From Candidatus Hennigella equi (lineage in GTDB: Bacteria > Bacillota_I > Bacilli_A > Mycoplasmatales > Mycoplasmoidaceae), in assembly GCA_018064845.1 (NCBI GenBank), contig JAGHUK010000027.1:1-44291 (forward strand): a stretch of DNA of 44,291 nt. The letters run 5' to 3'. Positions 1 through 44,291 of this stretch are shown piece after piece; the first letter of the stretch is position 1, and every line of letters begins with the position of its first letter. The notes under the pieces were generated by a model. The model made no database searches. It was not told where the DNA came from and saw nothing but the letters and a program-made list of their open reading frames with translations. A program made the translations under genes and the position numbers.

Positions 1-1724
1 TGTAGGTTAAAGACTGGAGCAAACTTAGCTTTGCTATAACCACCAGTTATGGCACCACCAACTGAAATGTTTTGTCCATCAAGTGTTACCACTTGGTAAG
101 CGGACTTTGTGTATTTAGAAATAGTAATAGCTGAGCTTAAATCTTGAGAGATTAGGATTCTTCCTAATAACATACTAAATAGATCAGCATATTTCATATC
201 ATAAGAAATAAGCTTATCTGCAGTATCAATATAACCATCAAGTTGTTTTACAACCAATGCGTGTTCTTCTCTTAAAGGTCTTGCTCTAACTAAAGTTAAT
301 GGTAAGAATGTTGCTTTACCAGCTTTATTGTTTTTTAAGAATTCAATTGCATATTTAGCATCATCTTCAGATTCAGTAATAACGAAGTTTGAGCTCTTTC
401 CTAAAGCTAAAGTGATTGCTGTTTCATATTGTTTATCAACAGTGACAAAGTCCTTGACTGTACCAACAATACCATGTAATGCACCTTTGTTTTCCATTAT
501 AGTTCTTGTTCCAGCTTCATTTACATATTCATTATCAATTTTGTCTTCAACAGATCTTAGCTTATAGCCAAGTTCACTTATCTTATTAGATAAGGATGCT
601 ACTTTGGAAACGGCATTATCATTTTTAACTTGTTGATCATTTTTAATATCTTCATAACCTTTAATTTCATCATCAAGTTTTTGTTTATTCTCTTTAGCTG
701 TTTTTAAATCAAACTTTAAGTTTGTAATAATTTGTTTTAAAGCTTGAGCTTTCTTTTTAGCTGAACCTGTTGCTAAATCATTTTGTAAGTTAGATTCAAT
801 AGCAGATTTCTTAATATCTAACTTATTGATTTCTTGAATGATGTTAGCAAACTTAGCGTTGAATTCTTCAACATCTGCATCAGATTGGTTTGCTTTTTCT
901 TTGACATCAACTAATTGTTTGCTTACAGTTTCAATGTCTGCTTCATTAGAAGAAACGATTTGTTTGCTTCTAGCAATAATATTTTTTAATTCACCAAGTT
1001 TAGATTGGTAGAAAGAAATATCTTTAACTAGAATAATTAATTCTAGTTCCATCAATTGTTTCTTCTTTTCTTGATAGATTTGAGCCTTTTCAACTTGTTT
1101 AGATAATTTCTTAATATCCTTTTCAAGGATGTTTACATAATCTGAAACTCTATTAAGGTTTGTTGTTGCTCTTTCTAGTTCAGATAAACTATCTTGTTTT
1201 TTCTTTGCATATAAACCGATACCAGCAGCATCTTCAAAGATTTTTCTACGTTCTTCTGGTTTAGCTTCTACGAATCATTGAACTGTACCTTGAGAAATAA
1301 TTCCTAATGAACCTTTAGCTAATCCTGTATCAAGGAATAATTCTTGAATATCTTTTAAACGACAAGGTTCATTATTAATGAAGTATTCATTATTTCCTTG
1401 GTCTCTTGTAAGTTTTCTTGTAACTGTTACTTCTTTTAAATCTGAGTGAAGGATTTTGTTTGAGTTATCAAAAGTTAAAGCAACCATTGCATAGTCACTT
1501 CCATCTTTATCTTTAGATCCATGGAAGATAATATCACTAGAGCTTTTACCTCTTAGCGCTTTCTTAGATTGTTCACCTAATACTCATTTAATTGCATCTA
1601 CGATATTAGACTTACCTGAACCGTTAGGTCCTACAACACCAACCATTGAATCTTTGAATGATAATTCAATAGGGTTAGCAAATGATTTGAAACCTACAGC
1701 TTTAAACTTCTTTAGAAATAACAT
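1..1724 (-). CDS. smc: Chromosome segregation ATPase SMC, N-terminal part (gene continues past the left edge)
   Basis: SMC is the long ATPase of the bacterial condensin complex, which works with ScpA and ScpB to compact and separate chromosomes. The first 574 residues are visible. The Walker A motif GPNGSGKSN lies at about residues 32-40 and is followed by a head-domain insert. Residues of about 165-395 are rich in Lys, Glu and Leu and look like coiled coil. The hinge starts near residue 410 (GIVGTVKDF, then the [10 protein letters not shown] region) and runs to the window edge. The hinge comes about 100 residues earlier than in Bacillus SMC, in line with the shorter mollicute proteins. In-frame TGA codons are Trp. 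The start ATG at 1724 follows rnc after 1 nt, and its ribosome site GGAAGG lies inside the end of rnc. The second coiled-coil arm and the C-terminal head lie outside the window. Identification is firm. Confidence 0.96.
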
Positions 1725-1725
1725 C

Positions 1726-2415
1726 TTATTTACCTTCCTTCACTAATTTTGAATAAGCTTCTTTAGCAGCAGCTTTTTCAGCAATCTTTTTATTTTGGCC
1801 TGTGCCTGTTCCATAGATAATACCATCTACTTTCAGAATTGCTTCAAAGCTATTAGCCCCTAATTGCTTTGTATGATACATTGCATTTCTAGTATTGTGT
1901 TTCATTAATGCTTCTTGCACTAGCGTCTTATAATCAAGCGCAGAATTCATTATTTGTTCATTATCAAACTTAAACAGAGTATTTGTTAATAATTTTTTAA
2001 TTGGGTTTATACCCAAGTCTAAATAGATTGCTCCTAATAATGATTCAAAACAATCTTCAAGGATTTTGTCTAATCCTGTTGATTTAGCTGCGCCAACTCC
2101 AAGCAAAATATAATTTTGAAGACCTAGTTGTTTAGCAATCGCACTTTCAGTATTAGAACAAACTAATCTTTTTCTTAAAACAGTTAGTTCGCCTTCATGT
2201 TTGTCTGGGAACTTATTGTAAAGATATTCAGCCGTTAAAAAACTTAAAACACTATCACCTAGATATTCTAAACGTTGGTATGAATAGTTTTGATTATGCT
2301 CATTAGCATAAGAACGATGAGTTAAAGCTTCAACATACACAGAAAGTTTTCTAGGAGTAGTTCCTAGAACTTTTGTCAATCATTCATTTAATTGTTTGTT
2401 GTAATCCTTATTCAT
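1726..2415 (-). CDS. rnc: Ribonuclease III
   Basis: This 229-residue endoribonuclease cuts double-stranded RNA, notably in rRNA precursors. The RNase III signature [10 protein letters not shown] is at about residues 48-57, and the second acidic cluster [14 protein letters not shown] follows near residue 120; together these give the metal-binding Glu and Asp residues. The C-terminal third ends in a double-stranded-RNA-binding domain ([14 protein letters not shown]). I chose the ATG at 2415; a later TTG at 2379 follows an in-frame TGA (Trp). The start overlaps the end of plsX by 8 nt, and the stop is 1 nt before smc, so the genes are translationally linked. The order rnc-smc is the same as in Bacillus. 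Confidence 0.96.
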
Positions 2416-3385
2416 ACTTAATGTGTTTAATGTTGTGTAATAAATTATTTTCAACACAATCATATGCCATTCTTAATGCAGCATAGAATTGTTTAGCATC
2501 TGCTGAACCGTGTGTTTTGATAGCAATACCATTAGCTCCTAAAACGATTGCTCCTGCATTATTACGGTAATCAAATGTGCGAGTTAATGTTGTAATGATT
2601 GGTAAGCTAAAAGCAGCTCCTAATCAGTTTCATGGTTTTTTATAACCTTGTTTTAGAATGTGACCCACAGACTTTAAAGCGCCTTCAAGTGCTTTTAAGC
2701 AAATGTTACCACTAAATCCATCACAAACACAAATATCAACAGCTCCATCTAGTAAACCTTTAGGTTCAACAAAACCAACAAAGTTTAAGTATTTGTTTTT
2801 CTTTAATAAATCAAATGCTTCTTTATGATATGCAAAACCTTTGTGGTGTTCAGTACCAATATTTAAAACACCAATCTTTGGATTGTGAATCTTTCTAACA
2901 ATTCTTACATATTCATTTGCCATTAAAGCAAAGTTATATAAGTCAGCACCACTAACATTAATGTTAGCTCCAACGTCAATCATATTAAAGCCAACTTTGT
3001 TTGTTGTTGGGATGTATGGCATGAAACCAAACTTATCAACATTGTTAATTGATCCTAAGTTCATTTGAACTAGAGGAACAAAGCACGAAGTGCTACCTGC
3101 AGATACAACAGCATCAACCTTTTTTGTTTTAACCAATTTAATAGCAGTTAGCATTGATGTGTCTTTTTTTCTTAAAGCAGTGATTGGTGTATCATCCATG
3201 TTAATCGATTCTGGACAATGAACAATTTCAAAGTTATCAGAAGCTTGTAGACATGGTCTAATATTTCCTTCATGACCTACAAGAACAATCTTAGCACCAG
3301 GATAATCCTTGCTAAATTTTCTTGCAGCCAATATAGCTTCATTGATTTTATTTTCAAATCCCATTACATCTAAAGCAATTTTCAT
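2408..3385 (-). CDS. plsX: Phosphate acyltransferase PlsX
   Basis: PlsX forms acyl-phosphate, the donor for the first acylation of glycerol-3-phosphate in phospholipid synthesis. The 325-residue product begins MKIALDVMG, the usual PlsX N-terminus. It carries family segments near VDAVVSAGSTSC, MIDVGANI and VCDGFSGNICLKALEG. Two in-frame TGA (Trp) codons occur near residue 253, after which the frame continues to a TAA at 2408. The gene lies directly downstream of fakA (7-nt gap) and overlaps rnc by 8 nt. With FakA alongside it and no fabD, fabG or acpP between plsX and rnc, the likely acyl source is scavenged fatty acid rather than de novo synthesis; that part is inference. Confidence 0.93.
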
Positions 3386-3392
3386 AATCTAC

Positions 3393-5087
3393 CTACTTTG
3401 TTACACCAATATAGTAATGATATGTTGATTGGTTACCTTGAATAATAATTGGTTTCACCAAATATTTTTCATTAATGTAACGATACATCTTGTTAACTTC
3501 TTCCATTGTTCCATCTTTACCATAGATGATAACAGCAGTCTTTGGACGTCTAATATCTCCAAAGATTTCATCAATCATTCTCATACATACTGCAGATTCA
3601 TTTCTTGAGTTAGTAACAATTTCTTTACTTCTAACTCCAATGTAATCACCAAACTTAATGTTTAGATCTTTATATCTAATATTCTTAACTGATTTAGAAA
3701 TCTTGCATGATTCACAGTTTTTGAATGCTCTTTCCATTTCTTTAACAATATCATCTTCTTCAAGTTCAGGGTTGAAGCTTAAACAAGTTAAATAACTTGT
3801 AGCAATATCTTTTGATGGAATAATTTCAATGTTATATGTTTTCTTAGGGAATAGTTTCTTAGCTTGTTCTGCAGCCATTAAAATATTTCCATTATCTGTT
3901 ACAACAATAACACTTCTACTTTTAGCTGATTTAATTAAGTCATAGAATTGTTGAATTGTTGGGTTACCAATATCATCACAGTTCAAACAATGAGTTATAC
4001 CAAATTCATTAGCATAAACATCTTTCATTGCTTGACTAGGAACAGTAGCAACAACTTTAGTTGAGCTTGTTACTTCATTATCAGCACGGTATGAACTTTC
4101 AAGTTTTTCAAGTGAGGTACCTTTGTTCTTCATCATGAATTGTAAAGTCATGTTTTCAATTTTAATTTTTGTGAATTCACCAAACTTACTTGCAAATTCT
4201 AGTAATTTATATGGTTGAATAACATGAACATGAACTTTGATGATGTCATCATCACGAACATAAACAAAGCAATCTCCCATTTCTTGAATACGTTTCTTGA
4301 AATAGATTTCATCGAATTTAGATTTCTTTGGTTGATCAGTCGTTACTCTTGAACCAAGTTTCATGATAAATTCTGAGCAATAACCAAATCCTTCATTATC
4401 ATCAACAAAGTTTTTGTTGATTGCTGTTTCTTTGCCTTTATCTTCTGGTTTCTTAGTTACAGGTTTAGCATTAGGATGAAGTAACGCTTCTTTCATTCCT
4501 TCAATAAAGACTGTTAAACCATAACCACCAGAGTCAACAACACCAACTTCTTTTAATTGAATTAAGAAGTCTGGAGTTTTGTCAAGAATAATCTTTGCTT
4601 CTTTATGAGCAAATTCAAATAATTCTTCTATTGATTTAAATTTACCAGTAGATTCATTTAACTTTTCAGCAGTTACTCTTATAACTGTTAAGATTGTTCC
4701 TTCTACAGGTGTAGCAACAGACTTATAAGCAAATTCTTTTGCGGCAACAAAAGCTTTAGTTAAGTCTGAAAGACTTGCTTCTTTTTGTCCTGCACTAAAG
4801 ACAGAACTAAAGCCTTTGAAGATTTGACTTAAAATAACACCAGAGTTTCCTCTAGCATTCATTAATAAGCCACGAGCAAAGGTTTTAGTTAGATTAGCAA
4901 GATCATCAGTTTCTAGATCTTTGATTGCTTCTCAAGCACCTTCAGTTGTAATTTTTAGGTTAGTACCAGTATCACCATCAGGTACTGGGAAAACGTTTAA
5001 TTCATCAATGTACTCAAAATTATTACCAACAAAGGTAACGCCATTGTGTAATAATGTTTTTAACATTAATGCATTTAAAGAAGTCAT
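3393..5087 (-). CDS. fakA: Fatty acid kinase subunit A-like protein (DAK2 / YloV family)
   Basis: This 564-residue protein matches the YloV/FakA family, whose members phosphorylate fatty acids bound to FakB (DegV family) to give acyl-phosphate. The N-terminal DAK2-type domain (about residues 1-200) has the nucleotide and metal motif NVFPVPDGDTGTN near residue 35, then NARGNSGVILSQIFKGF near residue 77. The C-terminal half is the YloV-type domain, with stretches such as VVTDNGNILMAAEQA. The ATG at 5087 overlaps the preceding stop by one base (TAATG). Just upstream is the Asp23/YloU-like gene, the conserved Firmicute neighbour, and downstream is plsX, which uses the same acyl-phosphate product. 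No FakB gene is seen in this window. Confidence 0.9.
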
Positions 5088-5380
5088 TATTTGCCTCCTT
5101 TGTCGCTAGAGATAATAACATTAATTTTTATCTTACCTTCATCAATATCAAATTGTTTGGTTAAATAAAAACTAATTGCTGATTGTAACTCTTTAGCAAT
5201 TGAATAAATATTACTTAACAAACTAATAGGTGTTAAATAGAGATTAATCTCACACTTAGCATCATTAATTTTAATATTTTCAACCGTTTGCGCGTTCACA
5301 CCTGGAATTTTTTTCGTCTCTTCGAACAAAATATTTTCCAACACTTGTGGACTGATTGAAATAATATCATGTAATTTCAT
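5087..5380 (-). CDS. Asp23/Gls24 (YloU)-like protein
   Basis: A 97-residue protein that begins MKLHDIISISPQVLENILFE and ends in a short hydrophilic tail. The pattern of an early helix, then short beta strands (CEINLYLTPI, KIKINVIISSD) fits the Asp23/YloU family, and the place just upstream of fakA (YloV) supports this. In Firmicutes the family is linked to envelope or fatty-acid metabolism, with no defined reaction. An in-frame TTG 24 nt upstream is possible, but the ATG at 5380 is preferred because a perfect TATAAT ends 6 nt before it. That layout predicts transcription starting at or next to the ATG itself. Confidence 0.7.
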   Translation of the reverse strand: MKLHDIISISPQVLENILFEETKKIPGVNAQTVENIKINDAKCEINLYLTPISLLSNIYSIAKELQSAISFYLTKQFDIDEGKIKINVIISSDKGGK

Positions 5381-5386
5381 AAAAGC

Positions 5387-5392
5387 ATTATA
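5387..5392 (-). promoter_or_regulatory. -10 box of the yloU-fakA-plsX-rnc-smc operon (predicted leaderless)
   Basis: Read on the minus strand, TATAAT is followed by GCTTTT and then the ATG of the first gene. With the usual 6-7 nt from -10 box to start site, the RNA would begin at the ATG. No Shine-Dalgarno sequence fits in the gap. The opposite strand carries the rpmF promoter 20 bp away, so this is a compact divergent promoter region. Confidence 0.65.
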
Positions 5393-5411
5393 TAATATTT
5401 TCAATATTAAA

Positions 5412-5417
5412 TATAAT
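5412..5417 (+). promoter_or_regulatory. -10 box of rpmF-thyX-folD unit
   Basis: TATAAT on the plus strand, about 25 bp before the rpmF ATG. The expected start near 5424 leaves a short leader that contains AAAGGA as ribosome site. Confidence 0.6.
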
Positions 5418-5442
5418 AATAGTATAAAGGAAATTTATCTAT

Positions 5443-5619
5443 ATGGCTGTTGCACAAAGAAGAACATCTAAAGGTAGAAAAGGAATGCGTAGAAGTCACC
5501 ACGCATTAAAACCTGTAACTACTACAGTTTGCCCTAAATGTGGTAAACCAATTAAGCCACACACAGTATGTAAATATTGTGGTTACTACAATGGCAAGAA
5601 AATTAAAAACGTTAAATAG
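5443..5619 (+). CDS. rpmF: 50S ribosomal protein L32
   Basis: This 58-residue basic protein starts MAVAQRRTSKGRKGMRRSHH, the typical L32 N-terminus. It carries four Cys (residues 30, 33, 43, 46; CPKC and CKYC) that form the zinc ribbon of the C+ form of L32. It is a structural part of the large ribosomal subunit. The ribosome site is AAAGGA at a rather long distance from the ATG. A hairpin follows the gene before thyX, so rpmF may be partly uncoupled from the genes downstream. Confidence 0.95.
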   Translation: MAVAQRRTSKGRKGMRRSHHALKPVTTTVCPKCGKPIKPHTVCKYCGYYNGKKIKNVK

Positions 5620-5634
5620 TAATATTTAAATGTT

Positions 5635-5668
5635 AAAGGTTAAATCGTAGTAATACGGTTTGACCTTT
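5635..5668 (+). terminator. Hairpin between rpmF and thyX (partial terminator or attenuator)
   Basis: AAAGGTTAAATCG pairs with CGGTTTGACCTTT (with two G-U pairs) around the loop TAGTAATA. The following tract ATTGATT is only moderately T-rich, so this may be a weak terminator that lowers transcription into thyX. Confidence 0.5.
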
Positions 5669-5687
5669 ATTGATTAAGGAGTTAAGA

Positions 5688-6326
5688 ATGATTATTGTTA
5701 AACCATCATATAAGATTTTGTCAAAAGTTGATCCAATCTCTCAACTACAATTAATTGAAAAGATTGGTCGTGTTTGTTATAAATCTGAAGATAAGATTGA
5801 TAAAACTGGTGAATCTGCAAAGAAATTAATAGGTAACCTATTAAAGTGACACCACGAAGCTGTGATTGAACACAGTTTCTTGTCGGTTAAATTTGTTTGC
5901 GATCGTGGTGTAACTCACGAATTAGTAAGACACAGAATTGCAAGTTTTGCTCAAGAATCTACAAGATATTGTAATTATGCCAATGAAAAATTTGGTAAAC
6001 AAATTACAGTGATTGAACCATATTTCTATAAGAAAAATCCAAAGAGATACCAAGTTTGAAAGAAAGCAATGGCTGATGCAGAAAAGGCTTATTTTGCTTT
6101 ATTAAAACAAGGCTCAACTCCTCAAGAAGCAAGAAGTGTATTGCCAAACAGTTTGAAAACTGAAATAACTATTTCTGCTAACTTTAGAGAATGAAGAAAT
6201 ATTTTAAGATTAAGATGTGCACCAGATGCTCATCCACAAGCTAGAGAATTACTTATTCCTCTATTAAAAGAATTACAAAAAAAGATTCCTTTAATCTTTG
6301 ATGATATTGTTTATAAGGAAGTTTAA
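5688..6326 (+). CDS. thyX: Flavin-dependent thymidylate synthase ThyX
   Basis: ThyX makes dTMP from dUMP using methylene-tetrahydrofolate and reduced FAD, and returns tetrahydrofolate directly rather than dihydrofolate. The 212-residue product has the family signature RHRxxSxxxxSxR, seen as RHRIASFAQESTR near residue 84. The later segment NFREWRNILRLRCAPDAHPQ, where TGA reads as W, gives the C-terminal substrate-binding residues. The ribosome site AAGGAG precedes the ATG. folD starts 2 nt after the stop; FolD makes or consumes the same methylene-tetrahydrofolate, so the pair is functionally coherent. Confidence 0.95.
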
Positions 6327-6328
6327 TA

Positions 6329-7189
6329 ATGAAATTATTATCTGGAATTAATGCAAGAGCTAATTTTTTGAAGTCTCTTAAAAGACAAGTTGCTAATTTA
6401 AAAAAGAGAAACATTACTCCAACTTTAGCTATTATTTTGAACAATGATAGTTATGCAAGTAGTGTCTATGTTGCCAACAAACAAAAACTATGTAAAGAAC
6501 TTGGAATTAAGTCCAAATTATTTAAGCTTCCAGCAAGCACAACTAACAAACAAATGTTAGCATTAATTTCTAGATTAAATAAAGACAAAAAAATCAATGG
6601 TTTATTTGTTCAATTACCAACCAGTGATAAGATTGATGATGATGCAGTCATAAATGCCATCTGTCCAGATAAAGATGTTGACTGTTTTCACAACCAAAAT
6701 GTTGGTAAAATTTGAACTGCTTCTGATGCAAGTAATTTAATCAAACCTTGCACTGCTGCAGGAGTTATTGAATTGCTTAAGTTCCATAGAATACCTATGG
6801 AAGGAAAGCTTGTAGCTATAGTAAATCGTAGCAATATTGTAGGTAAGCCTTTAGCTACATTATTCCTACAAGAAAATGCTACACCAGTAATCCTTCACTC
6901 AAGAAGCAAAAACACTAAAGAAATTTGTAAGCAAGCAGACATTGTTATTACTGCTGTTGGTAGAGCAAAATTCTTTGATCAATCATACTTCAAAAAAGAT
7001 GCAGTAATTGTTGATGTTGGAATCAACCGTGATGCTAACAACAAATTATGTGGTGATGTCAATGTTGAATCACTTAAGAATTTTATTGGTTGATTAAGTC
7101 CAGTTCCAGGTGGTGTTGGACCAATGACAGTACTTATGTTAATTAACAATTTAGTTATCTTAACAAAGAAGCAACATGGAGGTAAGTAA
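6329..7189 (+). CDS. folD: Bifunctional methylenetetrahydrofolate dehydrogenase / cyclohydrolase FolD
   Basis: FolD interconverts methylene-, methenyl- and formyl-tetrahydrofolate with NADP(H). The 286-residue product has the catalytic helix YVANKQKLCKELGI near residue 48 (with the conserved Tyr and Lys), the segment NGLFVQLP, the Rossmann motif VNRSNIVGKPLA, and the C-terminal signature PGGVGPMT. Two TGA codons are Trp (after NVGKI and after NFIG). It starts 2 nt after thyX, and its stop overlaps the next ATG by one base, so translation of the three genes is coupled. Confidence 0.95.
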
Positions 7190-8349
7190 TGGGTAAAAAA
7201 GTTAAATACTTAATTAAAGACGAAGACACATTAGTATTAAAAGAAAATGCTAATGAAGGTGACATTATTGATCTTACTGAAGAAACAGATTTAGATACTA
7301 AATCTGTAATCAAAAATTTTAATGCTAAAATAGAAGGTTTAGCAAAAGAAAAGGCTGAAGAATTAGCTGAAACTAAAGTTTTAAAAGCAGCTAATGATAA
7401 AGATAAAACAATTGCTGATTTGAGAACAGAAATCGCTTTGTTAAAGAAAGACCTTAAAGCAAACGACTCATCAGTTCAAGATAAGATTGATGCTGCCGTT
7501 TTAAAAGCTGAAGCTAAGAAAAACGAATATATCAATTCCTTAAAGGAAACAATTAACTCTAAAGAAAATGATATTAAAAATTTGGAATATCGTTGAGATC
7601 ATAGAAACCCTTCAACCAAAGCAATGGGCGAAGAATTAGAAAAATTTGTTTGAGAACAATTCGAAGCTGCTCAACAAAATGGAGCATTCCCTAATGCTAA
7701 GTTCTTAAAAGATAACGAAGTTATTAGTTCTAGTGATAGTCTAAAAGGATCTAAGGGTGACTTTATTTTCAAAGACTATGATGATAAAGGTGTAGAAATT
7801 TTATCTGTTGAAATAGAAGTTAAAACAGAAAATAACACAACTGAATCTAAAAAGAAAAACAAAGATCATTATCACAAACTTGATATTGATAGAAACAATA
7901 AGAAATGCGAATATGCTCTTCTTGTTTCAGAACTAGAAAAAGATAATCGTAACTTTGATGGTATTTACAAAGTAAGTGGTTATGAAAAAATGTATGTAGT
8001 TAGACCACAAACATTTGTTGCTTTCATTAATGTTTTAAAAGATAGTCTAAAGAAGAACAATGAATTAATTCAAGCATACAATCAAAGAAAATTAGATTTC
8101 ATTGACCAAGAAACATTTATTAATAATTTAAAAGATGCACAAGCAGACATTGCTGCAACAGTAACAAGAGCACATAATAATTATCAATCTGCAATTGATG
8201 CGATTGATGCAAGCATTGAGAAGTTACAAAAGACAAAAGAATTTTTAATGACAAGTGGTACACAATTAACAACTGCGAACACTAAAGTTCAAAAACTAAC
8301 AGTTAGAAAACTAACTAAAGGTTGTAAAGAAGATCCATTTAAGAAATAA
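7189..8349 (+). CDS. DUF2130-family protein (coiled coil plus possible PD-(D/E)XK-like core)
   Basis: A 386-residue protein with an N-terminal region, then a long charged stretch rich in Lys, Glu and Ala (about residues 40-135) that should form a coiled coil. Next come a globular core (about 140-280) and a helical tail. The core has KGSKGDFIF, then LSVEIEVKTENN, then a Lys-rich DHYHKLDIDRNNKKCEYALL segment. This order matches DUF2130 proteins and gives the pattern D...ExK (EVK) seen in nuclease-like folds. No function is known for the family; nuclease activity is only a suggestion. It is translationally coupled to folD (TAATG) and ends at a strong terminator. The ribosome site is GGAGG. Confidence 0.7.
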
Positions 8350-8350
8350 A

Positions 8351-8374
8351 AAAGAGGCTTATGCCTCTTTTTCT
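8351..8374. terminator. Bidirectional terminator between the DUF2130 gene and ppa
   Basis: AAAGAGGC, loop TTAT, GCCTCTTT, with Ts on the plus side and As on the left giving Ts on the minus side. It serves both convergent genes; the ppa stop codon lies at its right edge. Nearly the same stem ends nadE at 32404. Confidence 0.85.
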
Positions 8375-8925
8375 TAACGATACTTATTTGGATGAGCTTT
8401 CTTCATTTTGCTAATGAATGTAGCTTTTGGCATCTTGCCATATTTCTTCATTAAGCCACAACATTCTTTATATTCTTTAACAGCTCATGCTTGATCTTGA
8501 AAACCTCTAACGATAACTTTTTTGTGTTGTAAGTTTTTGTAGTTTTCAAAGAAGTCTTTAATTTCAGCAAGTAAATGTTGATTTAAATCTTTTAAAGATT
8601 TAATGTGTGTGTATCTTGGATCACAATCAATAACACCAATTAGCTTAGTGTCTGTTTCACCATCATCAATCATTTCCATTGCACCAATTACTCTTGCTGG
8701 AACAGAAATACCTGTACCAATAGATTGGTCTGCAATTACTAAACAATCTAGTTCATCACCATCTCAGTCTAAGGCTTCTTTTAGAAAACCATAGTTTTGT
8801 GGATAACCACTTGATCCATATAAAATACGATCAACTGAAATTTGTTTAGTTGCTCTGTTATATTCATATTTAACTTTTGACCCTTTTGGGATTTCAATTG
8901 TTACATTTAATACTAAGTTTGCCAT
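8374..8925 (-). CDS. ppa: Inorganic pyrophosphatase (soluble, family I)
   Basis: This enzyme hydrolyses pyrophosphate to phosphate and so drives nucleic acid, tRNA-charging and NAD reactions. The 183-residue product has the family I signature DGDELDCLV (pattern D-x-D-x-x-D) near residue 66. The active-site Lys/Glu/Tyr segments include [10 protein letters not shown] near the start and the later [10 protein letters not shown]. The ATG at 8925 has ribosome site GAGG, and a TATAAT lies about 20 bp upstream. It is a single-gene unit that converges on the DUF2130 gene. Confidence 0.95.
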
Positions 8926-8944
8926 TTTCTAACCTCGTATATTA

Positions 8945-8950
8945 ATTATA
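8945..8950 (-). promoter_or_regulatory. -10 box of ppa
   Basis: TATAAT on the minus strand, 19 nt before the ppa ATG, with GAGG between them. A conventional leadered promoter. Confidence 0.65.
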
Positions 8951-8973
8951 AAATAATTTTGAGAAAATAGAGT

Positions 8974-9005
8974 AATATAAATTTTTATTTATAAAAATTT
9001 ATATT
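8974..9005. repeat. Perfect AT-only inverted repeat, 15-bp arms
   Basis: AATATAAATTTTTAT and its exact reverse complement are separated by TT. It lies between the divergent ppa promoter and the promoter at 9012. It could be an operator, a cruciform, or a weak terminator for minus-strand RNA. It contains no GC pairs. Confidence 0.7.
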
Positions 9006-9011
9006 ATGTTG

Positions 9012-9017
9012 TATAAT
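9012..9017 (+). promoter_or_regulatory. -10 box of the structured RNA
   Basis: TATAAT with a TG two bases upstream (TTGTATAAT); the start is expected near 9024. No long plus-strand gene follows before the terminator at 9227. Confidence 0.65.
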
Positions 9018-9101
9018 TTAACTAGATATACGATTACACCAAATTCTGGGTGTTATCACCCAGAAGGAGGTGTACATAATCATATATCTCAACCACGGAG
9101 A

Positions 9102-9155
9102 ATGTTTGAAAAGGTAATCATTATCTTATTCTTACTACTTCTAATAGTAAGATAG
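9102..9155 (+). CDS. Possible 17-residue hydrophobic peptide (type I toxin-like)
   Basis: Within the structured RNA an ATG opens a frame for MFEKVIIILFLLLLIVR and then TAG. A short charged start, twelve consecutive hydrophobic residues and a final Arg resemble very small membrane-acting type I toxins such as Ibs. The evidence for translation is mixed: GGAG sits only 1 nt before the ATG, and a strong AAGGAGG lies 31 nt upstream inside a hairpin. The ORF also overlaps the stem GTTTGAA/TTCAAAC, so it may simply be part of the RNA fold. Confidence 0.3.
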   Translation: MFEKVIIILFLLLLIVR

Positions 9156-9226
9156 ACTAGTGTTAGTCATTCAAACGCCTCCTTGACACCATAAGCGATT
9201 ATGGGAAATGGCCAAAAGTCTAAAAG

Positions 9227-9256
9227 AAAAGAAGCAGGTCGAACTGCTTCTTTTTA
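9227..9256. terminator. Strong terminator of the structured RNA, probably bidirectional
   Basis: AAAAGAAGCAG, loop GTCGAA, CTGCTTCTTTT, then Ts. On the minus strand the same stem is followed by CTTTTCTTTTAG, so a short RNA from the promoter at 9289-9294 could also end here. Confidence 0.85.
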
Positions 9257-9288
9257 GTTTGGCGTACTAACCAATATATCTCGCATTT

Positions 9289-9294
9289 ATTATA
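9289..9294 (-). promoter_or_regulatory. -10 box facing the structured RNA (possible short antisense RNA)
   Basis: A minus-strand TATAAT with no gene directly downstream. RNA starting near 9282 would be antisense to the 3' end of the 9024-9256 transcript and could stop at the shared hairpin, giving roughly 60 nt. This convergent, 3'-overlapping layout is known from Gram-positive type I toxin-antitoxin pairs. The -10 box is clear; transcription is inferred. Confidence 0.4.
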
Positions 9295-9301
9295 CATAAA
9301 A

Positions 9302-9333
9302 AAATAAAAAACTAGGCACGAAACCTAGTTTTG
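9302..9333 (-). terminator. Terminator of the 9325-9792 gene; copy 1 of a 32-bp direct repeat
   Basis: AAAACTAGG, 7-nt loop, CCTAGTTTT, with the T run on the minus strand. The stop codon of the gene lies inside the stem. The same 32 bp recur at 18703-18734 with three changes, all in the loop. Confidence 0.85.
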
Positions 9334-9792
9334 TTTATTAGCTTTTCTAGCTTTGCCATATGCAATATGTTTGAAGATACCAGAAATAATAGCTAAATAT
9401 AAGGCCACAAGTCCGGCAATCAAATTCATGATGCAGCCTACATTTCTACTATCTTTATCTTTTAAAATTACTAGAATTGAGACAAACATTAATACAGCCG
9501 AGATAACGTGTGCTGGTAAAGCAAACAATAAGAATTTCTTTTGTTTTTCTTTACAAACTTTTACATATGTAAAGATACTGCACACAGTCATAGCTATTAA
9601 TAATCCGACACAAATTACAAACATTGTGCCAACATACCAAACACTAAATATAGTTAGGATTGCATCTTCTGGATGACGCACTAAACCTAAATATTCTAAT
9701 AGTGTTAAGAACAATACTGCTCCAGAATATGATCCAGCAATTGAAGCAAAATATTTTAAGCTTCTTCCTGCTGGTGTTACAGTTAATTTCAT
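9325..9792 (-). CDS. Hypothetical four-helix membrane protein
   Basis: A 155-residue protein with four hydrophobic segments at about residues 14-36, 45-72, 86-108 and 117-138, and a short Lys-rich C-terminus (GKARKANKQN). No family is recognised. It has its own promoter (TATAAT at 9825-9830), the ribosome site GAGGGG and its own terminator, so it is a single-gene unit. Four helices and a basic tail fit a small integral membrane protein of unknown role. The surface-protein operon starts divergently from it about 120 bp away. Confidence 0.7.
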   Translation of the reverse strand: MKLTVTPAGRSLKYFASIAGSYSGAVLFLTLLEYLGLVRHPEDAILTIFSVWYVGTMFVICVGLLIAMTVCSIFTYVKVCKEKQKKFLLFALPAHVISAVLMFVSILVILKDKDSRNVGCIMNLIAGLVALYLAIISGIFKHIAYGKARKANKQN

Positions 9793-9824
9793 ATTTAACC
9801 CCTCACATTGATAAACTTCTATAT

Positions 9825-9830
9825 ATTATA
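9825..9830 (-). promoter_or_regulatory. -10 box of the 9325-9792 gene
   Basis: TATAAT on the minus strand, about 32 nt before the ATG, with GAGGGG as ribosome site in between. Confidence 0.6.
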
Positions 9831-9902
9831 GTCGAAAAAACGGTTAGGCAAGCACAAGAGAAAATGGTTTTTGGAAAATATTTGATTTTGCTCATAAAAT
9901 AA

Positions 9903-9908
9903 TATAAT
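9903..9908 (+). promoter_or_regulatory. -10 box of the surface-protein operon (predicted leaderless)
   Basis: TATAAT, then TATTTT, then the ATG at 9915: exactly 6 nt. TTTGAT, 16 bp upstream of the -10 box, can serve as a -35 element. The first gene has no ribosome site, whereas all three later genes of the operon have one. Confidence 0.65.
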
Positions 9909-9914
9909 TATTTT

Positions 9915-12332
9915 ATGAAGAACAAATTTTTTAAGAAGTCATTTTGACTAGTAGGATCATCAGCTTTGGTCACTGCATCTGTTGTGGCCCCAACACTAAC
10001 ATTAACTTCGTGTAGTAAAATTAAAGGTTTTATGATAGATGATACCGATGAGGAAACCGGTATCTCTTCAGTAACTTATGAAACAATGAAGAAAGAGTTT
10101 AGAGATTTATACATCAATCATCTAAAAAAACACGAATTTTTGTCAGATATTGAAATTAAAGAAAAACTCGTTTTCTTTGATGATTACATTTCGAATTTTG
10201 ATGAAATGCTAGCTAAAAATGATGGAGCAGTAATGGATTATACAGCTGCTACTATGGCATTATCTGAAACAGCTTCAGAAAAATATGGAATTAGACTAAA
10301 TCGTCGTTCTAATGTTACCTGAAGTGATTTTGTTGAACAATATAAAGGATTGAGACAATCGACATTTGTTTATATGACAAACCAAGGTCTTTTTCCTCAA
10401 GAGATTCAACAAATATTAAATGATGGAGACGCTAGATTTAATGATTTAGTAACAACATTATCTAGAGAGTATGCTCATGACCCATTACTAGGTATTACAA
10501 AGGCTCAAAACAAATTATTGGATGTATTTAGTGCTAACAACCGTGAAGTAGCGTTAGTTGCTTCTATGAATAGATTAGCTGATTTCACCAATCGTTACAC
10601 ATTTCAATTTAATGAAGATAGCCCAATATATTACGATACATTACGTGATCCAACAAAATATCCTGATTTAAAAGTAGGAAGTCCAATTGACCCAGGTATT
10701 ATGAATACGGTCTTTACTTGTATTGACCAACAAACAGGAACACCTACTGATTTTGACCCTACTAAATCAATGCCAACTTTTATTATTACTCCTTATCTTC
10801 ATGGATGATATGAAGATAAATATAGTAATCAATATGGAATGGAAATAGATTGGCAAATCTATCCATCTATTTATTGAACAGAACCTTCGCTACGTACTTA
10901 CATACCTGAGGTAACTGCTCATGTTTATGGACGTAATGACAAAATAGCAAATCGTGAAATTGAAGAAGATTCTAAAGATCCAGATTATTTTGTTAAAACA
11001 ATTCATGAATCTGAAATTCAAACAACAAGATATATGCTTCAAGCTTCTGCAAGGTATGAAAGAGAGAATCTTGTTAATGCATATTTTAATAAAGACGAAG
11101 ATAAAACAAGAAGCCGCATTTATTTAAAGTGAGAAGGTGGAGCAGGAAACAAACGTAATAAATATGAATGTTTCTTTGATGGTATACCTCAAGGTGAAGA
11201 TGAAGGATTATTATCTGTTAACTCATTAGCCAACTCTGGCTTAAGAATATCATCTAATGATATTACTTATGAAGATTTAAAAACTGTTATTAAGCGTGTA
11301 GAAAAGGACAAACAAGATCCTGAAAATGCTACGCCTGATGAAAAATTACCACTTACTGATAAGTTTATTAAGTATTGTACTGTTCAATCTGCTGTTGTGT
11401 CAGAAGATGGACAATATGGTACAGGCCATAAAGTTCGTCACAAATTCTTTTATCAATATGCAAACTCTGTTAAAGGTGATACATCTATTGTTAATGACCC
11501 TGATTATTCAGAACCAAGAAGATCGGATGGTTTTAATATTTCTGAAGAATTCTTTAATGTTGCTAATGATAAATACAATGATGCATTTAAATTATTTAGA
11601 CACTATAAAAACAATGATTTCGTTGCAATAAAAGAAAATTGTAATGATCTAGAAGCAGGGTTCGTATCAACATCAGTAATGACTGGTGTACAAATCGCTA
11701 AAAATGTTATCAAAATGATTTTTGGTGGTATTGCTACTAAATTAATTGCAGCTTACACTATTGCATTGTTAACATCAAATGCTGTTGTTCTAGGAATTAT
11801 TTGACCATTCTATACTCATTATCTAGTAGATCCAATTGACACTTTTGTATCTAATGTAAAAAAATTAAGAAACGACCCTTCATATAAATCAATTCAAAAT
11901 CGTTTGGAAGAAGACAGCCAATACTTTGTTACTGTTGATGAGGATGGATGATATTCCCAAGATGAGTATGATGCTAAAAAGATAACTTTCCAAACATCTA
12001 ACTTTGTAACATTTGCTCGACCAAAATATCAATATTATTCAACAATTATGATTCAAGATGATTTTACTGGATTTAAGGCAGCAGCAAAAAGACTTCATGT
12101 TGACCCAATGGCCTTTAAGAAAGAATTTGGTACATGAATGTACACTGGAACAAGTTATATTGCATGTTATGGTTATGCTGGTATCAGAATGTTGTTAAAT
12201 CAATTAATATTACCAGAATTAAAAACACCTTGATTATTATTCATCGCAGAATTTGCTATTGAAACTCTTTTAGGAATGAATATTACAAAGATATTGCAAG
12301 AAACTGCGTTCAGCTACACATACGAGGAATAG
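9915..12332 (+). CDS. Large lipoprotein of unknown family
   Basis: An 805-residue protein. The N-terminus MKNKFFKKSFWLVGSSALV is followed by a hydrophobic stretch and the lipobox LTSC (Cys near residue 34), so it should be a diacylated lipoprotein on the outer face of the membrane. The body is long, polar and rich in Asp, Asn and Tyr. Two hydrophobic segments occur late (TKLIAAYTIALLTSNAVVLG near residue 615 and the TPWLLFIAEFAIE region near 780), unusual for a plain surface lipoprotein. No known domain is recognised. Numerous TGA codons read as Trp. It is the first gene of a four-gene operon with the two BspA-like proteins and a Big2-like lipoprotein; the TAG stop is 9 nt before the next ATG. 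Confidence 0.8.
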
Positions 12333-12341
12333 GAGTTAATT

Positions 12342-14531
12342 ATGATCAAAGTTGCAAAAATATTAGGTTTATCATTATTATCAACCTCATCATTAACAGC
12401 TGTAGTTGTTCCTGCTATAAATTTAAATATTCATAATGAACAAACCCTTAAGGATATTGAATCTATACCAGTTGACCCCAAATATTTAGATATTGATGAA
12501 AATCATGTTTTGCATGGTTTTACATCTGATGCTACACCGGCTGTTTTTATGTCTAATGGTTACAATCAATTAGTTATTCCAAGCGATGTAGTTGAAATTG
12601 CACCATATGCTTTTGCATATAGATTTGACTATATGTCAAACCTCATTACTTCTGTAGACTTCTCGCAAGCAACAGCCTTAAGAGCTATTGGTGATAGTGC
12701 ATTTAATTATTGCTATGCACTTGAATGTGATCTTGACTTTCAGAATCACCCTAAACTAGCATACATCGGTGCTAGTGCATTCTTTTATTGCACAGGAATA
12801 AAGTCTGTTAAATTCTATGAAGGAGATTTAGATAATCCCCTTGTAATTGAAAATCATGCTTTTGCTAGTTGTGCTAGCTTGGAAGAAATTACGCTACATG
12901 ACAAAATTGATGTTGGTAATAATGCATTTGAAAAATGTATTAAACTAAACAAGATTAATCTTTTTGGTTACGCAAGTCTTCCAACTTGACTGTATTCCTC
13001 TTCTTGAGTTTTTAATCAAGCAGGAACAAAAGCGAGCGTTGAAGAATGTGAAGTTGTAGTAAATTTTGCTAATACATCATATGATACGTGATGTAATGTT
13101 TTATATGATAGACAAAAATTAGTAAATGAAAAATGAAATATAAGATCTAGAAATTCTACTACAAAAGATAGTTTCAATTATGATGAAAATGGCGCAATTA
13201 CAGGATTAAAATCTGGAGTAACTATTGATGCCCTATTTATTCCTGAAGATGTAACAAAAATTCTTCCTAATGCATTCCAAAATGATTCTAGATTAAATAA
13301 AAAGGATGATAAGATCCCATTAATTTTACATAATAAAATACAAGCAATAGGTTCAAGTGCTTTTGAAGGCTGTGTAGGATTATATGGTCCATTAAATTTA
13401 CCAGTTCAATTAAAAGAATTAGGAGAATATGCTTTTAAGGATTGTAGACAATTATCTGGACATGTAACTATTCCTTTTGGTATAACTACTATTTCTAAAG
13501 GAACGTTTGAAGGTTCTGGAATTAGTGGTGTAAAATTTCATAGTGAAGTGGCAGATCTTAAAGCTCGTGCATTTGCTAATTGTAGACATCTATCTTGAAT
13601 TGATGTTAGTTGTTTTGATTTTGGTCGTCCAAGTTGAGAACCACAATCAAAAGAATCAGACCAACCATTTTATGGTTTAAATTCTAATGGTTCAATAATT
13701 CTATTCAATTATGTTTCTGATCCTGCTGGTTTTAAGGAAGGATGATGTTCAAGAATGATATCATTGGGAATGAACCAATCTCAAATTAGTAAAACTGGTG
13801 ATGATGTTAAGCAATGAACATTCCATTTTAACACAGCAATATCTACAAACGCTTTACCAGACAATGCATTCAATAGTATTGATAAGCAACACATTATGGG
13901 CCTAAAGAGTAAATTTGATTCTAGTGATGTATTAAAACAATATGGTCAAATTAATTTACCAAGTACGACAGTTGCTGTTGAAAAGGAAGCATTAAAAGAA
14001 AAGTTTATAAAAGAAGATGCCGAATGAACCTTATCAATTAATGAAGGTTTAACAGCAATTGAAGAATCCGGTTTTGAAGGCAACACAGGAATTTATGGTG
14101 ATATATCTATTCCAGCCACTTTGACTAACATTAAAGACAATGCCTTTAAAAATTGTTCAAACCTACAAGGAACATTAAACTTTAATGTTATTCCTAAATC
14201 ACATTTAGGAATGACAATTGGTGATGGCGCATTTGTTGGTACAAACTTTAGTCGTATAGTTATGCCTCATATATTTGGTGATGGTGGAATGAAATTTGGT
14301 GAAGGTACTGCTTTCTACATCACATCTACAACAAAAATTATTGATTTTACTACTACGACTTTTTCTGAAGGTGGATCGTTACCAATGACACCTTGAATTA
14401 AGTTTGATTCAAACTCATCTGGAACCATATTAGTATCCACTTTAGCACAAAGAACTATTGTTTCACTTTATCTTACATTGATATCTAGTGATTGAAATTC
14501 AGAAAAATGACCTGTTGTGAGCGAGGAGTAA
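12342..14531 (+). CDS. BspA-like leucine-rich-repeat surface protein
   Basis: A 729-residue secreted protein. The signal peptide (MIKVAKILGLSLLSTSSL, then AVVVPA) has no Cys, so this is not a lipoprotein. The body is built of BspA/LRR_5-type repeats of the form AFxxCxxLxxIxL, for example SAFNYCYALE, SAFFYCTGIKSV, HAFASCASLEEITL, SAFEGCVGLYGPL and NAFKNCSNLQG. Repeats fill about residues 80-210 and 300-720, with a non-repeat stretch between. Proteins of this class bind host matrix or cells in oral and mucosal microbes; that role here is inferred. The ribosome site is AGGAG, and the gene sits between the large lipoprotein and the Big2-like protein. Repeats make it a candidate for slippage or recombination. 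Confidence 0.88.
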
Positions 14532-14535
14532 TGGT

Positions 14536-15864
14536 ATGAAAAAAATATTAAATAAATTATTAGCTCCTGTAGTTGTTACTTCTTTAGTTGTTCCAACTAT
14601 ATGTATTAGTACAACATCTTGTGCTAATAATCACGTAGAGATACAAAGCATCAAATTATCATCTAGATATTCTTATATTTATCCAGGTGAGGAACTAAAG
14701 ATAAAAGCTAAAGTTTATCCTTCTGCTGCATCAGAAGATGACTTAATTTGAGAAATTAATGAATCTTCTATTCCTGGATTTACAATTTCTGACAATGGAA
14801 AATTGTGTGCTCCTGAAGAGTATCCAGACAATAACTCTGTTTCTATAACAATTAAAGCTACATCAAAAACAAATCCTAATGTTTTTGCTTTATATTCTGT
14901 TTTAGCAACAACTGATACTGAGCACGAATTTTTAGGTTTTGCTGGTGGAGTTAATTATTTGGGTCGTGATGGTTCAGTTCAAACTAGAGCAATATTAAAT
15001 GAAAATGTTAATCTATATGGTTACGATATGAGAATGTATTATCTTGAAGATACATACTGAACTGTTGATGATGAACACCCTTTAGCTGACCAAGATGGTA
15101 TTAACCTTTATGCTGGGCGTTCAGGAGAATATGTTGATTTCCGCCCTGTTTTCAAGACAGGTGATGATGTGGGAATGGAATTCTTTTTGCTAAATTCATA
15201 TGGTTACGACACAGAATACAATTGTTGTTCATGAGTTGGATATTCTGATGGAACTGTAACAGACCAAATCCCTCAATTTCAAACAAACACACCAGTTTAC
15301 AGAAAACAAATAATGGAAGTAAATTTTACTGCTGATGAATATGTTGTATTTAGAATTGTTTGTGATGTATATCAAAATACAAATCTTAATACAGCTGCAA
15401 TTTTTGGATACAATCCTGACCCAGAAGGAACACAATCTGAAGACGAACATAGCATAATTCCTTATGAAGATGGTGTTTATCAAACACAAATCTTATGTCC
15501 ATTATCTGGTTATGATGTTGCCAAACAAAAAAGAATTTCAGATATTTATTTATATCGTAAACCTTATGAAGATATTGATGAAACATTAAAAGCTAGATGA
15601 GAACCAAATGAAGATGCTCCAGACATTTTTACTAAAAATGGTAAACCAGCATTTACAGAATTAGACTTTGATCATCATTTACCAGGATTTGATGAATATC
15701 AAATTGCAAAATTTAGTGCAACTTATACAGTTGACCCCGCAAAACTAGTAGGAATGGATTATGACAATTATTTAATAGGAACATATTTCTGCTACGATGT
15801 TCTAGACACTAATTGAGAAGCTCCAGTCGCTAGACTAGACTTTGTAGTGCAATGAATAATATAG
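14536..15864 (+). CDS. Lipoprotein with N-terminal Big2 (Ig-like) domain
   Basis: A 442-residue protein. The signal ends in the lipobox TTSC (Cys near residue 29). Residues of about 33-120 look like a bacterial Ig-like Big2 domain: IQSIKLSSRYSYIYPGEELK, then KVYPSAASEDDLIWEI, then an alanine-rich strand with IKATSKTN. The rest is acidic and beta-rich (many Tyr, Asp, Val) with no recognised family. Big2 domains occur in adhesins, so a host-contact role is plausible but unproven. The start is 4 nt after the previous stop with GAGGAG as ribosome site, and the next gene follows after 10 nt. Confidence 0.8.
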
Positions 15865-15874
15865 GAGGGCAAGC

Positions 15875-17269
15875 ATGAAAAAGAATTGATTAAAATGATG
15901 TTTAGCACCAATTATCATAACTCCAACCATGGTTCTTCCAATGGCTAGTTGCTCTCTTGTTAATAATTTGATTAAAAGAGCAAGACAAATCGATGGAACC
16001 GACTGAATTGGTAGATCAACAGGAATGTTTGAAAATGAAGATGACTATCAAGTTAATGAACAAGACAAAACAGTCACATATTGAAATATGGATGAATTGA
16101 AAGCACATGATCTTGTTGTTCCTAATTATGTACTATGAAAAGGTGAAAAATATAAAGTATTACTTGATCACAGCGCTTTCAAAAATTGCGGTAATTTAAT
16201 TTCTGGAACAATCGAATTAAATGACTTTTGTACTAGTATACCTAATTCATTTTTCAAAAATGACAACAAAATCACTACAGTTATTTTGCACAATTATCCA
16301 GAAGAAATTGGACAATTTGCATTCTTGAACTGTAGTGCATTAGAAAACATTTTTGTAAGAAATGGTTCAAAACTAGATCCATATTGAGCATTAAAAACTA
16401 AAGCAATTAAAGCTAGTGCCTTTGATAGTTGTTCATTATCTGGCAAATTGTTATTAGGTCCAGAGCTAACCGAATTAGGTCCTAGAGCATTTATTAATTG
16501 TTGACGTTTAACTAATGTTGACCTTTCTTTAGCTACATCATTAACAGAAATCGGTGAATCAGCTTTTGCAAGCTGTGGTGAATTAGAGCAAGTTACATTA
16601 TCAACTGGACTGAATTATGAATATTGGTTCACACCTGACCCAACAGTTAAAGGATTCATCCACGATTCTGCCTTTGCAAATTGTTTTTCTTTAAAAACTG
16701 TTATATTACCTGAACAAGATATGACACTCCATTTAGGAAACTATGTCTTTTCTCAATGTGATAGTTTTAGAGGATTTACATATCGTGGTTTGCCTACGCC
16801 TTTAAGATTAACAATTGCTCATGCTGGCAGGGGCTGTTTTGCAAATTGCATTTCCTTAGAGAAAAAGGATTATCTTAATATCTTTTATGATTACATCGAA
16901 TCAGCATATTTACCATCAGTATTTGAAGGCTGTGCATTTACAAGTTGGAAATTTGATCCTAATTTGGTTGATTCACTTGGAGATTATGCTTTTGCCTTTA
17001 ATCAAAATTTAACATTGTTAGATTTTACATCTATATCATTAGGAGCACATGTACCTGATTATTGAAATTGGGAATGGCTTAATGTTGATCCTGTTGAAGA
17101 TGTATTTGCATATGGTAACAAATTCGGTGTAATAAAAGTTCGCAGTGGTTTTGTGGGATCTTCAACGTTTAGCGAATGAGTTAATTGATTTGAAAACCAA
17201 GGGCTAACATTTAAGCCAACTGATTACACTACACCATCATTAGATAACTGATCATTTAGTGAAGTATAA
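15875..17269 (+). CDS. BspA-like leucine-rich-repeat lipoprotein
   Basis: A 464-residue protein. The signal MKKNWLKWCLAPIIITPTM is followed by the lipobox MASC (Cys near residue 26), so unlike the BspA-like protein at 12342 this one should be lipid-anchored. LRR_5/BspA repeats run from about residue 100 to 400: SAFKNCGNLISGTIEL, FAFLNCSALENI, SAFDSCSLSGKL, AFINCWRLTNVDLS, SAFASCGELEQVTL, SAFANCFSLKTVIL. The C-terminus is Trp-rich, from TGA codons. The ribosome site is GGAGGG. It is the last gene of the operon and ends at a strong terminator shared with the convergent lipoprotein gene. Confidence 0.88.
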
Positions 17270-17294
17270 AAAAAGCACGCTATGCGTGTTTTTT
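17270..17294. terminator. Bidirectional terminator at the end of the surface-protein operon
   Basis: AAAAAGCACGC, loop TAT, GCGTGTTTTTT. It serves the plus-strand operon and the convergent minus-strand gene, whose stop codon (17293-17295) lies at its right edge. Confidence 0.85.
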
Positions 17295-18048
17295 ATTTGT
17301 AATAATTGATTAAACAATCTATTATTGATTCTGATTGTTCTTGTCCTAAGGAATTAACAAATTCAATATGTATATCAAATGAAGTTATGAATAATGGTAG
17401 ATCTAAAGCTTTTTCATTTATCATAACGGTAAAATATAGGTAATATTTTCCGCTTTCATCAACGACATCGGAAAACTTATCTGTTGTAACTGTAATAGTA
17501 TTATCTGACACTACAACATTTTGTAATGAAGTTTCGACTTGTAAAGCAGCTGGTTTATTAGAAAATTGAATTAGGAATGTATTATCTAAAGCTGTAGTAT
17601 CGATTCTTTGTGAACCTACCAAACGAATTAAATCCTTATCTACTGGAGGCACAAAGTCATAAGTTAATTGGAAACCTTCTAGTACATATGGGAATGAAAA
17701 AGCGTCATATGTAAATTCAATACCAAAATTAAATGTTTTAGAAATTCATAAATCTTTAACTTCAACTTGAACAACAGCTTGATTATCAACGACTTGGACT
17801 TCATCATCAACTAAAAACAATCCGTTTAAATCTTGGCCCATTAGGTTAAGTCCAACTTTGTGTTTTGGTGTATATGAAAATTTCACGTGAATGTCAAAAA
17901 CTGTTTCACTACCAACAAGTACTTGATCGTCTGAATAAGCTTCAAACTCCATTTTTTTATTATTGCATGATGTTAAAAGAGTAGGGCAAATAGTCATCAA
18001 GGGAATTGATGCTATCGAACTTGCTAATAAAATCTTACTTAATTTCAT
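17293..18048 (-). CDS. Hypothetical lipoprotein
   Basis: A 251-residue protein. The N-terminal MKLSKILLASSIASIPLM is followed by the lipobox LTSC (Cys near residue 28). The mature part is beta-rich with a repeated flavour of short acidic strands (QVLVGSETVFDIHVKFSY; NTITVTTDKFSDVV), which could be one or two Ig-like folds, but no family is recognised. The ATG at 18048 is preferred over a non-ATG start 18 nt upstream, because TATAAT ends 6 nt before the ATG; this predicts a leaderless RNA. It converges on the surface-protein operon and shares its terminator. Confidence 0.75.
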
Positions 18049-18054
18049 ATGTGA

Positions 18055-18060
18055 ATTATA
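18055..18060 (-). promoter_or_regulatory. -10 box of the 17293-18048 lipoprotein (predicted leaderless)
   Basis: Minus strand TATAAT, then TCACAT, then ATG: 6 nt. The box lies 6 bp beyond the end of the preceding minus-strand gene (stop at 18067-18069). Confidence 0.6.
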
Positions 18061-18066
18061 AAACAA

Positions 18067-18663
18067 TTAAATTGTTTTAGCTCCTCCAATTTTACGGTTA
18101 CGCTTTAAAACTTTAATTGCAACAACTAATGTAGCAATCATAATTAAAGCTTTAACACATTCTAGCGAACCTACCGCTATTGCACATCCAATTCTTTTAA
18201 TAGAATCATTTACATATCCACCTAATCAGACAACTAATAATGCTACAATGGCAACATTAATTAAAAAGAAAATAATCAAAAACGAAGCATTCAAAATGAC
18301 AAATAATTTTTTGTTGCTGGTAAGGTTTTTCTTCTTATAGCCCATATAAAGACCAACATGGATTAAGCCTAATCAAATCACCATAAAGCATAAATCCATA
18401 ATTACAAAAGTAACACCCGTTACTAGTAATTTATATATATGTGGATCTTCCGGTTTATCTAAACCACCGATAGAGTATAGATAAAAGAAAATTGAAACTA
18501 TAATGGTTACCATGCAAAATATAAATGCTGATACACCAATAAATACTCAATTTAAGATATTGAATAATTTAAGATTACGTTTTTGTTGTGTGTTTTGAAA
18601 ACAATTAACTTGTTCATTTTGAACAGGTTCTTGTGTAAAGTTTGTTTGGTTTTGTTCTAACAT
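18067..18663 (-). CDS. Hypothetical four-helix membrane protein
   Basis: A 198-residue protein that appears only when TGA is read as Trp. The N-terminal 35 residues are polar and rich in Gln and Asn (MLEQNQTNFTQEPVQNEQVN). Four hydrophobic segments follow at about residues 40-66, 80-106, 121-147 and 160-184, and the tail is basic (KRNRKIGGAKTI). No family is recognised. General layout (four helices, basic tail, minus strand, edge of the surface region) is like the gene at 9325-9792, but I cannot show homology by eye. The -10 box ends 6 nt before the ATG, so the RNA is predicted to be leaderless. Confidence 0.75.
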
Positions 18664-18669
18664 AGATAA

Positions 18670-18675
18670 ATTATA
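18670..18675 (-). promoter_or_regulatory. -10 box of the 18067-18663 gene (predicted leaderless)
   Basis: Minus strand TATAAT, then TTATCT, then ATG: 6 nt and no ribosome site. Confidence 0.6.
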
Positions 18676-18681
18676 TATTAA

Positions 18682-18709
18682 TTTATTTGCTTAAATATAA
18701 GCAAATAAA
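18682..18709. terminator. Second hairpin behind the tRNA operon
   Basis: TTTATTTGCTTA, loop AATA, TAAGCAAATAAA: a perfect 12-bp stem between the terminator at 18703-18734 and the promoter of the 18067 gene. It probably insulates the tRNA operon from that gene. Confidence 0.6.
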
Positions 18710-18734
18710 AAACTAGGTGTGAAACCTAGTTTTG
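18703..18734 (-). terminator. Terminator of the rpmB-tRNA unit; copy 2 of the 32-bp direct repeat
   Basis: AAAACTAGG, loop TGTGAAA, CCTAGTTTT, T run on the minus strand. It matches 9302-9333 at 29 of 32 positions in the same orientation. Confidence 0.85.
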
Positions 18735-18740
18735 ATTTAA

Positions 18741-18817
18741 TGGTGGAGCCTAAGGGAATCAAACCCTCGACCCCCTGAGTGCAAATCAGGTGCTCTATCA
18801 GGCTGAGCTAAGGCCCC
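18741..18817 (-). tRNA. tRNA-Ala (TGC anticodon)
   Basis: A 77-nt cloverleaf on the minus strand. It begins GGGGCCTTAGCTCAG, its anticodon loop is TTTGCAC (anticodon TGC), and its T arm is GAGGGTTTGATTCCC. CCA is encoded. It follows tRNA-Ile by 5 nt, the same pairing as in many rRNA spacers, though here without rRNA. Confidence 0.96.
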
Positions 18818-18822
18818 ATTAA

Positions 18823-18899
18823 TGGTGGGAGTAAATTGACTCGAACAATCGACCTCACCCTTATCAGGGGTGTGCTCTAACCAACTGAGCTATACTCCC
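18823..18899 (-). tRNA. tRNA-Ile (GAT anticodon)
   Basis: A 77-nt cloverleaf on the minus strand. It begins GGGAGTATAGCTCAG, the anticodon stem-loop is CACCC-CTGATAA-GGGTG (anticodon GAT), and CCA is encoded. It probably shares the rpmB transcript upstream and precedes tRNA-Ala. Confidence 0.96.
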
Positions 18900-18915
18900 A
18901 TTAAGTAATTTAAAA

Positions 18916-19167
18916 TTACTTAGTTGCTGCTTTCTTGGCGGCTGGTTTGCTAGCTTTTTTGCCTTTGCTAGCTCCGTTAATTTTTCTCTTGTTAAGAGTC
19001 TTTAGTGTCTTGGCAGAAACTTTAATTTTCTTAACTTGACCATTAGGTAGAGTTACTCTAACTGTTTGTAAGTTAACGTTTCATTGACGTCTTGAATGAT
19101 TCATGGCGTGTGATTTTTTGTTTCCACTCATTGCACCTTTATTTGTGAAATAATCTCTTCTACTCAT
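18916..19167 (-). CDS. rpmB: 50S ribosomal protein L28
   Basis: An 83-residue basic protein. It starts MSRRDYFTNKGAMSGNKKSH and contains SRRQWNVNLQTVRV, the conserved L28 core, with Trp from TGA. The last 20 residues are a Lys/Ala-rich extension (ASKGKKASKPAAKKAATK) longer than in most L28 proteins, which probably contacts rRNA. The ribosome site is GGTGAG. A palindrome AAGTAATTTaAAATTACTT overlaps the stop codon, so some termination may occur before the two tRNA genes downstream. Confidence 0.93.
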
Positions 19168-19193
19168 TGTTTCTCACCTTTACGCGTTTTTTA

Positions 19194-19199
19194 ATTATA
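19194..19199 (-). promoter_or_regulatory. -10 box of rpmB-tRNA-Ile-tRNA-Ala
   Basis: Minus strand TATAAT about 26 nt before the rpmB ATG, leaving a short leader with GGTGAG. Confidence 0.6.
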
Positions 19200-19250
19200 T
19201 CAAATAATTGAAAATATATTAAATAATAATCATTTATTTTATAAATAAAA

Positions 19251-19256
19251 TATAAT
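19251..19256 (+). promoter_or_regulatory. -10 box of udk-tkt-engB-valS (predicted leaderless)
   Basis: TATAAT, then 7 nt (TTTTAAT), then the udk ATG, leaving no room for a ribosome site. Confidence 0.6.
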
Positions 19257-19263
19257 TTTTAAT

Positions 19264-19881
19264 ATGAAAAATAAGTTGATCATTGTAGCAGGTTGTTCTG
19301 GTTCAGGCAAATCTACAGTTTCTTCTAAAATTAAACAAAGTTTTGGTGAAAAAAAAGCCCAAATTATCTGCATGGATCGTTTTTACAAAGTCAATGCATC
19401 TAAGATGCCTAAGGTTAAAAAAACAGGTCATGCTAACTATGATCACCCTAACTCTTTTGATTGAGTTCTATTAAGAAAATGTCTAAGATCTTTGCTTAAT
19501 GATAAACCAACAAAAGTTCCAGTTTATGATTACACAATTCATTCTAGAAAGAAAGAATTAGAATTAATTAAACCAACAAGAATTATTATTTTTGAAGGTT
19601 TTTTGGCTCTATATGACAAAGTCTTTAATGACATGGCAGAACTAAAAGTCTATGTTGATACTTCTTTAGAAAAATGTTTTCGAAGACGTTTGCAACGAGA
19701 CAAAAAACAACGTAAAAGAACCGAAAAATCTATTAGGATACAATGGAATGAATCTGTTGTTCCAATGTTTAACAAATATGTTAAGCCTAATATAAAAGTA
19801 GCAGACTTTTTATTGCCTTGAGAGAGAAAAAACACAAAAAGTTTGAATTATTTAATTGCAGCAATAAAAGCAAAAATGTAG
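19264..19881 (+). CDS. udk: Uridine kinase
   Basis: Uridine kinase phosphorylates uridine and cytidine for pyrimidine salvage, which mollicutes depend on. The 205-residue product has the P-loop GCSGSGKST at about residues 10-18. MDRFYKVNASKM follows, then YDHPNSFDWVLL (the nucleoside-binding region, with TGA as Trp) and FEGFLALYD. The RRRLQRDKKQRKR stretch fits the lid region. The predicted RNA starts at or next to the ATG. tkt follows after 12 nt. Confidence 0.9.
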
Positions 19882-19893
19882 GACAGGTAAGTT

Positions 19894-21861
19894 ATGAAAA
19901 GAAGACCAAAAATAGATCAAAAATTAGCCGCAAACACTTTAAGAGTGTTAGCTGCCGCAGCTATAACGAAAGCGAAATCAGGACACCCTGGCATTGCTTT
20001 AGGTGCTGCTGAAATAATGTATGAATTATTTGCTAACCAAATGAATACTAGTCCTGTCATTGGTAACTATTTTAATAGAGACAGATTTGTTTTATCTGCT
20101 GGTCATGGTAGTAGCTTACTATATGCAACTATGTTGCTTTGTGGTTATAAGGGCATCAACATGAATGACCTTAAACACTTTAGACAAATAGATTCTAGAA
20201 CACCAGGACATCCAGAACCAAGTTTATTGCGTGGCGTTGAAGTTTCTTCAGGCCCTTTAGGCCAAGGTATAGCAATGGCTGTCGGAATGGCTATAGCAAG
20301 CCAAAAAATGGCTGATTTGGTTAATACACCAACAACTAAACTAATCAACAACTACACATATTGTTTGTTTGGCGATGGATGTTTTGAAGAAGGCATTAGT
20401 TACGAAGCCATTGCTGTAGCAGGAAGATTGAAACTAAATAGATTAATCATGATTTATGATTACAATTCAATTCAACTTGATGGAAAAGTATCTGACTCAA
20501 CAACAATTAACACAACAAGATACTTTAAATCTATGGGTTGAAACGTAGTTATTTGTTTAGATGCGCATAATTTTAAGATGTTAAAATCTGCTTTTAGCAA
20601 AGCTAAGTTGTGTAAAAACAAACCAACAGTTATTTTGGCCAAAACAACAATTGGTTATGGTAGCGTTAACGCTAACACAAATAAATGTCATGGTAGTCCA
20701 TTGACTCCAGAGCAATTAGTAGAACTTAAAAAGACTTTAAAGTTTAACTACGATGACTTTACAATACCAGCAAGTTTAAATGGTGTTGCAAAATATGTAG
20801 CAGATCGTACAGAAAAGAAAGTTATTGAATTCAATAACAAGTTAACAAGACTTGAAAGATCAAATCCAGATTTATACAAGAAGATTATTGATATCGTTAT
20901 TCGTAAGAAATTTAATTTTAATCATAGATGATTCGATCCAGCATCATTCCCTGAAAAGGAATCAACAAGAAAAGTTTGTGGTAACTTATTCCAAGCCGTT
21001 GCACAAAATAACCAAAATCTTATTTGTTCAATTGCTGACTTATCATCATCTACAATGATGAAAGTAAAAGATTCAACAAAGATAACAGCTAAAGATTGAG
21101 AAGGTCAAAACCTAGATTGTGGTGTTAGAGAGTTTGCAATGTCAGCAATCAACAATGGTATTGTTGCTTATGGAGCAATGAAAGCTATTGGTTCAACATT
21201 CATGAGCTTTAGTGACTACAACAAGGCGGCAATAAGACTAGCTGCCATCAGCCAAATTCCATCAATTAATATTTACTCACACGACTCAATTACTGTAGGT
21301 GAAGATGGACCAACTCATCAACCAATTGAACAACTTTGATCATTGCGTTTGATTCCAAACCACATGGTCTTTAGACCAACAAGTTCAATTGATATGGTTA
21401 TTGCTTTTGAACAAGCATTTAATTCAAAGAAAACACCTGTAACAATCATTACAAGTCGTGCAGCATTTAATCAAGTTAATGTAAGTTATGAGACTGCATG
21501 AAAAGGTGCTTACATTGTTAGAAGTGATAGTAATCACAAAGTTACTTTATATGCTTCAGGAAGTGAATTGCCTTTAGCTTTAGATGTAGCAAAGAAGCTA
21601 TCAGTTCCTTCAAGAGTTGTTGCAGTTAACTCATTAGAATTATTTAATAGACAAAGCAAAAAATACAAAGATACAATCTTTGATGATAAGAAAAAAGTAT
21701 CTGTTGAGTTTGGATCAACAACTCCATGATATAAATATGTAGACCTAGCAATTGGAGTAGATAGTTTTGGCATCTCTGGTAAACCAGAGGATGTCCAAAA
21801 ACGTCTTGGCTTAACATCTGGCCAAATTGCAGGAAAAATAAATAGATGATTAGAAAAGTAA
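19894..21861 (+). CDS. tkt: Transketolase
   Basis: Transketolase moves two-carbon units between sugar phosphates and in mollicutes links glycolysis to pentose phosphates. The 655-residue product has AITKAKSGHPGIALGAAEI near residue 24 and the thiamine-diphosphate motif starting GDGCFEEG and ending NSI (pattern GDG to N). The central-domain segment HDSITVGEDGPTHQPIEQL contains the catalytic Glu, His and Asp region. Two or three in-frame TGA codons per domain read as Trp. It is coupled with udk upstream and a UPF0154 gene 12 nt downstream. Confidence 0.94.
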
Positions 21862-21873
21862 AGGAGAAATAAT

Positions 21874-22104
21874 ATGTCAACAGGAGCAATTATAGGATTA
21901 GCAATAGGTGTAACAATCGCAGGATTAATTATTGGAATAATTATTGGTTTTGCAATCGGTCAAAAATACTTTAAGAAACAACTTAAAGAAAACCCACCTG
22001 TTACAAGAGAACAAATCAGAGCAATGTACCAACAAATGGGACGTACACCATCTGAAAGTCAAATTAACCAAGTAATGGAAGCAATGAAGAGACAACAAAA
22101 ATAA
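21874..22104 (+). CDS. UPF0154 (YneF-like) membrane protein
   Basis: A 76-residue protein with one N-terminal membrane helix (about residues 5-27, a run of Gly, Ile and Ala). A polar tail follows with the family-typical ENPPVTREQIRAMYQQMGRT and QINQVMEAMKRQ. This is the UPF0154 pattern found across Firmicutes and mollicutes; its function is unknown. The ribosome site is AAAGGAG. It lies between tkt and engB with gaps of 12 and 3 nt. Confidence 0.88.
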   Translation: MSTGAIIGLAIGVTIAGLIIGIIIGFAIGQKYFKKQLKENPPVTREQIRAMYQQMGRTPSESQINQVMEAMKRQQK

Positions 22105-22107
22105 TTC

Positions 22108-22680
22108 ATGGCTAAGTTTATTAAATCAGCAGATTGCGTCAATGCAATAGCTCTAGACGATCAAGTAGTTGAATTTTGCTTTGTAGGTAGAAGTAATGTA
22201 GGTAAATCTACATTAATCAATGCTCTAGCAAATGCAAGGATCGCACGAGTTTCAAAACAACCAGGACGAACACAATTAATCAATGTGTTTGATTTTGGAG
22301 ATTATAGAATTGTTGATTTACCAGGCTATGGATATGCACAAGTTTCTAAAGAAAAACATTTTGAAATTAATCAAATGTTAGTTGATTACATTTCTAATCG
22401 TAGCAATTTATTTTGTGTCTTTTTAATTTGTGATTTAGCTCACATCTCAAAGTTAGATGTGGATGTTTACAAGAACATTACTAAACGTTTTGCTAACGTT
22501 TATGTAGTGTTAAATAAATCTGACAAATTAGCTAATTCATACTTTGACAACAATAAACACAAAATCGCTAAGGAATTAGGTTGTCCAGTACCAAATCTTA
22601 TTCCCGTGAGCGCATTTAAGAAATTAAATATTTCTTATATAAAAAGATTAATGAATATCTTAACGAAGAAGTTAAAATAA
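22108..22680 (+). CDS. engB: Ribosome biogenesis GTPase EngB/YsxC
   Basis: EngB (YsxC/YihA) helps assemble the large ribosomal subunit. The 190-residue product has G1 GRSNVGKST near residue 28, the QPGRTQ switch I, G3 DLPGYGYA, G4 NKSD and G5 SAFK. There is no visible ribosome site, and the ATG is 3 nt after the previous stop, so translation probably depends on the gene before it. The valS ATG follows after 4 nt. Confidence 0.94.
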   Translation: MAKFIKSADCVNAIALDDQVVEFCFVGRSNVGKSTLINALANARIARVSKQPGRTQLINVFDFGDYRIVDLPGYGYAQVSKEKHFEINQMLVDYISNRSNLFCVFLICDLAHISKLDVDVYKNITKRFANVYVVLNKSDKLANSYFDNNKHKIAKELGCPVPNLIPVSAFKKLNISYIKRLMNILTKKLK

Positions 22681-22684
22681 GTCT

Positions 22685-25255
22685 ATGGCGAAGATAGACA
22701 GCAAGAAATATAACCCTGCCTATGTTGAAGCAAGGGTTAAAGAATTATTAAAAAATAAGGATTTTTATGAGTACCATAAATACTCTAAGCGTCCAAACTT
22801 TTCAATTGTTTTACCACCTCCAAACATTACAGGTAAGTTACACCTAGGTCATGCTTGGGATGCAAGTTTACAAGATGCAATTATTAGATATAAACACTTA
22901 CAAGGTTTTAATACCTTGTGAGTTTCTGGCATGGACCATGCTAGTATTGCAACTCAAACTAAATATGAAAAACTTTTAAAAGAAACCGAAGGAAAATCAA
23001 GATTTGATTTTACTAGACAAGAATTTCTAAATAAATTGAGCACTTGATCTAATGAACAAAGACAATTCATTGCTAAGCAATGAGATAGTTTGAATCTAGC
23101 ATTAAGTCTAAAAAGCCAATGCTTTACAATGGATGAACATGTTCATCAAGCATGTATGGAATGGTTTGTAGATGCCTACAAACAAGGTCTAATTTATCAA
23201 GACTATAAATTGGTTAATTGAGATACTCAATTACAAACAGCCATCTCAGATATTGAAGTAATTTATAAAGAAACAAATTCTAAGATGTACTACTTTAAGT
23301 ATTACTTACAAGATGATTATCGTTTCCTAACTGTAGCAACAACAAGACCAGAAACTATGTTTGGTGACTGTTGCTTAGTAATTAACCCTAAAGATCAACA
23401 TAATGCTAAATATATTGGTAGAACGGCAATTAACCCTGCTAATGGTAAACCATTACCAATTATTGGTGATGAATATGTTGAATTAGGGTTTGGTACAGGA
23501 ATCATGAAATGTACTCCTGCTCATGACTTTAATGACTATAACTTAGCAAAGAAACATCACATTGTTCTTTACAAGAACGTTATGAATCCAAATGGCACAA
23601 TGAATATTGAAGCTGTTGACTTTAAAGGTGATTCATACAACATGTTAACAGTTAAAGAAGCTAGACAAAGATTAGTTGAAGCTTTACAAGCTGATGGCAA
23701 GGTGGCAAAGATCGAAGATATTGTAAACAATATTGGTTACTCCGAAAGAACCAATACAATCGTTGAACCATATATTTCTAAACAATGATTCGTAAGAATG
23801 CAACCTTTATGTAAGAAAATAATTGAAGCACAAAATAAAAATAAAGGTGTGGAATTTATTCCAGCTAGATTTAATGATGCATTACTAACATGATTAAATA
23901 ATATTCAAGATTGATGTATCTCAAGACAATTGTGATGGGGACACCAACTTCCTGTTTACTATAACAAGACAAATGGCAAAGTATTAGTTACTACTAAACC
24001 ACCTAAGGATAAGGACAAATGAGTACAAGATCCAGATGTTCTAGATACTTGATTCTCATCAGGTTTATGACCACTAGTTTGTACAAGCTGAAGAAAAGAT
24101 AAAAAATATAAAGATTTTTATCCAACTAGTTTACTAGTTACAGCTTATGATATCTTATTCTTCTGAATTGCTAGAATGATGACAATGTGTAATCATTGAA
24201 GCAAGAAGCTGCCATTTAACCAAGTATTAATCCATGGATTAATAAGAGATAGTCAAGGACGTAAGATGTCTAAGTCATTAGGCAATGGTGTAGATCCTAT
24301 GGATCTAATTGCTAAATATGGATCAGATGCTATGAAGATGTTCTTTACATCTTCTGCAACAATGGGTGAAGACCTTAGATTTAACGAAGAAAAGATCATA
24401 TATTATTGATCAGTATTAAATAAAATGTGAAACTCTTACAACCTAATCTCAGGACAAAGAGTTAAATTCACAACAAAGGATTTAAATCCTTTTGATTGTT
24501 GAATGCTTGATAAGTTGAACAAATTAATTGTTCAATTAACAGAACAATACAACAAATATGATTTCACTGTTGCTAACAAAGCATTGATTGATTGTTTCTG
24601 AAATGATTTCTGTAACCAATATCTTGAGTTCATCAAGATTAACCTAAATGATAAGAAGAAAGCAAAGAAGCAAAAAGCAGTAGCTCTTTTCATCTTTGAT
24701 GAATTCTTAAAGCTTTTCTACCCTATTGCTCCTGCAATAACAGATTATCTTTTCTATGAAATTAATCATAAGTACATTTGATTTACAAATGTAAAACCAT
24801 TAAAGATTAAATATGAATTTGATCGTACCTTAATTAAACACTTTGTAAACATTACAAACTCTTTAAGAGACTATCGTATTAAAAATGGTTTAAGTCGTAA
24901 GAATGAAATTGCCTTTGACTATGTAACAACAGATAAATTTAATTTAAATGAATTAAATAAGTTACTAGCAGCATTTGCTATTAAGGTTAACAACATTATT
25001 AATGTTAAACCAGAAAACACTACTGCTTTAGTAGTAGAAGATGGTATTATCTGCTTGCCTCAACAAGAAAATAAAACAGAAGATTTAGCTAAGCGATTAG
25101 AAGTCGTTGAATTTGAAATCAAACGTGCCCAAGGCATGCTAAATAATGCTAATTTCGTTGCTAAGGCTCCAGCAGACAAGGTACAAGCAGAAAGAGACAA
25201 GCTAGCTAAATACGAAGCTGAGAAGCAACAAATTCTGCTTTCTTTAAACAAATAG
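22685..25255 (+). CDS. valS: Valyl-tRNA synthetase
   Basis: ValRS joins valine to tRNA-Val. The 856-residue class I enzyme begins with the [15 protein letters not shown] region (HIGH motif as HLGH). The editing domain lies at about residues 210-400 ([12 protein letters not shown], then [20 protein letters not shown]). The KMSKS loop is RKMSKSLGN near residue 525. The anticodon-binding region follows, and a C-terminal coiled coil (about 795-850, [20 protein letters not shown]) is the usual ValRS arm. Many TGA codons are Trp, including paired ones in RQLWWGHQLP. It ends the udk operon. Confidence 0.96.
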
Positions 25256-25268
25256 ATTTTGCTTCGCC

Positions 25269-25274
25269 TATAAT
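25269..25274 (+). promoter_or_regulatory. -10 box of the Cys-rich peptide gene
   Basis: TATAAT just after the valS stop. The start is expected near 25281, leaving a 20-nt leader with GAGGAG. Confidence 0.6.
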
Positions 25275-25301
25275 AAAAATATATAAAAGAGGAGAAACAC
25301 A

Positions 25302-25385
25302 ATGGCTTGCAAAAAGACTAAAAAAACAGCAAAGAAATCTGGCAAATGTGGTTGCGGATGCTGCTGTGGTAAAAAAAGAAAATAG
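25302..25385 (+). CDS. 27-residue Cys-rich basic peptide
   Basis: This tiny gene has a clear layout of its own: TATAAT at 25269, the strong ribosome site GAGGAG 8 nt before the ATG, the coding part, and a terminator that starts at the stop codon. The product MACKKTKKTAKKSGK then CGCGCCCGKKRK contains six Cys (residues 3, 16, 18, 20, 21, 22) and eleven Lys or Arg. There is no signal peptide. A CxCxCCC cluster flanked by Lys recalls metallothionein-like or nucleic-acid-associated small proteins, but no family is recognised. It could bind zinc, copper or an iron-sulphur cluster; this is inference. Confidence 0.75.
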   Translation: MACKKTKKTAKKSGKCGCGCCCGKKRK

Positions 25386-25394
25386 GGATTAACC

Positions 25395-25403
<9 letters not shown>
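25380..25403. terminator. Bidirectional terminator between the Cys-rich gene and dnaK
   Basis: AAATAGGG, loop ATTAA, CCCTATTT, then Ts. It overlaps the stop codons of both convergent genes. Confidence 0.85.
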
Positions 25404-27212
<1,809 letters not shown>

Positions 27213-27239
27213 TTAGCACTCTCACCAAAAAAGTGCTAA
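27213..27239. promoter_or_regulatory. CIRCE operator (HrcA binding site), one arm imperfect
   Basis: TTAGCACTC, 9-nt spacer, AAGTGCTAA. The consensus is TTAGCACTC-N9-GAGTGCTAA, so only the first base of the right arm differs. It overlaps the dnaK promoter, which fits heat-shock repression by HrcA. Confidence 0.9.
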
Positions 27240-27315
27240 TTTGTAAAATTTTATATACTCAATTTATTGAGTTAATATAACAAAAAACCTCAAAAAAACT
27301 CTTTTTCTTTTTATA

Positions 27316-27321
27316 TATAAT
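27316..27321 (+). promoter_or_regulatory. -10 box of the 27367 lipoprotein
   Basis: TATAAT with a predicted leader of about 39 nt. The leader contains CCCT-CGTA-AGGG (a small hairpin) and AAAAGAG as a weak ribosome site. Confidence 0.5.
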
Positions 27322-27366
27322 ACCCCTCGTAAGGGCGAATAGACCGTTACAGAAAAGAGTTAAAAT

Positions 27367-28089
27367 ATGAAAAAAACAACAATTTTATTACCATTAGCAA
27401 CCATTGGTAGTGTTGCAGCAATTGCTACACCATTAATGACATCTTGTAATGGTGGTTCATTCCATTTAGAACACGAACACGATGGAAGCAAACCTTTTGT
27501 TCCTGAAACACAAAGAAAATCAGGAACTGCGTATGCATTAGATGCAACAGTTGATTATTTAACTGATGTTAAAAACAATAAAAAAATAATGGCCGAAGAT
27601 CTAATCTATAGATTTGATGATGCTGTTCGTCCTGGTGAAACGTTAAAAAAATTAACAGTTAATATTAACAATATCAATCCAAAAGAAAGAAAATGTTCTT
27701 TTGATATCCAATTAGATATTGATGTTCAAATTGGTGAAACTGAAGATAAGTATGAATTATCAATTAAATATGAAGTAAAGAATTTAGGATTCTTACTTCA
27801 ATATGATGATGCTGATACTGTAAAGAAATGAATATTCGCCCCAGCAGCTTATATGTTATATGCTGACTTAGAGGATTTTGGTCGTGAAGCTAACATGGTT
27901 CGTTATTTACAAGCACATCATGACTGAAGTGCGACAGTAACACAAATTACACCATGAGATGAGGCTGCATTTACTTGAAATAGTAAAAGTGATTGAGCTG
28001 ACCTTTATGAAGCAATGAATTATGTCTTCAATGATATCTTGCGGTACTCACCGTACTATTTCCAAAATGTTGCTCCTGTAACAAAATAG
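27367..28089 (+). CDS. Hypothetical lipoprotein
   Basis: A 240-residue protein. Signal MKKTTILLPLATIGSVAAI, then lipobox MTSC (Cys near residue 27). The mature part begins with a His/Glu/Asp stretch (HLEHEHDGSK), then beta-rich segments (TVNINNINPKERKCSFDIQL) and a Trp-rich end (TGA codons). No family is recognised. It has its own promoter and ends at a bidirectional terminator shared with rluD. The HLEHEHD stretch could bind a metal, but that is weak evidence. Confidence 0.8.
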
Positions 28090-28096
28090 GAACAAA

Positions 28097-28120
28097 AAAA
28101 ATAGGCACACGCCTATTTTT
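28097..28120. terminator. Bidirectional terminator between the lipoprotein and the RluD-type gene
   Basis: AAAAATAGGC, loop ACAC, GCCTATTTTT. The stop codon of the minus-strand gene is inside the stem. Confidence 0.85.
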
Positions 28121-28997
28121 TATTTACTAAACTCATAAATGTTCGATCTGGTTTAGCTTCAAAGGTCATAACTTTATTTGTGACTGGATGAATAAAATGA
28201 ATTTTAGCAGCATGAAGATATTGACCATATTCAGGTTTAGCTTCTACCTGTCCATATAGTTCATCATTATAGATAGGATGATTAATGTATTTAAGATGAA
28301 CACGGATTTGATGTGTTCTTCCTGTTTCTAGAATACATTCCACATAAGCTAAATCATCTTTTAGATTTTTAATTAGATTTACTTTAGTAATCGCTTCTTT
28401 AGCTTTATAGCTATCAGAAACAATCATTTTCATACTTCCATCCTTAGCTCTCATAATGGGAGCTTTAATAATTAAATGATTGTTTGTAAAGTGCCCATGA
28501 CAGATAGCCACATAACTTCTAAACAAAGTTTTATCTACAAGTTGTGCTTGTAGTTCGTTTAAGATTGTTAGACTCTTTGCAACAACTAACAAGCCTGAAG
28601 TGTTTTTATCTAAACGATGAACAATTCCAGGTCTTACTTTATCATTGCTAAATCTACCAAGATAAGCAATTAAACGATTAGCTACTGTATCCTGTTCATT
28701 AAATGTTGTTGGATGAACCAATAAACCTTTTGGTTTATTAATAACCATTAGATATGCATCTTCATAAATAATATTTAATGGTTTCTTGCTTGGTTTTAAA
28801 TCAATGCTAATAAGATTAGCTTCTTGTTTAGCTTCTTTCTTTGTTGTTACCTTATCAGTTGGTTTAACAAGATAACCTTGCTTATCAATAACAACCTTGT
28901 TAACACTAACAAGACCATTTTTAATTAAATCAATAGCTTTAGTACGAGAACAACCAAGCTTCTCTACCAAATACTTATCTAATCTAATGTTGTCCAT
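28113..28997 (-). CDS. RluA/RluD-family pseudouridine synthase
   Basis: This 294-residue enzyme isomerises uridine to pseudouridine, most likely in 23S rRNA. An S4 RNA-binding domain (about residues 3-55, with CSRTKAIDLIKNGLVSVN) precedes the catalytic domain. The active-site motif GIVHRLDKNTSGLLV near residue 123 contains the catalytic Asp, and GRTHQIRVHLKYINHPI is the later family motif. The S4 domain and length favour the RluD/YlyB type, but the target site cannot be read from sequence. The start overlaps the end of lspA by 14 nt; lspA-rluD pairs are common in Firmicutes. Confidence 0.93.
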   Translation of the reverse strand: MDNIRLDKYLVEKLGCSRTKAIDLIKNGLVSVNKVVIDKQGYLVKPTDKVTTKKEAKQEANLISIDLKPSKKPLNIIYEDAYLMVINKPKGLLVHPTTFNEQDTVANRLIAYLGRFSNDKVRPGIVHRLDKNTSGLLVVAKSLTILNELQAQLVDKTLFRSYVAICHGHFTNNHLIIKAPIMRAKDGSMKMIVSDSYKAKEAITKVNLIKNLKDDLAYVECILETGRTHQIRVHLKYINHPIYNDELYGQVEAKPEYGQYLHAAKIHFIHPVTNKVMTFEAKPDRTFMSLVNKK

Positions 28998-29541
28998 CTT
29001 TTTCCTTTTTGTTTTCTCTAACAGATTGAATAATTACTAGAGTAATGTAACTAATTACAAATCCAAAGATTCCTACCACAACAAACATATCTGGTCAGTT
29101 AAAGACTGGGAAGTCTTGTCAGAATCCAAATTGGAAATAATCTAGAACACAGTTTGTTCCACTAGCACCTCTTTGAATTAAGTTAAATAATCCACCAAAC
29201 ATTGCTAATGCTACAAAACTAGATGTAATTTTATCATGAGTTACTAATAGAAAAATAGCAAGCAGTAATATAAACATTACAGACTGTAATGCATATATTG
29301 CTGGATAGTTGCCCATTAATCCACCAAAACCTATACCATCATTTCACACAATATGAATGTATCAGAATTTATTTAAACCTATTTCTGTTCCTTCTGATAC
29401 ATTATGTAATCAGAAATAAAAAGATAAACTCATAATCAAAACTAGTACTAATGCAGCAGCTGCAATAATACCTTTTTGAATCAAAAGTTTTTTATTAAAA
29501 CAACTCTTGAAGTATTGTTGAATTTTACTTGTTTCAGCCAT
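28984..29541 (-). CDS. lspA: Lipoprotein signal peptidase LspA
   Basis: LspA cuts prolipoproteins before the lipidated Cys, which suits the many lipobox proteins in this window. The 185-residue product has four hydrophobic segments. The conserved blocks are WNDGIGFGGL near residue 67, GGLFNLIQRG near 115, VLDYFQFG near 130 and FPVFNWPD near 145. The two catalytic Asp (in VLDY and NWPD) are present. In the block that normally reads NLIDR the Asp is replaced by Gln (NLIQR). The length includes a long cytoplasmic N-terminus and a Lys-rich tail. Its -10 box overlaps that of the divergent gene at 29571. Confidence 0.9.
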
Positions 29542-29551
29542 AATATTAATT

Positions 29552-29561
29552 ATTATATAAT
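29552..29561. promoter_or_regulatory. Shared palindromic -10 region for lspA and the 29571 gene
   Basis: ATTATATAAT reads TATAAT on both strands, offset by 4 bp. It is 9 nt from the plus-strand ATG and 10 nt from the lspA ATG, so both RNAs would have leaders of only 2-4 nt. The two polymerases cannot occupy it together. Confidence 0.6.
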
Positions 29562-29570
29562 TTATACATT

Positions 29571-30317
29571 ATGAAAAGTCAATCAATATTTTTCGTACAT
29601 TCTACACACAAGACAAAAAGCTGATGAATGTTTTTGTCTGTGTTAGTTTTAGTATTTGTTCCTTTTCTAATTGTTTGATTATTATGTGGGGAATTTAATT
29701 TATTAAATAATGATTGACTTATAGCTAAAAATGCTAGTGTGTGACATGGGTATGTTACACAAGATAACATTAATCATTTGTTTGAAAGATATGGTAAGTA
29801 TGTTCAAGACCAAAATGTTTTGTTATCTGAATTACAAGAATATCTTGCTAATGGAAAACAAGGATCAATTAATGCTTACACTACATTCTTTAATCCTATT
29901 TTGCTAGCACCATTATTTGGATTATTAGCTTGAAGCGTTGGTTATCCAATTCTATTTAATGCTACTAAAGTATCTGGGCTAGATGTTTTACCATTTAGTA
30001 TTGGAATTGGTATCTTTATGTTGGTAACAATCATTAGTGGTTTGATTCCACAATGAGGACAAAACTTATTAGCAGTTTATTGATTAGTGAGAATAGTAAT
30101 AGCAGCACTATTAACATTTTTTACTTTTATTATTGCTAACTACTTTACAAATAAATATATTGCTAATAGACCATATGCAACAGACATTTTCTTTGGTTAC
30201 AAAACTATTGAAAAAGAAAATGCTTTAGCAAAAGAACAATTGAAAGAAAATCTTGATACATTTAAAAAACACAATGATCAAGATGAATCTTATGTTGAAA
30301 TAAAGGAAGGTGATTAA
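29571..30317 (+). CDS. Hypothetical membrane protein
   Basis: A 248-residue protein. Membrane segments are at about residues 20-43, 112-128, 138-160 and 170-192, with a polar loop of about 65 residues after the first. The C-terminal 45 residues are charged and probably cytoplasmic (KENALAKEQLKENLDTFKKH, a short coiled coil). Trp is unusually frequent, often from TGA, with SWWMF near the start. No family is recognised. obg starts 1 nt after the stop, so the two are co-translated. Confidence 0.75.
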
Positions 30318-30318
30318 T

Positions 30319-31608
30319 ATGCAATTTTCAGATGAATGTAGTTTATTAATCAAAGCAGGCAACGGTGGTAATGGTATTGTTGCTTGAAGAAGAGAAGCAC
30401 ACTATCCAGAAGGTGGACCTTATGGTGGTGAAGGCGGTAAGGGTGGAGATGTTATCATCATAGGAGATGAAAACATTAACTCATTATTTCATTTAAGATA
30501 CCAAAAGAAGATAGTAGCTGAATCTGGTCAAAACGGTCAAAATAAACAAATGGCTGGTAGAAATGGTCCTGACAAATATATTAAAGTTCCTGTAGGAACA
30601 CAAATCTTTGATAAGAAAACAGGAAAACTAATTATTGACATTCTTAAGGATAAACAAGAATTTGTTATTGCTAAAGGTGGTATTGGTGGCCATGGTAATG
30701 CTTTCTTTAAATCTTCATTTAATAAAGCTCCAACTTTATATGAAAATGGTGATAAAGGTGAAAGCATTGAAGTATCCATGAAATTAAAATTCATTGCAGA
30801 TATTGGTTTAGTAGGATTACCAAATGCAGGAAAATCAAGTTTAATTTCATGCTTATCAAACGCAAGACCAAAGATTGCAAATTATCAATTTACAACATTA
30901 ACTCCAGTATTAGGAACAATCAACTTTACTAAAGGTAAATCATTGGTAATGGCAGATATTCCTGGATTGATTGAGGGAGCAAGTGAAGGTGTAGGTCTAG
31001 GATTTGATTTCCTAAAACATATTGAAAGATGTCACATCCTTATTCATGTAATTTCATTAGATGAATTTGATCATGAGGACATTGTTCAAGCATACAAAAC
31101 AATTAATCTAGAACTTGATAAATACAATAAGTTATTGCTTAAAAAGCAAATGTTAATTGTTGCAAACAAATCTGATACCCCATCAGCTCAAACTCAATTA
31201 AAGAAACTTAAAAAAGTTTTAAAAAGAAAAGATACATTAGTTGTTGTTTCAGCAAAAGAAAAACAAAATCTTGAAGAATTGAAAACAAAAATACTTGAAT
31301 TGAACGACTCTTATTTAGAAGCTAAAAAAGCAACAGCTAAACAAGAAGCAGTAAAAGTTGTGGAAGTAAGACAAAAGAAATATATGCCTAAAACTTTTAC
31401 ATGAGAGCAAGATTCTGCTGGAAGATGAATCATTCATAGTGAATACTTAAGTTATTGACTATATAAGATTCCGCAAACAACCAAAGATAATATCTTTAGA
31501 TTTAATCAAAAATTAAATAATTGTAATATTGATGAAATCTTAAAAAAACATGGTGCAAAAGCCAAAGATACAATCATAATAGATAATATAGAATTTCAAT
31601 TGGATTAA
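30319..31608 (+). CDS. obg: GTPase Obg/CgtA
   Basis: Obg is an essential GTPase of ribosome assembly and stress signalling. The 429-residue product has the glycine-rich Obg domain (KAGNGGNGIVAWRREAHYP, then EGGPYGGEGGKGGDV). The G domain carries G1 GLPNAGKSS near residue 172, G3 DIPGLIEGA, G4 NKSD and G5 SAKE. A C-terminal OCT domain follows (about 355-429, FTWEQDSAGRWIIHSEYLSY), with Trp from TGA. The ribosome site is AAGGAAGG. nadE follows after 5 nt. Confidence 0.96.
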
Positions 31609-31613
31609 TAATT

Positions 31614-32405
31614 ATGCAAAGAGCAAATGAACTTAAAAGATTAATAAATAAAAGAAGAAATCAACCTAAAAATTTAATTAAGTATGGAAAGTACTTATCT
31701 GATTTTGCTGTTAAAAGTCTACACAAAACAGATGCTAATGGTTATGTTGTTGGAATATCAGGTGGAGTTGACTCTGCCTTAGCATTAGCTATTTTAGCAA
31801 CTACACCTGGAATTAGAGTAATGGGTGTATTTATTGATATTGAATCGCAAAGAATGGACAGAGAAGATGCTAAATCTTTAACTAGTCAATTCAACTTCCA
31901 ATATCGTTACATTAACTTAACAAAAGTTTATCGTACATTAGTTAAACAATTAAGATTAGGTAAAAGACCTACTGCTAAAGCAAACTTAAAAGCGAGATTA
32001 AGAACAATTGCTTTATATGCTTTGGCACAAGAACACAACTTATTAACAGTTGGAACAACTAATGCAGCAGAAAAGGTTGTAGGTTATTACACAAAATTTG
32101 GTGACAATGCATGTGACTTAGCATTATTATGTAATTTAACTAAATCACAAATCTACTATTTAGCTGGTGAATATAATGTACCAAAAGACATTATTGCTCG
32201 TAAACCATCAGCTGGTTTCTACGAAGGTCAAACAGACGAAGCAGAACTAGAATTAACATATAAAGAAATTGATCATTACTTATCTTTTGCAGCAATTGAT
32301 CCATTAAAAGAAACAAAAATCAATACAAAATACATCAGAAACAAACATAAACTTAATGCACCAATTAAACCAAAAAAATTCATGCTATTAAGAAACTGTA
32401 AATAA
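31614..32405 (+). CDS. nadE: NH3-dependent NAD+ synthetase
   Basis: NadE converts nicotinate adenine dinucleotide to NAD+ with ATP and ammonia. The 263-residue product has the PP-loop GISGGVDSALALAI near residue 48, then KANLKARLRTIALYALAQEH and GTTNAAEKVVGYYTKFGDN, all typical of the family. There is no N-terminal glutaminase domain, so ammonia is the nitrogen source. It ends the membrane protein-obg-nadE unit at a strong terminator. Confidence 0.95.
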   Translation: MQRANELKRLINKRRNQPKNLIKYGKYLSDFAVKSLHKTDANGYVVGISGGVDSALALAILATTPGIRVMGVFIDIESQRMDREDAKSLTSQFNFQYRYINLTKVYRTLVKQLRLGKRPTAKANLKARLRTIALYALAQEHNLLTVGTTNAAEKVVGYYTKFGDNACDLALLCNLTKSQIYYLAGEYNVPKDIIARKPSAGFYEGQTDEAELELTYKEIDHYLSFAAIDPLKETKINTKYIRNKHKLNAPIKPKKFMLLRNCK

Positions 32406-32426
32406 AGAGGCAAATGCCTCTTTTTT
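32404..32426 (+). terminator. Terminator of nadE
   Basis: AAAGAGGC, loop AAAT, GCCTCTTT, then Ts. The stem overlaps the nadE stop codon and equals that at 8351. Confidence 0.85.
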
Positions 32427-32432
32427 ATGTCT

Positions 32433-32457
32433 ATATTATTTATTTAATAAATAATAT
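32433..32457. promoter_or_regulatory. 25-bp AT-only palindrome upstream of pstS (possible operator)
   Basis: ATATTATTTATT, one central T, AATAAATAATAT: perfect 12-bp arms. It covers the expected -35 position of the pstS promoter (-10 at 32466-32471), so a protein bound here would affect the phosphate genes. It could instead be plain AT-rich symmetry. Confidence 0.45.
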
Positions 32458-32465
32458 ATTCTTTG

Positions 32466-32471
32466 TATAAT
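32466..32471 (+). promoter_or_regulatory. -10 box of the pst operon
   Basis: TATAAT, with a leader of about 20 nt before the pstS ATG and no Shine-Dalgarno sequence. Confidence 0.55.
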
Positions 32472-32497
32472 TATTAGCGAAAATAATAATTTTTATT

Positions 32498-33772
32498 ATG
32501 CCTAAACCCAAATTTGTAAAACCCTTATTAATCGGTCTTGCATGTACTATTCCTGTAGGATTAGTAGTTGGTGTATCCGTTAACTGAGATCATATGCAAT
32601 ATATCTCAGCTGTTGGTTCCTCTGGCGTTAAGCCATTTATTGAGAAATTTGGTAAACAATACCATAAAGAATTCAAACAATTTGATGTTACTGTTGAATC
32701 TGGTGGTACTACTTTTGCTGTAGAAGAATTAGCTAAAGGTTATACAAGCTTAGGTAATGCTAGTAATAACCCTTATCCAAATATTCATAGCCAAGGTTTT
32801 ACTGATAAATGAGTTAATAAGAAAACATTAACCTTAGGTTGAGAAGGTTTATGTATCTTGTATTCTCTACCTAATGGATTGAGTGACAAAGCAAGAAATG
32901 CTTTTGATATTGTAATTAGCAAAGACAACATAGAAGACTTATATTCTGTCTTTAGTTGTATTCATGATGTTCCATCTTGAGAAGATGGTGATGATTGCAT
33001 GTGAAGATACATGTCAGCTGAGGCACAAGCTGCATGTGATATAACAGATAGACAAATTTGTAAGTCAACACAAATCTTACCTTTTTTAAGATCAGGCGGC
33101 AATACTGGAGCAAATAGTTCAATTGCGTTCACTTCTTATAGCAACTTAATTGATTTTAAAGATTTACCAGAAGTTCAACAAAAAGCATTTACTGGTGGTA
33201 ACTATGGTAACGATAATCCACATATGGAAACAGATGAATCAAACTCCAGAGCTTGACAATCATTTGTTAATACAAATAAACCAGGTTCAATGGTTTATTT
33301 GACAACATCATTCCTTGTCAATGAAAACAATGTTAAGCAAATCAAGGAACGTGGATACAAATTAGCTAAGTATTTAGCAAATGATGGATCAACACCTGTT
33401 GGTTTTGATCTTGATAATGTTAAAGAAAGCCTAAAACAAATTTGTGTTGTTGGTCAATACAATTGGTTTAGACCGATAAATGTTATGCTAGATGTTAATC
33501 TAAAGAAAGCAAAAGATTTCTTGTGGTGAATCTATTTTGGAAATGATAAAACTGGAGCTAAATATAGTCAAGACTATATTGATACCGTTTTCAGCTTAGG
33601 TGCTAAACCTATTGACTATGATACTAACTTCACAACTATGTGTGTTGATGGCAATGTATCATATGAAAACCTATTTTCATTACAAGCAACAGACATAGAA
33701 CTTGCAAAAACTAGAGTTCCAAGGTTTGCAGAAGTATATGGAGCGGAGGATAGATATGAAGAAAATCCTTAA
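32498..33772 (+). CDS. pstS: Phosphate ABC transporter substrate-binding protein PstS-like
   Basis: PstS captures phosphate outside the membrane for the Pst importer. The 424-residue product begins with a membrane anchor (about residues 8-29). AVGSSGVKPFIEKFGKQY near residue 39 and VESGGTTFAVEELAKGYTSL near residue 66 match the phosphate-binding loops of PstS (SGGT). Later FLRSGGNTGANSSIAF fits another binding loop. The Cys at residue 16 (GLAC) is not in a good lipobox, so the protein may be held by an uncleaved helix. The end overlaps pstCA by 17 nt. Confidence 0.88.
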
Positions 33773-35819
33773 TAAAGCTCCATCAGCTAAAAGAAGAAGA
33801 GGCAGATCAGAAACAGCAGCTAAAGCTGTTACTGCAGCTTTTAGTGTTTTATTCTTAGTTCTATTCTTAGGTGTAATTGCTTTTATTATTTATGGTTCTA
33901 TACCTGGATGACAAAAATATGGTTTTGTTAATATTTTTGGTACAAGTGTTTATGATCTAGAAAATGGTAAAGCTGGTGCATGATTACCGTTATGTATAAC
34001 GGTGATGGTTGCAGGATTAGCAATAATCATTGCTGCTCCAGTAGGTATTAAGACTGCAACATTTATTAAATTTAGAATTCCAGACAAAGCAAGACGATAT
34101 GTTAAGATGGGTGTTGAGTTATTAGCAGATATACCAACTGTAGTATTTGGTTTGTTTGCTATTACCGCCTTAGGACCAGTATTAAAAGTCATCTTTAATA
34201 TGCCTAGTGCATATAACTTAATTACAACGGCCTTCATGTTGGCTTTCTTAATGATGCCAACTGTTGTTTCATTAACATTATCTGCTTTAGATTCTGTTGA
34301 TGATTCATTCTTAGTGTGTCCAATGTCTATGGGTAACACTAAGACTGGTGCTATCTACAAAGTTTATAAGAAAAAGATTAGAGGCAAGGTAGTTATTGCT
34401 GTTATTACAGCATTAGCTAGAGGTCTTGGTGAAACAATGGGTGTAAGTATGATCTTACAAAGCCAAAACTATAACCAAGTCTTCAGTAATGGCTTTGGTG
34501 CTGTATGAACAAGCTACCTAAGAACAATAGGTGGTTTGATTGCTGGTAATATGTTTGCTGAATCAGCTTCTGAAAGCTTAAGAGGATTACTATTTGTTTA
34601 TGGTTTATTCTTATTTATTGTTGTAGTTCTTTTCAATGCAATAGTTAAGATCATCTTTAGAGAAAAGAAAACAACAAAGCAAAACATTGTTTTACATACT
34701 ATTGGTGAAGGATTAAAATTCATTCCAAGACAATTACGTAAGTTATGAAACAAAATCCTCAACCATAAACGGGTAACTGTTGATGTTAAAGAAAACAATG
34801 TTGAAAAAACATTACCTAAATATTTCAACCAACGTGCAGCTATTGTTAGAACAAACTCAAACTTCTATGAAGGTTGAAAATTATTCTGAGAAATCTTCTG
34901 TTTCTCTCTAATGTTTGCTTTTGTTGGATGAATGTTCATTACTTTAATTATTAAAGGAATTGCTGGTGTTACTGCACCAACACAAACTGTTTTCCAATTT
35001 GGCAGAGATACAACTGGACAAGCATTCGTTAACACATTGTTAGTTATCGTTGTTTCTGTAGGTATTGGTTTTGTTATTGCACTTGCAGTAGCAATCTTCA
35101 TTAATGAATTTATGCCTGAAGGCAAAATGAAAAATGGATTCATGTTCTTCATTGACTCTTTAGGAGCAACTCCATCAATCATCTATGGTATGTTTGGTAT
35201 GATTTTTTTCTTACAACTACTTGGAATTAGTTCAGGTGGTAATAGTGGTAAGTCATTATTAGCAGGTGCATTGACATTAATCTTTGTTATCTTACCAGCC
35301 TTTACAAGAACTAACTTACAAGCATTGCAAGTAGTTCCTGTAGAAGTTAAACAAGCAAGTTACGCTTTAGGTGTAGGTAAATGAGAAACATGTAGAAAGA
35401 TTGTTCTTCCTGCTGCTTTCCAACATATCTTAACAGGTGTTGTACTTGCTGTTGGTAGAGTACTTGCTGAAACTGCGCCATTGTATTTAACTGCTGGTTT
35501 AAGTGGGGGAAGCAAGATTTCATTAATGTCTGCTGGGCAAACATTAACAACTAGAATTTATTCACAAATCAATTCTAATAATGTTGTGGCTGCCCAAAAT
35601 ATCATGTATGAATGTGCATTTGTTACATTGATCTTAATCATCTTAATCTTGATTACAGTTGATATCATCATTCCTAAATACTTTGATCACAAGAAGAAAA
35701 AACAAAGCAGTGAAGGAATTAACTTAATCAAGTCAAAAGGTGGTTTCAAACAAAGATCAATTGATAGTGCAAGAAACCTAATGGTAAGAGCAAAGTTATT
35801 CTATAACTTAAACTTTTAG
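33756..35819 (+). CDS. Fused PstC-PstA phosphate ABC transporter permease
   Basis: A 687-residue protein that joins the two membrane subunits of the Pst importer. Residues of about 1-310 form a PstC-type permease with the EAA-loop region IRGKVVIAVITALARGLGET. A basic linker follows (about 320-375), and residues of about 380-655 form a PstA-type permease with ASYALGVGKWETCRKIVLPA and GVVLAVGRVLAETAPLYL. The order and join explain the absence of separate pstC and pstA genes. The ribosome site is GGAGG inside the end of pstS. pstB follows after 9 nt. Confidence 0.9.
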
Positions 35820-35828
35820 AGGTAGAGT

Positions 35829-36764
35829 ATGAAAAAACAAAAAGTTCAATTAACACAAGAAGAAAGAATTAAAGCATATTTCAAAGCGACCGGTTCTAAG
35901 AAAGTTGCAGCATGAGCAAAGCTTACGAAAGAAGATCGTAAACTTTATAAGAAAATGCAAAAACAACACGAAAAAGAACTAGTAGGTAAGAAACTAGACT
36001 TTAATTCTCGTAAGAACTCTTACGAAGTAAGAGACTGAAGCTTGTGATATGGAAAACAAAGGGGATTAAGACATATTACTGTTGACATTGAAAAGAATAA
36101 GGTAACTAGTTTAATTGGTCCTAACGGTGCAGGTAAAACTGTTTTCTTAAGATGTTTAAACAGAATGAATAGTGTAATGTTTTCTAATGTTAAAACATTA
36201 GGTAACATCTATTTCTTTAATGGAACAAACTTATACTCACCAAACATTCCTCAAGTTGAAATTACAACAAGAGTTGGAACTATTCAACAAAAACCAACTC
36301 CATTCCCTATGAGCATTTATGATAATGTTGCATATGGACCAAGATTACATGGTATTACAGATAAAAAAGTCTTAGACAAAATAGTGCATGATGCTCTTGA
36401 TGATGCAGCATTATGATCTGAAGTTAAAGACAAACTTGCCGATTACGGAACAAGTTTATCTGGTGGTCAACAACAACGTTTATGTATTGCTAGAGCAATC
36501 GCTTTAAAACCAGAAGTATTATTAATGGATCAACCAACTTCTGCGCTTGACCCAATTGCTGCAAATAAGATTGAAAACTTAATTCTTACACTTAAACGTA
36601 AATATACAATTGTGCTTGTAACTCACTCATTGTCTCAAGCACAAAGAGTGTCTGACAACACATTCTTCTTTTATAAGGGAAGAATAGTTGAAGCGGGGCC
36701 TACAAGAAAGATCTTTACAGACCCTCAACAAAAGAAAACAAAAGATTATATCTTGGGTAGATAA
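35829..36764 (+). CDS. pstB: Phosphate ABC transporter ATP-binding protein
   Basis: PstB powers phosphate uptake through PstCA. The 311-residue product has a 75-residue N-terminal extension rich in Lys before the ABC domain. The Walker A is GPNGAGKT near residue 99, the Q-loop [19 protein letters not shown], the signature LSGGQQQR near residue 212, and the Walker [13 protein letters not shown], where the usual catalytic Glu reads Gln (MDQP in place of MDEP), then the switch His in THSLSQAQ. The Gln at that site should slow ATP hydrolysis unless compensated; it deserves checking. It is co-transcribed with pstS and pstCA. Confidence 0.93.
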
Positions 36765-36768
36765 TATA

Positions 36769-36774
36769 TATAAT
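36769..36774 (+). promoter_or_regulatory. -10 box before the SemiSWEET gene
   Basis: TATAAT 4 nt after the pstB stop, with an expected leader of about 33 nt containing AAGGAG. It allows the genes from here to coaX to be expressed apart from pst. Confidence 0.5.
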
Positions 36775-36813
36775 ATTTATATTATTTACCCATTAAAAAA
36801 TAAGGAGAAAAAT

Positions 36814-37245
36814 ATGGCTTGATATTTCTATACAGGATTAGTTGCAGCAGTTTGTGTTGCTGCTTTCACAATTCCTCAATTAGTACAAGTATTAAAAACT
36901 AAAAACACATGTGGTTTGTCAGTGCTTATGCTAGCACTATTAGTATTTGGTGATTTTATGTTTATTGTTTCTGCTATTGGGCAATTGACTCATGGCGAAA
37001 TCAGTGCTGGTTTACCATTACTATTAGCTAATATAATTGCTGATACAACTTCTGGAATACTATTGTTCTTAAAACTAAGAGCAATGTATTATGCTAAGAA
37101 GTTTGGAACAACTGAAAAGTTATTCTGCGATAACTACCAATCTTACAAAACTAAGATTAAAATGGCTAGAGCAGAAAAAGCTGCTTCTAAAGCAATCAGC
37201 AAACCTGCTGAACCAGAACAACCTGCTCAACCAATAGTTGGTTAA
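36814..37245 (+). CDS. SemiSWEET / PQ-loop sugar transporter
   Basis: A 143-residue membrane protein with one triple-helix bundle (about residues 4-22, 39-59, 66-90), the PQ motif IPQLVQVLKTKNTCGLS in the first helix-loop, and a 45-residue cytoplasmic tail ending in a Pro/Glu/Ala-rich stretch. SemiSWEETs form dimers that carry sugars down a gradient. Its site between pstB and phoU is unusual. The ribosome site is AAGGAG. Confidence 0.85.
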
Positions 37246-37250
37246 TAGCT

Positions 37251-37943
37251 ATGGCCATCAACTTTGATACTTTAAAATCTTCTGAAGATAATCTTCGTAA
37301 GATGTTTCTTAAGTTTTATAATCATGTGCTTCAATCACAAGATTATTTACTTAAGAAATTTAAAGTTAGTCAAAAACTGACACCATTGCAATATGCTCAC
37401 ATCGTTGCTAACGAAAAGAAAGCAAACAAGATGGAAGCACAAATATTAGATGAGACAAGTTGAATCATATCTAAAGATATGCCTCGTGCTGCTCATTTAA
37501 GATATCTTATTGCAATTATTAGATCAATCAAAGATTTAGAAAGAATGGCAGATTTTGTTGAAAGAGTAGCAACTACACTTCAAAAACAAAAAAGCATTGA
37601 CAAAGATGTGCATCAAGCAATTTGTAGATTAATGGAAGCTTCTTATAAGTTTTCTAAAGAAATCTACCGTAATCTTGCTTCCGGTCCACATCAAAGCAAG
37701 TCATATTATGCAAACAGAGCTACTACATTATTTCTTGAATTTAGTTCGAAATACCGTAGTTGTTTTAAAGAAGTTGGTGAAAAGATTTTCCGTAGCAAAA
37801 AAGATTTAAATCAAAAAGTTGCAATCTTTACTGCAATGAAACATATTGAAAGAAATGCTGACCATGCTTTCAATATTCTAGAAAATTTTGTTTTCATTAA
37901 TCAACCAGATTTCTATTTTGAAAAAGAATCAAGAAAAGTATAA
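37251..37943 (+). CDS. phoU: PhoU-like phosphate uptake regulator
   Basis: A 230-residue all-helical protein with two PhoU repeats. The metal-binding signatures are KDLERMADFV near residue 93 and KHIERNADHAFNI near residue 205 (pattern E/D-x-x-x-D). PhoU restrains the Pst transporter when phosphate is plentiful. No phosphate two-component system is seen in the window, so PhoU probably acts on Pst directly. The start is 5 nt after the SemiSWEET stop. Confidence 0.92.
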
Positions 37944-37955
37944 GAAAGAATTAAC

Positions 37956-39692
37956 ATGGCAAAAATTGAATTTTTATGTTTAGGCGGACAAGATGAAAAA
38001 GATAAAGTCTGTGACGCCTTAGTTATAGATGGAGATATTTTTGTCTTAGGCTGTGGAATCCATTGCCCTAGCGTTATTCAATTAGGAATTAAGAAAATCG
38101 TTGCTGATTTTTCTTATCTTATCGATAACAAACAAAAGATTAAAGGAATTTTTATTCCTACTCCTAACTATAACCTATATGGAGGATTAGAATTCTTATT
38201 AAAGAATTTACCTAATGTTCCAGTTTTTACTAGTCATTTAGGACAAATGATTATTAACAACAATCTAGATTGATGTTTTAGACAAAGAGGAAAAAGACTA
38301 GATCATAACAATAGTTTAAAAACTAGATTTAACATCAATGCAGTTAAGCCTCTAGAAACATTCAAACTTGGTAAGGTAGAAATCTTACCATTTAGAACTG
38401 CAAGCTTTATGCCCACAAGCTTAGGCTTTGTATTTAATACAGATGTAGGATCTATTGTTTATGTAGATCATTTTATTATTCCAACATCTGTTAATAATGC
38501 AACATATGATCTGCTTGAACAAGTAGTTAAATTTACTAAGAACAATGTTCTAATGTTAATTACAAGTATTGGTAAGAACATTAACCACAAAGGTTTTACT
38601 TCTCCTTGTTATAACATTGATCATTTCTACGAAAACTGCGTGTTAGATATGCCTAACCGTGGTATCTTTGTTATTGAAGAAGAAGATATCTATAAATTAA
38701 CTAAGCTTGCTGCAATTGCTGCAAAGAAAACAATTCCATTCTATATTTACTCACCAAGTTTAGCTCGTGCATTCAACTACATGCAACAAAATAAGATTGT
38801 TAGCTTTAACAACCTACTTTACATTAACGAACAACAAATTAACACAATCGATCGTGGTATTATTGTTGTTTCTGGAGATAAGCAAAGCTTATTTACTAAA
38901 CTACAAAAAATTGTAGTTGGTGATGATCAAAGATTAACTTTCAAACCAACTGATACATTTGTTTATTCAATCTTAACAACTCCTGGTTATGAAAAACTAG
39001 AAGCTAACTTATTTGATAGCATCAATAGATTGAATGTTCCAAGAGTAGTTAAGATTCCAAAAGACATTATTCAATTGTCTCAATCTCAAGAAGACCATAA
39101 ATTCTTAATCAATGTTTTAAAACCAAAATACATTATTCCAATCAATGGTTTATATATGGACTTTGTTAATTACAAGACTTTGTGTAACAAGGTTATTACA
39201 CCTCAAAAGAATATTATTATTTTAGGTAATGGTCAAGTAGCAACATTTGATAGTGGTAAGTTTATTGACGCTAAAAAACACATTAAGCTTGTTGAACAAT
39301 ACGTTGGTAACCAAGGTTTATATGACGTTGGTGCATCAGGTTTATTTGAATGTGAACAAATGGCTGACTCAGGTTGTGTGTTAGCAAGTTTGTTAATTGA
39401 TAAACAAGGTAAGAAGATTGATCACTACAACTATAACATTGTTGGTGTATTAAATCAAGCTGATCCAAAGAACCAAGCAATTGTTGATGAAATCAATACA
39501 ACACTAAATACAATAATGCTTGATTTATTAAAGTCATTAGCACCTAATACAAACTTATCTCGTGATCAACAAGATTACTTTAAGAAACAAATTGTCAAAC
39601 AATATGAAAAGAAGTTTGGCAAACGTCCTTTAGTTTTATTAACAATTATCTATAAAGATCAAATTGAGAAAGCTAAAAGTGATTTAGGATAA
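37956..39692 (+). CDS. RNase J-like protein with the metallo-beta-lactamase active site lost
   Basis: The 578-residue product follows the RNase J plan: an N-terminal metallo-beta-lactamase half (LGGQDEKDKVCDALVIDGD, VADFSYLIDNKQKIKGIFI), a beta-CASP part (IDRGIIVVSGDKQSLFTKLQ) and the C-terminal RNase J domain. But the zinc-binding HxHxDH motif, which should follow KGIFI, reads PTPNYNLYGG. The later HVSGH is IIQLSQSQ, and the PVHGE His is also gone (IIPINGLY). With all these ligands missing, nuclease activity is very unlikely. The protein may be a structural partner of an active RNase J coded elsewhere, as J2 partners J1 in Firmicutes; that is inference. ftsK-like follows after 3 nt. Confidence 0.88.
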
Positions 39693-39695
39693 GTT

Positions 39696-41654
39696 ATGGA
39701 AGCAAAGACACAACAAATCATAGAACAATTGTCTAAAAATAATAATGACTATGTTCCTACATCTAAGAACTTAGAAGAACAACATCGCAAAAAAGTAATT
39801 ACGATTTGAAAGTATGTTGGAAAGTTTGCATTATTATTTTTAACTTTGCTAGCTTTTGCTAGAGTTCCGTTTATTGGTAGCTATATAGATGGTTTATTTG
39901 ACTACCTATTAGGATTTGGCAAATATTTGTTCTATTGTTTAGCTGTCTTTGTTTTAATTGGCTGAATCTTTAATACTGGATACACCAGAGTCGTGAAGAG
40001 TAAGCGATTTGTAGTATTTAGTTTATTAGCATTAATATCTGCTTGCTGTATTATTTCTGGTGTAAGTGCCATGGTTTACAATGTTGATAAACCAGTTCCA
40101 TTTATTGAAGGAATGAATGAATATCATTCATGATGACTATCTTACTTTAAGAATTGACACTATAGTGGTTTCTTTAACTTCTATGTAACGGGCGGAATAC
40201 TAGCTGAACTAATTTCCTACCTATTCTCGTTATTATCATTTGTAGTGATGATCATTGTAGCAATAGTAATTCTAATTGTATCAATCTTCATTATCTTTAA
40301 CATTAATTACCGTTCAACTAGAATTGGTTTAAGAATACGTGGATGAATGGTTAGAAAACTTGGTGGAACATTTAAGTACGATGGTTACAATGAACTTAAA
40401 TCTGGCAAGGATAACCAAAACAAATTCAAAAAAACAAAAAAGACAGATGTTGAAGCAATAGCCTTAAAGAATTCTTCTTTACCATTTGCTTTATTACCTG
40501 AAACAGATGTAAATAAATTTGATTCTAACTTTAAGCACGCTCGTTCAATTCAAAATAAATTAGTTAACTTGTTTAAGAACGCAAACATTGACTGCGTTCC
40601 TACAGACATTAATGTTTATACAACTTATTCTGAAGTTGCTTTCGAAGCTAAGAGTAAATCAGATGTTCAAGAAATTATTAAGTTACAACCAAGAATAGCT
40701 AAGGTAGCTAAGCTTGATCACTACAATATTTCATTACGTGGTAATATTGTTAATATTGAACTAGAAAACTTCTTCTTTAGCAAGTTTAGTTTGAGAACTG
40801 TATTAGACTTGTACACAGATGGCAAAGATGTAAATGCTATCTTTGGATTAAACAAAAGCAGTGAACTAGTTACACAAAACTTTAGAAATAGTCCATCTGC
40901 TTTAATCTTAGGTAAAAAAGGTTCAGGTGCAGCAACACTAACAGTTGTGATGGCGCTATCTACTTGCTATATTACAACTCCTGAAAATCTAGAATTAGTT
41001 GTATTAAATCCAAATTGCGAAGCAACATATTCTGCTTTCAATAATTTACCACATACAAATGGTAGAGCATATGAATCTATTAATTTATGTGTTGAAAAAT
41101 TACATGATATTCAAAATGAAGTTAATGAACGTGCTAGTTTGTTAAGAGTAAGTGGTTTGTCAAACATTGATCAATATAACCGTTCAATCAAAGAAGGACA
41201 AACTAAATTCAAACACATGCTTGTATTAATTGGTAATGTTGATTCTCTATTAAGAGGAACATTCCAAAACAACAAGATCTTAACAGATATTTTAGTCAAT
41301 GGTCCTAAAGTTGGTGTATATTTAGTAATGCAAGCATATTCAGTTAATAACGATATCCTAGATAAAGCTATCTACGATAATGTAACTGACAAATACATCT
41401 TGACGTTATCAAGTCCTGAAGAAAGTGTTAAGATCTTTGATAACTATCGAGGATATCAATTGCATGGTAATGGAGACTGTTTACATTTCAGTAGCAACAA
41501 ACTAAATAATATGTCTCGTTTGCAAATCTGTAATATAAACTATACTGAATTACAAACAGACATTGATGTAATCAAAACATTCTATACAACAAAACAAAAA
41601 ATGAAAGAAGCACAATTACTTTCTGAGGCTAAAGACAATGAAAACGGAAAATAA
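39696..41654 (+). CDS. FtsK/SpoIIIE-like DNA translocase with degenerate ATP site
   Basis: A 652-residue protein. About four membrane helices occupy residues 40-215, and a linker leads to an FtsK motor domain (about 290-640). Aligned by eye, Walker A should read GTTGSGKS but is GKKGSGAAT, so the essential Lys and Ser are lost. Walker B, normally VDEFADL, is IGNVDSL. The TQRP motif is QAYS. The fold signatures between them remain (DIQNEVNERASLLRVSGLSN, matching the MERRYxxL and RNLxxYN region). No C-terminal DNA-reading gamma domain is visible. So it likely keeps a structural or division role without DNA pumping. It overlaps the next gene by 17 nt. Confidence 0.85.
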
Positions 41655-42471
41655 AGAATTTGCACTTAAATTACTTAAAAAAGTATTTGGTAAGAAAAAT
41701 GGTGAAATAGTTTCAATTAAACCAATTCACCGTGGTTATACTAATTTTTCTTTCTTTGTTACATATGCTAATGGTAAGAATTATCAAGTTAGAATACCAC
41801 ACTGTGGTGACCTATTAAATCGTAGCAATGAAAAAATGATGTTAACTATGTTAAAAGATCAAAGCTTTGTGTATTTTGATGTTAAGACTGGTGTCGCTAT
41901 TAAAGAATGAATTGATGGTAAGAGTCCAAAGATTGGTGTTTGAAAGAGATGAAAATATACTGATGATCTTTTTGCACAAATTAAAAAGATTCATAATTTA
42001 ACATTGCCTAAAGGTCATAAGTTCAAGAAATTAAATTTTGATGCATATAACAAACACCTTTTCCGTTTAAAACTAGAATATCAAACTAAATATCTTTCTA
42101 TTCTAGAAACATATCGTGAAAACCCATATGTGTTAAGTCATACTGATATTAATGCACAAAACTTAATATTAGATACTAAAGAAAAGATTCACATTATTGA
42201 TTATGAATGATGTGGATTAGCACCAGAATATTGAGATTATGCTAATTTCATTCGTGAAAACAGAATTAGATTCTTATATCTTGATTGAAAGAAGTATATT
42301 CCCGATTTCAATCTAAAAGAATTGAAAGATTATATCTTTGCTAGTGCAGTTTATGCTTTCTTATGAACATGAGAAATGCCATTAACAAGAAGATTAAAAC
42401 ATTATCGTAAAAGAACATTAAGACAAATTCGTTGATATGGTAGAGGAGCATTCTTAGAAGATGAACAATAA
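41638..42471 (+). CDS. Choline/ethanolamine kinase-like (LicA-type) phosphotransferase
   Basis: A 277-residue protein of the aminoglycoside-phosphotransferase/choline-kinase fold. The N-lobe has PIHRGYTNFSFFVTYANGK. The catalytic loop is LSHTDINAQNLIL (pattern HxDxxxxN) near residue 163, and IIDYEWCGLAPEYWDYANF follows, with the metal-binding Asp and the Trp typical of choline kinases. The motifs are intact, so an active kinase is likely; choline or ethanolamine is the best guess for substrate. Several TGA codons are Trp. It overlaps the FtsK-like gene by 17 nt and coaX by 11 nt. Confidence 0.85.
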
Positions 42472-43216
42472 TTATTTACTAATAGACTATGGTAACTCTT
42501 TTATTAAAGCTGCCATCTATAGTTTAGATCAAGATGAAATAATTGAAACAAGACAAATAGCTCGTGGTAAGTCAGCACGAGACTTATTTAGATTATTCCG
42601 TTATTTAGGAGATCGTAGACCAAACAAAGTAGTTGTTTCTGCTTCTCCTAGCGTTAATGTGGTTGGACCTTTCCTAGAAGATATTAAAAAGTTATTAAAT
42701 GCTTCAATCATTATTGTTGGTAAACCAGAATTTATGAACTTAATTGATTTATCAAACATTAAACCAAATGTTTTCATTGGACCAGACATTTATGCTTGTT
42801 CTTATAAAGCTATACAAATGTTTGATAATCAACCAGCACTAGTAGTTAGTTTGGGTACTGCATACTTTGCAGTAGTTGTTAATCAAAAGAAGATTGAATC
42901 ATGCTTTTTATTGCCAAGTTTAACTAAAGGTATGGAAACAATTGCTAAATTAACAAACATTCCTAACGATTACATTCCAGAAATGTATGATAAAAACAAA
43001 GGTTTAAATACACCAAACGCATTTGCATCAGGTGCTAATGTTTGTATTGAAGGTTTTGTTGATAACATAGTTAAGATGCATAATATCGATCCTAAAAATG
43101 TAATCTTAACTGGTGGTGATGTTTTTAGATATACAAACATCAAAAAGAAATATAAAGAAGTTAAAAACTTTGTCCTTACTGGTCTAGCTGCATTAATAAA
43201 AGAAAAGAAATGATAA
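42461..43216 (+). CDS. coaX: Type III pantothenate kinase-like protein (CoaX), divergent
   Basis: CoaX makes phosphopantothenate, the first step to coenzyme A. The 251-residue ASKHA-fold product keeps the phosphate-1 motif LLIDYGNSFIKAA (family DxGNT). The second motif is IGPDIYA (family GxDR), so the Asp stays but the Arg is Ile. The third is SLGTAYF (family DxGTA), with Asp replaced by Ser. Such changes are unusual, so activity is uncertain. The last codon before TAA is a TGA read as Trp. It ends the operon, and tRNA-Trp follows with its own promoter. Confidence 0.8.
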
Positions 43217-43229
43217 CTTCATTTTCATT

Positions 43230-43235
43230 TATAAT
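43230..43235 (+). promoter_or_regulatory. -10 box of tRNA-Trp
   Basis: TATAAT about 15 nt before the tRNA 5' end; the start is expected near 43242. Confidence 0.6.
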
Positions 43236-43249
43236 ATAGAAGTTATTAT

Positions 43250-43324
43250 AGGGGTGTAGTTCAACGGCAGAACTGCGGACTTCAAATCCGCGTGTTGTGG
43301 GTTCAAATCCTGCCACCCCTGCCA
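43250..43324 (+). tRNA. tRNA-Trp with UCA anticodon (reads UGA and UGG)
   Basis: A 75-nt cloverleaf with acceptor AGGGGTG/CACCCCT, discriminator G and encoded CCA. The anticodon stem-loop is GCGGA-CTTCAAA-TCCGC, anticodon TCA. Normal arm lengths and a short variable loop rule out tRNA-Sec, so this is the mollicute tRNA that decodes UGA as Trp, in agreement with the many in-frame TGA codons here. Confidence 0.96.
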
Positions 43325-43325
43325 T

Positions 43326-43386
43326 TATAAGAGGAATCAATAAGATTCTTGAAAGCGTAGAGCAATATGCTCACGCTCTCATTATA
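43326..43386 (+). ncRNA. Branched (three-way) leader RNA between tRNA-Trp and the 43426 gene
   Basis: A closing stem TATAAGAG with CTC-A-TTATA encloses two hairpins: GAATC-AATAA-GATTC (43334-43348) and AGCGTaGAGCA-ATA-TGCTCACGCT (43354-43377). It starts 1 nt after the tRNA CCA. It may be a leader regulating the next gene or a processing signal; no named family is recognised. The stretch to 43425 is A-rich and ends in AAAGGAGATAGG. Confidence 0.5.
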
Positions 43387-43425
43387 TAAGGTTTCTCGCC
43401 AAAAAGTTAAAAAAAGGAGATAGGT

Positions 43426-43674
43426 ATGTCAAGAGCATTAGATTTAACAGGTCAAACATTCGGTATTTGAAAGGTTATAGCTAAGACTGATAAAAGAGCC
43501 TATAACGGAGCAATTATCTATAAATGTCAAAATATTAAGACAAAAGAGATAGCCTATAAGCATACAGGCTATTTAGTTCGTTTTAAAGCCAGAGGTTCAA
43601 TGAAAACAACCCCAGGGCGAAAACGTAAATGGATAATCATTAAAAGACCTTATATAGAAACAGAAAAAGCATAA
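43426..43674 (+). CDS. Small basic protein with AP2-like N-terminus (phage/mobile type)
   Basis: An 82-residue protein, pI clearly basic. The start SRALDLTGQTFGIWKVIAKT resembles the DLTGQxFGxLTVI opening of AP2/HNH-type DNA-binding proteins common in phages and mobile elements. KCQNIKTKEIAYKHTGYL takes the place of the usual Cys-rich part, with one Cys, so a zinc site is not obvious. The end is Lys/Arg-rich (RGSMKTTPGRKRKWIIIKRP). It has a strong ribosome site (AAAGGAG). DNA binding is inferred. Confidence 0.65.
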
Positions 43675-43697
43675 GTCTAAGACTTATGCTTTGTTTT
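43665..43697. terminator. Bidirectional terminator overlapping two convergent genes
   Basis: AAGCATAAGTCT, one-base loop A, AGACTTATGCTT, followed by TGTTTTTT. The stop codons of both flanking genes lie in the stem. Confidence 0.85.
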
Positions 43698-44183
43698 TTC
43701 TAATTTCACCTTTCAGTACATTAATTGCTTCCTTACGGATAAATTATGCCCATTGTTGATCAAATAAGATGCTGCTGCGCTCAAACTTGTTTGTCTTTCA
43801 TATGCTACTTCATATATTTGAAGCAGAGCTCTTTCATTTAAACTTAATGTTATTGGTTTAGTCTTTTCTATTGCTTTAGGAAGCTTATTAGGCCTTTGCC
43901 CCAACAATTTGATTACCTTTTCAACTCTCATTACTACAAATTTAATAATATGTTCATATTTTCTTCATCTTCCAGAGCCTTCTCGATTAATAACATAATA
44001 GCAATGATGATGTTTATGGTCAGGTATTACATCTAACATAATATCTTCACCTGACAACAATTCATATATTGCTATTTCAGTAGGAGTTAAAACCTGTATA
44101 GGTTTTTTTGTTTTGATTTCTTTATATCTTTTGACTAAGTTATCCAATTCAGGATACGTAAATTTTTTCTCTTTTCTGACCAT
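43677..44183 (-). CDS. Ribbon-helix-helix-like protein of a plasmid- or ICE-type cassette
   Basis: Reading TGA as Trp joins two short frames into one 168-residue protein. The N-terminal half (about residues 1-90) is charged, with PIQVLTPTEIAIYELLSGED and a His-rich PDHKHHHCYYVIN. The C-terminal half carries a pattern of one strand and two helices typical of CopG/Arc ribbon-helix-helix DNA-binding domains: ITLSLNERALLQIYEVAYER, then TSLSAAASYLINNG (about 117-155). A possible frameshift near 43735 would give a different C-terminus. Gene partner: the truncated gene 8 nt upstream. A partition (ParB-like) or repressor role is plausible. Confidence 0.65.
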
Positions 44184-44191
44184 AAATTACA

Positions 44192-44291
44192 TTATTTTTT
44201 TATATTTTCTTTGATTGTTGATATCATTTCACCAAATTCATGTGGACTATTTTCTAGTTTTAATAATAAGGAGCCTGAGTCTATGGCATTC
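44192..44291 (-). CDS. C-terminal end of an unidentified gene (cut by the right edge)
   Basis: Only the last 32 or 33 residues are visible (ending SPHEFGEMISTIKENIKK). They are hydrophilic and helical. This gene lies just upstream of the ribbon-helix-helix gene, so a ParA-type ATPase is one guess, but 33 residues do not decide it. Confidence 0.5.
   Translation of the reverse strand, partial: NAIDSGSLLLKLENSPHEFGEMISTIKENIKK

What the first reader, a model, noticed from the sequence alone, without database searches (positions are those of the whole stretch)
9012..9294. Structured RNA locus with hidden 17-residue hydrophobic ORF and convergent promoter
A 400-bp gap between ppa and the next minus-strand gene holds a plus-strand TATAAT, about 235 nt of dense RNA structure and a perfect rho-independent terminator. 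A minus-strand TATAAT faces the same terminator. The RNA includes nested 5' hairpins, a branched stem, a GCGA tetraloop hairpin and long-range AAGGAGG/CCTCCTT complementarity. Inside it a short frame codes MFEKVIIILFLLLLIVR, much like very small type I toxins. On the minus strand AAGGAGG also sits 7 nt before an ATG (a 9-codon frame). The whole is compatible with a type I toxin-antitoxin pair or with an undescribed structured RNA; I cannot place it in SRP, RNase P, tmRNA or 6S.
Basis: partly seen in the sequence, partly recalled or inferred. Interest (0 to 1): 0.75.

Follow-up and report, generated by a model that had tools for sequence, protein, structure and literature searches.

The report
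Possible convergent RNA toxin–antitoxin locus
A 300-base gap between two genes of a gut mycoplasma relative holds a strongly folded RNA facing a short antisense RNA across a shared terminator, laid out like the plasmid 'par' toxin–antitoxin systems of other bacteria, although the 17-residue peptide it could encode and its toxicity are unproven.

Summary
Bases 9024-9256 (+) are the most structured 200-nt stretch of the window (z about -8), with a TATAAT promoter and a bidirectional terminator. No Rfam family matches. RNase P and SRP RNA lie elsewhere in the genome, as probably does tmRNA, so it is not a disguised housekeeping RNA.

New finding: the facing minus-strand TATAAT would drive a ~64-nt RNA into the same terminator. 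Its 5' end is complementary to 9069-9090 of the plus RNA (22-nt direct repeat 9069-9090/9261-9282; duplex -26.3 kcal/mol). In 604 kb of this genome no other sequence pairs better with it. Convergent promoters, shared terminator, direct repeats, a 5' helix around a Shine-Dalgarno sequence and a hydrophobic mini-ORF (2 of 20,000 shuffles) together reproduce the plan of par(pAD1)-type type I toxin-antitoxin loci.

Against: the ORF's GGAG is 1 nt from its ATG (5-12 nt in this genome's genes), the Fst motif is absent, and no homologue was found in up to 319 related genomes, so conservation cannot be tested.

Best reading: an orphan, par-like antisense RNA module, probably type I TA (0.45). It works like par; it is not a demonstrated member. 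An antisense-paired RNA without toxin, or a lone sRNA, remain possible.

The parts
8988..9017 (+). promoter of the plus RNA (TTTATA-18-TATAAT); predicted start at about 9024
   Evidence: intergenic TATAAT in this window mostly sits 7-46 nt before genes
9024..9256 (+). structured plus RNA (toxin mRNA-like), about 233 nt
   Evidence: fold -80.3 kcal/mol, z -8.0; strongest fold of the window
9024..9090 (+). 5' nested hairpin H1: 5'-terminal helix plus inner stem-loop bordering AAGGAGG
   Evidence: pairing probability above 0.9 for most pairs
9064..9070 (+). strong Shine-Dalgarno AAGGAGG, partly paired in H1; no AUG at working distance, only AUA/AUC codons at 9076-9084
9069..9090 (+). direct repeat copy 1 = target of the minus RNA
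   Evidence: the repeat finder D1; duplex -26.3 kcal/mol, 0/2000 shuffles
9102..9155 (+). 17-codon hydrophobic ORF MFEKVIIILFLLLLIVR (putative membrane peptide), start region GGAGAAUG paired with CCUCC
   Evidence: GGAG only 1 nt from ATG
9178..9184 (+). internal anti-Shine-Dalgarno CCUCCUU that pairs with GGAG 9097-9100 (MFE) or AAGGAGG 9064-9070 (alternative)
9189..9204 (+). GCGA tetraloop hairpin CCATAA-GCGA-TTATGG
9226..9255 (.). shared bidirectional intrinsic terminator, 12-bp stem
9220..9283 (-). predicted short antisense RNA (antitoxin-like), about 64 nt
   Evidence: TATAAT 9294-9289; fold and duplexes
9261..9282 (-). direct repeat copy 2; its complement is the 5' end of the minus RNA
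9289..9294 (-). -10 box TATAAT of the minus RNA

Best explanation
The gap holds an antisense-controlled two-RNA module of the par(pAD1) plan, most likely a chromosomal type I toxin-antitoxin locus. A promoter at 8988-9017 makes a ~233-nt stable RNA. Its 5' helix protects the 5' end and half-hides a strong Shine-Dalgarno sequence (AAGGAGG). The GGAGAAUG start region of a 17-residue hydrophobic peptide is locked by a downstream CCUCC. A convergent promoter makes a ~64-nt antisense RNA ending at the same terminator. It can pair at the complementary terminators and, through its 5' end, with 9069-9090 next to the Shine-Dalgarno sequence. That would open H1 and block ribosome entry. If the antisense RNA decays first, translation could start near AAGGAGG and reach AUG 9102 by coupling, because a short frame from 9076 ends at 9117 and overlaps AUG 9102. 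The peptide would then insert into the membrane. Shown by computation: structure, terminator, repeats and complementarity. Inferred: both transcripts, translation, coupling and toxicity.
For: Fold z -8.0, first of 882 windows. GC is 36% against 12-29% in the neighbouring gaps. The only direct-repeat family in the gap is 9069-9090/9261-9282. The minus 5' end pairs with the plus RNA at -26.3 kcal/mol: 0/2000 and 0/1000 shuffles, 0/862 other stretches of the window. It is the best of 7,949 non-self tiles of 604 kb of the genome. Cofolding favours pairing by about 7 kcal even after opening H1. Among 225 bidirectional-terminator-like hairpins in 2.3 Mb of six related genomes, this is the only one with convergent TATAAT, no overlapping ORF and strong 5' complementarity. 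The hydrophobic ORF occurs in 2/20,000 shuffles. IbsC stays toxic when cut to 15 residues with at least 10 hydrophobic (PMC8309996); this peptide has 17 with 14 FLIVM. The layout matches RNA I (~230 nt) and RNA II of par(pAD1) (PMC7472228).
Against: The ORF's GGAG is 1 nt from ATG; genes of this window use 5-12 nt. AAGGAGG has no AUG, GUG or UUG at working distance. No homologue in 58 relatives, 95 family members or 319 other genomes of the order, and no 49-aa frame relative, so there is no covariation and no test of selection on codons. No Pfam or NCBIfam match. The gapped direct-repeat alignment taken alone is weak (103/5000 shuffles). Spurious TATAAT is common in AT-rich DNA, and most annotated ncRNAs of M. 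pneumoniae are regarded as transcriptional noise (PMC12494982). The features were put together after the fact.
Confidence: 0.45

Rival explanations
1. An antisense-controlled structured RNA without toxin: the plus RNA is a regulatory sRNA and the minus RNA titrates or processes it; the hydrophobic frame is accidental.
For: Structure and complementarity are the strongest signals. The ORF has no usable ribosome-binding site, its start is paired, and pyrimidine-rich stem sequence favours hydrophobic codons.
Against: The ORF is rare by shuffling (2/20,000) and by genome census. AAGGAGG and an internal CCUCCUU imply translation control. No target is known.
Confidence: 0.27
2. A single structured sRNA (lineage-specific regulatory or housekeeping RNA); the minus TATAAT is a spurious promoter.
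For: Excellent single-RNA anatomy: promoter, 5' helix, multibranch, GNRA hairpin, terminator. Spurious TATAAT is expected in AT-rich gaps, and antisense noise is usual in mycoplasmas (PMC12494982).
Against: Does not explain why the minus RNA's 5' end finds its best partner in 604 kb in this very RNA, nor the direct repeat. RNase P, SRP and a probable tmRNA are elsewhere.
Confidence: 0.2
3. A remnant of a small mobile element with terminal inverted repeats (the promoter-plus-5' regions at 8998-9040 and 9265-9308 are imperfect inverted repeats).
For: Inverted repeat I3 80% over 20 nt; gapped arm alignment is reached by only 89/3000 shuffles.
Against: No second copy of either arm or of the core in 604 kb, no transposase beside it, arms mostly AT-rich.
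Confidence: 0.08

Closest known systems
par of plasmid pAD1 (Fst/RNA I-RNA II), Fst/Ldr superfamily
   Same: Convergent promoters; long RNA of about 230 nt and short RNA; shared bidirectional terminator; direct repeats giving a second region of complementarity beside a Shine-Dalgarno sequence; 5' helix and stem-loop; hydrophobic mini-ORF (PMC7472228).
   Different: Peptide of 17 residues without the PXXXG motif, against 33 in Fst; the repeat ends just before the ATG instead of covering it; chromosomal contig; Mollicute; no sequence similarity.
ibsC/SibC of Escherichia coli
   Same: Toxin of similar size and make-up: IbsC has 19 residues, and 15 with 10 hydrophobic suffice (PMC8309996).
   Different: Sib RNA is antisense over the ibs gene (general knowledge); here the antisense RNA overlaps only the terminator and pairs elsewhere through a repeat.
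hok/sok of plasmid R1
   Same: From general knowledge: antisense RNA blocks an overlapping leader frame and thereby the coupled toxin frame; the frame 9076-9117 overlapping AUG 9102 would permit this.
   Different: The leader frame here would need a non-standard AUA/AUC start; no sequence similarity; different gene order.
MP200 RNA of Mycoplasma pneumoniae
   Same: Small mycoplasma RNA with a ~29-residue frame (mp200 peptide mentioned in PMC12494982).
   Different: No sequence link was tested; no antisense partner known to me.

Membership tests
par(pAD1)/Fst type I TA | convergent promoters | tested here: met
   TATAAT + 9012-9017 and - 9294-9289; transcripts not shown
par(pAD1)/Fst type I TA | shared bidirectional intrinsic terminator | tested here: met
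   12-bp stem 9226-9255 with T-rich tails on both strands
par(pAD1)/Fst type I TA | direct repeats that make the two RNAs complementary | tested here: met
   9069-9090/9261-9282; -26.3 kcal/mol, best of 7,949 non-self tiles
par(pAD1)/Fst type I TA | repeats cover the toxin's Shine-Dalgarno sequence and start codon | tested here: not met
   the repeat touches AAGGAGG 9064-9070 but ends at 9090, before ATG 9102
par(pAD1)/Fst type I TA | Fst-like peptide with PXXXG motif | tested here: not met
   MFEKVIIILFLLLLIVR lacks it; longer frames containing it have no Pfam or NCBIfam match
type I toxin-antitoxin (general) | small hydrophobic membrane peptide encoded | tested here: inconclusive
   ORF present and rare by chance, but ribosome-binding-site spacing is wrong
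type I toxin-antitoxin (general) | toxicity relieved by the antisense RNA | not testable with these tools
   needs expression experiments
Rfam housekeeping RNAs (RNase P, SRP, tmRNA, 6S) | match to the covariance model | tested here: not met
   no gathering hit in the gap and no such family at E<=10; RNase P at C37, SRP at C36, weak tmRNA at C20

The most novel reading that the evidence does not exclude
A type I toxin-antitoxin locus of par architecture has arisen in, or reached, a Mollicute chromosome with an unrelated 17-residue toxin, whose translation is gated by an internal anti-Shine-Dalgarno and by coupling to a leader frame that the antisense RNA blocks.
Probability: 0.3. Interest if true: 0.7.

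Novelty: new variant of a known kind. Interest (0 to 1): 0.5.

Why it matters
My literature searches turned up no paper describing a type I toxin-antitoxin system in Mollicutes; the library is limited. These are wall-less, genome-reduced bacteria, where a membrane-active peptide and a maintained antisense pair would be unexpected. If confirmed, the locus would show the par layout recurring with an unrelated peptide, so that such loci can be sought by architecture (convergent promoters, shared terminator, direct repeats) where toxin sequence similarity fails. It would also be a structured RNA outside all Rfam families.

Tried and rejected
Rfam at gathering and E<=10: only chance-level hits. RNase P, SRP and tmRNA disguises rejected. 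Homologues by blastn, by single-sequence covariance model and by 49-aa frame in relatives, genus, family and order: none; the weak hits read were AT-rich stretches or coding DNA. Phage, plasmid and viral contig searches: none. Synteny upstream of ppa in relatives and in 46 fetched ppa loci: not conserved, no RNA found. The DUF3800-I hit on the minus strand (E 0.45) is judged chance, driven by the terminator hairpin. Mobile element: no further copies. ppa leader on the minus strand: ppa has its own TATAAT 20 nt before its start and a GAGG Shine-Dalgarno, so the 9-codon minus frame is probably not part of a ppa leader. 49-aa extension of the ORF from ATG 9006: starts upstream of the predicted transcript start, no relatives.

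Full report
WHERE IT IS. The window is contig C17 of a 636-kb, 46-contig draft Mollicute genome (82% complete, TGA read as Trp). Ruminant-gut 'Ureaplasma' and Mycoplasmataceae assemblies are its relatives: the best ppa match, RUG11194, is 76% identical, and its contig (CACXEQ010000011.1) has the same length as contig C11 of same-genus genome G003, so the two appear to be the same genome. The feature lies in the 399-bp gap between ppa (minus, start 8925) and a 155-aa membrane protein gene without family (minus, 9792-9325).

THE RNA IS REAL BY COMPUTATION. 9022-9256 folds at -80.3 kcal/mol; 200 shuffles average -43.9 +/- 4.5, z -8.0. In a scan of 882 windows on both strands it is the strongest of the contig, stronger than windows with tRNAs. 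GC is 36% in gaps that otherwise run 12-29%. TATAAT is depleted in the contig (37 against 83 expected), and intergenic copies mostly sit just before genes. The + copy at 9012-9017 puts the transcript start where the 5' helix begins. A 12-bp terminator closes it. No Rfam family fits. RNase P, SRP and a probable tmRNA (below its Rfam cut-off) are on other contigs.

THE SECOND RNA. The - TATAAT at 9294-9289 faces the same terminator, which has T-rich tails on both sides. The predicted minus RNA (about 9283 to 9220) is ~64 nt. The only direct-repeat family in the gap is 9069-9090/9261-9282. Because the second copy is read in the opposite sense by the minus RNA, its 5' end is complementary to the plus RNA beside AAGGAGG. 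The duplex is -26.3 kcal/mol; shuffles give -12.2 +/- 2.2 with 0/2000 as good. Among 7,950 tiles covering 604 kb of the genome on both strands, the only better one is its own template. Several differences between the two repeats are tolerated as G-U pairs. After paying for opening H1, cofolding still favours the hybrid by about 7 kcal. The terminator stems add a 37-bp overlap in the cofold.

THE PEPTIDE. MFEKVIIILFLLLLIVR (9102-9155) has 14 of 17 residues FLIVM, 12 in a row. Such an ORF arises in 2 of 20,000 shuffles of the region, and only 3 small ORFs in 604 kb have a run of 11 or more. IbsC remains toxic at 15 residues with at least 10 hydrophobic (PMC8309996). Its start, GGAGAAUG, is paired with CCUCC (GGAG about 0.99 paired). 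But GGAG is 1 nt from AUG, while genes here use 5-12 nt, so direct initiation is doubtful. The strong Shine-Dalgarno sequence AAGGAGG (9064) has only AUA/AUC codons at working distance. A frame from 9076 ends with UAA at 9117 and overlaps AUG 9102, which would allow coupling. This is inference.

ARCHITECTURE. Among 225 bidirectional-terminator-like hairpins in 2.3 Mb (own genome and parts of five relatives), five have convergent TATAAT and no overlapping ORF. Only this one has long RNAs and strong 5' complementarity (the others -4 to -11 kcal/mol, or too short). The set of features (long RNA of about 230 nt, short RNA, convergent promoters, bidirectional terminator, direct repeats, 5' helix and stem-loop by the Shine-Dalgarno sequence, hydrophobic mini-ORF) is that of par(pAD1) (PMC7472228). 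Two defining traits are not met: the PXXXG peptide motif, and repeats covering the start codon. It works like par; it is not shown to be a member.

WHAT LIMITS THE CLAIM. No homologue was found by sequence, covariance model or protein in 58 relatives, 95 family genomes and 319 other order genomes (these sets overlap), nor among phages, plasmids or viral contigs. Structure and ORF therefore cannot be tested by covariation or codon selection. Single-genome statistics were chosen after seeing the sequence. Promoter matches in AT-rich DNA are weak evidence, and most annotated ncRNAs of M. pneumoniae are regarded as noise (PMC12494982). I put 0.9 on a real structured transcript, 0.65 on a functional antisense pair, and 0.45 on a toxin-antitoxin locus.

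Noticed in passing
9006-9155 (+): The hydrophobic frame is open upstream to ATG 9006 (49 codons, MLYNLTRYTITPNSGCYHPEGGVHNHISQPRRMFEK...), but that ATG lies before the predicted transcript start and has no relatives.
   Followed up: partly
9903-9914, 18664-18675, 19251-19263, 29542-29570: Several genes have TATAAT only 7-11 nt before their ATG and no Shine-Dalgarno sequence, suggesting leaderless transcripts alongside genes with clear AAGGAGG-type sites.
   Followed up: partly
9325-9792 (-): 155-aa predicted membrane protein without Pfam family or relatives in the genus.
   Followed up: partly
12342-17269 (+): Two BspA-type leucine-rich repeat proteins (12342-14531, 15875-17269), near an 805-aa lipoprotein-like protein (9915-12332) without family.
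   Followed up: no
36755-36800: Strong AT-rich hairpin (TGGGTA...TACCCA) right after the end of ORF 35829-36764; its window is the next most structured after this locus and the tRNA region (z -6.2).
   Followed up: no
L173 (G000:C20:5545-5844, -): Probable tmRNA below the Rfam cut-off (32.5 bits), near a contig end.
   Followed up: no
own genome against L139-L169: This genome has 89 bidirectional-terminator-like hairpins in 604 kb, while two same-genus assemblies have 1 in 158 kb and 2 in 370 kb, so terminator use seems to differ strongly within the genus.
   Followed up: partly
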